From Candidatus Zhuqueibacterota bacterium (lineage in GTDB: Bacteria > Zhuqueibacterota > QNDG01 > JABMRT01): a stretch of 64,000 bases of DNA. Each line of letters opens with the position of its first letter. Position 1 is the first letter of the stretch. Under the pieces are notes generated by a model, which saw nothing but the letters and a program-made list of their open reading frames with translations, searched no databases and had not been told where the DNA came from. The stretch lies in contig JABMRT010000038.1 in NCBI GenBank assembly GCA_013202295.1, positions 62,001-126,000 on the forward strand. Direction: 5' to 3'. This document shows, one piece after another, positions 1-64,000 of this stretch. The translations under genes were made by a program, and so were the position numbers.

Positions 1-113
1 CAGAGGATGACGCCAAAAATTTGGTTACAAAAGCGATTCAAAAAGGTTATCCTGATGCCTGGAAAGTGGTTTCCAGGGTGAGCGGGAATTCAAATCCCTC
101 AGAAAATCCGTAG
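1..113 (+). CDS. C-terminal fragment of a protein entering from upstream (SPOR-domain-like tail)
   Basis: Open frame from base 3: EDDAKNLVTKAIQKGYPDAWKVVSRVSGNSNPSENP*, stop TAG at 111-113; SPOR-like 'A..L..KGYPDAWKV' ending. Confidence 0.55.
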   Translation, partial: EDDAKNLVTKAIQKGYPDAWKVVSRVSGNSNPSENP

Positions 114-268
114 CCTTTTATCATCAAACTATCTGGCCATTCGGCGTACCTGATGCGCGCGTGATGTTTTTTCTTTTTTGCTTCGTGGAAAGGCTTTTCG
201 TTTTAAATCTTGAAATAAGCCAAAAAAATCACTAAATTTAAAGAAGTTTGAATAATTAGGAGGTTGCG

Positions 269-988
269 ATGTCTGGTCACTCCAAGTGGAGTACGATCAA
301 ACGGAAAAAAGCATCGAAGGATGCTGAGCGCGGTAAGATGTTTACTAAACTCATAAAGGAGATTACAACCGCAGCGCGCCAGGGTGGAGGAGACGAGTCT
401 TCCAATACGCGTCTCAGGTCTGCGATTCTCTCCGCAAAAAGTTCGAATATGCCCCAACAAAATATTGATCGGGCCGTAAAAAAAGGTACAGGTGAGCTGC
501 CTGGTGTGATTTATGAAGAGAAGATTTATGAAGGATATGGTCCGGGTGGTGTGGCGATTTTGATCGATGTGCTTACTGATAATATCAATCGAACTGCATC
601 GGATGTGCGTCATGTGTTAAGTAAGCACAATGGCAATCTCGGAGAATCAGGCTGTGTGGCCTGGATGTTCGAGAAAAAAGGATTGATCGCCGTAAATCTG
701 GATGACTGCGATGAAGATCGTCTCATGGAAATCGCTATTGATGCGGGCGTGGAAGATGTGACCACAGAAGAGGATGTGTATGAAATCACCACAGCACCGA
801 ATGATTTTGACCGTGTGGTCCAGTCACTTGAGGATGCAAAAATTCCGACAGCTTCGGCCGAAGTTACAATGGTGCCGCAATCCACAGTTGCTGTGAATGA
901 GAAACATGCAGAACAGGTACTTAAGCTGATGGATGCGCTCGAGGATAATGATGATATCCAGCAAGTTTACTCAAATTTTGATTTATAA
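269..988 (+). CDS. yebC: YebC/PmpR family DNA-binding protein
   Basis: [32 protein letters not shown]...GYGPGGVAI signature; RBS aggaggt upstream. Confidence 0.97.
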
Positions 989-1010
989 ACAGATCGGAGA
1001 GTTATAAATC

Positions 1011-1514
1011 ATGCGTGTGCTGGGTATTGATCCCGGAACCCGAATTATGGGATTTGGCCTGCTCGACTTTGAAGGCGGCTCCCAGACGCTTCGTGATTTT
1101 GGCAGTGTTTCGATCAATCCTAAAAACGCATTTGAGAAACGTTTGCTGCGCATTCATGAGGAAGTCGGTCAGATTATACTTCGATCGAAACCCGACGTGA
1201 TGGCGGTTGAAGAAGTGTTTGTCTGCAAGAATGCCAAGACGACTTTAAAGCTGGGACACGCCCGGGGTGTGGTGCTCCTTGCAGCGGCACAGCATGATGT
1301 TCCGGTTTTTGAATACGCGCCGCGAGAGATTAAACAAGCGGTTGTGGGACAGGGTGGCGCTTCCAAAGATCAAGTACGGTGGATGATGTCACAAATGCTC
1401 CGCATCCCGATTGATACACTTGATGAAGATGCCGCAGACGGTTTGGCTGTGGCCCTGTGTCATGGCCTTCGACAGAGCCGCGAGGCGATTCTGTCTTCCG
1501 GGGGCAAACGGTGA
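1011..1514 (+). CDS. ruvC: Crossover junction endodeoxyribonuclease RuvC
   Basis: MRVLGIDPGTRIMGFGLL..., followed directly by ruvA and ruvB. Confidence 0.97.
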   Translation: MRVLGIDPGTRIMGFGLLDFEGGSQTLRDFGSVSINPKNAFEKRLLRIHEEVGQIILRSKPDVMAVEEVFVCKNAKTTLKLGHARGVVLLAAAQHDVPVFEYAPREIKQAVVGQGGASKDQVRWMMSQMLRIPIDTLDEDAADGLAVALCHGLRQSREAILSSGGKR

Positions 1515-2104
1515 TTGCGCAGCTCCGAGGATTGCTTATTGAAAAAAGCCCGACTTCGGTTGTATTGGAAACCGGTGGTGTCGGTTTTCAAGTGGGGATT
1601 CCACTATCCAGTCTGAACGCACTCGGGGAGCTGGGTGAAGAAATTCAGCTCTACACCTATTTGCATGTCAGAGAGGATACGCTTCAGCTCTATGGATTTG
1701 CCACAAAGCGGGAAAGAAGACTTTTCCTGCTTCTGATTTCCGTGAGCGGCGTAGGCCCTAAATTAGCCCAATCCATTTTATCGGGTATCACTGTGGATGA
1801 GTTCGAACATGCGGTTCATGGCAATCAACCCGCTGTTTTAAACCGTGTTCCGGGCGTGGGGAAGAAAACGGCCGAGCGTCTCATCCTTGAATTGCAGGAT
1901 AAAATTAAAATTGACAGCATGTCCAAATCCCGCATGTCTGCAAATCCTGCACTGACGCAGGAAGGTGAGGAGGCCATTCTGGCTCTGGTCTCTTTGGGGT
2001 ATAAACGAACTGCAGCGGAGTTGGCCGTTCAAAAGGCCTTATCCGAAAACAGTTCATTAAATGTTGAGGCTTTATTGCGCACTGCATTGTCCGAGATGCG
2101 CTGA
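1511..2104 (+). CDS. ruvA: Holliday junction branch migration protein RuvA (GTG start inside the ORF given as 1457..2104)
   Basis: [28 protein letters not shown]...[10 protein letters not shown]...[20 protein letters not shown] overlap with the ruvC stop. Confidence 0.95.
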
Positions 2105-3135
2105 TGAACATGATGGATGAACCACGGATTACAACTCCTATACCGCTTGAAGACGAACAGCAGTTTGATCAGTCGCTGCGTCCGAAGCAACTGGATGACT
2201 TTGTCGGTCAGCAGAAACTGAAGGACAATCTTCGCGTTTTCATCCAGGCGGCGCGTGAACGAAATGAGGCACTTGATCATGTCCTGTTCTACGGCCCTCC
2301 GGGTCTGGGCAAAACTACTTTGGCCCATATTGTCGCCCATGAACTGGGTGTGGGCCTCAAGGTCACAACCGGACCGGCTCTGGAACGTCCGGGAGATCTG
2401 GCAGGAATTCTGACAAGTTTGCAGCCGCGGGATGTGTTTTTTATCGATGAGATTCATCGGCTGAATAAAGTGGTTGAGGAATATTTATATCCCGCGATGG
2501 AGGATTTTAATCTCGATATTGTAATCGACCGCGGGCCACATGCGCGCAGTGTTTCTCTCCAGCTGCCGCCTTTTACTTTAATTGGTGCTACGACTCGTGC
2601 GGGTCTGATCACTGCTCCCATGCGAAGTCGTTTTGGTGTGGTCAACCGGCTGGATTATTATCAGCCCGATGACTTGGCTACTATAGTCAGACGCTCGGCG
2701 CATATTCTCTCCATCGAGGCAGAGGAAACTGGGATTCATGAGATCGCCAAACGGTCCAGGGGCACGCCGCGAATCGCGAATCGGCTCCTCAGACGCGTAC
2801 GCGATTTTGCCCAGGTTGAGGGCGACAATACAATCAGTGCCGGGACGGCTGCCCGGTCTCTCGAGAAACTTGATGTCGACCAGAATGGTCTCGATGAAAT
2901 GGACAAACGAATCCTCAGTGTGATTGTGGATAAGTTTAAAGGAGGCCCTGTTGGAGTGAGCACCCTGGCTGTGGCTGTGGGTGAAGACAGCGGCACACTT
3001 GAAGAAATATATGAACCCTTCCTGATCATGGAAGGATTTTTACGCAGAACACCCCGGGGCCGTGAAGCCACGGCTCTGGCATATCAAACTCTGGGAGTGA
3101 AACACAGTTCTATTTCCCAGCAAAAACTATTATAA
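2104..3135 (+). CDS. ruvB: Holliday junction branch migration helicase RuvB
   Basis: [12 protein letters not shown]...[24 protein letters not shown]...FFIDEIHRL. Confidence 0.98.
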
Positions 3136-3171
3136 CAGCTTAATCCATGTCATTGATTCAAGGAGCGTGGA

Positions 3172-4200
3172 ATGAAATTATCAGATTTTAAGTATAACAT
3201 CCCTGACAAACTGATTGCCCAATATCCTGCCAAAAAACGGGGTGATTCCCGATTGATGGTACTTGACCGGGAGGCTCAGACAGTTGAGGATTATCATTTT
3301 AAGGATGCACTGGATTTTCTCGAAAAGGGAGATTGTCTTGTCGTGAATGAGACACGCGTGTTCCCTGCCCGGCTGACCGCGATAAAAGATAAAACCCAGG
3401 CTGAAGTAGAAATATTTCTTCTGCGCGAATTGGAACATGATCTCTGGGAAGTACTGGTCAAACCGGCAAGAAAAGTCCGTGTTGGCAACAAATTGCATAT
3501 CGGTGGAATGTTGACGTGCGAGGTGGTTGACAACACAGTTTCGGGGGGGCGAGTGATTCGATTGGCCTATGACGGCAATTTTAACGAAATCATTGATAAA
3601 ATCGGCAAAGTGCCTCTTCCTCCCTATATCAAGCGAGAACCCGAGAATCTGGATAAGGACAGATATCAATCTGTTTTTGCGAACAAGCGGGGTGCAGTTG
3701 CTGCGCCGACAGCCGCACTTCATTTTGACAAGAAACAGGTTAAAAAGCTTGAAAGCAAAGGCATTAAGATTGTGCCGGTTTTATTGCATGTCGGGTTGGG
3801 CACGTTCCGGCCGGTTGTCGTTGAAGATCTTTCCCGTCATAAAATGGATTCGGAATATTTTGAAGTGACCCAGGACGCTGCGAACAGCATCAACTCCGTC
3901 ATTGACAAGGGCGGCCGGATTGTGGCTGTAGGCACAACTGTAGTGCGTGTGCTTGAATCTGTGGTTACGACGGATGGCCATATCAAGCAAGAAAAAGGAT
4001 GGACAGATAAATTCATTTTTCCACCCTATGATTTTAGAGTGATTAATGCTATAATTACAAATTTCCATATGCCGGCCTCCACGTTACTGATGTTGGTCTG
4101 CGCGTTTGGCGGACGGGATTTTGTGCTCAAAGCCTACCGTAAAGCTGTGCGTGAAAAGTACCGCTTTTTCTCCTACGGCGATGCCATGATGATCCGTTAA
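3172..4200 (+). CDS. queA: S-adenosylmethionine:tRNA ribosyltransferase-isomerase
   Basis: MKLSDFKYNIPDKLIAQYPAKKRGDSRLMVLDR...VLLHVGLGTFRPV...NFHMPASTLLMLVCAFGG. Confidence 0.97.
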   Translation: MKLSDFKYNIPDKLIAQYPAKKRGDSRLMVLDREAQTVEDYHFKDALDFLEKGDCLVVNETRVFPARLTAIKDKTQAEVEIFLLRELEHDLWEVLVKPARKVRVGNKLHIGGMLTCEVVDNTVSGGRVIRLAYDGNFNEIIDKIGKVPLPPYIKREPENLDKDRYQSVFANKRGAVAAPTAALHFDKKQVKKLESKGIKIVPVLLHVGLGTFRPVVVEDLSRHKMDSEYFEVTQDAANSINSVIDKGGRIVAVGTTVVRVLESVVTTDGHIKQEKGWTDKFIFPPYDFRVINAIITNFHMPASTLLMLVCAFGGRDFVLKAYRKAVREKYRFFSYGDAMMIR

Positions 4201-4225
4201 TGGATTAATAACCGTTAGAACTGCC

Positions 4226-4906
4226 ATGAAAACCGCTGTGTTAATACCGGCTGCGGGGATGGGACGCCGAATGGAAAATCCCATTCCAAAACAGCTGATT
4301 GAACTTCAGTCTAAACCCATATTGATTCACACTCTGGAGAAATTTGAAGCATGTGAATCGGTTCAGGAAATATGCGTAATTGTTCCCGAGGATCGGATTG
4401 ATGAGATTCGGAAACTCCTGAACCAATGGAACATCCAAAAAGCAAGAGATGTGATCGCAGGCGGAGAGGAAAGAACCGATTCTGTCTATCGGGGATTAGA
4501 GGTGCTAAATTCCTCTACTGATATTGTTCTCATCCATGATGCGGTTAGGCCGTTTGTATCCAATCAAAAAATAATGGATGTCATTCAGGCCGCCTCGGAG
4601 TACGGGGCTGCATTGCTGGCAGTTCCAGCTACAGCGACCGTCAAGAAAGTTCAGGATGGGTTCGTCCAAAATACGCTGGATCGAAATCAAATCTGGCTGG
4701 CTCAGACTCCGCAAGGATTTCGTTTAGATCTCATCCGGCAGGCGTATGAGAAGGTCGTAAATGAGGGCATTAAAGCCACAGATGATGCGGCGCTTGTTGA
4801 ACAGATCGGACATCCTGTGCATGTGATCCCGGGTGATGAAACCAATATTAAGATTACCACACCGACTGATCTGGCTATTGCCGAGACGTTCTGTCAGATG
4901 ACATAG
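4226..4906 (+). CDS. ispD: 2-C-methyl-D-erythritol 4-phosphate cytidylyltransferase
   Basis: AVLIPAAGMGRRM...PKQLIEL...VLIHDAVRPFV...TDDAALVE; adjacent to ispF. Confidence 0.96.
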   Translation: MKTAVLIPAAGMGRRMENPIPKQLIELQSKPILIHTLEKFEACESVQEICVIVPEDRIDEIRKLLNQWNIQKARDVIAGGEERTDSVYRGLEVLNSSTDIVLIHDAVRPFVSNQKIMDVIQAASEYGAALLAVPATATVKKVQDGFVQNTLDRNQIWLAQTPQGFRLDLIRQAYEKVVNEGIKATDDAALVEQIGHPVHVIPGDETNIKITTPTDLAIAETFCQMT

Positions 4907-4941
4907 ATCCGCACTGACGACCAAATGAGGAGAATGGCGCG

Positions 4942-5424
4942 ATGAGGGTAGGATTTGGATATGACATTCATCCACTGATGTATGGAAGGGAATTGATTTT
5001 AGGTGGAGTTCAGATTCCCTTTGACCGTGGATTACAGGGCCATTCCGACGCGGATGTGTTGTGTCACGCTATCTCGGATTCGATTCTTGGTGCTGCAGCT
5101 CTAGGAGACATTGGTATTTATTTTCCAGATGACGATCCAGCATATAAAAATGCACCAAGCGTGGAACTGCTTAAACAGGTTTATACAATCATCCGGAAAT
5201 TCAAATATCAGATTGTGAATATTGATACCACGATCGTGGCGGAAGCGCCCAAGATTGTACCCTATCGGGAGGCAATGGTTCAAAATATCGCAGAGGCGCT
5301 GGAAATGAGTCCCTCCTGCGTATCGATTAAAGCCACGACAAATGAGCATCTGGGGCCTGTGGGACGTGGGGAAGCCATTGCGGTCCATGCGGTGTGTTTG
5401 ATTGAGATGGAGGGGAAGAAGTAG
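4942..5424 (+). CDS. ispF: 2-C-methyl-D-erythritol 2,4-cyclodiphosphate synthase
   Basis: MRVGFGYDIHPL...LILGGVQIPFDRGLQGHSDADVLCHAISDSILGAAALGDIG. Confidence 0.97.
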   Translation: MRVGFGYDIHPLMYGRELILGGVQIPFDRGLQGHSDADVLCHAISDSILGAAALGDIGIYFPDDDPAYKNAPSVELLKQVYTIIRKFKYQIVNIDTTIVAEAPKIVPYREAMVQNIAEALEMSPSCVSIKATTNEHLGPVGRGEAIAVHAVCLIEMEGKK

Positions 5425-5430
5425 ATTTAA

Positions 5431-5470
5431 CCCCCAGCCGTCTTCGACGGCATCCCCCTTAATAAGGGGG
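5431..5470. repeat. REP-like palindromic repeat, family A
   Basis: CCCCCAGCCGTCTTCGACGGCATCCCCCTTAATAAGGGGG: a TTCG-loop hairpin plus a CCCCCTTA/TAAGGGGG hairpin. Confidence 0.75.
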
Positions 5471-5503
5471 ATAAAATAAATTGGTGGGCATGATGTGGTT
5501 TTT

Positions 5504-5551
5504 CCCCTCCTTGACAAGGAGGGGTGGATACGTGAAGCGTAGACGGGGAGG
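5504..5551. repeat. Palindromic repeat directly upstream of the DUF559 gene
   Basis: CCCCTCCTTgacAAGGAGGGGTGGATACGTGAAGCGTAGACGGGGAGG; 9-bp perfect arms; its GGGGAGG end sits at ribosome-binding distance from the ATG at 5561. Confidence 0.75.
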
Positions 5552-5560
5552 TTTCTTGTA

Positions 5561-5923
5561 ATGACCCAGATTTACAATAAAACCTCAGAGAAAATGAAAC
5601 GCCGCGTTCTAAGAAATAATATGACAGAGCATGAGATAATCTTTTGGTCGCGGCTCAAAAACAGGCAGTTGGAAGGATTTAAATTTAGACGGCAATATAG
5701 TGTGGGTCCTTATATACTTGATTTTTATTGTCCCGAAAAGAAACTGGCGATAGAGTTAGATGGAGGCGGTCATTTCACAGAAGATGGCATAGAATATGAT
5801 CGTGTCAGGCAGTCTGAAATTGAGCAACTCGGAGTGCGTTTTTTAAGATTTACAAACTCAGATGCCCGTACTCATTTATATGAAATCTTAACGGAAATTC
5901 GAAATGTTTTGTTAAAAGAATAA
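5561..5923 (+). CDS. DUF559 domain-containing (PD-(D/E)XK / Vsr-like) endonuclease-family protein
   Basis: RRVLRNNMTEHEIIFWSRLKNRQLEGFKFRRQYSVGPYILDFYCPEKKLAIELDGGGH. Confidence 0.9.
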   Translation: MTQIYNKTSEKMKRRVLRNNMTEHEIIFWSRLKNRQLEGFKFRRQYSVGPYILDFYCPEKKLAIELDGGGHFTEDGIEYDRVRQSEIEQLGVRFLRFTNSDARTHLYEILTEIRNVLLKE

Positions 5924-5941
5924 CTTGCAGCAGAATTGATT

Positions 5942-5984
5942 ACCCCCTACCAGCTTCGCTGGAGTCCCCCTTAAAAAAGGGGGA
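5942..5984. repeat. REP-like palindromic repeat, family A (second copy, downstream of the DUF559 gene)
   Basis: ACCCCCTACCAGCTTCGCTGGAGTCCCCCTTAAAAAAGGGGG: same two-hairpin architecture as 5431-5470. Confidence 0.75.
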
Positions 5985-6021
5985 CAAATTTGTATATCAA
6001 CATTAGATATAAGCAGGATAT

Positions 6022-7467
6022 ATGTCCCAAACAGTACGCACACGATTCGCTCCCAGCCCGACGGGGCATTTGCACATCGGCAATGCACGTACGGCTATCC
6101 TAAACTGGATTATTGCCCGACATGCGGGAGGTCAGTTCATCCTCCGTGTTGAAGATACAGATCAGGAACGTTCCACTCAAGAATCCGAAGCATCAATTCT
6201 GAAGGATTTGCAGTGGCTCGGTCTGGATTGGGATGAAGGCCCGGATACGGGCGGGAATGCCGGGCCGTATCGGCAATCCGAACGGATGGATTTGTATAAG
6301 AGTCATCTCGATCAGCTGATTGAATCCGAAAAAGTGTACCCCTGCTATTGTACTGCTGAGGAATTGGAAGAACGGCGTTCCGAGCAATTGGCGAAGGGTG
6401 AAGCCACACAGTACAACGGGCATTGTCGAAATCTTTCCTACGTCGATAAACAGAAATACGAAGCCGAGGGACGCGAGCCGGCATTTCGTTTTAAAGCCGA
6501 CACCGAGAGTGTCACATTTGAAGATCTCATCCGTGGAGCCGTGACCGTGCCTGGTGATCAGTTGGGTGATTTTATTATCGCACGTGCGGGCGGTATGCCG
6601 ATGTATAATTTTGCGTGCGTGATCGATGATCATTTGATGGAGATCACTCAAGTAGTGCGAGGTGATGATCATGTTTCAAATACACCCCGGCAGATTTTGA
6701 TTTATCAAGCCTTTGGATGGACTCCTCCGCAATTCGCACATATTCCGATGATTCTCGGCCCGGATCGGCAACGCCTATCCAAACGGCACGGTGCGACATC
6801 TGTGGATCAGTATCGCGAACAGGGTTACCTGTCCGACGCATTGGTAAATTTTCTATCGCTGTTGTCCTGGTCCTCTGAAAGCGGGGATGAAATCCTCACT
6901 CGCGAGCGCCTTATCTCCGAATTTAATTTCAGCCGATTGTCCAAATCAGCAGCCGTATTCGATACCGAAAAACTGGATTGGATGAATGGTATGTACATCC
7001 GCAATCTGGATGTTGCTGAGTTGAGCCGGCTTTTATTCCCAATCCTAAAGGATAGGGGCTATTCCATCGATTCCGCGAAAGAATTGGAACCGATCACCGG
7101 ATTGATTCAAGAGAAAATCGAGCGATTGTCAGATGCAAATGAGAAAGTCGCTGTCTTCTTTAAAGAAGATGTAAATTTGAACGATCCCGAAGCGCGGGAT
7201 GTGCTTTCACTATCCACCTCAAAGCAGGTGTTTCAATCCTTTCTGGATGTAACAGATGAATTGTCCGAACTCAACCGCGAAACCTTTATGCCGCTCATGA
7301 AAGCGGTTCAGCAATCCTCTGGAATAAAAGGGAAGGAGTTGTGGATGCCTGTTCGAGTCGCGCTGACCGGGCAATTGCATGGCCCGGATCTTGCCGGTAC
7401 TGTTGAATGGTTCGGCCTGGAGAAATGCCGAAAACGCGTCACACAGGCGCTTGAATTTTCCAAATGA
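6022..7467 (+). CDS. gltX: Glutamyl-tRNA synthetase
   Basis: VRTRFAPSPTGHLHIGNARTAILNW...RQRLSKRHGATSVDQYR. Confidence 0.97.
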   Translation: MSQTVRTRFAPSPTGHLHIGNARTAILNWIIARHAGGQFILRVEDTDQERSTQESEASILKDLQWLGLDWDEGPDTGGNAGPYRQSERMDLYKSHLDQLIESEKVYPCYCTAEELEERRSEQLAKGEATQYNGHCRNLSYVDKQKYEAEGREPAFRFKADTESVTFEDLIRGAVTVPGDQLGDFIIARAGGMPMYNFACVIDDHLMEITQVVRGDDHVSNTPRQILIYQAFGWTPPQFAHIPMILGPDRQRLSKRHGATSVDQYREQGYLSDALVNFLSLLSWSSESGDEILTRERLISEFNFSRLSKSAAVFDTEKLDWMNGMYIRNLDVAELSRLLFPILKDRGYSIDSAKELEPITGLIQEKIERLSDANEKVAVFFKEDVNLNDPEARDVLSLSTSKQVFQSFLDVTDELSELNRETFMPLMKAVQQSSGIKGKELWMPVRVALTGQLHGPDLAGTVEWFGLEKCRKRVTQALEFSK

Positions 7468-7484
7468 CGAAGTAAGAATGCATT

Positions 7485-9335
7485 ATGCGTTTTAATAATA
7501 AAAGCCTTCTTTTTATTTTCCTTGCACTGATAATTGGTGTGACTACATCCCGTGCCGGGTCTGAGCTGTTTCCCATTCCATTGGGCCTGGAAGGGCATGT
7601 GGCCTTCTGGGAATCGGTATTCACCGTTTACTCCACTGATCAAATTATTTTTCATGACAGTGATCATCCAGAACGTGTTTATTCTGCTCTGAAAATAGAT
7701 ACAAAATCATCCAGCCGCAAGACCATCCAAGCTCAGATCAGGCTGGAGCGAAATCGAATTCGTACGGTTCTCCAGCAGCTTTCCCAGAATCCGAATCAGA
7801 AATCACCCCTTGAAGAAATGCGAAGTATCCGTGATTTATTCGGGAAGCATCCCAAGTCTGCTGAGTTTAAACAGGCGGCCTCGTGCATTCGCATTCAGGG
7901 TGGGATGCGGGAATCGTTTCAGGCAGGACTTGAACGATCTGGTCGGTATGAGGAGGAAATGCGATGCATTCTCCGAGAAGAGAACGTCCCTGAGGATCTG
8001 GTCTTTTTACCGCATGTGGAGTCCTCCTTCAATCCACTCGCACGATCCAAGGCGGGCGCTGCGGGAATCTGGCAATTTACTTATAAAACCGGAAAGCGAT
8101 ATCTTCCCATTCGTTCCACAGTGGATGAGCGCCGAGATCCGCTTGCTTCTACACGAGCCGCCGCACGACTTTTACGATCCAATTATCAGATTCTGAAAAG
8201 CTGGCCGCTTGCCATTACCGCGTACAATCATGGTCCGAGTGGTTTGAAACGCGCCATCCGAAAAACCGGGTCACGTGATCTTGGCAAGATCGTTCAACAA
8301 TACCGCAATCGTCGATTCGGGTTCGCATCCAAGAATTTCTACGCTGAATTTCTGGCCGCGCGTTGTATCGCCTTGAATGCCGAACAGCATTTCAACGGAC
8401 TCTTTTTCGATCCGTCATTTCATGTTCGGTCAATCATGCTCACGCAACCCGCGACATTCAGTCAGTGGGCCGAAAAGCTGGATTGGCCGAAAGACGTGCT
8501 CGCAGAGATCAATCCGGCGCTGTCATCAAAGATATTACTCGATCGGATTTCCATCCCGACGAACACAAGACTGAACATTCCCTTAAACGAGAAAGCGGGA
8601 CAACAGATTGCACTGGCATTGGGCACGTCCATTTACTGGGCCTCGAGCTCTGCGGGCCATTTTGGTGATTCGCCTGCTCAGATCTCAAACGCAGTGGCAG
8701 CCTCAGTGAAGACGCATGTCATTGTGACTGTTCCAATACAGAATGACTCTATCTGGGATGTGCGATTCTCAGATCCATCTGATACGGGATCGATTCAGGA
8801 TTTGATCGCGATGGCCAGTCCTGAAGAGAATAATGAAATCCGATCCCAATCGGATGAGGAGGTCATTCTTTCTTCAGTTCTTCAGGAATTGCCAAGTTTT
8901 GAGCTGAATCTCACAATCCGGTCTGGTGATCGGATTACCGTGCAGCCCGAAGAGACGCTGGGCCATTATGCGGATTGGCTCAGAATCCCGACGTGGCAGC
9001 TTCGAAAATTAAATCGGATGCGATACGGTCAGAATATTCGTCTTGGCCAAACGGTTCGATTGTCCTTCAATAAAATATCAGAACAAGATTTTCACACGAG
9101 GCGTGAGGCTTATCATCAGGAGATCCGAAACCATTTCTTTCTGACGCATCAAGTCTCTGAGGTTCTTGCGCATGTGATCCGCCCCGGAGAGAATTTCTGG
9201 ACTGTAGCCAATGACAGTGACAATGTGCCGCTCTGGCTGATGTTGGCATACAACAGCTCAAATTCGGTGAGTCGACTGAAGCCCGGCGATCAGCTGTGTG
9301 TGCCCGTTGTGGAGCAAAAACCAAATTCCGGATAA
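7485..9335 (+). CDS. Lytic transglycosylase with LysM-type repeats (MltD-like)
   Basis: FLPHVESSFNPLARSKAGAAGIWQFTYKTGKRY...AITAYNHGPSGLKRAI; C-terminal LysM-like segments (PEETLGHYADWLRIPTWQLRKLN..., RPGENFWTVAND...PLWLMLAYN). Confidence 0.9.
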   Translation: MRFNNKSLLFIFLALIIGVTTSRAGSELFPIPLGLEGHVAFWESVFTVYSTDQIIFHDSDHPERVYSALKIDTKSSSRKTIQAQIRLERNRIRTVLQQLSQNPNQKSPLEEMRSIRDLFGKHPKSAEFKQAASCIRIQGGMRESFQAGLERSGRYEEEMRCILREENVPEDLVFLPHVESSFNPLARSKAGAAGIWQFTYKTGKRYLPIRSTVDERRDPLASTRAAARLLRSNYQILKSWPLAITAYNHGPSGLKRAIRKTGSRDLGKIVQQYRNRRFGFASKNFYAEFLAARCIALNAEQHFNGLFFDPSFHVRSIMLTQPATFSQWAEKLDWPKDVLAEINPALSSKILLDRISIPTNTRLNIPLNEKAGQQIALALGTSIYWASSSAGHFGDSPAQISNAVAASVKTHVIVTVPIQNDSIWDVRFSDPSDTGSIQDLIAMASPEENNEIRSQSDEEVILSSVLQELPSFELNLTIRSGDRITVQPEETLGHYADWLRIPTWQLRKLNRMRYGQNIRLGQTVRLSFNKISEQDFHTRREAYHQEIRNHFFLTHQVSEVLAHVIRPGENFWTVANDSDNVPLWLMLAYNSSNSVSRLKPGDQLCVPVVEQKPNSG

Positions 9336-9344
9336 AATAAATTC

Positions 9345-12065
9345 ATGTCAGATTCGACTCCAAAACGTCTCTTTCTCCTCGACGGTACTGCTCTTGCATA
9401 CCGGTCATACTTTGCCTTTATTCGCAATCCTCTGATCAATTCCAAGGGCATTAATACGAGCGGCGTGTACGGTTTCGCGACCACGCTCACGCGAATTCTC
9501 AAGGATGAGAAACCGGATTATTTCGGTTGCGTGTTTGACACCAGGGCACCCACGTTTCGTCATAAAATGTACATTCCGTATAAAGCAACGCGCGATAAAA
9601 TGCCGGATGAAATGGCGGACCAATTTCCTGCCATCCGAAACTTGGTTGAGACTTTTCAGATACCGATTCTTGAGAAAGAAGGATTTGAAGCAGACGATGT
9701 GATGGCCACCCTTGCCAAGCAGGCCGAATCCCAGGGACTGGAAACCTATCTCATGACCAGTGATAAGGATTTGATGCAGCTGGTTTCCGATCGCGTAAAG
9801 ATGTACAGTTTCGGAAAACCCTCGGAAGGGCCGACTATTGTGGATTCAGCTCGCGTGGAAGAGAAAATGGGTGTGCCGCCCTCCAAGATTATCGACTTGC
9901 TCGGATTGATGGGAGACAGTTCGGACAATATTCCAGGCGTGGCCGGAGTGGGCCCAAAAACGGCAGTCCAGCTTCTCAATCAATTCGACAGCCTGGAAGC
10001 CGTTCTCGATGGCTCCGATCAGATTGAGCGGAAAAGTCTGCGCGAGAAGATTGAGGCGTCCCGAGAGCAGGCCCTGCTGTCCAAAGAACTGGTTATCCTG
10101 AAGACGGATGTGGAACTGGATATCCAACTTGAAGATTTGCAGGTTCAGCCTCCTGATCAGGAGGTATTGATCGCTCTGTTTCAGGATCTCGAATTTACAC
10201 GGCTCCTTTCCCAAGTATCGGAAATCAGCGGGACACCTGTACAGGATTCCTCGAAACGGGATTATTGCACGGTAGATACTCCGGAAGCCCTGAATTCCCT
10301 CCTGCAATCTCTTCGAAATTCTAAAATGTTTGCGGTCGATCTTGAGACCACCTCCCTTTCTCCGATAGACGCCGAGATTGTCGGTCTGTCATTTTCCTGG
10401 GAATCCGAACAGGCGGCTTATGTGCCTTTGATTGCATTTCAGCAGCAAGGTGATTTGTTTTATTCCGTGCTTGATACACTGAAACCCATCCTTGAAAATT
10501 CGTCTATTCGCAAATGCGGGCAGAACATCAAATATGATATGCTTGTGTTGAAGCATCATGGCATCCTCCTTCACGGCGTGGACTTCGATACCATGGTGGC
10601 GGCGTATCTGGTCAATCCTTCCTCAAGGCAGTACAACCTTGACGCGCTGGCGCTGGAGTATCTCAATCTCCAAAAAATCAAAACCAAAGATCTGATCGGT
10701 TCCGGATCAAAGCAATTGACCATGGATCAGGTCGAAGTAGAAAAAGTGGCGGAGTACGCCTGTGAAGACGCGGAGGTCGCTTTCAGGCTTCGTGAGATTC
10801 TCGAACCCAAGTTGAAAGAATCTGAAACGGATGAGCTATTCCGTACTGTAGAAATGCCGCTTGTCCCGGTACTCATGGAAATGGAGGAGAATGGGGTGGC
10901 CTTGGATCGGGATCTGCTGGGTGAGATGTCCAAAGACATGGAAGGTCAGCTTGAGACCCTGAAGAAAGAGATTTATGAAATCGCTGGGGAGGAGTTTAAC
11001 ATCAATTCCACCCAGCAGCTTGGCGTCATCCTGTTCGAGAAATTGAAAGTGCATGAGTTATTGGGCGGACGCAAACCACGCCGTACCAAGACCGGATATT
11101 CCACAGATGTGCGTGTGCTGGAAAGTCTTGCCTCGCATCCGCTTCCTAAACGTATGCTGGATTATCGTCAGCTTACCAAACTGAAATCCACCTATATTGA
11201 CGCTTTGCCCAAATTGATTCATCCAAAAACCGGACGGGTGCACGCCTCGTTCAATCAAACTGTTGCAGCCACAGGACGGCTCTCATCCAGTAATCCGAAC
11301 CTTCAGAACATCCCGATCCGTACCGAACTGGGACGCGAAATTCGTAAGGCATTTATTGCGGGATCCAAAAACGGAAAAATCCTCTCGGCCGATTACAGTC
11401 AGATTGAGCTGCGGCTTATGGCGCATTTATCCGGGGATGAGACTCTGGTTGAATCTTTCCGAAATGGCGAGGATGTGCATCGACGCACGGCGGCTGAGAT
11501 CTTTGATAAATCTCAGGATGAAGTCACTGATGATGATCGGCGTCAGGCCAAGACGATCAATTTCGGGATTATGTACGGCATGGGCGCGTACGGATTGGCG
11601 TCCCGGTTGAGTATTTCCGTGGAATCAGCGCAGAGTTTTATCGGCGCCTATTTCGCACAATATCCCAAGGTGAATGAGTTCATCGCCCGGACGATCAGTG
11701 AGGCGCACACAAAAGGTTATGTGACCACACTGCTAAATCGTCGGAGATACTTGCCGGAATTGGTCAGCCAGAACAAAAACATTCGTGATTTTGGGGAACG
11801 CACCTCAGTGAATACCCCGATCCAGGGGACGGCCGCAGACATGATCAAGATCGCGATGATCCGGATCTCGGATCGGTTGCAATCCGAATCCTGGCAGTCA
11901 AAAATGATTCTGCAGATCCATGATGAGCTGGTGTTTGATGTGGTTGAAGGGGAGACGGAAAAACTTACTGAGATGGTCCGCTCTGAAATGGAAGGGGCGA
12001 TTGAGTTGTCCGTCCCGGTAATCGTGGATGTGGGTGTGGGGGAGAACTGGTTTGAGGCACATTAG
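9345..12065 (+). CDS. polA: DNA polymerase I
   Basis: 5' nuclease domain (LFLLDGTALAYRSYFAF), exonuclease motif FAVDLETTSLSP, polymerase motifs SADYSQIELRLMAHLSGDE and RRQAKTINFGIMYGMGAYGLA. Confidence 0.98.
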   Translation: MSDSTPKRLFLLDGTALAYRSYFAFIRNPLINSKGINTSGVYGFATTLTRILKDEKPDYFGCVFDTRAPTFRHKMYIPYKATRDKMPDEMADQFPAIRNLVETFQIPILEKEGFEADDVMATLAKQAESQGLETYLMTSDKDLMQLVSDRVKMYSFGKPSEGPTIVDSARVEEKMGVPPSKIIDLLGLMGDSSDNIPGVAGVGPKTAVQLLNQFDSLEAVLDGSDQIERKSLREKIEASREQALLSKELVILKTDVELDIQLEDLQVQPPDQEVLIALFQDLEFTRLLSQVSEISGTPVQDSSKRDYCTVDTPEALNSLLQSLRNSKMFAVDLETTSLSPIDAEIVGLSFSWESEQAAYVPLIAFQQQGDLFYSVLDTLKPILENSSIRKCGQNIKYDMLVLKHHGILLHGVDFDTMVAAYLVNPSSRQYNLDALALEYLNLQKIKTKDLIGSGSKQLTMDQVEVEKVAEYACEDAEVAFRLREILEPKLKESETDELFRTVEMPLVPVLMEMEENGVALDRDLLGEMSKDMEGQLETLKKEIYEIAGEEFNINSTQQLGVILFEKLKVHELLGGRKPRRTKTGYSTDVRVLESLASHPLPKRMLDYRQLTKLKSTYIDALPKLIHPKTGRVHASFNQTVAATGRLSSSNPNLQNIPIRTELGREIRKAFIAGSKNGKILSADYSQIELRLMAHLSGDETLVESFRNGEDVHRRTAAEIFDKSQDEVTDDDRRQAKTINFGIMYGMGAYGLASRLSISVESAQSFIGAYFAQYPKVNEFIARTISEAHTKGYVTTLLNRRRYLPELVSQNKNIRDFGERTSVNTPIQGTAADMIKIAMIRISDRLQSESWQSKMILQIHDELVFDVVEGETEKLTEMVRSEMEGAIELSVPVIVDVGVGENWFEAH

Positions 12066-12141
12066 AAACCCCCTCCTCGGCTGAGGGGATAATAACCCCC
12101 ACCTCAGCTGGCGCTGAGGATCCCCCTTAACAGGGAGACAA
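12065..12141. repeat. REP-like palindromic repeat, family A (third copy), between polA and tRNA-Leu
   Basis: CCCCTCCTCGGCTGAGGGG followed by CCCCCACCTCAGCTGGCGCTGAGGATCCCCCTTAACAGGGAG. Confidence 0.65.
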
Positions 12142-12170
12142 ATAAAAAAGCCATCCAAATCTGGATGGCT
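12141..12170 (-). terminator. Rho-independent terminator of tRNA-Leu
   Basis: Minus strand: AGCCATCCAGATTTGGATGGCTTTTTTATT. Confidence 0.8.
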
Positions 12171-12174
12171 TGAG

Positions 12175-12258
12175 TGCCGAAGGTGGGACTCGAACCCACA
12201 TGAGCTTGCGCTCACACGGCCCTGAACCGTGCGCGTCTACCAGTTTCACCACTTCGGC
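12175..12258 (-). tRNA. tRNA-Leu (CAG anticodon)
   Basis: Minus strand GCCGAAGTGGTGAAACTGGTAGACGCGCACGGTTCAGGGCCGTGTGAGCGCAAGCTCATGTGGGTTCGAGTCCCACCTTCGGCA: 7-bp acceptor stem, anticodon loop TTCAGGG, long variable arm, GGTTCGAGTCC T-arm. Confidence 0.96.
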
Positions 12259-12373
12259 AACGGAAAATAATTTAGTTCATGGACATGTAAAAGTCAAGCA
12301 TGAAGTTGTCACTTTGAATGAATTTGTGAACATCTGAAATGTCATAGATAGCAACCAATTTGGGAAATGAAAA

Positions 12374-14173
12374 ATGAATCATATTTATAAAATATTCTTT
12401 ATCCTGTTGACTCTGACAAGCGCTGCTTATGCACACAATTATTGGGCAGATGATGCCTTGGTGACGTCTCATCGACTTCCTTTGCCTCCCAGTGGAACTG
12501 AAATCAAATACATCGATCTCGATGAAGATGGGGATCCGGATGTGCTTCGGTCCATGACCATCCACAATACGCCTGTTCAATGGATTGACGACGATGACGA
12601 TATGCAGGCAGATGATCTGGAAGGAGATACAGATAATGATTGTCTCATGATCGACCGGGATAAGGATGGGAGGTATGGGCATGAATTCGATCTTATCATC
12701 GACTGGAATGATGAAGATGGCGATGGCAACGCAGACATGCAGGTGGTCGTGGATAATCCCCGCCTGAAAGTGGTGAAGGGTGAGGGATGGGGCAATGGTT
12801 TTTGGGGCAAGGGCAATTACATGTGGGTCATCGACTTGGATCAGGACAATATTTTCAATTACATCAACTGGAAAACTTTCCACCTTGAATGCTGGGACCA
12901 TTCCGGGCAGTCCCGATTTTTTGAGGATTATCAGGGGCAGTCCCTGTTTATTAAAATCCACGCACCCACTTTCGCCATGGATGATGTCCGATACAGCTGG
13001 GAAAATCCCTTTCTCTTTTATGATGAAGATGAAGACGGGCTGTCGGAGATGGCGATCCGGTTTATAGATACGCCCATCATTGATGATACGATCCTGGAAA
13101 TGCCAGAAGAGGGTCAAACCGCCAATCTGCCACGCGGTGTGAATCCTTCGAAAAAAATTAATTGGGTTTCCATTGGATTGGATCTGGACAATGACAGCAG
13201 CCCGGCCAATGAATTCGATTTTGACATGAGTCTGCGCTATTCAGGGCCAGGATTTCCATACGAAGATCAAATACACACCTTCAAGAGTATGCGCGGATTG
13301 CCGGAAGCGGATCAGTATTTTTATGATCCCCGCTGGCGGCAGGTGACAGAGCTGATTTATCCCGATCATGAAGCAGCATGGGATCTCATTCATCAAAAGG
13401 GCGAGTGGGATCAGGTCTGGTTTGTGTATGATGAGGATGATGACTGCCACCGATGGGAACGGGTCGAGTTTTATGATCCCAAGAATCCCTTCAAAATCGG
13501 CGCACATAAAGGTGGATTGGACAATAATCCTCAAGCCGACTGCAGTGGCGACCGGGGTGAATGGGACACGGATAATTCCGGTCATGGCAAGTTGTATATC
13601 GGATTCGACGGCAGGCTTCACCTTTATGGTGCGGAGTGGGGCGCATGGCGCATTGATCAGGATGCACATTATTATCAGGGATGGCAAGGTTGGCGCAATG
13701 GCCAGGAAACAGACAGTGAACCGGATCGGTTTGCTACAATCCTGTACGAGGATACAAACGAGAATGGATTTCTCGATCAGGTCGAGTATGATTTGAATGG
13801 CGATCACAAGGTCGAGCTCAGCATCCAATTCGAATCACTCGGAATCGAGGATGTGTATGCACTGAGCGATCCCTCAGACATGTCCTATCCAGATTTTTTA
13901 AAACTGCATGAACGCAGTGTCCAATGCATCGAAAACCGAACAGACAAGATTATCCAGGTCGCAAATAAAGCCGGGATGAATCTCAACTGGTATGCCGAGC
14001 AACAGCAGCAGCGTTCTATCCGGGAAACATATCATCTCGGATTCTGGTTGACATTCTACACATACATGGATTTAAGGGATATGGCACAGAGAAGGCAAGA
14101 TCCTGAAATGCTCAAGCAAATTGACAAAGCTTATTATTTGGGTGACTGGGAGCCTGTTCTTAGATTGTTTTAG
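12374..14173 (+). CDS. Secreted Asp-rich protein with many DxDxDG-like (putative Ca2+-binding) motifs, unknown function
   Basis: Signal peptide [89 protein letters not shown]. Confidence 0.75.
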
Positions 14174-14202
14174 AGGAAACATCCCGATGCTGGAGATTTA
14201 AT

Positions 14203-14658
14203 TTGTCCATTAAAATTGTTGCACAAAATAAAAAAGCCCGATATGAATACCACATTTTAGAGACGTGGGAGGCCGGTCTGGTGTTACAGGGCACAGAGGT
14301 TAAATCGCTGCGCGCGGGCAAGGCGAATTTAAAAGACAGCTATGCGCGTTTGTATAATGGCGAGGTATTCCTGCACAATTGCCATATCAGCCCTTATGAA
14401 AAAGGGACGCATTCCAATCATGATCCGGAGCGTGTGCGGAAACTTTTACTCAATAAGCGAGAGATTCACAAACTCATGGGAAGTGTGGAAGAAAAGGGAT
14501 TGACGCTGGTAGCTATGAAACTCTATTTCAAGAATGGCAGAGCCAAGATTGAAATCGGACTGGCCCGCGGCAAGAAACTCCATGATAAACGTGAGGATAT
14601 CGCCAAGCGCGATGCGAAACGCGAAATGGACCGGATTACCAAAAGAGGGAGAGAGTAA
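14203..14658 (+). CDS. smpB: SsrA-binding protein SmpB (TTG start)
   Basis: [46 protein letters not shown]. Confidence 0.97.
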
Positions 14659-14667
14659 GGAGACCCA

Positions 14668-15939
14668 ATGCAAGACAATGTATATCATATTCTGAAAGAA
14701 CGTGGATTTTTATATCAAACTACAGACGATGAAGCTCTTCAAAACATACTGGGAAAAACAAAGGTCACCTGTTATATCGGATTTGACGCGACTGCCAACA
14801 GTTTGCATATCGGCAGCCTTGTGCCCATCATGGCGCTGGTGCACATGCAGCGGGTCGGACATCAGCCCATCGCCCTGCTCGGTGGAGGTACGACCATGGT
14901 GGGTGATCCCTCAGGCAGGACAGAGCTGCGCCAGATGCTGACCCTTGAGAAGATCAAGGAGTTTGGAGAAGGCATTAAATCCCAGTTCGCACGGTATATC
15001 TCCTTTGAGTCCGACAAGGCTCTCATGCTGAATAATGTGGATTGGCTCGTGCCATTGAATTATATTGAATTCCTCCGGGATGTGGGTGTGCATTTCTCCA
15101 TCAACCGGATGTTGACGGCTGAAAGCGTGAAGCAACGTCTTGAGGCCGGATTGTCTTTTATTGAATTTAATTATATGCTGCTCCAGGCGTATGATTTTTA
15201 TGTATTGGCGCGGGACTATGATTGCCTGATCCAAATGGGCGGACAAGATCAATGGGGCAACATCGTGGCCGGATCGGATCTCACGCGGCGCAAGTTGGGT
15301 AAGCAGGTCTATGGCATGACCTTCCCGTTGATCATGACCTCCTCCGGTGAGAAATTCGGCAAGTCAGCCGGTAATGCGATCTGGCTGGATAAAAACAGGA
15401 CCTCCACGTATGATTTCTATCAGTACTTTCGAAATGCTGATGACAAGGACGTGGAAAATTATCTCGGCATTTTTACATTGCTGCCCATGAGTGAAGTCCG
15501 TACATTGGCGATGCAAAGTGTGAACCGGGCCAAGGAGATTCTCGCATTTGAAGTGACTAAACTGGCGCACGGCAAGGATGAGGCCGTAGCCGCGTTTATC
15601 GCATCCGCACGGCAGTTTGGTGAAGCCGATCCGGATCGTGAGATTAAAACCACCTCCGAAATCATGGATATTCAACTGGATCTGGTCTCCACATTACCTA
15701 CAGTTGAATTGTCCAAATCAGAATTAGATCAGGGATTCTGGGTGGTCAAACTGTTTGGGGACAGCGGTTTGTGCGCGTCCAATGGAGAGGCAAGGCGGTT
15801 GATCAAGCAGGGCGGCGGAACAATCAATGATGTGAAGGTCATGGATTTGGATTTGAAAGTGACATCTGATTTACTCAAGGATGGGGCACTTGTTCTCCGG
15901 GCAGGGAAGAAGCGGTATAAGCGAATCATCTTTAAATAA
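14668..15939 (+). CDS. tyrS: Tyrosyl-tRNA synthetase
   Basis: CYIGFDATANSLHIGSLVPIMAL...QMGGQDQWGNIVAGSDL...KFGKSAGNAIWLD; C-terminal S4-like domain. Confidence 0.97.
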   Translation: MQDNVYHILKERGFLYQTTDDEALQNILGKTKVTCYIGFDATANSLHIGSLVPIMALVHMQRVGHQPIALLGGGTTMVGDPSGRTELRQMLTLEKIKEFGEGIKSQFARYISFESDKALMLNNVDWLVPLNYIEFLRDVGVHFSINRMLTAESVKQRLEAGLSFIEFNYMLLQAYDFYVLARDYDCLIQMGGQDQWGNIVAGSDLTRRKLGKQVYGMTFPLIMTSSGEKFGKSAGNAIWLDKNRTSTYDFYQYFRNADDKDVENYLGIFTLLPMSEVRTLAMQSVNRAKEILAFEVTKLAHGKDEAVAAFIASARQFGEADPDREIKTTSEIMDIQLDLVSTLPTVELSKSELDQGFWVVKLFGDSGLCASNGEARRLIKQGGGTINDVKVMDLDLKVTSDLLKDGALVLRAGKKRYKRIIFK

Positions 15940-16023
15940 TACTTTCCGGGGAAAGTGTAACGGGGAATGGGGAAAGTTGGAGTCAGAAGACGGGAAAATT
16001 AAGCGGGAATTCTATAATTTATT

Positions 16024-16596
16024 ATGATTGATTTTTTATATCAAATTGATGTGGCATTGTTTAACTTTTTTAACAGGGCGTTTGCGAATCCGGTGTTCGA
16101 TTGGCTGATGCCGCTTGTGACTGAGGGCGATAACTGGCGGATTCCGATTCTCCTGATTGTGCTGGCTTTCCTTATATTTGGCGGCAAGAAGGGGCGGATT
16201 ACGATTCTCCTCCTGATCTTTGTGATCACATTGAGCGATCAGATTTCCAGTTTTGTCGTCAAGCCGCTGTTCAGCCGTGTGCGTCCCTGTTTTGTGCTGG
16301 AGAATGTGCGGCTGCTAATAGATCAATCCAGATCGCCATCGTTTACTTCCTCGCACGCCGCGAATCTGGGTGCTATGGCCATGCTCTTTTCCTGGCGCTA
16401 TCGCAAACAAATGTGGATCCCGATCAGTCTGGCACTGTTCATTAGCTACTCTCGAATTTACGTGGGCGTGCATTATCCCTCCGACATCTTAGGGGGCTGG
16501 ATTGTTGGCATTTTTTGTGCAACTGTGGTACTAATTGTGAGACATGGCATTGAGGTTGGCTGGCGAAAGTGGAGGTCCAGGCAACGGGATAAATAA
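16024..16596 (+). CDS. PAP2-family phosphatase (membrane)
   Basis: VKPLFSRVRPCFVL...SFTSSHAANLGAMAMLF...SRIYVGVHYPSDILGGW: three-part PAP2 signature. Confidence 0.9.
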   Translation: MIDFLYQIDVALFNFFNRAFANPVFDWLMPLVTEGDNWRIPILLIVLAFLIFGGKKGRITILLLIFVITLSDQISSFVVKPLFSRVRPCFVLENVRLLIDQSRSPSFTSSHAANLGAMAMLFSWRYRKQMWIPISLALFISYSRIYVGVHYPSDILGGWIVGIFCATVVLIVRHGIEVGWRKWRSRQRDK

Positions 16597-16618
16597 ACGA
16601 TATGGGATTTTATCCTCC

Positions 16619-17170
16619 ATGAAAAAACTGGTTGGACAAACCTGGATTGAACTCATTCAGGGAGACATCACAGAGCTGAACACAGATGCGATTGTGAATG
16701 CAGCCAATTCTGCATTGCAACATGGCGGTGGTGTGGCTGGTGCGATTGTCAAAAAAGGAGGCCAGTCGATTCAAGAGGAAAGCGATCTCTGGGTCAAGGT
16801 CTGGGGTGGTGAGGTAAATGTGGGATCATGCGCGATTACAAGCGCAGGCAATCTGCCTGCACGATATGTGATTCATGCGGTTGGCCCGCGCATGGGTGAG
16901 GGTGATGAGGATGAAAAACTGCAAAAAGCCACACTCAGCAGCCTCAAGATGGCGGACAATCGTAATTTGCATTCCATTACTTTTCCAGCAATTAGCACAG
17001 GTATTTTCGGTTATCCGATAGACCGATGCGCAGAGATCATGCTGTCCACAGTATACAATTTTCTCAAAGAGGATACGAAGTTGAAAAAGATTGTGTTTTG
17101 TCTTTATGATCAAGATGCATTGGACATATTCGAGGAATTCTTCAATAAGCATATAGCTAAATCAGATTAA
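16619..17170 (+). CDS. Macro-domain protein (ADP-ribose binding/hydrolase family); ATG inside the ORF given as 16544..17170
   Basis: IELIQGDITELNTDAIVNAANSALQHGGGVAGAIVKKGG...FPAISTGIFGYP. Confidence 0.94.
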   Translation: MKKLVGQTWIELIQGDITELNTDAIVNAANSALQHGGGVAGAIVKKGGQSIQEESDLWVKVWGGEVNVGSCAITSAGNLPARYVIHAVGPRMGEGDEDEKLQKATLSSLKMADNRNLHSITFPAISTGIFGYPIDRCAEIMLSTVYNFLKEDTKLKKIVFCLYDQDALDIFEEFFNKHIAKSD

Positions 17171-17326
17171 CGCACTATTTTTCGCACAACTCTCATTAAT
17201 ATAGATGAAATATGTTTTCGGTTGGATATTGACCCGTTTGGCCGAGAATTGGTCATTAATAATTCGCGGGGTCCAGCAACCCACCAGTTTGAAATATCGG
17301 GGAGATTTGAAAAAAAGGAGGTCCCC

Positions 17327-17815
17327 ATGGATTATAGAAACCACCTTATCCAGTCCCTCTCATTAAATATGGACATACTCAGACGATTTGTTTCACAGAT
17401 TCCTGAAATAAAATTACACTTACGTCGCGGTGAAAGATTCTGGACGATCTATGAGCATGTGCATCATCTGGCATTGGTGCAACCCATGCTGTTCCGTCGG
17501 ATCCGCCAGTTTGTTAAGGAGGAGCATCCAGTCATTCATGCATTTACACCGAACCCTGAAGAAGACAAGAAACAGGATGCACATCTTAAACCGGTCCATG
17601 AATTGCTGGAGTCATTTGCATCCTGGCGGGAAAAACAGGTTGATTTGATTCAATCCTGCAATGAGGATGTGTGGAAGAGGGTTGGAGAGCATCCTGAATA
17701 TGATCAGTATCCCTTCGAGACTTTGATATTGCACATTCTGGCGCATGATGGTTTTCATCTTTATAGGATGGAAGAGTTGTGGCTGGTTAAGGATGGAAGT
17801 CTATCTAAGTTGTAA
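17327..17815 (+). CDS. DinB/YfiT-like four-helix protein
   Basis: MDYRNHLIQSLSLNMDILRRFVSQIPE...FWTIYEHVHHLALVQ...ETLILHILAHDGFHLYRMEE; RBS AAAGGAGG before the ATG. Confidence 0.75.
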   Translation: MDYRNHLIQSLSLNMDILRRFVSQIPEIKLHLRRGERFWTIYEHVHHLALVQPMLFRRIRQFVKEEHPVIHAFTPNPEEDKKQDAHLKPVHELLESFASWREKQVDLIQSCNEDVWKRVGEHPEYDQYPFETLILHILAHDGFHLYRMEELWLVKDGSLSKL

Positions 17816-17854
17816 ATAAATCCTAAATACTTAATAAGGTCTGAGAAGTTCAAT

Positions 17855-18547
17855 TTACATTATCCACTTGTTAAGGATGGATGCCATCCATCGGTTGGAT
17901 TCGGCCACATGTTGATCGGTTTGGTTCATCAATACTTCTTCATTCTGTATCCATTTCCCTTCAACAAGCTCAGAACGTCCGTTTTCCACAAGCTCCTTAA
18001 TGGAAGTGGTTGTGGATTCCAGATGGAATTGCAATCCAATAATGTGATTGTTCATGACGAATCCCTGATTTGTGCAGGCTTTGCTTTCGGCAATCCGGAT
18101 GCCATGTTCGGGGATATCAAAGGTATCTCCATGCCAATGAAACGCATTGAATGTTGCAGGCAGATCCTTCAAAAGTGGATTGCTCTGTCCGTCCCCGGAT
18201 AAACTCACAGGATACCAGCCGATTTCCTTGTCCGGATTTTTGTAGACCTTTGCTCCAAGCACACTAGCGAGCAATTGAGCGCCGAGGCAAATCCCCAATA
18301 TTTTCTTCTCAGAAATAATTGCCTTCTCAATGAAGTGTTTTTCATTCTTCAACCAGTGGTGTTCACCTTCATCGTGCACGCCCATGGGTCCACCCATAAT
18401 CACAAGCGCGTCAAAATCCATTTGATTGGGGTAGTTGGGTGCTTGGTAAAGAGGTGTGGTCATTACGGGAAGATTCCTTCCCCTTGCCCAATCGAGAATA
18501 TAGGCGGGAGTTTCAAAGGGAACATGCTGGAGCACATGGAGGCGCAT
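17855..18547 (-). CDS. Class I glutamine amidotransferase-like protein (GMP-synthase GATase type)
   Basis: MRLHVLQHVPFETPAYILDWA...IMGGPMGVHDE...ILGICLGAQLLASVLGA...NHIIGLQFHLEST. Confidence 0.93.
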   Translation of the reverse strand: MRLHVLQHVPFETPAYILDWARGRNLPVMTTPLYQAPNYPNQMDFDALVIMGGPMGVHDEGEHHWLKNEKHFIEKAIISEKKILGICLGAQLLASVLGAKVYKNPDKEIGWYPVSLSGDGQSNPLLKDLPATFNAFHWHGDTFDIPEHGIRIAESKACTNQGFVMNNHIIGLQFHLESTTTSIKELVENGRSELVEGKWIQNEEVLMNQTDQHVAESNRWMASILNKWIM

Positions 18548-18684
18548 TTTTTTAATCCTTCTTAGAATAATTTGTAGTACGGAGTTTAACGAGTTTAATG
18601 GAATTTAGTTTCGGATAGTCTGTTGGTTAGCGATAAGTGGTGAGGAGCACCACTCTGCCCCTCACCTAAAATGCTCCTGTAATT

Positions 18685-19488
18685 CTAAAACATATAAGCT
18701 ACGCCACCCATGTGATACGTGTTCTTGCTTACACTGACTTCTATATATTTGAATCGATAAGAAAGACCGACATGACGGTTGAGGTAGATGTTGCACATGG
18801 CAGAGATTGTGTTCAAGTTTTCGCCATCATCCATGCTGATCTTGTGATAATATTTTGCAGACAGTTCAATAAAATGATACAGCGTGACTTTAAAATTGGT
18901 GCCAAGAAGGGTGTATCCATAATTTTCTTTGATGTCTTCTGCTGTTGGCATGGGCGGCATACCGGGCGCCATTGAAGGAAGGATGAAACTGTAATCACCT
19001 CTGATGATTTCTTGCTCATATCCTACCCATGGCAGGATGGACACCTTTTTCATATCGCTTCCGAAATTGAAATATCGGCCGGCACGGAAGTAAGGCGCAT
19101 AAATCTTATTGGTCATTTTAAAATCCGAAAGAAATGGAGAGACTTCTCCATCTGTATTAATTTGAATATAATCGAATCCCAATCCAACTACGTATTTGCC
19201 AGAGGGTGATTGGCCGAAATAATAATCGAATATAAAATGTGAGCCGTAAATATTGCTTTCATTGATGTCTTTGGATCCATATAAAAAGACATTCCATTGA
19301 TATTTGTCAGGATTGACCCATTGAAAGTATAGGCCGCCCAGGGGTGCTGTGTCATCCATACTATCCATGTTTTCGACAGAAAGCTGATTGTTGATTGTGC
19401 CGAAATAGGGTGTGATGATGCGAATGTCTTTAGCAAAAAGATTCACGGATAATAATATCAGCAATACTATGAGTACCACTTTTTTCAT
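18685..19488 (-). CDS. Predicted outer-membrane beta-barrel protein, unknown function
   Basis: Signal peptide MKKVVLIVLLILLSVNLFA; alternating aromatic pattern; C-terminal ...HMGGVAYMF ending in Phe. Confidence 0.65.
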   Translation of the reverse strand: MKKVVLIVLLILLSVNLFAKDIRIITPYFGTINNQLSVENMDSMDDTAPLGGLYFQWVNPDKYQWNVFLYGSKDINESNIYGSHFIFDYYFGQSPSGKYVVGLGFDYIQINTDGEVSPFLSDFKMTNKIYAPYFRAGRYFNFGSDMKKVSILPWVGYEQEIIRGDYSFILPSMAPGMPPMPTAEDIKENYGYTLLGTNFKVTLYHFIELSAKYYHKISMDDGENLNTISAMCNIYLNRHVGLSYRFKYIEVSVSKNTYHMGGVAYMF

Positions 19489-19511
19489 TTCATCCTCCTC
19501 CCAATATGAGG

Positions 19512-20366
19512 TCAGGTTCCTATAATGAGTAATATCATGGCGCCAATCATGTAGAGTGACGCGAATTTGAACAGTCCAAAGTTAATTCTTTCCGAGGGTT
19601 GAATCAAGCTTAAAAGTGCCAGAGCAAAGATGCCGATGGAAAGGCCGGCCAGAATCCATAATAAACCACCGGAGAGTCCGAGTGCAAAAGATCCAATACC
19701 GATGGCGATTGCTGCTCCAAAACTTGACAGGGCAATGGTCCATCTTGTAGCTTGAAATCCATATCTGGATGGAAAGGTGGGGATACCGGCGCGTTTGTAG
19801 TCTTCTAAATATTTCATATTAAATGTCATGATATGGGTGGGTATCCATAGCAGGATTGAAATGGCTAAAAGAATCCCAATTTTATCGATCTGTCCAATTG
19901 CCAAAGCACGGCCTGCTAAAATGGGCATACCGCCGGAGATGCCACCCCAAACAATAGACCAGGGCGTGCGGCGCTTGAGCCACATGGTGTAGACAACCAC
20001 ATCCGTAAAGAGTCCGAAGAAAATGATCATTGCATACAACGGTGAGAGGGCGAGCGCCCAGCTAAACCCAATGCATGACATGACAATCCCCGCGGCGAAT
20101 ACTTCAAATGTCTCCAGTTTTCCGGAGGGAAGCGGGCGTTTGACAGTCCTTTGCATTCTTGCATCTATGTCGCGGTCATAGACCATATTGAGTATGGTGG
20201 AGCCGCTAATAATCATGAACAGGCTGCCAAAGAGTCCGGCAAGAATATCAGCGGAAACCTCTGATCCCCGGGCGCTGATGAAGCCAGTAATGCCAGTGAG
20301 GATCAGCAGGGCTGTTTGAAGGATCTTGATCAGGGGCAAGTATTGTTTAGCTTCTCGTAAGAGCAT
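19512..20366 (-). CDS. UbiA-family prenyltransferase, heme-O-synthase-like (true start MLLREAK; upstream ORF extension lies in a repeat)
   Basis: NMVYDRDIDARMQRTVKRPLPSGKLETFEVFAAGIVMSCIGFSWALAL...VVYTMWLKRRTPWSIVWGGISGGMPILAGRA. Confidence 0.85.
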   Translation of the reverse strand: MLLREAKQYLPLIKILQTALLILTGITGFISARGSEVSADILAGLFGSLFMIISGSTILNMVYDRDIDARMQRTVKRPLPSGKLETFEVFAAGIVMSCIGFSWALALSPLYAMIIFFGLFTDVVVYTMWLKRRTPWSIVWGGISGGMPILAGRALAIGQIDKIGILLAISILLWIPTHIMTFNMKYLEDYKRAGIPTFPSRYGFQATRWTIALSSFGAAIAIGIGSFALGLSGGLLWILAGLSIGIFALALLSLIQPSERINFGLFKFASLYMIGAMILLIIGT

Positions 20367-20394
20367 GATTTGTTTAACCCCCTCTGTATCTCCC

Positions 20395-20436
20395 CCCCTC
20401 GGCAAGCTCAGGACAGGCTCTTGTCAGGGGGAAATT
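20395..20436 (-). repeat. REP-like palindromic repeat, family B
   Basis: Minus strand GACAAGAGCCTGTCCTGAGCTTGCCGAGGGGGG, close to the widespread AGCCTGTCCTGAGCTTGTCGAAGG element. Confidence 0.7.
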
Positions 20437-20479
20437 ATCAGAAGAATGGTTTTGTGAATATTTGAAAAAATAATGGTTA

Positions 20480-21415
20480 CTAATGATGCCCTTTCAGCAT
20501 CTCGGAATTTTCTCCTCGTGCGCAGCGGAACCCAATATTGATGGCGTAAAAATCCGGTCCCGCACTATTACGGGCCCAGACGCGAAGATTGTATTCATAA
20601 TTGGCGAAACTTCCTCCGCGCGCGTATCGATAATGCTGATCGGAGTAGTCGTCACCGCACCATTGCCAGACATTGCCGGCCATATCGAATAATCCATGCG
20701 GGCTGCGATTGTCCTTTGTCTCGTATCCACTGATCGTCTGACCATTATAAAATCCGACTGGAGTGGTGCGTGCACCGGGATTCAGCACCTTGTGGAACAG
20801 ATCGTGGCTCGAGTAATAATTGGTGTGGTTCCGCGAGATTTCATTGCCCCACGGATAGGCGCGATTGTCCTCTGAGCCGCGTGCTGCTTTTTCCCATTCC
20901 AACTCTGTTGGAAGCCGTAAGCCATTATAATCGGCATAGGCCTTGGCACCGAACCAGGTGACCATGACCACCGGATGATTTTCAAATCCAGATACGACAC
21001 GAAACGTATCCGCATCGAATTTGGTTCGCAATCCCGGTTCATTGAGCAACAAGTGCACCTTATCGCCAGATCCAATTTCGAATTCATGGTGATGGCCTTG
21101 AAACGGATCGCCGGGATAAAAACCCATCACACTGTCGGCCACGATTTTGATGGTGGCATCGACCAACGCACTGTTCAGGTACTCGACGTATTGTGCATTG
21201 GTGACGAGTGTGGCCATGATTTCATAATCGTAGGGGATGTCGATTTCATGATCGTGCAATCCGGCCATGAATTCACCCGCAGGGATTGTGATCCACGAAT
21301 CGGGATCGACACCGGTGTCAATATACGGAATCGAATTGAGAGAATCCACTGGCTCATTAACACATCCGGAAGTCAGGATTAAAATTCCAATCAGAAGGAT
21401 TAGAAAAGTCTTCAT
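20480..21415 (-). CDS. Formylglycine-generating-enzyme-like (SUMF1/FGE-sulfatase fold) lipoprotein
   Basis: Lipobox LILTSGC; WITIPAGEFMAGLHD...LPTELEWEKAARGSEDNRAYPWGNE...GLFDMAGNVWQWCGDDY...RYARGGSFANYEYNLRVWARN...IGFRCAR; ATGA overlap with the upstream gene. Confidence 0.9.
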   Translation of the reverse strand: MKTFLILLIGILILTSGCVNEPVDSLNSIPYIDTGVDPDSWITIPAGEFMAGLHDHEIDIPYDYEIMATLVTNAQYVEYLNSALVDATIKIVADSVMGFYPGDPFQGHHHEFEIGSGDKVHLLLNEPGLRTKFDADTFRVVSGFENHPVVMVTWFGAKAYADYNGLRLPTELEWEKAARGSEDNRAYPWGNEISRNHTNYYSSHDLFHKVLNPGARTTPVGFYNGQTISGYETKDNRSPHGLFDMAGNVWQWCGDDYSDQHYRYARGGSFANYEYNLRVWARNSAGPDFYAINIGFRCARGENSEMLKGHH

Positions 21416-22905
21416 TTCGAATCCTCCTTTTGAAGTGCTGTGCGCTTCACATCCAGTTCCGGATTGGAAAGCTGTCTCTTCCATAATCCTTCGCCTTTAA
21501 ACAGATCAAATAGGCGCCAAAGCAGAAGCACACACATGGCAACCAGAACCGCTGCCAGTCCAATGTCCGCGAAAATCATGGACCAGTCCACCAGTCCTTG
21601 CTGGGCGTATTGCGCGAGCATCAGCCGCTTCATCGAAAAGATAGTGACAGAAGCGAATGCGAGATCCGAGAAAATAATCACGGACCAGCCGAACCATTTG
21701 CGCTTCTTGCCGCTTAATCCGCTAATATCCGCGAAATAGAGAATGATGATTGTCGCAATGATTGCTGAGAGGATGTGCCAGTGCCCGGTCAGAGTAATGC
21801 GCTCCTCACGCGCGGGCCATTGGCGAAAGATCTCATCCAATTTCACAGCCATGAAAATGCCGACTCCGCTGACTGTAAAGTTCATGAAGACCATCTGCCA
21901 CAGCGGTCCGAACTTGAGTGGATCATGAAGCAGCGCACGGAGGCCTTGGCCGAATCCCGGTTTGACGAATTGCCGGTTGTCATGGATGAGTTTGCGCCAT
22001 CCAAATATCACGAGGAAGAGCGCAGATAGCATGACCAGTACCGACCCGCAATAAATGATGGTATGTGCGATGGGCTCAAATGGCACAACGGCCCAGACAC
22101 CGAGTGTGATGACAATCGTGCCGACAATCATGAGCGGCATGGAAATTTTATGAAAGATACCCTTGAAATCCAGCCAGCGGCCGATGATCAGTGTGATGGC
22201 AACGGCAATGAGCGTGAGCATAATGTGCAGATGGCCGATGATTGCGAGCTGCAGCGCGTTCTTGTGCGGCTCGCGAATGATGTCCTCAGCAAGAAACGTT
22301 TCATGCCCGTTGCCCCAATACGATCCGGTAATTGCGCCGAACATAGCCGATCCAAGTGTGGCCACGGCCATGACAAAAAACGCGACACGTTCGAGATCCA
22401 CACCTTTTTTTGTGTGGGCATACTCGTTATCCTTCACATGATATTGCTTTTGCCAGGGCCAGAGCGCCCAGGCAAGATGGCATCCAGAAAAGAACATCAG
22501 GGATAATCCGAACAGGAAGATGCCGTGAAAAATGAAATTATGCCCGAAGTAAGCGAAGCTCAATCCAAAAAATAGGGTCAGGATATACCCGAACGTGACT
22601 GTGCCGTTGATCATGGCCTGCCGATGTTTTCGCATGGGCACGATGGAGGTCATGAAGTAAACCTCGATGGCGATAATGGCCATAGCGATGACGTGGTAAA
22701 GCATGATGATACGGCCTTCACGCTCTTGCGGCAGGAGCTGCATGCCGGTGATTTTCAAGGTGATGTCGCGCACCCCCCATTCGACCATCGGGCCGGAGAG
22801 TGTGCCCCAGATCGCGGTCACGAGCGAGATGAGTGCGACCGCGACAAGCACCAGGCCTTTGGTGGATTGGAATAAATACAAAAATCGATTTTTAATAAAG
22901 TCCAT
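21412..22905 (-). CDS. 12-TM membrane protein resembling a divergent heme-copper oxidase / NO reductase subunit I
   Basis: About 12 hydrophobic segments by eye; TM2-like MLYHVIAMAIIA, TM6-like LAIIGHLHIMLTL, TM10-like TGHWHILSAIIATI (H-x-H); next to a heme-O-synthase-like gene in a nitrite/NO region. Confidence 0.6.
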   Translation of the reverse strand: MDFIKNRFLYLFQSTKGLVLVAVALISLVTAIWGTLSGPMVEWGVRDITLKITGMQLLPQEREGRIIMLYHVIAMAIIAIEVYFMTSIVPMRKHRQAMINGTVTFGYILTLFFGLSFAYFGHNFIFHGIFLFGLSLMFFSGCHLAWALWPWQKQYHVKDNEYAHTKKGVDLERVAFFVMAVATLGSAMFGAITGSYWGNGHETFLAEDIIREPHKNALQLAIIGHLHIMLTLIAVAITLIIGRWLDFKGIFHKISMPLMIVGTIVITLGVWAVVPFEPIAHTIIYCGSVLVMLSALFLVIFGWRKLIHDNRQFVKPGFGQGLRALLHDPLKFGPLWQMVFMNFTVSGVGIFMAVKLDEIFRQWPAREERITLTGHWHILSAIIATIIILYFADISGLSGKKRKWFGWSVIIFSDLAFASVTIFSMKRLMLAQYAQQGLVDWSMIFADIGLAAVLVAMCVLLLWRLFDLFKGEGLWKRQLSNPELDVKRTALQKEDSK

Positions 22906-22993
22906 AATATTTTTCCTAGAAAAAATATGGTAATGGGCGATAGGCTATTGGCAATTGGGCCCATCATCCCATTATACAATCCAGTCTGATCTA

Positions 22994-23629
22994 CTATCCC
23001 TTTTTAGCTGCGACAATTTTTTTCACAAATCCGAATGTGTATGCCAGTGTCATCAGTAAAAGCAGCGGAGCAAGAATGGTCATAATCAATTCGGCAGACA
23101 GGATCGGATTGCCCGATTTCAGGAAAGCAAGCGATGTGCCGCCAATGCCAATAAGCACACCACCAATTGAGACACCGATAAAACCACCGGGTACTTTACC
23201 CGCTTTGGTCGCAAAATAGGGGATGAGGACAATGGTGAATCCTGCAATCGAATGGAAAAATGCGAGCGTAAAAATTTGTAATCCTCGCGGTGCTCCAGCG
23301 AAACGTGTGACTAAAATAGCCAGAAATCCCACAATCGCGAAAATCAGGTAGCCTTTTGCCTTGTCCTTGTGAAATTCATGAACCAGACCGGTGGCGATGC
23401 CGAGGGGCAGTAATGTGGTGACAACAATAACTTCGGGATTGGGCAGGATGTCCCAGCCCTTCCAGATCAGGAGCAGTCCTGAAACGAGGAGAACGATAAA
23501 TGATGCCAGATAATAGGTGTTGTGTACAGCAGGACTGCCGAGGCGTTTGTTGTCCTGAAAAAGACGGACAATGAGATAGATGGCCGTGAGTCCGGTGGCT
23601 AACAAAACGAGCTGATCAAATGTGTTCAT
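22994..23629 (-). CDS. Polytopic membrane protein of unknown function, probably functionally linked to the 21412..22905 product
   Basis: MNTFDQLVLLATGLTAIYLIVRLF...; about 7 hydrophobic segments; same strand and cluster. Confidence 0.65.
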   Translation of the reverse strand: MNTFDQLVLLATGLTAIYLIVRLFQDNKRLGSPAVHNTYYLASFIVLLVSGLLLIWKGWDILPNPEVIVVTTLLPLGIATGLVHEFHKDKAKGYLIFAIVGFLAILVTRFAGAPRGLQIFTLAFFHSIAGFTIVLIPYFATKAGKVPGGFIGVSIGGVLIGIGGTSLAFLKSGNPILSAELIMTILAPLLLLMTLAYTFGFVKKIVAAKKG

Positions 23630-23674
23630 TTTTCTCTCCGTTGATTGAATGAATGTATGGATGCTTTATTTGGA

Positions 23675-23697
23675 GATACAAATCTTATATATGTATT
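23675..23697. promoter_or_regulatory. Imperfect inverted repeat, possible NsrR/Rrf2-type operator
   Basis: gATACAAATcttatATATGTATt: 8-bp arms with one mismatch, 46 bp upstream of the 23629 start. Confidence 0.35.
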
Positions 23698-23711
23698 CTC
23701 TGGGTATGAGG

Positions 23712-24089
23712 TTATGGGTTTGCGGTAAGGGGTTCCTTCCCGCGACCTACTACGGATGCTTTATCTGTCCGCTGAAACTTGTCTAAAAGATGCAGAGTTG
23801 CGAAGATCGGATGATGCCACAGCATTCGAGGTCCGGCGAAGCGCATCACCTTACGAACACGTTCCCGTAGTTCCGGTTTGTAACAATGGATCGGACAATT
23901 GACACAAGTGGGTTTGTCAGCGCCGTATGGGCAGGAATTCAATCTCTTTTCAGCATACTCCAACAAAGTTGTACAGTCTCCGCAAAGTCCGAATTTTATT
24001 TGATGATGATGACGGCAATAGAGGCCGATCATATGACCGATGGTCCGATGCTCACGATTTAATCGTTTATGTGTGAATAAATTATTCAT
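23712..24089 (-). CDS. YgbA / nitrous-oxide-stimulated promoter family protein
   Basis: REHRTIGHMIGLYCRHHHQIKFGLCGDCTTLLEYAEKRLNSCPYGADKPTCVNCPIHCYKPELRERVRKVMRFAGPRMLWHHPIFATLHLLD, matching the recalled E. coli YgbA pattern. Confidence 0.92.
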   Translation of the reverse strand: MNNLFTHKRLNREHRTIGHMIGLYCRHHHQIKFGLCGDCTTLLEYAEKRLNSCPYGADKPTCVNCPIHCYKPELRERVRKVMRFAGPRMLWHHPIFATLHLLDKFQRTDKASVVGRGKEPLTANP

Positions 24090-24090
24090 T

Positions 24091-24492
24091 TTATTCTTCA
24101 ATAAGTGCCGCAATAGTTTTATTCTCAAACATGTTGCTGACTTGAGATCTGATTTCCCCCCATTGGTCATGAATCGCGCAGGGATCCTCGTCTCCACATT
24201 TGGGTAATCCGATTAAACATTTTTGACAAAATCCAAGTCCATCGATGGCATCCACAATTTCAATGAGTTTAATCTGGTCCGGATCTCTGGAAAGACGGAC
24301 ACCGCCTTTGGGTCCTTTATAAGAGGTAAGCAACCCTTTCTTTGTCAGTGTCTGGACGATCTTCCCCAGGAAATGATACGAGATCGAATTGATTTCAGCA
24401 ATTTCCTTAACCGGGATATAGGGCCGCTCGTGGTGTTTGGCTAAATACAGAATAGCTTGGATGCCCAGTTCGCATGCGCGTGAGAGAAACAT
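24091..24492 (-). CDS. Rrf2-family transcriptional regulator (NsrR/IscR type) with a Cys cluster
   Basis: MFLSRACELGIQAILYLAKH...ISYHFLGKIVQTLTKKGLLTSYKGPKGGVRLSRDPDQIKLIEIVDAIDG...CQKCLIGLPKCGDEDPC. Confidence 0.93.
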   Translation of the reverse strand: MFLSRACELGIQAILYLAKHHERPYIPVKEIAEINSISYHFLGKIVQTLTKKGLLTSYKGPKGGVRLSRDPDQIKLIEIVDAIDGLGFCQKCLIGLPKCGDEDPCAIHDQWGEIRSQVSNMFENKTIAALIEE

Positions 24493-24581
24493 ATGTTCCC
24501 TAAATTCTTATTTCGGACTTAATTGTCTTAAATATACGCATCCGTGTTTCATTTGTCAAGGATCATTCCTAACCAGATCCA

Positions 24582-24923
24582 TTATGACCGGATCATGACG
24601 AGTAACATCCGAGCCGGTTCCCCGGCTTCGAGCGCATGCGGGATGTTGGCCGGCATGATGAGGCTCTCGCCCTGATTGACGGTAATCGGCTTCCCAGCCA
24701 ACGTAATTTTCATCGTCCCTGACAGAATATGAACAAACGCATCGAAGGGTGCGGTGTGTTCACTCAGGGCCTGTCCTTTATCGAATGCGAATACAGTGAT
24801 TGTACCTGTTTTCTGTTCGACTAATGTTTTACTGACGATGGCATCGGATTGTGCGGTTAGGTCGTTATTCCAGTTGATGGCCTGTTCACGAATGCGTTGT
24901 TCGAGAGGTTGTTTGTCTGTCAT
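24582..24923 (-). CDS. Cupin-domain protein
   Basis: VFAFDKGQALSEHTAPFDAFVHILSGTMKITLAGKPITVNQGESLIMPANIPHALEAGEPARMLLVMI. Confidence 0.9.
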   Translation of the reverse strand: MTDKQPLEQRIREQAINWNNDLTAQSDAIVSKTLVEQKTGTITVFAFDKGQALSEHTAPFDAFVHILSGTMKITLAGKPITVNQGESLIMPANIPHALEAGEPARMLLVMIRS

Positions 24924-24957
24924 TGTATGCTCCTATTTTCCTATGGATGAATCCTGT

Positions 24958-24977
24958 CCCACGGTTAAAACCGTGGG
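24958..24977. repeat. Perfect 20-bp palindrome (REP-like, family C)
   Basis: CCCACGGTTAAAACCGTGGG between the cupin start and the ferredoxin stop. Confidence 0.75.
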
Positions 24978-24986
24978 CTAATTATT

Positions 24987-25838
24987 TTACACCCAATCCT
25001 CCGAGAGGATTTCACCTTTGATTCCAACCACGACTTTCTTGATCGGGATTTTGCGACTTGCCTGTTCAGCAGCCTGCTTAGCCATGTGGATGAGTCCGCC
25101 GCAGCATGGCACCTGCATGATCAGCACGGTGAGTGTGTTAATTTTGGCATCATCGATCATGGCGATCAGTTTGGCGAGATAGATATCATGACCTTCATCC
25201 AATTTAGGACAGGCGATGGCAAGCGCTTTTTCTTTGAGAAAGCGCTGATGGAAATCTCCGAGCGCGTACGCTGTGCAATCTGCAGCAAGGAGCACATCCG
25301 CGCCTTCGAAATAGGGCGCACGTGGCGAGACCAGATGCAGCTGCACCGGCCAATGGGTGAGTTGGGATGACACATCGCCCTCGTTGGATTGTATCGGTGT
25401 TTCGTTGTTGAAATTCATCGGTTTACTGCCGGGGCATACGCCCACTGCGTGTCCGTGTTGCACGGGTTTGTCCTCCTCATTAATGCCTTGTGGCACTTCC
25501 AGATTTTTTTCCTTCAATACATCCACGGCAATTTTCAGAAATGCGGTTTCGCCGTGGTCTTTCAAATGGGCCAAATGGGCTTTAATTGTATTGGGTCCGG
25601 CTTTGATAATGTTTTCCATCACAGTGCGCTCATCATAGGGCTCGGCTTCCCGTTTTTCGATTTCGATGGCGCCTTCGGGACATTCACCGATGCAGGCACC
25701 CAGTCCATCACAGAATAGATCGCTAATCAAACGTGCCTTTCCGTCAATGATTTGAAGTGCACCCTCAGGGCATCCGGGCACACAAAGTCCACAGCCGTTA
25801 CATTTATCTTCGTCAATTGTAATGATTTCACGTTCCAT
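24987..25838 (-). CDS. Dicluster 4Fe-4S ferredoxin-type protein (family commonly found with cupin and hcp genes)
   Basis: DEDKCNGCGLCVPGCPEGAL...DLFCDGLGACIGECPEGAIEIEKREAEPYDERTVMENI. Confidence 0.9.
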   Translation of the reverse strand: MEREIITIDEDKCNGCGLCVPGCPEGALQIIDGKARLISDLFCDGLGACIGECPEGAIEIEKREAEPYDERTVMENIIKAGPNTIKAHLAHLKDHGETAFLKIAVDVLKEKNLEVPQGINEEDKPVQHGHAVGVCPGSKPMNFNNETPIQSNEGDVSSQLTHWPVQLHLVSPRAPYFEGADVLLAADCTAYALGDFHQRFLKEKALAIACPKLDEGHDIYLAKLIAMIDDAKINTLTVLIMQVPCCGGLIHMAKQAAEQASRKIPIKKVVVGIKGEILSEDWV

Positions 25839-25908
25839 GTTTCATCCTTTCAATCCTGGTGTTTTCCATTTCGCACTCACAAAATAAATCAATCCAGTTA
25901 TAAAAACC

Positions 25909-25922
25909 TTGATCCAGATCAA
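25909..25922. promoter_or_regulatory. FNR/DNR-type binding site
   Basis: TTGATCCAGATCAA, exact match to TTGAT-N4-ATCAA, in the divergent region between the ferredoxin and Crp/Fnr genes. Confidence 0.8.
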
Positions 25923-25927
25923 GAAAT

Positions 25928-26587
25928 GTGTATTTTATGAATATGAGCGATCCAACCCTGATTTTAATGGAATCCGACCTGTTCAAGTCTCTTGATCCTA
26001 CACACCGCAGGCAAGTGGCAGAGATTTGTCTGGATCATCCTCTGAAAAAACGTGAGATCCTTTTTCATGAAGGGGATAAAGGACGAGCGATTTATTTGTG
26101 CGCGCGGGGATCCATCCAACTTTACAAAACCTCCCCTGATGGACAGGAAGTGGTGATCAAGGTCATTCAACCGGGTGAGTTGTTTGCGGAGGTCATCCTG
26201 TTCGAAAAGGATCGCTATCCGGTTTCGGCCATGGCTTTGGAAGCGGGTCTGGTTTATATGTTGCCTACGGTTCAGTTTGATTGCCTTCTCCAGGATCCGG
26301 ATTTCCGCAACGATTTCATGGCCAATCTGATGGGCAAGTTGCGGTATCTCGCAGAACAAGTCCAATACCTAACAGCATTTGATGTTGAGGCACGGCTGTT
26401 CCGTTTTCTGAAGGAGCAATCTGGCGGCATGCAAACCTTCCAGTGCAATCTCTCCAAAAAGGATGTGGCTGCTGCGATTGGGGCCACACCTGAGACTTTG
26501 TCGCGGCTTTTGCTCCGATTAAAGAAGGAGGAGAAACTGGTCTGGGAGGGAAAGAAGATAACTTGTATCCAGAGTAAATCAATATGA
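25928..26587 (+). CDS. Crp/Fnr-family transcriptional regulator (DNR/HcpR-like, no N-terminal FeS cysteines)
   Basis: cNMP-binding fold FHEGDKGRAIYLCARGSIQLYKTSPDGQEVVIKVIQPGELFAE; HTH LSKKDVAAAIGATPETLSRLLLRLKKE with the E..SR recognition helix. Confidence 0.93.
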   Translation: MYFMNMSDPTLILMESDLFKSLDPTHRRQVAEICLDHPLKKREILFHEGDKGRAIYLCARGSIQLYKTSPDGQEVVIKVIQPGELFAEVILFEKDRYPVSAMALEAGLVYMLPTVQFDCLLQDPDFRNDFMANLMGKLRYLAEQVQYLTAFDVEARLFRFLKEQSGGMQTFQCNLSKKDVAAAIGATPETLSRLLLRLKKEEKLVWEGKKITCIQSKSI

Positions 26588-27051
26588 TTCCATTTAAAAA
26601 ATATCAAAAGTGGTTGATTCTGCTTTCCGTAATGATTTGCGGCGTTCTCCTGGGACTAGGAGGATTCACATTCTTTTACGCGCAGGGTGCATCCTATCTG
26701 GTGGATGATCCTGAGGCGTGCATGAATTGTCATGTGATGCGCGATCAATATGACGGGTGGAACCGGTCGAGCCATCACGAGGTGGCCACATGTAATAGCT
26801 GTCATACACCACATGATCTGTTCGGCAAGTACGCCACCAAGGCGCTGAACGGTTGGAATCACAGTGCCGCGTTTACTACGGGTAATTATGATGAAACCAT
26901 CAATATTCATAATTTCAATGCAAAGATTGCACATGACAATTGTCTGCGATGCCATAGAGATGTGGTATCCCGGATGAAAACATATGCCTATCCTGAGAAA
27001 GTAGATTGTATGCATTGTCACGGTAATGTGGGGCATAGTAATCGGTTTTAA
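26584..27051 (+). CDS. nrfH: Cytochrome c nitrite reductase small subunit (tetraheme)
   Basis: N-terminal TM; CMNCH, CNSCH, CLRCH, CMHCH; ATGA overlap with the crp-like gene; followed by nrfA. Confidence 0.94.
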   Translation: MIPFKKYQKWLILLSVMICGVLLGLGGFTFFYAQGASYLVDDPEACMNCHVMRDQYDGWNRSSHHEVATCNSCHTPHDLFGKYATKALNGWNHSAAFTTGNYDETINIHNFNAKIAHDNCLRCHRDVVSRMKTYAYPEKVDCMHCHGNVGHSNRF

Positions 27052-27123
27052 AAATAGTATATTGTATGTGGTAGGTCGTATATCCGAGCAGAATGTAAAT
27101 AGCACACGGTATATAGTATACAG

Positions 27124-28437
27124 GTGGCGGAAATTATGTCGATTAAAGATTGGTTAAAACGGGGTTGGGTATACATCCTCATCTTCTTGGGATCGGTGAT
27201 CGGTACGGTGCTGATTTTGATGCTGCTTTTCAATATCAGAGAAAAGAAGCGGGAAGCGCTTCAATATCCGTTCAAGGTGGTTGAGATTGGTGAGGATGAG
27301 ATTGATCCCGCGGTCTGGGGACAGAATTTTCCTTTTGAATATGATACCTTCGTCCAGACCAAAGTGGATTATGGCAAGACCAAATATGGCGGTTCCACGC
27401 CCTACAGCAAGCTTGAAGCGTATCCTGCGATGAAACGGCTCTGGGCCGGATATTCATTCAGTAAAGATCACAATGAGGAGCGCGGTCATCATTACACATC
27501 TATTGATCAGGCCAATACACTGCGCACTCAGATCGTGGTCCAGCCTGGTGCATGCGTCAATTGTCACGCAGCAGAGATGCCTGCCCTTGTCCGTGAGATG
27601 GGGTGGGAGGAATTCAATGCGACGCCATACAACGATCTGAAATCCAAATTAATGACAGGGTCTTCCTGTGCAGATTGTCATGATCCCAACACAATGGCGT
27701 TGCGGATTACACGCCCCGCGTTCAAAATCGCGATGGAAGAAGCCGGTGTGGATCTGTCCAAAGCGACTCGTCAGGAGATGCGATCTTATGTTTGCGGTCA
27801 ATGTCATGTTGAATATTATTTCAAGGGAAAGAACAAGGTGCTCACCTTCCCGTGGAGCGAAGGCCGTTCCATTGACGCCATCAAGGCCCATTATGAATCC
27901 TACGACTTTGCAGACTGGACCCATGCTGAAACTGGTGCGCCGATGTTAAAAATGCAGCATCCTGAATTTGAACTTTGGGGCACCGGCATACATGCCAAGT
28001 CCGGAGTCTCATGCGCGGATTGTCACATGCCCTATGTCCGGCGCGGCAGTGTGAAGATTTCCGATCACTGGATTCGCAGTCCGCTTCAAAATCCGAACGC
28101 TTCATGTCAAACCTGTCATCATGTGACAGTTGAGGAACTTGAAGACCGTATCCTGACCATTCAGGATCGGACCGCGAAGCTCCTTCGCCAGAGTGAAGAG
28201 GCGATTCTTGACGCGATTGACGCGATTAAGGTTGCACAGTCCAAAGGCATTCCTTCGGATAAACTGGATAAGGCATTGCATCTACATCGCCGATCCCAGA
28301 TGCGCTGGGATTTTGTCTCCTCCGAAAATAGCACCGGATTTCACAGTGGACAGGAGGCGGCACGCATTTTAGCGGAATCTATGGATCTGGCACGTCAGGC
28401 ACAGATTGAGGCGATTAAAACATTGAATCGATCTTAA
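27124..28437 (+). CDS. nrfA: Ammonia-forming cytochrome c nitrite reductase (pentaheme)
   Basis: CVNCH, CADCH, CGQCHVEYYFKGK, GIHAKSGVSCADCHMPYVRRG, CQTCH; WTHAETGAPMLKMQHPEFELW. Confidence 0.95.
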   Translation: MAEIMSIKDWLKRGWVYILIFLGSVIGTVLILMLLFNIREKKREALQYPFKVVEIGEDEIDPAVWGQNFPFEYDTFVQTKVDYGKTKYGGSTPYSKLEAYPAMKRLWAGYSFSKDHNEERGHHYTSIDQANTLRTQIVVQPGACVNCHAAEMPALVREMGWEEFNATPYNDLKSKLMTGSSCADCHDPNTMALRITRPAFKIAMEEAGVDLSKATRQEMRSYVCGQCHVEYYFKGKNKVLTFPWSEGRSIDAIKAHYESYDFADWTHAETGAPMLKMQHPEFELWGTGIHAKSGVSCADCHMPYVRRGSVKISDHWIRSPLQNPNASCQTCHHVTVEELEDRILTIQDRTAKLLRQSEEAILDAIDAIKVAQSKGIPSDKLDKALHLHRRSQMRWDFVSSENSTGFHSGQEAARILAESMDLARQAQIEAIKTLNRS

Positions 28438-28449
28438 TGGAGTTTTGCA

Positions 28450-29775
28450 ATGCTTGAACGATTATTTCGACTGTCCGAGAAAAACACAACAGTCCGTACA
28501 GAGATTATCGCCGGGATCACGACCTTCATGACCATGGCCTACATCATCTTTCTGAATCCGGCGATTCTCTCCACTGATTTTGCAGGGAACCCCACCGGGC
28601 TTTCCTATGACGCAGCCATGCTAGCCACTTGTCTGGCGGCGGCGATCGCAACGCTGATTATGGGATTGTATGCAAATTTTCCCATTGCGCAGGCGCCGGG
28701 CATGGGTGAGAATTTTTTCTTTGTGACTGTAGTGATGACTCTGTCCGCCATGGGTGTGGTGGATTCCTGGCGTGTGGCATTGGGTATTACTTTTATTTCC
28801 GGCATACTCTTCCTTCTTTTGTCCCTGTTAAAATTCCGTAAAGCCATCATTGATGCGGTCAGTCCCAGTCTGAAAAATGCGATTGCTGTGGGGATCGGCC
28901 TGTTGATCGCATTTATTGGATTTCAAAACGGCGGTATCATCCTTGATGCACCCGGATCGCTGGTGCAATTCAACAGCAATTTTCTCCAAGCCGATGTGCT
29001 CATCTTCTTTTTCGGATTGCTGCTGACCGCGGTTCTGTTCGTTCGTAAAGTTCGAGGCGCGATCCTATGGGGCATTTTAGCTTCGGCTATCCTCTCCATT
29101 GTTCTCGGCAAGGTTCAATTTGTCGGAATAGTCGGTCTACCGCAGGATCACGCGTTTTTAAAATTTGATCTCCTCGGTGCATTAAAACTATATACCCTTC
29201 CCTTCATTGTTGTTTTCCTCTTTATGGATCTCTTTGACACAATGGGCACACTCATCGGTGTGGGCGAGCAGATGGGCATCATGAAGGATAACAAACTGCC
29301 GGGCGCGAACCGCGCCCTAATTTCCGATGCAGTAGGTACGGTGGTGGGTTCCTGCACAGGAACGAGCACGGTGACTTCCTATATTGAAAGTGCGGTAGGT
29401 GTTCAGTATGGCGGGCGCACGGGGTTAACCTCCGTGGTGACTGGATTACTTTTTCTTCTCGCCCTGTTCTTTGCCCCCCTCGCCGGGATGATCGGCAAAT
29501 ACGCTACAATCACCGCTCCGGCGCTTGTGATTGTAGGAGCAATGATGGTTCGCAATGTTTCCAAGATCGATTGGGAGGATTATTCCGAAGCAATCCCGGC
29601 GTTTCTGATTGTGCTGGGGATTCCGCTCAGCTACAACATCCACGACGGATTGGCCATGGGGTTCATCGCGTATCCGATTATTAAATTATCCACCGGAAGA
29701 AAAGCAGATGTGAATTGGTTGATCCTGCTTGTGGCGGTGTTGTTTATCCTTCGATATGTGTTTGTGAAAGTTTAA
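28450..29775 (+). CDS. NCS2-family (AzgA/PbuG-like) purine permease
   Basis: MLERLFRLSEKNTTVRTEIIAGITTFMTMAYIIFLNPAILS...GTMGTLIGVGEQMG-type helices...GTSTVTSYIESAVGVQYGGRTGLTSVV. Confidence 0.95.
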   Translation: MLERLFRLSEKNTTVRTEIIAGITTFMTMAYIIFLNPAILSTDFAGNPTGLSYDAAMLATCLAAAIATLIMGLYANFPIAQAPGMGENFFFVTVVMTLSAMGVVDSWRVALGITFISGILFLLLSLLKFRKAIIDAVSPSLKNAIAVGIGLLIAFIGFQNGGIILDAPGSLVQFNSNFLQADVLIFFFGLLLTAVLFVRKVRGAILWGILASAILSIVLGKVQFVGIVGLPQDHAFLKFDLLGALKLYTLPFIVVFLFMDLFDTMGTLIGVGEQMGIMKDNKLPGANRALISDAVGTVVGSCTGTSTVTSYIESAVGVQYGGRTGLTSVVTGLLFLLALFFAPLAGMIGKYATITAPALVIVGAMMVRNVSKIDWEDYSEAIPAFLIVLGIPLSYNIHDGLAMGFIAYPIIKLSTGRKADVNWLILLVAVLFILRYVFVKV

Positions 29776-29837
29776 ATGATCCGATGAATAGTAAGGAGTA
29801 AGAGGTTAGAAAAGAAACATCTGAAGGAATTAGATCG

Positions 29838-29870
29838 CCTCTGGAGACAAAGAGTTTCCAGAGGTTTTTT
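29838..29870 (+). terminator. Rho-independent terminator
   Basis: CCTCTGGA gacaaagagtt TCCAGAGG TTTTTT. Confidence 0.85.
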
Positions 29871-29898
29871 GTTGTATCCGAGTATAAAATGATGTAAA

Positions 29899-29931
29899 TT
29901 AGGAACGCCTAACTTTGTTAAGGGCTCCTAA
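29899..29931. promoter_or_regulatory. DtxR/IdeR-like operator, two overlapping-type half-site pairs
   Basis: TTAGGaacgCCTAAC and TTAAGGgctCCTAA immediately upstream of the DtxR-family start at 29945. Confidence 0.6.
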
Positions 29932-29944
29932 TCCGGAGGCAGTT

Positions 29945-30328
29945 ATGGAAGCAGTAATTTCAGCGAACATGGAAGATTATCTTGAAACCATCCATTTGAT
30001 TGAGCAAGATCAGGGCAATGCACGGGTCAAGGATATTGCCGACAAGATGAACATCTCGCGTGCAAGTGTATCCGGCGCAATGAAGAATCTGGAAAAACAG
30101 GGGCTGGTTTCACATCCACGTTATGATTTGATCTCGCTGACTTCGAAGGGTGATAAAATCGCGAAGCAAATTTATGCGCGGCATGTGACCCTCATGAAAT
30201 TTTTGCAGGATGTTCTCGGGTTGGATAAGGAAACCGCAGAAAAAGACGCCTGCCGGATTGAGCACAATATCAGTCCGCGAACCTTTAAACGGCTGAAAGT
30301 GTTTGTGGAAGAGAGTATGAATCCATGA
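29945..30328 (+). CDS. DtxR/MntR-family metal-dependent regulator
   Basis: MEAVISANMEDYLETIHLIEQDQGNARVKDIADKMNISRASVSGAMKNLEKQGLVSHPRYDLISLT; followed by feoA and feoB. Confidence 0.93.
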   Translation: MEAVISANMEDYLETIHLIEQDQGNARVKDIADKMNISRASVSGAMKNLEKQGLVSHPRYDLISLTSKGDKIAKQIYARHVTLMKFLQDVLGLDKETAEKDACRIEHNISPRTFKRLKVFVEESMNP

Positions 30329-30600
30329 GAAGACATCGTCACAATCATAGCCAAGCGCTGACATTGGATCAGATCAAATCCGGTGAGACGGTTTGGGTTG
30401 AGAGCATTCAAGGAGGATGGGGCTGTTGTCAACGGTTCAATCAGATGGGAATTCATGCGGGTGATCCAATCACAGTGAAACGAAACGGAGTGTTGGGTGG
30501 GCCGATCCTGATTCAGGTGCATGGTTCTGAAGTGGCCTTGGGCCGCGGAATGGCGAGGCATATAACCGTAGCATTGCAGAAGATCCTGAATGATACGTAA
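30325..30600 (+). CDS. feoA: Ferrous iron transport protein A
   Basis: Small SH3-like protein with MGIHAGDPITVKRNGVLGGPILIQVHGSEVALGRGMARHI; overlaps the dtxR-like stop (ATGA). Confidence 0.9.
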   Translation: MRRHRHNHSQALTLDQIKSGETVWVESIQGGWGCCQRFNQMGIHAGDPITVKRNGVLGGPILIQVHGSEVALGRGMARHITVALQKILNDT

Positions 30601-30648
30601 AATTTATTCTCGTTCGCTTGCGGGTTAATGGTGAGAGGTTAGAGGTAA

Positions 30649-32643
30649 GTGACAAAAACAAAAATAAAAAGATCATCCAATACAAATATTGCATTGCTCC
30701 AGGAAAAGCAAAAGCTGGAGCATCCGCAGATTGTGCTAACGGGTCAGCCGAATTGCGGCAAGAGCACGCTTTTCAATGAGGTTGCGGGATACAAATCCGC
30801 AGCATCCAACTTTCCTGGCGCAACAGTCACCTACACCCAGAGCCATGTCAATTTGCATGGTGAGATTTTTGATATTGTCGATCTGCCGGGGATCTACTCG
30901 CTCACCTCTATGGATCAAGCGGCCACGGAGAGCCAGCGTTACCTGCTCACACATCAGGTGGATGTGATTATCAATGTGGTGGATGCGTCCACACTTTCGC
31001 GAAGTCTTGAACTCACTTTACAGCTGATGGATCTCGAAATCCCGATGGTGCTTTGCCTCAATATGATTGATGAAGCGGAACGCAAGGGCATCCAAATTGA
31101 TATCGACAAATTATCCAATGAATTGGGGATTCCGGTTGTAGCGACTGTGGCCTCTCATGGTCAGGGCGTGCGAGATCTGTTTCGCAGTGCATTTGCTACG
31201 GTAAATCAACCCAGTCCCGCCCGTCATATCCGCGGCAATCGGGATGTGGAACTGGTGATTGCCAAATTAACGCGGCAGTTAAAAAAGGATGTGGGTGAGT
31301 CGATTCCCTTCTCCATTCATCTATTGGCTACCAAACTGCTCGAAGGGGATCAAACATTCATTGATATCATTCAGAAGATGCATCCTCACATTCTACCCAT
31401 TGTTGAGAAATCGGCGCGCGCTCTCGCTCAAACGCACGGCAAGCCGGCCCATGAGGTGATTAATGCAGAGCGGCATGCCATGTCGATGTCCCTTTTTGAA
31501 AAGGTTGCCACATTCAAAAAGCCGAAAATCCAGTTGCGAGATCGTGTGGATGATGTGCTGATGCATTCATTCTGGGGATACCTCATCATGGCGGGACTCC
31601 TTTACCTCTTTTTCCATACGGTTTTCTCCGTGGGTGCATTGCTGGAAACGCCGATACTGAATTTTTTTGAAGGATTAAAAGCCACGCTGCTCGGTTCAAT
31701 CAATCCGGATTCACTCATATATCATCTCCTGTCCAGCGCGATTGAAGGCATTGCCGGGGGCGTAGCGATTGTGCTGCCCTATCTTTTGCCCTTCCTTGCC
31801 GGATTGGCTTTTCTTGAAGATGTGGGATACTTGCCTCGCGTTGCATTTCTCATGGATGCTTTTATGCACAGGGTAGGCCTGCATGGTACGGCTGTGATTC
31901 CCGCAGTTCTCGGATACGGCTGTAATGTGCCCGCAGTCATGGCCACACGCATTTTAAGTTCGTCCCGTGATCGATACATCGCAGCTGTGATCGCCACGCT
32001 TGTGCCGTGTGCTGCGCGTATGACCATCATCTTTGGTCTGGTTGGCGTCTATCTCGGGGGCACGGCCGCGTTCGGCATTTATGTGCTAAACTTTCTGGTG
32101 ATTGTTCTTTCGGCCGGTATTATGTCCCGTTTGCTGCCGGAAGAAACGCCCGGTATGGTCCTTGAAATTCCGGTTTATCACTGGCCCTCCATGCGAAGTC
32201 TCGTAAACAAGACCTGGTTCCGGCTCAAGGAATTTATTGTGATCGCATGGCCGCTTCTCATCGGCGGCAGCGTGCTGCTCGCCCTGGCAGATGCGTACGG
32301 CTGGAGTCCCGCGCTGGATCAGTTGACCCGTCCTGTCACTTGGCTGTTAGGCCTGCCCAAAGAAGTGGGCATGACCCTTCTTTTCGGCATACTTCGAAAA
32401 GAGCTCTCCATGCTGATGCTGTTTCAGGCGCTCGGCACACGGGATGTAATCACGGTTCTATCCTGGGGTCAAATTTTAGTATTTACTATTTTTGTGGTAT
32501 TCTATGTGCCCTGTGTGGCTACAATCGGAGCACTTATCCGGCAATTGAGAGCCCGCCGCGCGTTCATCATTGTGGTGCTCACATTCATTCTTGCGCTGAT
32601 ACTTGCCTTGCTCACACGCGGGTTTGTATTCCTCATCGGTTGA
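30649..32643 (+). CDS. feoB: Ferrous iron transport protein B
   Basis: IVLTGQPNCGKSTLFNEVAGYKSAASNFPGATVTY...VDLPGIYSLT...GYGCNVPAVMATRIL. Confidence 0.97.
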   Translation: MTKTKIKRSSNTNIALLQEKQKLEHPQIVLTGQPNCGKSTLFNEVAGYKSAASNFPGATVTYTQSHVNLHGEIFDIVDLPGIYSLTSMDQAATESQRYLLTHQVDVIINVVDASTLSRSLELTLQLMDLEIPMVLCLNMIDEAERKGIQIDIDKLSNELGIPVVATVASHGQGVRDLFRSAFATVNQPSPARHIRGNRDVELVIAKLTRQLKKDVGESIPFSIHLLATKLLEGDQTFIDIIQKMHPHILPIVEKSARALAQTHGKPAHEVINAERHAMSMSLFEKVATFKKPKIQLRDRVDDVLMHSFWGYLIMAGLLYLFFHTVFSVGALLETPILNFFEGLKATLLGSINPDSLIYHLLSSAIEGIAGGVAIVLPYLLPFLAGLAFLEDVGYLPRVAFLMDAFMHRVGLHGTAVIPAVLGYGCNVPAVMATRILSSSRDRYIAAVIATLVPCAARMTIIFGLVGVYLGGTAAFGIYVLNFLVIVLSAGIMSRLLPEETPGMVLEIPVYHWPSMRSLVNKTWFRLKEFIVIAWPLLIGGSVLLALADAYGWSPALDQLTRPVTWLLGLPKEVGMTLLFGILRKELSMLMLFQALGTRDVITVLSWGQILVFTIFVVFYVPCVATIGALIRQLRARRAFIIVVLTFILALILALLTRGFVFLIG

Positions 32644-32655
32644 AAGGACGACTTC

Positions 32656-33666
32656 ATGCAGGAAGCCTATTTATATGACAAGCTTGAAAATGGCCGTGTG
32701 CGCTGTCAAACGTGCGCACATCATTGTTCTCTGGCATCCGGGCAGACGGGAATCTGTGGCGTTCGGAAAAATCAGGAAGGCAAACTCTACTCCCTCGTTT
32801 ACCGTCAGGTAGCAGCCATGCATTCCGATCCCATTGAGAAAAAACCGCTTTTTCATTTTTTGCCTGGATCGCGCTCATTCAGCATTGCCACAGTGGGATG
32901 CAACATGCGATGCCGCAATTGTCAAAATTCAGATATCAGCCAGATGCCGATTGATCAGAACCGCATTACCGGCAATGACATGGTGCCTGAAATGGTGATA
33001 AAATCGGCAAAGGATCACGCGTGTAAAACGATTTCATATACATATACTGAACCCGCGGTATACTGGGATTATGCGTTTGATACCGCCAAGCTTGCACGCG
33101 AGGCTGGCCTCAGAAATATATTTGTAACCAATGGTTACTGGTCCGAAAAAAGTTTAAAAACCATGCTGCCCTACATGGATGGCGTCAATGTAGATCTCAA
33201 GTTTTTTGATGATCGCCTATATCGCACCATTTGCGGGGCACGACTTCAACCTGTGCTGGATACGATACAGGCCTTGTATGAAGCGGGTGTCTGGCTGGAG
33301 GTAACCACACTTCTCATTCCGGATTTGAATGATTCGGGTGAATCCCTCCGATCCATTGCAAAATTTATTCGGAAGATCAGTCCCAGGATTCCATGGCATA
33401 TCAGCCGATTTTATCCCATATATCGCATGACCGATCGGTCGCTTACTTCTGCGGAATCCATTCAACGTGCCAGAGAAATCGGTATTCAGGAAGGATTGTA
33501 TCATGTTTACAGCGGCAATTTGCCCGGTGAGGATGGAGAAAGCACATTCTGTCCACAGTGCGGTGAGACGATGATCGGACGAATGGGATTCTCAGTTCAA
33601 AGCCAGGCGATGCATGATGGTAAATGCCCTCATTGCGGTGAGGAGATTTCCGGAGTATGGGAATAA
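32656..33666 (+). CDS. AmmeMemoRadiSam-system-type radical SAM enzyme
   Basis: VRCQTCAHHCSLASGQTGICGVRKNQEGKLYSLVYR...HFLPGSRSFSIATVGCNMRCRNCQNSDISQ. Confidence 0.93.
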   Translation: MQEAYLYDKLENGRVRCQTCAHHCSLASGQTGICGVRKNQEGKLYSLVYRQVAAMHSDPIEKKPLFHFLPGSRSFSIATVGCNMRCRNCQNSDISQMPIDQNRITGNDMVPEMVIKSAKDHACKTISYTYTEPAVYWDYAFDTAKLAREAGLRNIFVTNGYWSEKSLKTMLPYMDGVNVDLKFFDDRLYRTICGARLQPVLDTIQALYEAGVWLEVTTLLIPDLNDSGESLRSIAKFIRKISPRIPWHISRFYPIYRMTDRSLTSAESIQRAREIGIQEGLYHVYSGNLPGEDGESTFCPQCGETMIGRMGFSVQSQAMHDGKCPHCGEEISGVWE

Positions 33667-33722
33667 TAAAACGAATTTTAAATTGTGAATGTTGAATGAT
33701 GAATTAAAAGGAGAACCATCCT

Positions 33723-34130
33723 ATGAATCGGAGAAGGAAATCAGGATTCGGAGCTTTTTTCGCGGGATTTTTCATGGCCTTATTTCTGGTTGTCATTTCC
33801 GGATTTTTACTGGTGAATTACACTTTGAAGCATCCCCAGAAAATCGCGGAAAAGGCGGCCCAAATGGGGTTGGTCAAGGTGGTTGAAAAGACCGTGGTGC
33901 AGACCGTGACAAAGACGATAAGTTCCATTCCCCGCGATCAGGTGGCAATTCGTCAGGACCGCATCAATCAGAGTGTGCAGAATCTGACGCAATCTTTCTC
34001 GGAAAACAGACTGGACTTTGATGATCTCCAAGTTCTTGGTGATCAGGTTTTTCAAGCTGCGGCTGATCAGCAGGTTACGACGAAGGAGATTGATGCACTG
34101 CTTGATCTTGCGGATAAATTAGGTAGATAA
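33723..34130 (+). CDS. Hypothetical protein with N-terminal TM helix
   Basis: MNRRRKSGFGAFFAGFFMALFLVVISGFLLVNYTL...; open frame with coding-like context. Confidence 0.6.
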   Translation: MNRRRKSGFGAFFAGFFMALFLVVISGFLLVNYTLKHPQKIAEKAAQMGLVKVVEKTVVQTVTKTISSIPRDQVAIRQDRINQSVQNLTQSFSENRLDFDDLQVLGDQVFQAAADQQVTTKEIDALLDLADKLGR

Positions 34131-34170
34131 ACACTTTGCGAGCATCCCATTCTCATGAGAGGTTGATATC

Positions 34171-36282
34171 ATGAAGCGTTATGTCCTTTTATTAATTACT
34201 CTTGCCATTCGGTTGGAAGCCACACAGATTATGGATCTAAAAGTCCCGGAATTTTCCGGGCTGTATGAGAAATTCGAGATTTGCTTTCAGGTGGATGCGA
34301 ATTATGAGAATCCTTTTAATCCGGATGAAGTGCTCATTGACGGCCTGTTTCAAGACCCGGATGGCCGTGTCCTTCGTGTCCCTGCTTTCTGGTATCAGGA
34401 TTTTATGCGCAGTCTCAATGAGTCCACCGAAGTGTTGACTCCTATCAGTGATCCGGATTGGCGGATTCGGTTTGCACCCATCCAGACGGGGGCGCATCGT
34501 TTCCAGATCGAGATAACGGATCAATCCGGCATCACGCTTTCTGATCCTGTTTCTTTTATTGTTGACTCATCCAGTAGCAAAGGATTCATTCGGGTTGATG
34601 CGGATGATCCCCAACATATGTCTTTTGACAATGGCGATCTTTATTTCCCGATGGGGATGAATGTGGGCTGGGCGCGTGCCGGGGGCAGTTATGATTATGA
34701 CCGCTATATGAGCCGGATGGGTGAATCGAATCAGAACTGGATTCGTATCTGGAGTTGTCATTTTTACAATGGGCAGCTGCTTGAATGGGAAGCGGGCCAT
34801 TCCACAGGCTGGTATCACGGCTTGGGCCGGTACAGTCAGCAGGGCGCGTGGAAGTGGGATCATTATGTCCAGCAGGCAGAACAGTTCGGGCTTCATATCC
34901 AATTGGTTACGCAGCATCATGGTCAGTTCTCACAGCGTACGAACTCGAATTGGAACGAATGCCCCTACAATCAGGATCTTGGCGGTATGCTTGAATCCGG
35001 TGCTGAATTTTTTACAAATGAAGAGGCCAAAGCACTTTACAAACATAAGCTTCGATACACTGTAGCACGGTGGGGTTACAGCCCAGCAATCCTTGCGTGG
35101 GAATTGTTCAATGAGGTGCAATGGACGGACAATTATCAGGAGAATTATCCCAATGTGGCAGCGTGGCACGAAGAGATGGCAAATTATCTGCACAGCATCG
35201 ATCCCTGGCGCCATCTGGTGACCACCAGCGCCCGGGATGGGGACGGTCTTATCTGGGGTAACGATGCAATCGATATCAATCAGGTCCATTTTTACGGTGC
35301 GGGTGTGTCGGATGCATTGCGTCACCGAAATGACATGATGATGCAATACGGCAAGCCCTGCATCATAGGTGAGTATGGCGACAACTCTCAGACAGGTGGG
35401 GCAGATCAGACCGGCACGTTTATTCACGATGGTATTTGGGGTACAGCCCTTGTGGGTGGTGGGGCCATGCCCTGGTGGTGGGATAATTTAATCGAACCCA
35501 ATAATCTCTATTATCACTGGACCGGATTCGCCGCTTTCTGGAAGGATGAGGATCTCCGCACAGGAAATTTTCAAGTTATCCCTGTTTCCGTATCGGGCGG
35601 GCCAAATCCAGCAATGGCCATTCAGATGACGCCTGGAAAGGAATGGGAAGCCTCCACAGAGCATGAATTCTATATTAATGCAGATTGGGACGCGCCGGGG
35701 ATCGGGAACCTATCCAAATATATTCAGGGTTCCAGCAAACCGGATATGGGACGTGAAGCAGTTTTCCATGCTCTGCTGAATGATTCGATCGTCTTCGGTG
35801 TGAACATCGGGGCTGTCTCCAGCATAGATTCCGGACATTTGCAAGTCTATCTGGATGAGATCAAGACACCGCTGCTCGACTTGACACCTTCTCCCGGGCA
35901 GCGGTATTATATTGAAATTCCCAAGGGAGCTCATAAAATACGAGTCTTTAACGCGGGTGTGGATTGGTATCGGGTGGATCATTTCGAGATTGAAGGTGCC
36001 ACACGGCCAGCCGCGAAAGGATGGGGATTGTCCAATGGCAGGACCACCTACCTTTGGATTCGTGACATGGATTATCGACTGGGTCAGTCTCCTCACACAA
36101 CATTATCTAGCGTGCGTGTCACTGTACCTGGATTGGAACCGGGAACTTACTCAATTGAGCAATGGCACACCACCGAGGGACGGATCATGAAAACACGATC
36201 CCTCCAGGTTGAAGGAGATTTAATTTTATCTTTGGGTGATTTCTATATGGATGCGGCGGTGAAGATTAAAAAGACAGATTGA
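34171..36282 (+). CDS. DUF5060-type / cellulase-like glycoside hydrolase family protein, without C-terminal sorting domain
   Basis: FEICFQVDANYENPFNPDEVLIDGLFQDPDGRVLRVPAFWYQDF...AILAWELFNEVQWTDNY...CIIGEYGDNSQ. Confidence 0.85.
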   Translation: MKRYVLLLITLAIRLEATQIMDLKVPEFSGLYEKFEICFQVDANYENPFNPDEVLIDGLFQDPDGRVLRVPAFWYQDFMRSLNESTEVLTPISDPDWRIRFAPIQTGAHRFQIEITDQSGITLSDPVSFIVDSSSSKGFIRVDADDPQHMSFDNGDLYFPMGMNVGWARAGGSYDYDRYMSRMGESNQNWIRIWSCHFYNGQLLEWEAGHSTGWYHGLGRYSQQGAWKWDHYVQQAEQFGLHIQLVTQHHGQFSQRTNSNWNECPYNQDLGGMLESGAEFFTNEEAKALYKHKLRYTVARWGYSPAILAWELFNEVQWTDNYQENYPNVAAWHEEMANYLHSIDPWRHLVTTSARDGDGLIWGNDAIDINQVHFYGAGVSDALRHRNDMMMQYGKPCIIGEYGDNSQTGGADQTGTFIHDGIWGTALVGGGAMPWWWDNLIEPNNLYYHWTGFAAFWKDEDLRTGNFQVIPVSVSGGPNPAMAIQMTPGKEWEASTEHEFYINADWDAPGIGNLSKYIQGSSKPDMGREAVFHALLNDSIVFGVNIGAVSSIDSGHLQVYLDEIKTPLLDLTPSPGQRYYIEIPKGAHKIRVFNAGVDWYRVDHFEIEGATRPAAKGWGLSNGRTTYLWIRDMDYRLGQSPHTTLSSVRVTVPGLEPGTYSIEQWHTTEGRIMKTRSLQVEGDLILSLGDFYMDAAVKIKKTD

Positions 36283-36327
36283 GATAATCGGTAGTGAATG
36301 AAAGATCCATTTTAAGGAAATTAGTTT

Positions 36328-38733
36328 ATGAAACATATTTTATTTTTGCTCCTAGCATTTTGCATCCAGCTTGGCGCGACCGAAGTGACAAATCTCCAAA
36401 ATCCTTCTTCGTGTGTCATGTATGGGAAATTCGAAATCCAATTCCAAGTAGACGCCTCGTACGACAATCCCTATGATCCGGATGAAGTGTTAATCGACGG
36501 TCTGTTCGAAAGCCCGGGTGGGACTGTCTTCCGTGTACCCGCATTCCGGTATCAGGATTGTGCAAGGAGTCTGAACGGATCGAATGAAGAGATCACACTG
36601 ATAGGCGATCCGGAATGGCGGATTCGTTATGCACCGATCCAGATAGGAACGCACCAGTTCCAGATCGAGATCACGGATGCATCTGGCACAACGATTTCCG
36701 ATCCGGTTACGTTTGATGTGGTCTCATCCACCATCAAGGGATATATTCATGTTGATCCGGATGATTCTCAATACATGGCCTTTGATGACGGCAGCTTTTA
36801 TTTTCCCGTCGGTCAGAATGTCGGCTGGGGGCACTGGGGTGGGACTTATGATTATGACATTTGGATGGCCCATATGGCCGATGCAAATCATAACTGGATC
36901 CGAATCTGGTCCACGCATTTTTACGATGGCCAACTCCTCGAATGGAATGAAACCAATCATACGGGATGGTATCACGGTCTGGGGCGGTATAGTCAGCAGG
37001 GCGCGTGGAAGTGGGATTATTACATTGAATTGGCTGAGCAGCTCGGGATTTATATTCAGCTAGTGACGCAGCATCACGGCCAATTCTCACAATCCACCAA
37101 TCCCAACTGGGATGAATGTCCCTACAACGTGGACAACGGTGGTATGCTGGAATCGGGCGATGAATTTTTCGACAATGAAGAGGCCAAAGATCTTTATAAA
37201 AGGAAGATGCGGTATTCCATAGCGCGCTGGGGATACAGTACAGCGATCCTTGCCTGGGAGCTGTTTAATGAGGTGCAATGGACGGATGATTACGACGCGA
37301 ATTATCCCACAGTAGCCGCATGGCATGAAGAGATGGCTGCATATGTGCACAGCATTGACCCCTGGCAGCATCTGGTGACAACCAGCGCGCGGGATGAAGA
37401 CGCCCTGATCTGGGGCAGCCCGGATATGGACATCAATCAGATTCACTATTACGGTGCTGATGTGTCGGGAGCGTTGCGGCATCGCTATAAAATGATGCAG
37501 CAGTACGGCAAGCCATGTATTATGGGTGAGTTCGGGGATAGCTGGCAGACCGGCGGTACAGACGAGTCCGGCACGTTTATTCATGATGGTATCTGGGGAA
37601 CGTCTATGATGGGTACGGGTGCCATGCCCTGGTGGTGGGATAATTATACCGAGGTTTACGATCTTTACTATCACTGGGTCGGATTGGCAGCATTCTGGGA
37701 GGGAGAGGATTTTCGCAATCAGGGATTTGAATCCATCCATGTAGAAACGTCAGGCGGGCCCAGCTCAGAGATGGGTGTGCGATGGACGCCGGGCAAAAGC
37801 TGGGAAAACTCCACAGAACATGAGTTTTGGGTGACATCGGATTGGGAAGCGCCAGGAATTGAGAATCTGTCCAAGTATATTCATGGATCTGACAAGGCGG
37901 ATATGGGGAGCGAGGCAATTTTTCATTTTTCTATCCCAAACGTGATTGTGTTCGGTGTCCATGTGAGCGAGGTCTCGACGTGGGTGCCGGGTATTGTCCA
38001 GATATTCCTTGACGAGGCAGACACACCGGTAGTGAATGAAACGGCCGAACAAGGAACGCGCTATGATGTGGATGTGCCTGCCGGGGATCATACGGTCCGC
38101 GTTTATAATGCGGGGACAGACTGGTTTCATGTGGATTATTTCGAAGTAGAAGGTGCGACGCGGCCAGCAGCGCGAGCGGTTGGCTTCTCAAACGAACAAA
38201 CCTGTTTTGTGTGGGTTCGTGACATGGATTATCGTCTGGGTGAGTCGCCGCATGATGTCCTGTCCAACGTTGAGATCACTGTGCCTGATCTTGAATCTAG
38301 CACCTATTCCGTAGAGCAGTGGCATACAACTGATGGTTCTGTCACAGAGGCACAGTCCGTCTCGGTAAGTGGCGATTTGATCCTGACACTTGCTGATTTC
38401 GGCATGGATGCAGCGCTGAAGATCAAGAAGACAACAGGAGTACCTGAACGAGATCCCGATACAGTACCAACGGAATTCGGACTGCTTCCCAATTTCCCAA
38501 ATCCCTTTAACGGGCAAACCATTCTCCGATATATGCTTCCAGAAGCGGGGCCGGTGAAGATTACACTTTATGATCTCAAGGGCAGGGAAATCCGTACTCT
38601 TCTTGATAAAGAAAAGCAGGCCGGGGTATATCGTCAACCAATCCGTATGAATAATTTGCCTTCGGGAACTTACGTGATAAAGCTTATATCGGAAAGTCAG
38701 GAATCGGTGAGAAAGGTCATGTTGTTGAAATAG
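36328..38733 (+). CDS. DUF5060-type / cellulase-like glycoside hydrolase family protein with T9SS type A-like C-terminal domain
   Basis: Paralog of 34171..36282; C-terminus FGLLPNFPNPFNGQTILRYMLPEAGPVKITLYDLKGREIRTLLDKEKQAGVYRQPIRMNNLPSGTYVIKLISESQESVRKVMLLK. Confidence 0.88.
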   Translation: MKHILFLLLAFCIQLGATEVTNLQNPSSCVMYGKFEIQFQVDASYDNPYDPDEVLIDGLFESPGGTVFRVPAFRYQDCARSLNGSNEEITLIGDPEWRIRYAPIQIGTHQFQIEITDASGTTISDPVTFDVVSSTIKGYIHVDPDDSQYMAFDDGSFYFPVGQNVGWGHWGGTYDYDIWMAHMADANHNWIRIWSTHFYDGQLLEWNETNHTGWYHGLGRYSQQGAWKWDYYIELAEQLGIYIQLVTQHHGQFSQSTNPNWDECPYNVDNGGMLESGDEFFDNEEAKDLYKRKMRYSIARWGYSTAILAWELFNEVQWTDDYDANYPTVAAWHEEMAAYVHSIDPWQHLVTTSARDEDALIWGSPDMDINQIHYYGADVSGALRHRYKMMQQYGKPCIMGEFGDSWQTGGTDESGTFIHDGIWGTSMMGTGAMPWWWDNYTEVYDLYYHWVGLAAFWEGEDFRNQGFESIHVETSGGPSSEMGVRWTPGKSWENSTEHEFWVTSDWEAPGIENLSKYIHGSDKADMGSEAIFHFSIPNVIVFGVHVSEVSTWVPGIVQIFLDEADTPVVNETAEQGTRYDVDVPAGDHTVRVYNAGTDWFHVDYFEVEGATRPAARAVGFSNEQTCFVWVRDMDYRLGESPHDVLSNVEITVPDLESSTYSVEQWHTTDGSVTEAQSVSVSGDLILTLADFGMDAALKIKKTTGVPERDPDTVPTEFGLLPNFPNPFNGQTILRYMLPEAGPVKITLYDLKGREIRTLLDKEKQAGVYRQPIRMNNLPSGTYVIKLISESQESVRKVMLLK

Positions 38734-38913
38734 GTCCCTTTCGAATTTCAGATATACAATAACTCGAGGGGGGTGCTTTTCACTTGATTTCTAAGGTATA
38801 ATTTTTATCTTAACTGTACTAAAGTTTTAGGAGAATTAGACAGATAGCGAGTTGATACTCACAGACAAAACCAATCCGAGATGTAAAACAAAGAAATTGA
38901 AAAGGATCCAAAG

Positions 38914-40287
38914 ATGAAAACAACATTGGTATATCCCTATAAAAAGAAAATGTTTACAGGATGCAATCCCCCTGTGTCTTTACTTTATCTTGCTGCTGCG
39001 CTTCAAAGGGCCGGCCAGGATGTCTCTGTCATTGATATTGATGAAGACGATCGGTCATATGCTGAAGTTCTGGAACATATCAAATCTGAATCTCCTGACC
39101 TTGTCGGTGTGCCACTTTATACTCTTGCTCTGGATGAAGGCTACAATTTCGTGCAATTCATGGCAAAGGAAAGCCATCCCTGGAAACTGCTTCTTGGCGG
39201 TCCCCATGTTTCCGTAAGTACCGATGCGGTTATGAAAGAATTTGAATCCTGTGATTTCATACTTCGTGGTGAAGCTGAGAACAGTATTGTTGAACTCACC
39301 GAGTTCTTAGAAAAAGGTAAAGATCTCTCCCACGTTAAAGGACTCACGTTTCGTAAAAACGGGAGTGTGATAAACAATCCGGAGATTAATAAGCAGATTG
39401 AGCTTAATGAATTGGCCTTTCCTGCCAGGGATCTGCTTAAGTCTGCCTATGAGAAGAATACGTATTGGCGTCTTGGGCATCGTGGAACCACGGATTTTAT
39501 TATTACATCACGAGGCTGCCCGTATAACTGTAACTTTTGCTTTAGGCTTGCAAGAAAATTCCGGAAACGCTCTCCGGAAAACATTGTCGCAGAGCTCAAA
39601 GAATTAAAATCACGGGGCATTGAAAATGTTCACATTATGGATGATCTTTTCGTCTGGAATAAGCCTCATTTCTTTGAAGTAGTAAACTTAATAAAAAAAG
39701 AAAAACTGAATATGAAATTTAAAGTTCGCGCGAGGGTCAATTTTATCGATGAAGAGATGCTGCGGGCCATGAAAGAAATTGGAGTGAAAAGTGTGGTTTA
39801 TGGCATCGAATCGGGCTCACAGATTATATTAGACGCCATGAATAAAAAAACGACCGTGGAGATGAATTATCGTGCCATCCGCATTACAAAACAGGCAGGT
39901 CTGGAATGCTATGGGGATTTGTTCCTAGGCTATCCGGGCGAAACGCTCGAAACCATCAAGGAAACAGAGCGATTACTGTTAAAAGCCAAGCCAACTGCCA
40001 TTAACCTGTCGGTGATGTATCCGATTCCCGGTACTCATGTTTATGATGAAGCCAAAAAACAAGGCACACTGAGAGACGATTGGGATATTCACGGTAGAAA
40101 GGCCTGGATTAAACTTCCATGGATTGAGAGCACAGACGAATTGAATGCAATTCGTAAAAGAGTTGTGAAAAAATATCTTCGCAATCCAATCGTTTTCTTC
40201 AATGGCATTCGAGCTACTTTCTGTAAACTGGATTGGCGGCAATTTAAAGTTTTGATGTTTTATGTATTAAAACAAAAGGAATTTTAA
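38914..40287 (+). CDS. B12-binding-domain radical SAM protein
   Basis: MKTTLVYPYKKKMFTGCNPPVSLLYLAAALQRAGQDVSVIDID...LLGGPHVSV...ITSRGCPYNCNFCFRLARKFRKRSPENIV. Confidence 0.92.
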   Translation: MKTTLVYPYKKKMFTGCNPPVSLLYLAAALQRAGQDVSVIDIDEDDRSYAEVLEHIKSESPDLVGVPLYTLALDEGYNFVQFMAKESHPWKLLLGGPHVSVSTDAVMKEFESCDFILRGEAENSIVELTEFLEKGKDLSHVKGLTFRKNGSVINNPEINKQIELNELAFPARDLLKSAYEKNTYWRLGHRGTTDFIITSRGCPYNCNFCFRLARKFRKRSPENIVAELKELKSRGIENVHIMDDLFVWNKPHFFEVVNLIKKEKLNMKFKVRARVNFIDEEMLRAMKEIGVKSVVYGIESGSQIILDAMNKKTTVEMNYRAIRITKQAGLECYGDLFLGYPGETLETIKETERLLLKAKPTAINLSVMYPIPGTHVYDEAKKQGTLRDDWDIHGRKAWIKLPWIESTDELNAIRKRVVKKYLRNPIVFFNGIRATFCKLDWRQFKVLMFYVLKQKEF

Positions 40288-40500
40288 TTCTGATATTCGT
40301 TCAAGATTATTTCCGTATTTCTCAGCCATTACTTTCAAAGAAAGTTACTCCTGATTTTGCCTGAATCTGGCCCAGTTGTTGTTGCATTTGTCTGCTGAAA
40401 TTCCTAGATTAAACGCTCGATAGCAAGACCTTGTTTTATAGAAACCTTTCCGGTTTTAAAGCGTCCATTTTTTAAATTGTAATGACCGGGTTTTAACCAG

Positions 40501-40764
40501 ATGAGAGCATTGACATCCAAATTTCAAATTAGACACCACGGTCTTTTAGCTGGATTTCGATTATTATTGTGGTGGGGTGCAGAATCACTTCGCACCTGGA
40601 CATCCCTGCCGGATGTGAAAAAGGAGATACGATCTCATAAATCTTTGAATCATTGGCCGATCGCGTCATGGCATTTGATTAAACGAAAATCCTATTGCAT
40701 GGTTTATTTGGATGAGGTTCCTGAAATTCGTATCGTGGAACTGTCGAAAGTACAGCTGAATTGA
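40501..40764 (+). CDS. Hypothetical small protein
   Basis: 87-aa ORF in an otherwise empty intergenic region; no recognised domain. Confidence 0.3.
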   Translation: MRALTSKFQIRHHGLLAGFRLLLWWGAESLRTWTSLPDVKKEIRSHKSLNHWPIASWHLIKRKSYCMVYLDEVPEIRIVELSKVQLN

Positions 40765-40798
40765 CGATTTATTGATTGCAGAATCAAATGGAGAAACG

Positions 40799-42445
40799 AT
40801 GAGCAAATTGAATTACTTTTCTAAATTTTCGGGGCGAAAAGGTCCGCTTTTACTGGTGATTATGGATGGCGTGGGCCTGAATGAAAGTGAAGTTGGCAAT
40901 GCTGTGAAAGCTGCCACTACGCCTGTGCTGGATGAATTGATGGCGAATCACATGATGACCCAGCTCCGAGCGCATGGTACTGCAGTTGGTCTACCTTCCG
41001 ATAATGATATGGGCAATTCTGAAGTCGGTCATAATGCGATTGGCGCGGGACGTGTGTTTGAGCAGGGTGCAAAGCTTGTCAATGCGGCCATTGAAACCGG
41101 CGCTTTATGGCAAGGTGGCACGTGGAAGAAACTCATTAAGAATACCCTCCAAAATTCAAGCACATTACATTTTATCGGACTCTTTTCAGATGGCAATGTG
41201 CATAGCCACATTGATCATCTCAAAGCCATGCTTAATCAGGCCAAAGATGAGGGTGTGAAAAAGGTGAGGATTCATATACTGCTTGATGGCCGGGATGTTG
41301 GTGAAACTTCCGCATTGGAATATGTTCGTCCGTTCGAAACCTTCTTGTCCGAATTAAACAATTCCGGTGTCGATTACCGTATCGCATCTGGCGGTGGCCG
41401 CATGATTGTGACCATGGATCGGTATGAAGCGGATTGGGAAATTGTCCAGCGAGGCTGGCTGGCCCACATACAAGGAGATGGTGTTCAATCTGATTCAACA
41501 GATGCTGCGATTACTTTGATCCGTGATGAGAATCCTGGAATTACAGATCAGTATCTTCTTCCCTTTGTAATTGGTGAAAACGGTCAGCCGATCGGTCCGA
41601 TCCAAGATGGCGATTCTGTGATCTTCTTCAACTTCCGCGGTGATCGGGCGATTGAGATCAGCCGGGCATTTGAAGATTCCGATTTTGACAAGTTTGACCG
41701 TGGTATGATCCCAAATATCGAGTACGCAGGCATGATGGAATATGATGGTGACCTCCACATCCCCAAACAATATCTTGTGGAACCTCCCGCTATTGACAAT
41801 ACCATGGGCGAATTGCTTTCACATTCCGGTGTAACGCAGCTCGCGATCAGTGAGACGCAGAAATATGGGCATGTTACCTATTTTTTCAATGGCAATTGGA
41901 GTGGGAAATTTGACAAAGATCTGGAAACCTACATTGAGGTTCCATCCGATAATGTGCCGTTTGATCAGAAGCCGAAGATGAAGGCCAAAGAGATCACAGA
42001 CCGGCTGCTCGAAGAGATGAAGACAGGCAAGTACCGGTTTGCTCGTGTAAATTTTGCCAATGGCGATATGGTCGGGCACACAGGTGTTTTTGATGCGGCG
42101 GTAATTGGTGTGGAGGCAGTGGACGAGGCACTGGGACGCATTCTTCCAGTGATAAAAGAGATGGGTGGGGTTGCTTTGATCACGGCTGATCATGGCAACG
42201 CAGATGAAATGTATGAGCTCGATAAAGAGGGCAATCCCAAAACTGAAAACGGTCGAATCAAACCGCGCACCAGTCATACCCTGAATCCGGTGCCGTTTAT
42301 TTTTTACGATCCTTCCAGTCACGGTGAGTATAGACTGGCGGATGTAAACAAACCGGGTCTGAGCAATATTGCGGCCACATGCATGCAGCTTCTGGGATTT
42401 GAACCGCCTGAGGAATATGATTCGAGTTTGGTTGAATTTGAATAA
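40799..42445 (+). CDS. gpmI: 2,3-bisphosphoglycerate-independent phosphoglycerate mutase
   Basis: PLLLVIMDGVGLNESEVGNAVKAATTPVLDELM...DMGNSEVGHNAIGAGRV...ALITADHGNADEM. Confidence 0.97.
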   Translation: MSKLNYFSKFSGRKGPLLLVIMDGVGLNESEVGNAVKAATTPVLDELMANHMMTQLRAHGTAVGLPSDNDMGNSEVGHNAIGAGRVFEQGAKLVNAAIETGALWQGGTWKKLIKNTLQNSSTLHFIGLFSDGNVHSHIDHLKAMLNQAKDEGVKKVRIHILLDGRDVGETSALEYVRPFETFLSELNNSGVDYRIASGGGRMIVTMDRYEADWEIVQRGWLAHIQGDGVQSDSTDAAITLIRDENPGITDQYLLPFVIGENGQPIGPIQDGDSVIFFNFRGDRAIEISRAFEDSDFDKFDRGMIPNIEYAGMMEYDGDLHIPKQYLVEPPAIDNTMGELLSHSGVTQLAISETQKYGHVTYFFNGNWSGKFDKDLETYIEVPSDNVPFDQKPKMKAKEITDRLLEEMKTGKYRFARVNFANGDMVGHTGVFDAAVIGVEAVDEALGRILPVIKEMGGVALITADHGNADEMYELDKEGNPKTENGRIKPRTSHTLNPVPFIFYDPSSHGEYRLADVNKPGLSNIAATCMQLLGFEPPEEYDSSLVEFE

Positions 42446-42576
42446 AAAATGTCCTCTTTGAAATTGGGCAGAGATTTAAGATATTAGTTATCCGTTTGAG
42501 GGTAAGTGATAACGGGTTAGGGATGAGGAGCCGCATGGCCCGACCCAAATTGAGAATGTTCGGAAATTAAATTTTT

Positions 42577-43329
42577 ATGAAAAAACTGATTAAATTCATG
42601 AAACAGGTTGGCGAGGTCGGATATCTATGGTTGGATACGATCCGTTTTGGATTTCGAAGGCCGTATGAATTCAAGGCTGTGCTTGATCAGATGGAGGAGA
42701 TCGGAGTACGATCCCTTGGTATCGTGGTCATCTCTTCATTTTTTGTTGGAATGGTCATGGCCATTCAAGTTGCCTATTCGGAGGCCAATTTCGCGGGTCG
42801 TGTTATGGTGGGTATGGGTGTGGGTGTGGCCATCACCAAGGAATTTGGCCCCCTGCTCACTGCGTTGCTTGCAGGAAGCCGTGTGGCTGCGGGAATCACA
42901 TCCGTTATTGGATCCATGCAAGTGACCGAACAGGTGGATGCCATCCGACTGCTTGGCGCGAGTCCGGAGAAAAAACTGGTCTTCCCCCGGATCACCGCAG
43001 CGATCATTATGTTTCCCCTGCTCACAGCCATCGCGGACTTTGTGGGCATTGGGGGCGGTCTGGTGGTCAGTATGGTCGACATCAAGATGGGATTTACGAC
43101 CTATATCTCCCAGGTTGAGCGGGCCGTGACCTTGTCCGATTTCTTCGGAGGGATTTTCAAATCCGTCTTTTTCGGATTTTTCGCTGCTTTGATCGGCTGT
43201 TATTTCGGGATGAAAGTTGAAGGCGGTGCCGAAGGTGTGGGGAAGGCTACAACACAATCCGTGGTGGCGACCTCGGTGAGTGTGATGATTGCAGATTATT
43301 TCATAACCAAGTTACTGATCCTTTTTTAG
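42577..43329 (+). CDS. mlaE: MlaE-family ABC transporter permease
   Basis: FFVGMVMAIQVAYSEANFAGRVMVGMGVGVAITKEFGPLLTALLAGSRVAAGITSVIGSMQVTEQVDAIRLLGASP. Confidence 0.95.
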   Translation: MKKLIKFMKQVGEVGYLWLDTIRFGFRRPYEFKAVLDQMEEIGVRSLGIVVISSFFVGMVMAIQVAYSEANFAGRVMVGMGVGVAITKEFGPLLTALLAGSRVAAGITSVIGSMQVTEQVDAIRLLGASPEKKLVFPRITAAIIMFPLLTAIADFVGIGGGLVVSMVDIKMGFTTYISQVERAVTLSDFFGGIFKSVFFGFFAALIGCYFGMKVEGGAEGVGKATTQSVVATSVSVMIADYFITKLLILF

Positions 43330-43504
43330 CCTGAATTATGCATGAATTGGCGAAGGGAACGCATCCAAGAGTCGTGAAAATAATGGTTAAATGGTAAGGG
43401 GTAAGAGATGAGAGGTGAGGGACCGCCCCACACTCCCTTTTTAAAATGGATAAGAGAGATCCCAAGTTCATTTATAGAACATATTAAATTCAGAGGAATC
43501 CTTT

Positions 43505-44245
43505 TTGGGCAAGCGCAATCCACCATTTGCATTTTTTGATGAAGTGTATAAGAGCTTTGACACCAAAGAGGTGTTGCGCGGCATTACACTGCTCATCCGA
43601 AAAGGTGAAGTGCTGGTTATTCTCGGTGGCAGCGGTACTGGCAAGACAGTGATTCTCAAACATATTGTGGGTCTGCTGCCTCCGGACGCGGGCCGCGTGT
43701 TTGTCAACGGTGAGGATGTCACGAACTTTGATGACAACGCGCTTCTGCCAATTCGCCGTAAAGTCGGTTTTCTGTTTCAGGGCGGTGCGCTCTTTGATTC
43801 TATGTCCGTATTTGACAATGTGGCGTTTCCATTGCGGGAACACACCCAGATGGCTGAATCCGAAATTGCTCTTAAGGTTCAGGAAAAGCTTAAACTGGTC
43901 GGCCTTGAGAATATCGACTGGATGATGCCGGATAAATTAAGCGGGGGCATGCGCAAACGCGTGGCGCTGGCACGTGCGATTATCCTTGAACCCGAAGCAC
44001 TTCTTTATGATGAGCCCACGACCGGGCTGGATCCCATCACCACCAAATGGGTGAGTAAGCTGATGCGATCCGTGCATGAAAATTTGAGTATTACATCCAT
44101 CATCGTGACGCATAATATTCAAAGCGCTATGACTGTGGCCGACCGGATCGCGTTTCTTTACCGGGGCCGCATTAAGTTTGTCGGCACACCCGATGAAATC
44201 CGCGAAACCGATGATCCCATTATTCAAGAGTTTTTAAAAAGCTGA
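43505..44245 (+). CDS. mlaF: MlaF-family ABC transporter ATP-binding protein
   Basis: FDTKEVLRGITLLIRKGEVLVILGGSGTGKTVILKHIVGLLPPDAGRV...LSGGMRKRVALARAIILEPEALLYDEPTTGLDPI; non-ATG start (TTG). Confidence 0.95.
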   Translation: MGKRNPPFAFFDEVYKSFDTKEVLRGITLLIRKGEVLVILGGSGTGKTVILKHIVGLLPPDAGRVFVNGEDVTNFDDNALLPIRRKVGFLFQGGALFDSMSVFDNVAFPLREHTQMAESEIALKVQEKLKLVGLENIDWMMPDKLSGGMRKRVALARAIILEPEALLYDEPTTGLDPITTKWVSKLMRSVHENLSITSIIVTHNIQSAMTVADRIAFLYRGRIKFVGTPDEIRETDDPIIQEFLKS

Positions 44246-44257
44246 GGAATAGACTGC

Positions 44258-45265
44258 ATGAAACGATCTATATCCAAACAGATTCGCGTGGGCGGTTTTA
44301 TCATCGCTGCGCTGGTTGTGATGATCATTTTCGTTTTCACATTGGGTGAAAACAGCAAGCTGTTCGAGAGCAAAGCCTCATATCAGGTGTTGTTCTCCTC
44401 CACTGGCGGAATGTACGAGGGCGACCCTGTGCTTCTCACCGGTGTGGAAGTTGGAAATGTGACACACATCGGATTTGCTGAAGGCCTGGATGAGAAACGC
44501 ATCCTTGTAAAACTGGAAGTGTCACGATCCATTGCCGACCGGATTCGCGCGGACAGCAGGGCAAAAATCGGATCGGCCAGTATTGTATATGGCAAAGTTG
44601 TAGAAATCAGCATGGGCAGCCCGGATCAACCTGTGATTCCGGAGGACGGTTTCATCCAAACGGATGAGAAGGGTGCATTTAGCGCGATGGTGGATACCAC
44701 CAATCAGGTGTTGGAAGATTTGCGCAGTGTCATCGCCAAGATCGACCGGGGGGACGGGCTCCTCAGCACAGTGCTGAACGAACCGCTTGAAATACGCAAG
44801 ACACTGTCCCATCTGTCCACCACCACACAAAAGCTTTCCACAATTCTCTCCCGCGTGGAAAAAGGGGAAGGCCCTCTCGGTGAAATGGTGAGTGACACCA
44901 GTGATTTCCAACAAACCTTGAAAGACTTTCGCGCGGCTACGGAAGATTTTAAAACCATCACAAAGAGTTTGAGCGGCAAAGAAAGTGTGATGGGCAGGAT
45001 GATTAATGATTCCAAATACGGCAAAGAAGTGACGGATGATTTAAAAACCACACTTAATGCGTTGGCCAATATTTCCGTGAAGATCGATACCGGATATGGC
45101 ACAGCGGGACAGCTGATCAATGATCCCTCTGTGTATGAAGGGCTTCAGAATGTGATTCTCGGCATGGAGAACAGCTCCATCACCCGATGGATGATTGATG
45201 GACGCAGGAAGTCGGGAGAGAAGAAGCGAGAAGATCTTGAGAAAGAAGTGGAAGATAAAAATTGA
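44258..45265 (+). CDS. mlaD: MlaD/MCE-family protein
   Basis: IRVGGFIIAALVVMIIFVFTLGEN...YQVLFSSTGGMYEGDPVLLTGVEVGNVTHIGF. Confidence 0.94.
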   Translation: MKRSISKQIRVGGFIIAALVVMIIFVFTLGENSKLFESKASYQVLFSSTGGMYEGDPVLLTGVEVGNVTHIGFAEGLDEKRILVKLEVSRSIADRIRADSRAKIGSASIVYGKVVEISMGSPDQPVIPEDGFIQTDEKGAFSAMVDTTNQVLEDLRSVIAKIDRGDGLLSTVLNEPLEIRKTLSHLSTTTQKLSTILSRVEKGEGPLGEMVSDTSDFQQTLKDFRAATEDFKTITKSLSGKESVMGRMINDSKYGKEVTDDLKTTLNALANISVKIDTGYGTAGQLINDPSVYEGLQNVILGMENSSITRWMIDGRRKSGEKKREDLEKEVEDKN

Positions 45266-45288
45266 AAATTCAAAATTAGAAATGTAAA

Positions 45289-46164
45289 ATGACAGATCAA
45301 ATATTAAAACCACCCCAAATCAGGCCTGGCACGGTTTCAGATATTCTTTGGCATTTCACGGGTGGGCCGAAATGGAACGAAAAAGAGAAAAGACAAGAGG
45401 CTGATCCTAAACCATCAAGTGAAGCATACGAAAGACTGTGTTCAATTTTGACTGAAGATACAGAAACAGGCAAAAGAATACTAAAAGTTGGAGGCCATCG
45501 AGAAGTAGTTTTTTGTAAGTCAAAATTAGAATTCCATTTTGGAAAAAAAATAATTATTTTAAATGCTGGTGATGTTCTGTTGGAATCTTCACCCGTTTGT
45601 TGCCTGGCAGAAATTCCGATTGTGCATTTAAATTATGTTAGTGTTAGATATAGAAAATTTGCTATAGGATTTTATAGGAAAACTGCCATTAAAAATCAAT
45701 TCAATCCTGTACTTTATACTTTCGAATCGTCATCCATTGCCGGTGCTATTCGTACGCTGTCAGAAAATATCGAGTCATTGCAGGGATTTCCAGAATGGTT
45801 TAAAGAAAATGTCATTAATGATGAAAAGAACCCCGATTTTTCTTCACAAAGACCCGATCTAAAGGAAGCATATCATTTTCTATCCGGTGCGGTAGAACCA
45901 ACAAAACCGAGTTTTGAAAGAATATTGTCATTTATAAAGACAATCAAAGAAAATGAGTTGGAATCAATCTATTGTGAACGAGAATGGAGATCGACCCAGG
46001 ATTTTAGATTCACATGTGATGATGTCGCAATGATAGTATTGCCTAAGAAAATGGATGATGACAATACACCTTACTTTGATAAATTCATTGAAGAAGAAAT
46101 CGATAGATTAAGTATTCCTAGAAAAATCCCCATTATTGCATGGGAAGATCTGATAGAACATTAA
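45289..46164 (+). CDS. AbiGi-like (abortive infection antitoxin family) protein
   Basis: SDILWHFTGGPKW...AYERLCSIL...SSPVCCLAEIPIVHLNYVSVRYRKFAIGFYRKTAIKNQFNPVLYT...YCEREWRS; AT-richer than its neighbours. Confidence 0.7.
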   Translation: MTDQILKPPQIRPGTVSDILWHFTGGPKWNEKEKRQEADPKPSSEAYERLCSILTEDTETGKRILKVGGHREVVFCKSKLEFHFGKKIIILNAGDVLLESSPVCCLAEIPIVHLNYVSVRYRKFAIGFYRKTAIKNQFNPVLYTFESSSIAGAIRTLSENIESLQGFPEWFKENVINDEKNPDFSSQRPDLKEAYHFLSGAVEPTKPSFERILSFIKTIKENELESIYCEREWRSTQDFRFTCDDVAMIVLPKKMDDDNTPYFDKFIEEEIDRLSIPRKIPIIAWEDLIEH

Positions 46165-46190
46165 ATTTTACTAATTGGATTTAGCCATTT

Positions 46191-46841
46191 ATGATATCAA
46201 TTGATTTTTTGCCTAAACTTGTAATTCTTTTATTCAGTGTGGTTTTTCACGAAGTCGCACATGGATGGATGGCGCTTAAAAAGGGTGATACCACGGCACG
46301 CGACATGGGCAGATTGACTCTGAATCCGATTCCCCATATTGATCCTTTTGGCACGATCATTCTGCCTTTGATGTTGATTGTGATTCAATCACCCATCCTC
46401 ATCGGAAGCGCAAAACCGGTGCCGATCAATCCCTTTTATTTTAAAGAGCCCAAACGGGATATGGCGATTGTTGGCGCAGCCGGCCCGGCAAGCAATCTGC
46501 TTTTAGCGGTGATTGCAGCCATCCTATTCAGACTGTTTGTGCTGCTCATTCCTTCCGGTGAGATGATTCAAACCATGATGGTTTACGGGGTGATTATCAA
46601 TCTGGTACTCGCATTTTTTAACTTGATGCCGGTTCCCCCGTTAGACGGATCTCGTATTGCCGCGATGTTTATGAATGAATCCACGCTTGAAAAATATTAC
46701 CGGCTTGAACGATTCGGTATATTGATAGTCATCGCACTGCTTTATTTTGGTGTATTTCGTATCCTGATTTGGCCGATTGTAATTCAGATTGCAAGTATTC
46801 TTATCGGGCCATATGGATTTTACCTGCTTTCCGCAAGATAA
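46191..46841 (+). CDS. Site-2 protease (M50) family zinc metalloprotease
   Basis: LFSVVFHEVAHGWMALKKGD (HExxH)...GAAGPASNLLLA...FNLMPVPPLDGSRI. Confidence 0.95.
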   Translation: MISIDFLPKLVILLFSVVFHEVAHGWMALKKGDTTARDMGRLTLNPIPHIDPFGTIILPLMLIVIQSPILIGSAKPVPINPFYFKEPKRDMAIVGAAGPASNLLLAVIAAILFRLFVLLIPSGEMIQTMMVYGVIINLVLAFFNLMPVPPLDGSRIAAMFMNESTLEKYYRLERFGILIVIALLYFGVFRILIWPIVIQIASILIGPYGFYLLSAR

Positions 46842-46864
46842 TCCATTCTTTTTGGAGTTTTATC

Positions 46865-47959
46865 ATGCAAGAAATTTTTGAAGCACTCAAACAATCCGAG
46901 TCCCTCACTTCAGTCGTACTCAGCACACTCATTCTTATAGGTACGTATCTGGTGAGTCGGCTTGCAGTCTTTGCTGAAAAAATAGTCGCACGACACACAG
47001 TGCAACGCACTGAGACCCTCTATGATGACAAATTGTTTGATATTGTCGATCGGGCCATTAGACGGTTGATCTGGATCGTCGGATTTTACTTGGCATTTCG
47101 ACAGCTTCATATTTTCTGGGCCAACAGTACAATGATTCCTTCTGCAATCAAGGGTGTGCTTTATGTGATTGCAGTGCTGATTCTTGCTCGAATGCTGAAC
47201 CGGATACTTGAAACATTGCTGGAATGGTATACCGAGGAAGTCGGTGAACGCAGCTCAGTACAATTGAAAGAAGAATTCAGACCTCTGCTCCGACGTATGA
47301 TCGGAATCGTCATCTATCTGATGGCTGTTGTACATATCATGCATTATTTTAAGCAGAATATCAGTTCCGTGCTTGTTTCTTTAGGAGTTGGATCCCTGGC
47401 TATCGCCCTGGCTGCGAAAGATACCCTCGCCAATATGATTGCGGGATTTATGATTATGACCGACCGACCCTTCCGGCTTGGTGACCGCATCCTGCTTGAA
47501 TCCGGTGAAATGGGCGATGTGTATGATATCGGACTTCGTACGACAAAGATCCTGACTTTTGATAATACATTGATTGTTGTACCAAATCAGCAAATTATCA
47601 ATGAAAAATTGACAAATCTTTCTTATCCTGATCCGCAGATTCGTGTGGTGGTGCATGTGGGTGTGGCCTATGGTTCCAATCTGGAGCAGGTAAAACAAAT
47701 TATGGAGCAGGCCTGTCTGGATCATCCCGATGTACTGGAGACGTCCCCACCGGAGGCCTACTTTCTGAATTTCGGGGATTCCTCCCTAGATCTGAGGGTC
47801 GTCTGCCGTGTGGCTACCTGGGGCCAGCAATGGCGTGTGTCTGAAGATATTCGGCTGACTGTGTACAAGGCCTTCCAGGAAGCGGGTATAGAGATTCCAT
47901 TCCCGCAGCGGGTAGTGACAGTGCAGAAAAATCCGGATGAACCGTCTCCAGAGTTATAG
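46865..47959 (+). CDS. MscS-family mechanosensitive ion channel
   Basis: SVLVSLGVGSLAIALAAKDTLANMIAGFMIMTDRPFRLGDRILLESGEMGDVYDIGLRTTKILTFDNTLIVVPNQ; ATG inside the ORF given as 46769..47959. Confidence 0.95.
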   Translation: MQEIFEALKQSESLTSVVLSTLILIGTYLVSRLAVFAEKIVARHTVQRTETLYDDKLFDIVDRAIRRLIWIVGFYLAFRQLHIFWANSTMIPSAIKGVLYVIAVLILARMLNRILETLLEWYTEEVGERSSVQLKEEFRPLLRRMIGIVIYLMAVVHIMHYFKQNISSVLVSLGVGSLAIALAAKDTLANMIAGFMIMTDRPFRLGDRILLESGEMGDVYDIGLRTTKILTFDNTLIVVPNQQIINEKLTNLSYPDPQIRVVVHVGVAYGSNLEQVKQIMEQACLDHPDVLETSPPEAYFLNFGDSSLDLRVVCRVATWGQQWRVSEDIRLTVYKAFQEAGIEIPFPQRVVTVQKNPDEPSPEL

Positions 47960-48000
47960 TACCATCTTCAATTCATATTCCATCTTAAAGGATAGAACCC

Positions 48001-48933
48001 ATGCATGATTTTCACAGAGAATCACGTTTCCGGATCTGCCTCCTTCTCCTGATTTTGCCATTTACTTTATTTGGTCAGACTGATCAGATGGTCACGGATG
48101 ATCCCATTTATCCTGCTGATCGTGTTGCTGAAGGCTGGTTTGAAGTGTTGCAAATTACGGATCATGTTTGGCGAATTGATGATCACGGCCGGGACAACAT
48201 ATATCTCGTCGAAGGGGATGAGAAGGCTCTGCTGATTGATACGGGAACCGGTGTGGCTGATCTGAAGGGATTGGTGGAATCTATGACGGATTTACCTGTG
48301 GTCGTGGTGAACACCCACGCCCATCCGGATCACTGCGGAGGGAATCATCAATTCGAGATGGCTTATGTCCATCCCGCAGATCTTGAAACGGTGGCTGTTT
48401 TTGATAATCAAGAGAGTCACGCAGATGCGATCCAACAGGCTTTGCAGGATGAACCCGATCTGTCCAAATCTATTTTACGGGATGCGGATAGTTATAAGGA
48501 TGCGGAATTGATCCCTGTCAAGGCTGGTTATCTTTTCGATTTGGGTAACCGGATGCTTGAGGTGATCGAAGTGCCAGGACATACACCGGGCAGCATTTGT
48601 CTTCTGGATTCGAAAGCAAAGCTCCTTTTTGTCGGCGATAATAATAATACGATTGTCTGGCTCTTTCTGGACGGCTGTCTTCCCCTGGAAGTTTATTTAG
48701 AGGTTCTTCAAAAACAGAATCAACGATCTAACGAATTTGATACCATTCTGTGCGGGCATGGTGATCCTCTTGACGCGGGTTTTATTGAAGAGCAGATTGT
48801 GTGTGCTCGGAACATCCTCAATGGGTCATGTAAAGGCGAACCTTACGAAACGTTTTTTGGTCAAGTTCCACTTTGTACTTATAAAAGGGCGGGAATTGCG
48901 TTTGATCCGGAGAATTTATGGGTGAAGAAATGA
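48001..48933 (+). CDS. MBL-fold metallo-hydrolase (secreted)
   Basis: DNIYLVEGDEKALLIDTGTG...VVVNTHAHPDHCGGNHQFE...PGHTPGSICLLD; N-terminal signal peptide-like segment. Confidence 0.94.
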   Translation: MHDFHRESRFRICLLLLILPFTLFGQTDQMVTDDPIYPADRVAEGWFEVLQITDHVWRIDDHGRDNIYLVEGDEKALLIDTGTGVADLKGLVESMTDLPVVVVNTHAHPDHCGGNHQFEMAYVHPADLETVAVFDNQESHADAIQQALQDEPDLSKSILRDADSYKDAELIPVKAGYLFDLGNRMLEVIEVPGHTPGSICLLDSKAKLLFVGDNNNTIVWLFLDGCLPLEVYLEVLQKQNQRSNEFDTILCGHGDPLDAGFIEEQIVCARNILNGSCKGEPYETFFGQVPLCTYKRAGIAFDPENLWVKK

Positions 48934-49044
48934 GGAATGTTCTAATACGGGTCCGCGATGATTCTTGATTCACAGACGAATTTTCCCTAACTTCGGAATA
49001 GCTTAAAGAGTCGTAAACCACTCACCTAACAGAAAATTATCTCA

Positions 49045-50922
49045 ATGGCACATCTGCGGCAAGAGGTTCAGAGCAAAACAGCCTTCTTAGACTTGTTGTT
49101 TTATGGAAGTATCTTCTTGTTTTATTTTATTTATATCTGGCTTCGAATCGAACCGAATCTATATTTTCTTTATAAGCAACCCGCATTTTACTTCATGCCT
49201 CAATTTATCGGTCCTTATCTGAATTACCCAGGCGGATTACTCGAAGCGTTTGGCGCATTGCTCTCGCAATTCTACCTGATTCCTCCTCTGGGTGCGTTTA
49301 TCCTTTCCACGATTTTATTAGGAATTGCTTTGACAACCCGGTATTGGATTGTCACAATTGGGGGCGGAAAGTCCACACACCTGTGTTTGTTTATTCCGGT
49401 GGTTCTGTTGTTCATGCTGTATCATGATTACGGATATCCATTGGAAGGGTCGTTAGGGTTGTTGGCAGCGCTCTTGGTTTTCACGATTCACAGCCGAATC
49501 TTCAGAAGCCGTCCCTTGTTTTTTTGGGTAATTTCCCTTCTGACACTACCACTATTTTATTACTTATGCGGCGGGCCGGTATTTTTATTCGCGCTACTTT
49601 GTATCCTTTACGTATTGTCCGATAATTCTCAAAAATGGATTTTACGTATTTTGATGGCACTCTCCTTTCTTATCATGACTGGCCTTTTACCCTTTCTTTC
49701 AATCAAGCAAATTATGATTGCTCAGCTCCAGGAAAGAATGTTTGGTAACCTGCTGACGTTCTATCCCTCGCATTTGCCATGGGCGTCTTGGCTTATTTAT
49801 GGATTCTATCCGTTAACTTATCTGTGTGTCCGAGTTTTTAAAATCTCCGGAGTTCAGAAGCAGCTTCAGAAAATCAAGATTTCATCCATTCACAGAATTT
49901 ATCAATTTGCGAGTATTGTCATTTTAAGCGGATTGGCTGCACTTTACACCTTCGATCAAGAGAGTAAATCCAACTTCTCTGCCGAGTACCTGGCGCATGA
50001 ACATCGCTGGGATGAAGTTCTGGACATCGTTCGGGATCAGCCGACATTAAATATTTATACATCCGTACAGGCTAATCGTGCGCTGTATCATACTGGGCAG
50101 CTTCTGGATTCCATGTTTGCTTATCCTCAAGACTGGGGAAAGCACGGATTGTTTCATCCTCAAGAGTACAGTTATATGTATCCACTTCAGATCAGCGATC
50201 TTTTTTTTGATCTCGGGCATGTCACCGAGTCGCAGCACTGGGCCTACGAGGCACAGGCGATTCATAAAGACAGTCCATGGAATCTTCAGAGATTGGTCCA
50301 AACGCATCTTCTGAAGGGCAACTTGCCGACCGCAAGACGGTATTTGTACACACTTGAAAGATCTTCAATTTTCAAAAAATGGGCGGATGTTCATTTATTG
50401 TTTGTGGAACAACCGGCTCGAATTCTAAAAAATACCGCCTTGCGAGACAAGTACAACCTCATGCCCAGAACCGATTTCATTGTACACAGTGCAATTCCGC
50501 AGGATGATCTGGAAGGTTTGTTAAAAAGCAATCCAAATAACCGAATGGCATTAGAGTATCTGATCGCCAATCATCTGTTGTCGAAGCAGCTCGATTTGAT
50601 TGCCGATCATACAAAGTCTCTGATCCGCTTTAAATATCCACACATTCCCACGCATCTTGAAGAAGCGTTTTTGATTTATCTTACATCCGATGCATCGCAT
50701 AATCTGGCTATCCCCGGGTATCAGATCAGGCAAAGCACGGCAGAGAAATTCAAGGATTATCTACGAATTGCAAACAAACACCGTGATAATCCAAGCCGGA
50801 TGAAAGAGGAACTCCATAAAAAGTATGGGAACACGTACTGGTTTTATTATTATTTTCATAAAGAATTGGATATTAAGGCCATACTTGCTCCGGTGCTTGA
50901 ATTGCCGGGAAAGAAAAAATGA
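49045..50922 (+). CDS. DUF6057-like large polytopic membrane protein
   Basis: N-terminal multi-TM region, then a TPR-like helical soluble half (AEYLAHEHRWDEVLDIVRDQPTLNIYTSVQANRALYHTGQLLDSMF). Confidence 0.75.
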   Translation: MAHLRQEVQSKTAFLDLLFYGSIFLFYFIYIWLRIEPNLYFLYKQPAFYFMPQFIGPYLNYPGGLLEAFGALLSQFYLIPPLGAFILSTILLGIALTTRYWIVTIGGGKSTHLCLFIPVVLLFMLYHDYGYPLEGSLGLLAALLVFTIHSRIFRSRPLFFWVISLLTLPLFYYLCGGPVFLFALLCILYVLSDNSQKWILRILMALSFLIMTGLLPFLSIKQIMIAQLQERMFGNLLTFYPSHLPWASWLIYGFYPLTYLCVRVFKISGVQKQLQKIKISSIHRIYQFASIVILSGLAALYTFDQESKSNFSAEYLAHEHRWDEVLDIVRDQPTLNIYTSVQANRALYHTGQLLDSMFAYPQDWGKHGLFHPQEYSYMYPLQISDLFFDLGHVTESQHWAYEAQAIHKDSPWNLQRLVQTHLLKGNLPTARRYLYTLERSSIFKKWADVHLLFVEQPARILKNTALRDKYNLMPRTDFIVHSAIPQDDLEGLLKSNPNNRMALEYLIANHLLSKQLDLIADHTKSLIRFKYPHIPTHLEEAFLIYLTSDASHNLAIPGYQIRQSTAEKFKDYLRIANKHRDNPSRMKEELHKKYGNTYWFYYYFHKELDIKAILAPVLELPGKKK

Positions 50923-52487
50923 ATGGGATTCATCCAACTATAGTGCGCATTTTACTTCTTCTGACGATTTTAATGGTTCTGAGTTGCGGCTTTCCGGAGC
51001 CGGACTCGGTGACACAAATCCTTCGGCAGCCGAAGATCACACCAGATTATGCTGATCTGATTATTCCGCCTAATATTGCACCGATGCATTTCCAGATTCA
51101 GGAAGAAGGGAAGGTCTTTCGAGTGTCCATCCAATCTTCGAATCTTGAACCGATCATAATACAAAGCAGCAATCCGGAGATTCGAATTGCACAAAAAACC
51201 TGGCGAAGATTGCTCCAGAAAAATAAAGGAAAATCCTTTCGCATCGATATAGATGTCCAGACTTCTGATGAAAAATGGGAGCGGTTTGAATCCATTATAA
51301 ACCATGTTTCTGAGTCCGATATTGATGGATTTCTCGTGTACCGCCGGTTGAGGCCCTATCATACACTTTGGGGTACCATGGGGATTTATCAGCGGAACCT
51401 GGAGGATTTTTCCGAGACACCGCTGCTGCTGAACCGGACCATGGATAACACGTGCATTAATTGTCACAGTTTTTATCAGAAGCGGCCGGATCGGATGATC
51501 CTCCACACTCGCGGGCGAAGCGGTTCCGGCATGCTTGTGGCCGATGGCGAGAATGTGATCAAAGTGGATACACGAACCGCGTTCAATCAGGGACATGCGA
51601 CGTTTCGCTCGTGGCATCCCAACGGCGAGATTGTTGCAGTGTCGATCAATCGGTTTATTCAGTTCTTTCACGCAACAGGTGAAAGCCGCGAGGTCTGCGA
51701 TCTGGGATCTGATCTGATGCTATATCATTTTGAATCCAACACAATGTCGACTTACCCGACCATTGCACACCCTGATCGTATGGAAACCTATCCGTGCTGG
51801 GCTCCTGATGGCTGCTCTCTCTTTTTCTGCAGTGCGCCGAAAATAGAATCCTATCTCACAGCTGAAGAGAGGGATATCGATGCAGTATACTCCAGAATTC
51901 AATACGATTTGCATCAGATTCCGTATGATCCCGAATCTGGAACATGGGGAAAGATCACGACAATTCTCTCCTCCTCCGAAACGGGCAAGAGTGTAGTGAT
52001 GCCGAATGTTTCACCAGACGGACGTTTCCTCCTTTTCAGCATAGCGGATTACGGCAGTTTTCCCATTTTTAATAAAAGCAGTGATATATATATGATGGAT
52101 TTGCAAACAGGTGATTACCATAAGCCGGATATCAATAGCGATGAAACAGAAAGCAGTATGTGCTGGTCCAGCAATGGCCGGTGGTTTGTCTTTGTCAGCA
52201 AGCGGATGGATGGGTTGTACGCGTTTCCGTATCTCTGCCATGTGGATGAATCCGGTCGGGTATCCAAGCCCTTCCTGCTGCCACAGGATGATCCCGATTA
52301 CTATGAAACAGTTCGTGAAACCTTCAATGTGCCTGAGTTTGTGACCGGACCGGTTGAGACATCATGGCAGGCGTTGTCCCGTGCAGCATTGGATAACGCA
52401 TCCCTGATTCAAGCGAATCTGGATGAAAAAGTACAGGTCGATCAAGTCACGGGGGCTTCGGTACGAAGTATGTGGCAGCAGCCGTAA
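50919..52487 (+). CDS. Lipoprotein with TolB/PD40-type propeller and a single heme-c-like CINCH motif
   Basis: MVLSCGFPEP lipobox; NRTMDNTCINCHSFYQKRPDRM; GHATFRSWHPNGEIVAVS..., YPCWAPDGCSLFFCS..., VSPDGRFLLFSIADYG; ATGA overlap with the preceding gene. Confidence 0.85.
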   Translation: MNGIHPTIVRILLLLTILMVLSCGFPEPDSVTQILRQPKITPDYADLIIPPNIAPMHFQIQEEGKVFRVSIQSSNLEPIIIQSSNPEIRIAQKTWRRLLQKNKGKSFRIDIDVQTSDEKWERFESIINHVSESDIDGFLVYRRLRPYHTLWGTMGIYQRNLEDFSETPLLLNRTMDNTCINCHSFYQKRPDRMILHTRGRSGSGMLVADGENVIKVDTRTAFNQGHATFRSWHPNGEIVAVSINRFIQFFHATGESREVCDLGSDLMLYHFESNTMSTYPTIAHPDRMETYPCWAPDGCSLFFCSAPKIESYLTAEERDIDAVYSRIQYDLHQIPYDPESGTWGKITTILSSSETGKSVVMPNVSPDGRFLLFSIADYGSFPIFNKSSDIYMMDLQTGDYHKPDINSDETESSMCWSSNGRWFVFVSKRMDGLYAFPYLCHVDESGRVSKPFLLPQDDPDYYETVRETFNVPEFVTGPVETSWQALSRAALDNASLIQANLDEKVQVDQVTGASVRSMWQQP

Positions 52488-52564
52488 CAAGTTATCGAAA
52501 AGTTTACTTTAGATATAATACATCCCTTCAGAGAGGGAGTATCCACATTTTAATTAAGGAGAGA

Positions 52565-53212
52565 ATGATGAAACGGTTTTCTTTAATCCCAATACTTTTA
52601 TTCGTAGTTGTTTTATGGATGGGCTGCTCGACCTCTTCGGACGCTGAAAAGGTTATGCTTTTTAATGGCACTGATTTTAATGGTTGGACGTTTGTACTCG
52701 CAGACACGACTGTCCAACCTGAAGATGTATGGTCCGTGCAAGATGGTGTGATCCATTGTAAAGGTGTGCCGAATGGATACATGCGAACCATGGCATCCTA
52801 TTCCGATTACCAACTCCATGTCGAATGGCGCTGGACGGAGAATCCGACCAATAGCGGTGTACTGTTGCATGTTCAGTTTTTGGATCAAATCTGGCCGAAC
52901 GCATTTGAGTGTCAACTTCAGGCAGAAAGCGCAGGTGATTTTGTATTGATCGGGCCTGGAAGTGTTACAGTAAATGATTCCACATATTCAATCATGGATA
53001 AGTGGCTGGTGATTCCAAAACAGCATGAGAGCAGTGAGAAACCGGCCGGAGAGTGGAACACCTACGAAATCACTGTGAAGGGGTCCACGATCACTGCGAC
53101 GGTGAATGGCGTCATCCAAAATCATGGAACAGATGTTGCGCTCTCTTCAGGATCAATCGCGCTACAGAGTGAGGGATCACCCATTGAGTTTCGCAATGTG
53201 TGGGTAAAATAA
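52565..53212 (+). CDS. DUF1080 (3-keto-disaccharide hydrolase / LamG-like) lipoprotein
   Basis: Lipobox LWMGCS; MLFNGTDFNGWTFVL...VWSVQDGVIHCKGVPNGYMRT...YQLHVEWRWTENPTNSGVLLHV...IEFRNVWVK. Confidence 0.93.
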   Translation: MMKRFSLIPILLFVVVLWMGCSTSSDAEKVMLFNGTDFNGWTFVLADTTVQPEDVWSVQDGVIHCKGVPNGYMRTMASYSDYQLHVEWRWTENPTNSGVLLHVQFLDQIWPNAFECQLQAESAGDFVLIGPGSVTVNDSTYSIMDKWLVIPKQHESSEKPAGEWNTYEITVKGSTITATVNGVIQNHGTDVALSSGSIALQSEGSPIEFRNVWVK

Positions 53213-53332
53213 AAGTGTAATAAATTGTAATGCGTGGTTGCGGAATAGGGAACCGATGATTATCTTCTGTATGAATGACCAATTCATCGGGTCATCCCTC
53301 AGAATGCAGATATTTATATGGGAATATAATTT

Positions 53333-53716
53333 ATGGCAAAGCAAAAAGTACGCGTTTTACTTGTCGAGGATTCTCAATCGACTCGGCTTATGTATAAAAG
53401 GGTGCTTGAGGATGCCGAATTTCAAGTGATTGAAGCAAGCAAAGGCCAGGAGGGTTGGGATCTGGCTTTGGCTGAGATTCCGGATGTGGTGTTACTGGAT
53501 TTAATCCTTCCTGATATGCACGGTCTGCAGGTGTTAAAAAATATTCGAAGTCATGTGAGCACAAAAGAGATACCGGTTCTGATTCTAACCAATGTTCAGG
53601 AAGCTGAAGAAATGCAGCGTACATTAAGTTTTGGGGCAAGCCGGTATGTGAACAAGGGGAATATCACACCTGAAAAACTTGTTGATCTTGTGAACGAACT
53701 ATTAATGATAAAGTAG
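53333..53716 (+). CDS. Single-domain response regulator (CheY-like)
   Basis: VRVLLVEDSQSTRLMYKRVLEDAEFQVIEASKGQEGWDLALAEIPDVVLLDLILPDMHGLQVLKNIR. Confidence 0.95.
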   Translation: MAKQKVRVLLVEDSQSTRLMYKRVLEDAEFQVIEASKGQEGWDLALAEIPDVVLLDLILPDMHGLQVLKNIRSHVSTKEIPVLILTNVQEAEEMQRTLSFGASRYVNKGNITPEKLVDLVNELLMIK

Positions 53717-53801
53717 CTTGTTTACATGATGTTGAGTAATCCCTGTCCCGAATTCTAAATCATCCGGGAAGTTTAAAAACAGACTAAAAGGAATTGAATC
53801 C

Positions 53802-55331
53802 ATGAAAACCAGACGAGCAGCTATTGGGTTATTGATCGCATTGGGGTGTTTCTGCGCTTCATCTCTTTTTACCAACGATTCAATAAAACTGGCCAGTCCC
53901 AATGCTTCTCCAGAAGCCAAAGCTTTGCTGAAATTCATGTACAGTATTTCAGGCAAATACACGTTGACCGGTCAGCATAATTATCCCAATACGAGAGATC
54001 GCAACTCGCAATTCGCGGCCCGGTATATCGGTGAGACGCCCGCTGTCTGGAGCACAGATATGGGATTTGCTGAAGATGGTGACACGGATTCCTATCTTGC
54101 CCGACCGGACATTGTGGATGAAGCAATCCGGCAGCATAACATGGGATCGATCATTACTATCTGCTGGCATGCCGTACCGCCGACTGCGGATGAACCGGTA
54201 ACCTTCCGGCCGGAGCGCGACTCAGATCCCGAGAAACTGGAAAGCGTGCAGGGGAAATTGCTTGATCAGCAATTCCAGGATGTGCTTACACCGGGTACCG
54301 AGCTGTATAAGCATTGGGCAGATCAAGTAGATTCCGTTGCTTATTACCTGAAGAAACTTCAAGACGCCAAAGTGCCCATTCTATGGCGTCCGTATCATGA
54401 GATGAATGGTGATTGGTTTTGGTGGGGTGGGCGTCACGGAAAATACAGCACACGCGCCATTTATAAACAGCTCTTTGATCGGCTTGAGAAACATCACAAG
54501 CTGAACAATCTGGTCTGGGTTTGGAGTGTGGACCGCGCACATCGGCCCGAGATGTATTTTTCGAGATACTATCCAGGCAATGACTATCTTGATATCCTCT
54601 CACTCGATGTCTATGGCAGTGACTTTAATCAGGTCTATTATGACACCCTGATGGCCTTGTCTCAGGGCAAGCCGCTCGTTCTTGGCGAAGTGGGCAATCC
54701 ACCCTCATTAGAAGTTCTTGAAACGCAACCGAATTGGTCACTCTGGGTGATCTGGGCCGGAATGGTTCGGAATACATCAAAGGCACAGTATGAGATTTTC
54801 GCCAATGCTTCCCGTATGCTCAATTTGGAGGATCCTGCCTATCACGAGATGATGGCACCCTACCGTAAAGCATGCAGCCTGCCTATGCTGCCTATCGAAG
54901 AGAAAACCATTAACCTTTCTGGCACCTGGATTCTGGATGAAGACAAGAGTGTTTTTGATGATTGGGGAGCCGGAAATCTTCCTTATAAAATGAAAATTGC
55001 TCAGTCGGGCGATGATCTGACAATAGAGAAATCCTTTATCGTGGAGTGGGGAGATGATCGGGTGACAGAAGAAAAATTCACACTTGATGGTACGGGTGTT
55101 GAGTCTACCTTTTGGAACTCCCCCCAGATTACGACAGCCACTTGGTCTGAAAACGGTGATCTTTTAACAATCGAGGCAAAGGTGACATTTACGCGGGGTG
55201 AAAATACCTCTGAAATGGTAACCACTGAATTGTGGGGGATGAAGGAAAAGGGGAATACACTTTCGATTGAGCAATCCTCAAAATCATTTAGGGGTGATCG
55301 CCAAATCACCATGATCTATAAACGGATGTAA
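53802..55331 (+). CDS. Glycoside hydrolase family 26 (beta-mannanase-type), secreted, with extra C-terminal domain
   Basis: SGKYTLTGQHNYP...ICWHAVPP...VPILWRPYHEMNGDWFWWGGR...LDILSLDVYG...KPLVLGEVGNPP. Confidence 0.93.
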   Translation: MKTRRAAIGLLIALGCFCASSLFTNDSIKLASPNASPEAKALLKFMYSISGKYTLTGQHNYPNTRDRNSQFAARYIGETPAVWSTDMGFAEDGDTDSYLARPDIVDEAIRQHNMGSIITICWHAVPPTADEPVTFRPERDSDPEKLESVQGKLLDQQFQDVLTPGTELYKHWADQVDSVAYYLKKLQDAKVPILWRPYHEMNGDWFWWGGRHGKYSTRAIYKQLFDRLEKHHKLNNLVWVWSVDRAHRPEMYFSRYYPGNDYLDILSLDVYGSDFNQVYYDTLMALSQGKPLVLGEVGNPPSLEVLETQPNWSLWVIWAGMVRNTSKAQYEIFANASRMLNLEDPAYHEMMAPYRKACSLPMLPIEEKTINLSGTWILDEDKSVFDDWGAGNLPYKMKIAQSGDDLTIEKSFIVEWGDDRVTEEKFTLDGTGVESTFWNSPQITTATWSENGDLLTIEAKVTFTRGENTSEMVTTELWGMKEKGNTLSIEQSSKSFRGDRQITMIYKRM

Positions 55332-55344
55332 TGCTTTTAGTCTT

Positions 55345-55378
55345 ATTCTCCGTCCCAATTCGCTCGGGGACGGAGAAT
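55345..55378. terminator. Strong hairpin downstream of the GH26 gene, probable terminator-like structure
   Basis: ATTCTCCGTCCC aattcgctcg GGGACGGAGAAT, 12-bp arms; no clear T-tract. Confidence 0.55.
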
Positions 55379-55415
55379 ATATATCAATGCTGGATTGACT
55401 TCACCGAGGATTATC

Positions 55416-55622
55416 ATGCCGCGATATTATGTAAATACACAGCCTCAGCCAAATGGTAATTATGAAGTGCACAAGGCGGATTGTAATTTATTGCCGGATG
55501 AAGCACACCAATATTTCCTCGGATTTTTTAACCGATGTACCGATGCTCTTGAAGAAGCGAAGACGCATTACCCTCAAGTCAATGGTTGTTTTTACTGCTC
55601 AAAAGAGTGCTATAATTCATGA
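55416..55622 (+). CDS. Small Cys-rich protein of a widespread uncharacterised family
   Basis: MPRYYVNTQPQPNGNYEVHKADCNLLPDEAHQYFLGFFNRCTDALEEAKTHYPQVNGCFYCSKECYNS. Confidence 0.8.
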   Translation: MPRYYVNTQPQPNGNYEVHKADCNLLPDEAHQYFLGFFNRCTDALEEAKTHYPQVNGCFYCSKECYNS

Positions 55623-56227
55623 TCCCTGGCCTTAAGAGATATTCTGCGATTATCATCCCAATATAATTACTCGCTGGAAATAAATGCAGAAGATTATCAC
55701 CAGTTATAATTTCGGTAGCAGCCGATCTCTGAATCGTTGTGATTCTGGTGTAAAATAAATTCATTTCATATAAAATCTTTATGAATATCAGGGCCCTGCC
55801 AGGTTATAAAGACCCGGTGGGGCTTTATAATTCGCAATAAAATTGATTCGATATATCCGGTTGCATTCAATATATCCATAATAAGTGGTGATCTTTTTCA
55901 GGGGCACTGTTTCATTGAATAAATCCATTGAAATCTCATTGTTTTATTTGTACTTTGCAATAATTGTATGCGTATACCGAATTGTTCTTCTTTTCCTTCA
56001 TGGCATCAAAATGGACAGGGTAAAAGTGGAATTCAATTAAAAAAAATGACAGTATTCCAATTCATTTGACGGAGTGGCTATCCAATTATTGAGCTTCATC
56101 GAGGTTTTATTTTACACTTCAATTCCATTGTCATATCATGCATAAACATGGAATTGCTCTTGACCCATAAACAAATATTGCAGAGAGAATTTCATTTGCT
56201 CCCAAATTGGCATGATCGGACAATAAA

Positions 56228-58042
56228 ATGAATCCACTCTCAGTGCCAGCCATTTGTATAACCGCTGTTAGTTTTTATGTCGGTTTCTATCACCTGTTCC
56301 TGTACGGGCGAAGACAATCGAAAAATCGTGTTGATTTGACGTTTGCGATCAGCTGTTTTACAATGGCACTGTATGATCTTTTCAGTGTCATGTCTTATAA
56401 CAGTTCATCTATTGAACAGGGATTCTTTTGGCAGAAGGCACAGATTTCAACCCTGTCGCTGATCGGCATTGCATTTTCCTGGTTTATTGATGATTATTTA
56501 AACGTGAAATCACACAAAGTCAGGAATATTTTTACTGCCTATTTTTCCATTGCTACGATATTTATATTTTTTGACCGGACCGGATTGTCCTGGAGAATAA
56601 ATCATCCAAATATAAAACATATTCAATTTCCCTTTTCGCTTCAGATGACCTATTATGAAGTTGAAACCGGGCCATTCATTACATCGCTGAGTGTAATGGG
56701 TCTTCTCGTGTTTGTTTATGTTTTTTTCCGGGGGGTTCAGGAGTGCCGTGCCGGACGTAAAGATCGTGCTATTCCGCTCTTTCTTACCACGTTCTTTTTT
56801 TGTGCGGGATATTTCAATGATTCCTTAGTTCTTTTTAACGTCTATTCGTTTATTTATATAATTGAATTCGGTTATATGGGCATTGTCTTATTAATGGCAG
56901 ATTCGCTTTTAAAAACGGTGGTTGAGAGCGCTGATTTGAAAGAGAAATTTGAGGAGTCAGAAAAAAAATACCGTGATCTGGTTGATCAGTCTCTTGTGGG
57001 TATTTTTATTGTCCAAGGTGACCAGTTCGTTTTTTCCAATAAGCGATTGGCGGAAATTTTTGAATGTAACCTTCAGGATCTTGATAATCAGATATTTACC
57101 AGCCTGCTTTCTCCTGATCAGATCGCGCTCCTCTTTGGAAAAATGGAAAAATGGAATGAAGAAGTTGGTCGCACTGAACTTACGGCAAGGACTAAGAATA
57201 ACAAAGAGATTAAGCTTGAGGTGTTAGCCAGCCGGATTCTCTATAACGGGAGTCCAGCAATTCAAGGTTCGGTGCTCGATATTACCGTTAAGAAAGAAGC
57301 GGAGGAAAAACTTAGAGAAACGGCTATCGCGCTGGAGCGATCCAATATTGAACTGAAGCAATTTGTCTCAGTGACTTCGCATGAATTGCAGGAGCCTCTG
57401 CGCAGCGTGGCAAGTTTTATTCAATTATTAAAACAAAAATACTACGAAAAACTGGATTCAGACGCCAATCTGTATATTGAATATGCTGTTCGCGGCGTGA
57501 ACCGGCTGCATGATCTCATCAATGATTTCCTGATGTATTCGAGAATCACCAATCAAGCGATTCGTATGGAGCCCGTGGATAGCGCAAGTGTGCTGGATTC
57601 GGTGATTTATGAATTGGAACCATTGATTCATAAATCGAAGGCAAAAATTACATATAATTCGCTGCCAATCGTCAGGGCGGATAAGGAAGCACTGACGCAT
57701 GTATTTAGATATCTGATCGACAATGCAATAAAATATCAGAAATCTGAACAGCCATTAATTGATATTGACACAGAACGGCTGGACAAAGAATGGCAGTTCA
57801 GTATCCAGGACAATGGCATCGGTATCGATTCGCAACATTTTAACCGGATTTTTGAAATATTTAAGCGGCTGCATCGTCGTGATCAATACAGCGGGACCGG
57901 GATCGGTCTGGCCCTGTGTAAGAAGTTGATCGAACTTCACGGGGGACGCATATGGGTTGAGTCGGCAGAGGATAAAGGATCCTGTTTTAATTTTACAATC
58001 CCGGTTCAAGACGAATCCATTGAATTATGGACAACCCAATAA
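56228..58042 (+). CDS. Sensor histidine kinase: N-terminal multi-TM sensor, PAS, HisKA, HATPase
   Basis: KKYRDLVDQSLVGIFIVQGDQFVFSNKRLAEIF (PAS); VSVTSHELQEPLRSVASFIQLL (HisKA); FSIQDNGIGIDSQHFNRIFEIFKRLHRRDQYSGTGIGLALCKKL. Confidence 0.93.
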   Translation: MNPLSVPAICITAVSFYVGFYHLFLYGRRQSKNRVDLTFAISCFTMALYDLFSVMSYNSSSIEQGFFWQKAQISTLSLIGIAFSWFIDDYLNVKSHKVRNIFTAYFSIATIFIFFDRTGLSWRINHPNIKHIQFPFSLQMTYYEVETGPFITSLSVMGLLVFVYVFFRGVQECRAGRKDRAIPLFLTTFFFCAGYFNDSLVLFNVYSFIYIIEFGYMGIVLLMADSLLKTVVESADLKEKFEESEKKYRDLVDQSLVGIFIVQGDQFVFSNKRLAEIFECNLQDLDNQIFTSLLSPDQIALLFGKMEKWNEEVGRTELTARTKNNKEIKLEVLASRILYNGSPAIQGSVLDITVKKEAEEKLRETAIALERSNIELKQFVSVTSHELQEPLRSVASFIQLLKQKYYEKLDSDANLYIEYAVRGVNRLHDLINDFLMYSRITNQAIRMEPVDSASVLDSVIYELEPLIHKSKAKITYNSLPIVRADKEALTHVFRYLIDNAIKYQKSEQPLIDIDTERLDKEWQFSIQDNGIGIDSQHFNRIFEIFKRLHRRDQYSGTGIGLALCKKLIELHGGRIWVESAEDKGSCFNFTIPVQDESIELWTTQ

Positions 58043-58094
58043 GGGATAAGAGAAATTGTCTCATCACCTTATCCCCGGAGGTGCAACATTGTAC

Positions 58095-58892
58095 ATGGTT
58101 TTGATTATAATTCTTCTGAGTATACTACTTGTCAGTATTGCCTGGATGATCAGGCAGAACCGTGAGATCAGAAAACTCAGGATAGAAAAGGATGAAATGT
58201 CGATTCATATCAAAAATATAAAGAATGATATGGAAGATATGCGATATGCGATTGTGCATGATCTTTCGGCGCCACTGCGCGCAGTGCACGGATTTTGTGA
58301 GATTATACAAAAACAGATGAAAGGATTAATGTCAGCGGAAGTAAATGAATTCCTTTCTCTCATTCATGAAAATACGTCTGTTATGAAAAGTATGATCGCA
58401 GATGTAGGTGAGTACTATCGTGTTATGAATTGCTCCTTGCAGATCGAACTGATCGATTTAAATTCTCTGATAGAAGACTGTTTTGAACTGTTGATTGAGA
58501 AACAGGAGCCGGATTCTGTTCAGCTCAAGATGCAGCCATTGCCCTCAGTCCAGGGCGATCGAGGATTGCTCTTCATCATGATTGCACAACTCCTGTCAAA
58601 TGCCATGAAATTTTCGAACGGTCGAAAACCATCCATAATTAATGTCATGCAGGATGGTGAATTCATTCTGATTCAAGACAATGGCGTCGGATTTGATATG
58701 GCATATAAAGACAAAATATTCAAGTTATTTCAACGTCTGCATGTAAAAGAACAATTTAAAGGCAACGGTACAGGATTGGCTATTGTCAACCAGATTATTC
58801 AGCGACATAATGGGTCGATCTCGATTGAATCAGAGTCAGGTCAGGGGACATGTGTTTATTTTCAAATTCCTGAATTTATGAAAAGAACTTGA
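58095..58892 (+). CDS. Membrane-anchored histidine kinase (ATG inside the ORF given as 58056..58892)
   Basis: MVLIIILLSILLVSIAWMI TM; RYAIVHDLSAPLRAVHGFCEII; LIQDNGVGFDMAYKDKIFKLFQRLHVKEQFKGNGTGLAIVNQII. Confidence 0.9.
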   Translation: MVLIIILLSILLVSIAWMIRQNREIRKLRIEKDEMSIHIKNIKNDMEDMRYAIVHDLSAPLRAVHGFCEIIQKQMKGLMSAEVNEFLSLIHENTSVMKSMIADVGEYYRVMNCSLQIELIDLNSLIEDCFELLIEKQEPDSVQLKMQPLPSVQGDRGLLFIMIAQLLSNAMKFSNGRKPSIINVMQDGEFILIQDNGVGFDMAYKDKIFKLFQRLHVKEQFKGNGTGLAIVNQIIQRHNGSISIESESGQGTCVYFQIPEFMKRT

Positions 58893-58940
58893 ATCAACAG
58901 AATGTTATTTGTAATATAGTAGTAATTCTTTTTATTTGTA

Positions 58941-60914
58941 TTGGAGGGAATTCTGGAGCAACAGATACACATTCTCATTTTAGAAGATGTATCCACAGAT
59001 GCCAAGCTTATTGAGTTGGAATTGAAGAACGCCAAGTTGCCGATTCTTACAAAACAAGTCACCAATAAAGAGCAGTTTGTAAAAGCCTTGGATGAATTCA
59101 ATCCCGATTTAATTCTCTCAGATTATTCGTTACCCGAATTCACGGGAATGTCAGCGATTGAGATGGCCCAGGAGAGGGATAAGCATATCCCCCTGATTGT
59201 TGTGACCGGAGCCATTGACGAAGAAACTGCTGTGGATTGTATGAAAGCAGGTGCTGTCGATTATGTTCTTAAAGATCATCTTGGTCGACTTGTTCCCGCT
59301 GTAAAGAGTGCCCTTGAGAAGCGTAAGGCCACACAAGAGCGGATTAAAGCTGAAACTGCATTGGTGGAATCCGAAACACGCTATAGGCGCCTGTTTGAAT
59401 CCGCACGTGAAGGTATCTTGATTGTCGATGGTGATTCGAAGCAGATCACAGATGCCAATCCTTTCATGTTAAAACTGCTTAATGAAGGTATTGAGAATAT
59501 TAAAGAACAAACACTTTGGGAGATCGGGCTTTCGCTGGACAAAGAGACCGTACAACAAGCCCTCAAGGATTTCAAGCTGGATGATTATGTCCATTGGGAT
59601 GATATCACTCTTGAAACTCGGAACGAAAATAAAATCCATGTTGAAGTCAGCTATAATGAATGTCTCATGGATGGCAAGCGGGTCGGGCAATGTAATATCC
59701 GGGATATTTCAGGCCGAAAAGAAGCCGAAGAAGAACGTGAAGTCATGCGTGAGCAATTGTTTCAATCTCAGAAAATGGAAGCCATCGGAGCGCTTGCAGG
59801 TGGTGTGGCACATGATTTTAATAACATGATGACAGCCATCCAGGTCAGTGCCGATGTGGCTATGATGAAGATCGATGAGAACGAGACTGTGTTTATGGAT
59901 TTTAAAGAGATCCGGCAAGCTGCGCTTCGTGCTGCCGGTCTGATTCGACAGCTCCTTTTATTCAGCAGAAAACATCCTATGGAGTTCACGCTGATCAATG
60001 TGAATACGGTTATTGAGAATTTGATTAGCATGCTCTATCGACTGATCGGAGAAGACATTTCAATTGAAACAGATTTTGAAGACAGTCTCTGGACAGCTCG
60101 CGCTGATATTGGAAACATTGAACAGGTCATCATGAATCTGACTCTAAATGCGCGGGATGCCATGCCGGATGGCGGCAGGTTGATGATCCAAACTAAAAAC
60201 ATAAACATTGATGCTGAATTGTGCAAAACAATGCCCGAGGGTCGAGAAGGCAAATTTCTGTGCCTTTCCATCGGAGACACGGGTATCGGTATGAGTGACG
60301 AGATTGTTCAAAGGATCTTTGAGCCCTTTTATACAACCAAGGATGCAGGAAAAGGCACAGGGCTTGGTCTGGCTGTGGTTTATGGTATTGTCAGCCAGCA
60401 TAATGGCTGGATTCATATCAATTCGACACCGATGAAAGGATCTACTTTTCAGGTATTCCTGCCTGGGATTGAAGATCATCCTGATGAATGGGTTGAGCCA
60501 AAAGAGCAGATTGATTTACTTCGCGGCGATGGAGAAAAGATACTGATTGTCGAAGATGAAGAGAAGGTGCGTGAATTTACCAGCCGGGCTCTGCAACGAT
60601 GTGGATATACTGTTCTTGTCTGTAAAAGTGCTGAAGAGGCACTCGTTGCTTTTAAAAGAGAGAAACAGGATATTGATTTGGTTTTTTCGGATGTGGTACT
60701 TTGTGACAGAAACGGAATTGAAATGATTGAAGAGATGCTCGTACAAAAAGCAGATCTCAACGTGCTTCTTTCTAGTGGATATATGGATCAGAAATCACAA
60801 TGGCCAATTATTCGTGAGAGGGGTTTTCCGTTTTTACAAAAACCCTATGCACTTTCCGGTCTGTTGCAAGCGACACATGATGCCATTCATTCGGTTTCTT
60901 CTACAAAGAAATAG
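58941..60914 (+). CDS. Hybrid sensor kinase: REC-PAS-HisKA-HATPase-REC (TTG start)
   Basis: HILILEDVSTDAKLIELELKNAKLPILTKQV (REC); GALAGGVAHDFNNMMTAIQ; GDTGIGMSDEIVQRIFEPFYTTKDAGKGTGLGLAVVYGI; ILIVEDEEKVREFTSRALQRCGY (REC). Confidence 0.93.
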   Translation: MEGILEQQIHILILEDVSTDAKLIELELKNAKLPILTKQVTNKEQFVKALDEFNPDLILSDYSLPEFTGMSAIEMAQERDKHIPLIVVTGAIDEETAVDCMKAGAVDYVLKDHLGRLVPAVKSALEKRKATQERIKAETALVESETRYRRLFESAREGILIVDGDSKQITDANPFMLKLLNEGIENIKEQTLWEIGLSLDKETVQQALKDFKLDDYVHWDDITLETRNENKIHVEVSYNECLMDGKRVGQCNIRDISGRKEAEEEREVMREQLFQSQKMEAIGALAGGVAHDFNNMMTAIQVSADVAMMKIDENETVFMDFKEIRQAALRAAGLIRQLLLFSRKHPMEFTLINVNTVIENLISMLYRLIGEDISIETDFEDSLWTARADIGNIEQVIMNLTLNARDAMPDGGRLMIQTKNINIDAELCKTMPEGREGKFLCLSIGDTGIGMSDEIVQRIFEPFYTTKDAGKGTGLGLAVVYGIVSQHNGWIHINSTPMKGSTFQVFLPGIEDHPDEWVEPKEQIDLLRGDGEKILIVEDEEKVREFTSRALQRCGYTVLVCKSAEEALVAFKREKQDIDLVFSDVVLCDRNGIEMIEEMLVQKADLNVLLSSGYMDQKSQWPIIRERGFPFLQKPYALSGLLQATHDAIHSVSSTKK

Positions 60915-60955
60915 TTGATGCGTTCAATCTGCCTTCTTCGATAAGGGATAAAGCA

Positions 60956-63274
60956 ATGAATCCGTACAAGATACTTATTTTTGAAGATGAATCAATCATT
61001 GCGATGGAATTGAAACGTAAACTTGAGCAGATAGGGTACGTGATTCCCGCTATTGAGTCTTTTGGTGAAAAAGCAATTGAGATGGTTGATCGACACGATC
61101 CCGATCTCATATTAATGGATATTATGCTCGAAGGTCAGGTTGACGGGGTGCAAGCCGCGACTCGAATCCGTGAGAAGAAAGATATCCCTCTTGTATTTCT
61201 GACGGCTTACTCTGATGATTGTACGATTCAAAGAGTCAAACAAATCGAACCGTATGGATATATACTCAAGCCATTTGACGAAAGAGAAATTAAAACAGTA
61301 ATCGAGCTGGCTCTTTATAAACATTCGATGCAGAAAAAAATAAAAGAGAATGAGCAGTGGCTCTCAGCTACGCTCAGAAGTATTGGTGATGCGGTAGTTA
61401 CCACCTCCACCGATGGTGTGGTGACCTATATCAACCCCGTGGCAGAATCCTTAACGGGATGGAAAAAAGAAGATGTTATGGGTCAATCCGTTGCTGAAAT
61501 ATTAATCATGCTTGATGCAGATACAAGGGAAACCATTCAAGATCCACTTCAAGAAGCTGTTCCACCTGAAAACAAAGACAATCAATCCAGTAATCGTATC
61601 TTGATTTCAAAGACCGGTGAAGAGATCTTTGTGGATGTAAGCTGTTCTCCAATCTTGACAGGACATCAGGAATCCAACGGTGTTGTGTTTACGTTCCGGG
61701 ATATGACACGCCGGAGACAGATGGAATCAGCACTGCGTCAAAGTGAGGAAAAGTTTCGTTCTTTGGTTGAAAACTCGCAAACTGGAATTCTCATCATTGA
61801 TAAATCATTTCAGGTCTTATACTCCAATGAAGAGGTGTCAAGGATTTTCGGGTACACCCGGGAAGATATAATAAACCACGATTTCAGAGATTTCCTTAAA
61901 GGCAGCAGCAAAGCTGAGTTGGTTGATCGGCATTTAAGGCGGCAAAAGGGTGAGTCGATACCGACTAGATACACCATGGAAATGATCAGCAAGAATGGTG
62001 AGATGAAAAAGGTTGAGGTCACAAGCTCCATCATTGAAGACAAGTTTGGGAACGCCCAGACTGTGGTTCAAATTCTTGATATCACACAACGGATCCAATT
62101 AGAAGAACAGCTTCGTCAAGCTCAGAAAATGAAAGCCATTGGAACGCTCGCAGGCGGAATTGCCCATGATTTTAATAATATCCTCACAGCTATTCGCGGC
62201 TGTACAGACATGGCTTTAAAAGAGGTTAGTGAATCTCATGCAGTTCATGCAGAGTTGATAGAAGTGCAGACGTCAGCCGAGCGGGCAGCAGATCTAACAC
62301 GACAACTTCTGGCGTTCAGCCGGAATCAACCTTTGCAATACAAGTATATTAATCTCAATAAAATTATTGAGAGCCTGTTAAAAATGCTGCACCGATTGAT
62401 CGGAGAAGATATCGGTGTTAGCACTTCTCTTGAGGAGAACATTTGGATTGTTAAAGCGGATCAGGGCAGCATTGAGGAAGTTTTAATGAATCTGGGTGTC
62501 AATGCGCAAGATGCTATGCCAAAAGGGGGTAAACTTCATATCAGCACGCGCAATATTACTTTAGATGAGACCTATTGTGAAAATATGCCAGAAGCCCGGC
62601 CGGGCCATTATGTTTGTCTGTCCATAGCAGATACAGGATTGGGCATGAATAAAGAAACCGTGCGTCGGATTTTCGAACCGTTTTTTAGCACAAAGGGTAC
62701 AGGAAAGGGGACAGGCCTTGGTCTTTCGGTGGTTTATGGAATCATTAAACAGCATGAGGGTTGGATTAATGTTTATAGCGAACCGAGCAAAGGTTCAATT
62801 TTTAGAATATATCTAGAACGAGCGGATGGTGATGTCTTTGAAACAGATGTCAAAGAGGTTGTTGAGCGCTATCAGGGAAAAGGAGAGCATCTGCTTGTGG
62901 TTGAGGATGAAGAAAAAGTACGATTACTAAGCAGTAAGGCACTTTCAAAATATGGGTATCAGGTCACATCGGTGAGTTCAATTGATGAAGCGATTCAAGC
63001 ATATAATGAGAATCCAAATAAATTTGATCTATTATTCAGTGATGTGGTTCTGACTGATGGGACCGGGCTTGATCTTATCGATCAATTACAGCCCATTTGG
63101 AAAAATCTCAAGGTTCTGCTCTGCAGCGGCTATACTGACCAAAAATCACAATGGCCGTTGATTCAAGAGCACGGATATCCATTTTTACCCAAACCTTTTA
63201 CATTGATTGAACTTTTAAAAAAAGTGAACTTTGCACTCCATGGCAAAGATGAATCGGAAAAATCTGAAAACTAA
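60956..63274 (+). CDS. Hybrid sensor kinase: REC-PAS-PAS-HisKA-HATPase-REC
   Basis: KILIFEDESIIAMELKRKLEQIGYV (REC); two PAS repeats; GTLAGGIAHDFNNILTAIRG; FEPFFSTKGTGKGTGLGLSVVYGI; LLVVEDEEKVRLLSSKALSKYGY (REC). Confidence 0.94.
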   Translation: MNPYKILIFEDESIIAMELKRKLEQIGYVIPAIESFGEKAIEMVDRHDPDLILMDIMLEGQVDGVQAATRIREKKDIPLVFLTAYSDDCTIQRVKQIEPYGYILKPFDEREIKTVIELALYKHSMQKKIKENEQWLSATLRSIGDAVVTTSTDGVVTYINPVAESLTGWKKEDVMGQSVAEILIMLDADTRETIQDPLQEAVPPENKDNQSSNRILISKTGEEIFVDVSCSPILTGHQESNGVVFTFRDMTRRRQMESALRQSEEKFRSLVENSQTGILIIDKSFQVLYSNEEVSRIFGYTREDIINHDFRDFLKGSSKAELVDRHLRRQKGESIPTRYTMEMISKNGEMKKVEVTSSIIEDKFGNAQTVVQILDITQRIQLEEQLRQAQKMKAIGTLAGGIAHDFNNILTAIRGCTDMALKEVSESHAVHAELIEVQTSAERAADLTRQLLAFSRNQPLQYKYINLNKIIESLLKMLHRLIGEDIGVSTSLEENIWIVKADQGSIEEVLMNLGVNAQDAMPKGGKLHISTRNITLDETYCENMPEARPGHYVCLSIADTGLGMNKETVRRIFEPFFSTKGTGKGTGLGLSVVYGIIKQHEGWINVYSEPSKGSIFRIYLERADGDVFETDVKEVVERYQGKGEHLLVVEDEEKVRLLSSKALSKYGYQVTSVSSIDEAIQAYNENPNKFDLLFSDVVLTDGTGLDLIDQLQPIWKNLKVLLCSGYTDQKSQWPLIQEHGYPFLPKPFTLIELLKKVNFALHGKDESEKSEN

Positions 63275-63795
63275 TGGGTATAAATGAAATTCACTCTCTC
63301 CTGTTTCAGAATACAATTATATCATTTTGCGATATTCTGTAACTATCGTGTTGAATTGCCTCATTTTTTGACCTCATAAAACTAGTTATCCATTCTAATG
63401 CAAGCTGGTATCCCTTTTGAATATTTCACTCTGTAATTTATGATATGAATTGAATAAGAGAATTTGAAGCTTTTAATGAGTTCGATTGAGTGAATTGCGG
63501 TATTAAATTTTCTTCAATGAGGGTATCCTGAGAATTATACAAGTTCTGAATATGAAACAGATTATGGTGGAAAATATTAGAAATATTGTGATCCAGCACT
63601 TTAAATGGCTTGATGAACTCAAAACAGTCCATATGTTATTTTTATCTCAATTATTTCCCCCAATATTTTATTATTAGTCGTTTTCCCTATTCAAATATGG
63701 AAAACTGCATAGTGAATTTGGAATAATCTGAATCGCTAATTTGATAATTTAGAATCGCATTAACTTGTCATAGAATATAAAATTAACGAGATCAG

Positions 63796-64000
63796 TTATT
63801 GTGTTTTTGAATTATTCGGGTTAAATATTCGCAAGGGAAGAGAAAATCCGAGTATGCTTACAAAACTGTAGAGTATGAGCGGCAGCATGACATATATGGA
63901 TTGATCGGTCAGGATCAGCTGTACATTCAATACAAAAGATAGAAGGTTGAAAAGACCGAACGCAAGCAGGGAGTGCACAATCGCGAGCAAAATCGTGGCA
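63796..64000 (-). CDS. C-terminal part of a membrane protein continuing beyond the window
   Basis: Open frame to the window edge: TILLAIVHSLLAFGLFNLLSFVLNVQLILTDQSIYVMLPLILYSFVSILGFSLPLRIFNPNNSKTQ*. Confidence 0.6.
   Translation of the reverse strand, partial: ATILLAIVHSLLAFGLFNLLSFVLNVQLILTDQSIYVMLPLILYSFVSILGFSLPLRIFNPNNSKTQ

Follow-up and report, generated by a model that had tools for sequence, protein, structure and literature searches.

What does a membrane protein do that carries the heme-copper oxidase (HCO) histidines in its second, sixth and tenth transmembrane helices (TM2, TM6 and TM10) but not the histidine pair of TM7? The question is raised by a gene in the window, the whole stretch of 64,000 nucleotides analysed here (contig JABMRT010000038.1, positions 62,001 to 126,000, Candidatus Zhuqueibacterota bacterium). 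In HCOs, the TM2 histidine and one TM10 histidine bind the low-spin heme, the other TM10 histidine serves the reactive heme facing TM6, and the partner metal is canonically held by one TM6 histidine together with the TM7 His-His pair. A sequence-only reading of the locus had proposed a heme-binding HCO relative with an altered or missing binuclear site. Judging by predicted structures, the protein represents a new HCO-fold family that may be similar to nitric oxide reductases (NORs) in its work. It is tentatively interpreted as the deep-branching HCO-fold core of a heme-o (and/or heme-b) reductase that detoxifies NO in anaerobes, a proposal that is favoured without being strong enough to be called probable.

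Gene organization of the module

The HCO-like open reading frame is real and strongly conserved. It lies on the minus strand, which had not been specified before, and no comparable frame is found on the plus strand of the same interval. Its neighbourhood was compared across the loci of the best 80 of 163 relatives recovered by a genome scan (62–76% identical). The order of genes along the minus strand of the window is Rrf2, YgbA, a 211-aa membrane protein, the HCO-like protein, an FGE-domain lipoprotein and CyoE (Table 1).

Table 1. Features of the module and its surroundings in the window (positions are those of the window)
Feature	Position	Strand	Evidence or remark
Heme O synthase (CyoE/CtaB, UbiA superfamily)	19512..20405	minus	TIGR01473, 207.6 bits
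FGE-sulfatase-domain (PF03781) lipoprotein	20480..21415	minus	PF03781, E 1.2e-41
HCO-fold subunit I-like protein (P0001; fold predicted)	21412..22905	minus	497 aa, 12 TM
Small polytopic membrane protein	22994..23629	minus	211 aa, one invariant His (H126); in 63/80 loci
YgbA (PF11756, nitrous-oxide-stimulated promoter family), NO-stress gene	23712..24089	minus	
Rrf2-family (NsrR/IscR-like) regulator, heading the gene cluster	24091..24492	minus	
Ferredoxin-domain protein	24987..25838	minus	44%-identical homologue upstream of the module in L188
Crp/Fnr-family regulator, upstream of nrfHA	25928..26587	plus	
NrfH and NrfA, cytochrome c nitrite reductase (ammonifying)	26584..28437	plus	multi-CxxCH ORFs

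The FGE gene likely starts at the ATG at 21415, overlapping the stop codon of the HCO-like gene. Its product has a lipobox-like N-terminus (LTSGC) and is found in 79 of the 80 loci; it is probably a periplasmic partner subunit. FGE/SUMF1-domain proteins of the NirV type also occur beside a nitrogen-oxide gene, whereas the present one is a lipoprotein, and its gene is strictly associated with that of an HCO-fold protein. The association with cyoE pointed out in the sequence-only reading holds in most of the loci compared, CyoE being encoded in 76 of the 80. The window's CyoE scores below the TIGR01473 cut-off (210.3 bits) and retains an NMxxDxxxD-type motif; CyoE is also encoded directly 3' of the remote homologues L180–L182. 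Neither a cytochrome c nor a CuA subunit is present in the operon, and no subunit II or III is present in the module.

Other membrane proteins recur around the module. A polytopic family of 325–339 aa with an invariant TNLD and no Pfam match lies near it in 31 loci (L016:11438-12412 and 30 others), and three more families without a convincing Pfam match are found in 19, 20 and 22 loci (examples are L061:7149-7952, L059:12226-12912 and L027:11918-12352); these three could be additional subunits or take part in assembly. A second FGE-domain protein, 30–35% identical to the first, is encoded a few kb away in some Chloroflexota loci (L183:11086-11988, L184:2717-3595). The mechanically called YgbA frame (23712-24197) begins inside the Rrf2 gene, and its true start is likely the ATG at 24089, right after the Rrf2 stop. 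A plasmid search gave no match.

Conserved histidines

The twelve or so hydrophobic segments counted from the sequence correspond to 12 long TM helices in the AlphaFold model (residues 15-37, 59-88, 93-119, 124-147, 171-198, 217-244, 250-271, 277-309, 329-354, 371-394, 399-426 and 436-469 for TM1 to TM12). The histidines read by eye fall where they had been placed: H71 in TM2 (LYHVIAMA), H225-L-H227 in TM6 (IIGHLHIMLTL) and H375-W-H377 in TM10 (TGHWHILSAI), while H281 opens TM8 in the motif PFEPIAHTIIY. A further one, H127 at the start of TM4, had been missed. All seven are 100% conserved in 127 homologues (112 main-family and 15 remote sequences, to ~36% identity), as are Y70, E207, R211 and E368; R62 and R65 are almost fully conserved. 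TM7 lacks a histidine pair, as first reported; its single histidine, H252 near the start of the helix, is not kept in the remote homologues, and residue-by-residue inspection of the TM7 stretch found the pair in none of the 15. Given seven fully conserved histidines and the absence of the TM7 pair in these 15 sequences, the pattern is not due to chance. Moreover, since the non-canonical set is strictly conserved, the altered site suspected in the sequence-only reading is a stable family trait rather than the mark of a degenerate gene.

TM6 (IIGHLHIML) and TM10 (LTGHWHILS) form an internal repeat (hhalign E 5.6e-4; 0.0013 in the profile test), as expected if TM2, TM6 and TM10 are pseudo-symmetric. 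A pseudo-symmetry of the TM4 and TM8 histidines was rejected as not significant (0.17), and the TM6/TM10 relation alone holds.

A histidine set of this kind could also belong to a non-catalytic, multi-heme electron carrier of HCO fold that passes quinol electrons to the FGE lipoprotein or another periplasmic acceptor. Its bis-His hemes would be held by H71/H377, by H375 with one TM6 histidine, and by the other TM6 histidine with H127 or H281. The odd seventh histidine and the missing TM7 ligand pair are in keeping with such a carrier, as is the TM6 HxH, which repeats that of TM10, so that TM6 may likewise face two cofactors. Additionally, the family lacks an invariant counterpart of the cross-linked tyrosine of oxidases, since in H281-xxx-Y285 the Tyr is found in 104 of the 112 main-family members and is mostly replaced by Asn in the remote ones. 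On the other hand, no FGE partner was seen in the loci of the remote homologues though they keep all seven histidines, and heme o is typically found at the reactive sites of HCOs. The carrier is considered unlikely but worth keeping in mind, and the TM6 HxH remains a difficulty for an NO reductase because it could mean that all hemes are low-spin and no reactive site exists.

Fold and relation to known families

The HCO-like protein has no match by curated score in Pfam or NCBIfam, none by sequence among PDB chains, and no PF00115 match by hmmscan; hhalign against canonical HCO sets taken from carrier genomes (cbb3, qNOR and aa3) was not significant either, also when remote homologues were added. 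The HCO relationship suggested by the sequence-only reading was consequently not borne out by the profile check, whereas the structural comparison upheld it through two independent models. The AlphaFold model of the window protein (58 homologues; pLDDT 80.7, pTM 0.86) retrieved from the PDB with Foldseek the Thermus thermophilus ba3 oxidase as best match, followed by aa3, cbb3 and cNOR subunit I, with ranks 1–39 all being HCOs (probability 0.99–1.00, TMq 0.43–0.62, 10–15% identity). The model of the 36%-identical remote relative L177 (51-row alignment; pLDDT 90.2, pTM 0.91) gave HCO subunit I in its first 19 matches, including bo3 and qNOR, with a best E of 4.6e-4. In both cases HCO subunit I is at the top, with a probability of mostly 1.00 and TM-scores of ~0.5–0.62. 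An HCO subunit I fold is therefore well supported by prediction, and any kinship in sequence lies below detection by the profiles built here. The lack of a sequence-level link to HCOs and the modest Foldseek E-values weaken the case for an NO reductase.

Compared with the PF00115 subunits I (B-type ba3, C-type cbb3, A-type aa3/bo3), the family shares the predicted 12-TM COX1 fold, a histidine in TM2 and TM6, the HxH of TM10 and a heme O synthase as helper. The low-spin heme ligand positions are thus occupied by invariant residues (H71 in TM2, H375/H377 in TM10), their ligation being inferred. The family differs by its lack of sequence and profile similarity, by extra invariant histidines in TM4, TM6 and TM8, and by the absence of the CuB/FeB site made of a TM6 His and the TM7 His-His, the TM6 His being present as HxH. 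Furthermore, PF00115 systems have subunits II/III, in place of which the module has the FGE lipoprotein and the small membrane protein. With the NORs (cNOR/qNOR (NorB), eNOR, sNOR and gNOR) it has in common the HCO fold and an NO-linked anaerobic context, but the FeB His set is missing, including the His3 set of cNOR/qNOR, and the operon encodes no NorC, no fused cytochrome or quinol domain and no cupredoxin subunit. As the TM7 His-His test and all sequence-profile tests failed, the protein was assigned neither to PF00115 nor to the NORs.

Two other identities were rejected. NnrS (PF05940) is likewise a polytopic heme protein tied to NO stress, but the HCO-like protein does not match its profile, and NnrS is rare in carrier genomes (over cut-off in only 1 of 30). 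The heme A synthase CtaA/COX15 is excluded by the absence of a PF02628 match and by 12 rather than 8 TM helices. No published description of the family was found in the literature searched, preprints and most subscription papers being outside its scope.

Nitric oxide and nitrite context

The sequence-only reading linked the gene to NO through its heme O synthase and its nitrite/NO neighbours, and conserved synteny and regulatory boxes now strengthen this link. In the window, YgbA lies directly upstream of the module, and NrfHA, recognised from the ORF sequences and not from the family-library scan, is ~3.7 kb from the HCO-like gene. Rrf2 and YgbA adjoin the module in the window and in L006/L135; YgbA is also beside it in L001, with a weaker Rrf2 match. 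In L188, NrfHA is directly downstream of the module, with 57% and 61% identity to the window's proteins and a match of the region to PF02335; two further contigs (G273:C181 and G884:C416) carry NrfA within ~4 kb. Remote loci show other NO-related genes: a flavodiiron protein and a DUF438-hemerythrin-PAS protein adjoin the HCO-like gene in L130, DUF438-hemerythrin and NDH-2 in L176 and L178, and a NOR-like PF00115 protein in L131, L176 and L177. Where the latter is present, a second NOR would be redundant, which counts against NO reduction by the HCO-like protein.

The adjacent PF00115 proteins (L131:9819-11444, L176:1599-3476, L177:7073-8686) keep the TM7 His-His and have Asp in place of the TM6 His ligand (WWGLDMVADG), and that of L177 is preceded by an apparent small cupredoxin-type subunit II. 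Asp is listed as an active-site residue of gNOR (PMC8756737).

Of 70 upstream regions, 11 have a TGTGA-N6-TCACA box immediately before the module (~0 expected); all 11 loci are from Chloroflexota, and in ten of them the box is the sole copy. The sequence is that of the HcpR consensus wTGTGAnnnnnnTCACAw; among the genes in the predicted HcpR regulons are nrfHA, ndh and those for hemerythrin-like proteins (PMC1274295). Other Crp-family proteins have the same box, however, so that the upstream boxes fit these regulators as well, and in the window nothing above chance was found for NsrR-like or HcpR boxes.

Co-occurrence with NrfA, counted in genomes of the class of G321 without control for phylogeny, gave a divided answer. 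Full-length NrfA is enriched with the main family (22/38 genomes vs 57/243 without either form; Fisher p=5e-5) and absent from all 14 remote-form genomes (p=0.04), the latter being a point against an NO reductase. Co-occurrence with PF03063 (Hcp) was uninformative, with 146/298 genomes positive, probably through mixing with CO dehydrogenase.

Taken together, Rrf2/YgbA, NrfHA, flavodiiron protein, DUF438-hemerythrin, the NOR-like neighbour and the HcpR-type boxes point to NO. A count of Pfam families among the outer neighbours was dominated by Crp/Fnr, TetR and Fer4 proteins and gave no strong functional signal, and near most main-family loci only generic Crp/TetR regulators are present, as might be expected of a reductase of some small substrate other than NO. 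Nevertheless, NO-gene associations recur in the main and remote lineages, and this last alternative is held to be very unlikely.

Heme cofactor and other HCOs in carrier genomes

No PF00115 protein was detected in the window's genome (95.65% complete) or in 17 of 49 other carrier genomes, and none of these 18 genomes has a heme A synthase (CtaA). Because MAGs are incomplete, an absence from any single genome calls for caution, but a consistent pattern is less affected. Without PF00115 protein and CtaA, CyoE has no other evident client in these genomes, and heme o is the likely cofactor of the HCO-like protein, this being the simplest reading. The well-studied cNOR and qNOR need heme b only, whereas a heme O synthase in the operon suggests oxidase-like chemistry, a point against an NO reductase.

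An O2-scavenging heme-o quinol oxidase of anaerobes would account for CyoE, since heme o or a is used by the O2-reducing A- and B-type HCOs; ba3 and cbb3 oxidases are the closest folds, and in the main family H281-xxx-Y285 resembles the HxxxY motif of oxidases. Yet the remote lineage does not conserve Y285, the CuB His pair is missing, the module has no subunit II/III, and the informative neighbours are NO/nitrite genes, not oxidative-stress genes. Such an oxidase seems improbable.

The genomes without another HCO also bear on the possibility of an NO-binding accessory, sensor or heme-handling factor, which in a role like that of NnrS would protect or assemble other enzymes without turnover. 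The NO-linked context and the NOR-like gene adjoining in L131, L176 and L177 would suit such a factor, but the family occurs in genomes where no HCO/NOR client was found and has no profile relation to NnrS, which leaves this explanation decidedly doubtful.

Family distribution

The best 80 relatives come from Fidelibacterota, Calditrichota, Ignavibacteriota, Chlorobiota, Bacteroidota, Aminicenantes, Chloroflexota and Desulfuromonadales-type MAGs, and members of the family are mostly from uncultured bacteria. Within the phylum to which the window belongs, 3 of 82 genomes carry the gene; the corresponding counts are 13 of 301 for the phylum of the Chloroflexota carrier G119 and 2 of 297 for that of a Geobacteraceae MAG. 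Carriers are more frequent, with 55 of 298 sampled genomes, in the class that includes G321, taken as Anaerolineae (Chloroflexota) from carriers in common. The distribution is also patchy across Calditrichota, Fidelibacterota (Neomarinimicrobiota), Aminicenantes, Bacteroidota, Ignavibacteriota and Desulfuromonadaceae/Geobacteraceae. Because the tree of the best 80 relatives interleaves phyla (11 label changes vs a minimum of 7) and the gene is patchy, horizontal transfer is likely, though not proven. The remote lineage is 36–37% identical to the window protein. The in-frame TGA of some homologues was taken as a normal stop, since full-length frames end nearby.

Proposed mechanism

For the preferred NO-detoxifying reductase, NO reduction to N2O is the reaction that the context makes most likely, an inference put at a little less than even. 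CyoE would convert heme b into the farnesylated heme o for the HCO-like protein. By analogy with all HCOs, the low-spin heme would be held by H71 and H377, and a second, ligand-binding heme by H375. The partner metal or distal ligand might come from one TM6 histidine (H225 or H227) and H281, which at the start of TM8 is inferred, without distances, to be close to the expected place of the canonical TM7 pair. The other TM6 histidine, inferred to face the opposite way, may hold a further cofactor together with H127. Electrons would be drawn from the quinol pool or NDH-2, although the donor has not been identified; the FGE lipoprotein would cap the periplasmic face, Rrf2 or Crp/Fnr (HcpR-type) regulators would adjust expression to NO or nitrite, and N2O would be the product.

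Concluding remarks

A bolder reading, for which the support is slimmer still, is that the family is an unrecognised outgroup of the whole HCO superfamily, with HxH in both TM6 and TM10, TM6/TM8/TM4 histidines binding a catalytic metal or a third heme, heme o as cofactor and NO reduction in anaerobes without any other HCO. If this is true, binuclear sites can be built in a second way, and the family may preserve a trace of the three-fold state ancestral to the superfamily. The family has been missed by annotation pipelines because the HCO histidine set is treated as diagnostic. If it reduces NO, sediments and the subsurface would contain a source of N2O, or a sink of NO, that has so far gone uncounted, and the heme O synthase of bacteria that lack any oxidase of the HCO superfamily would be explained. 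The family is also relevant to the debate over which arose first, NO reductases or oxygen reductases.
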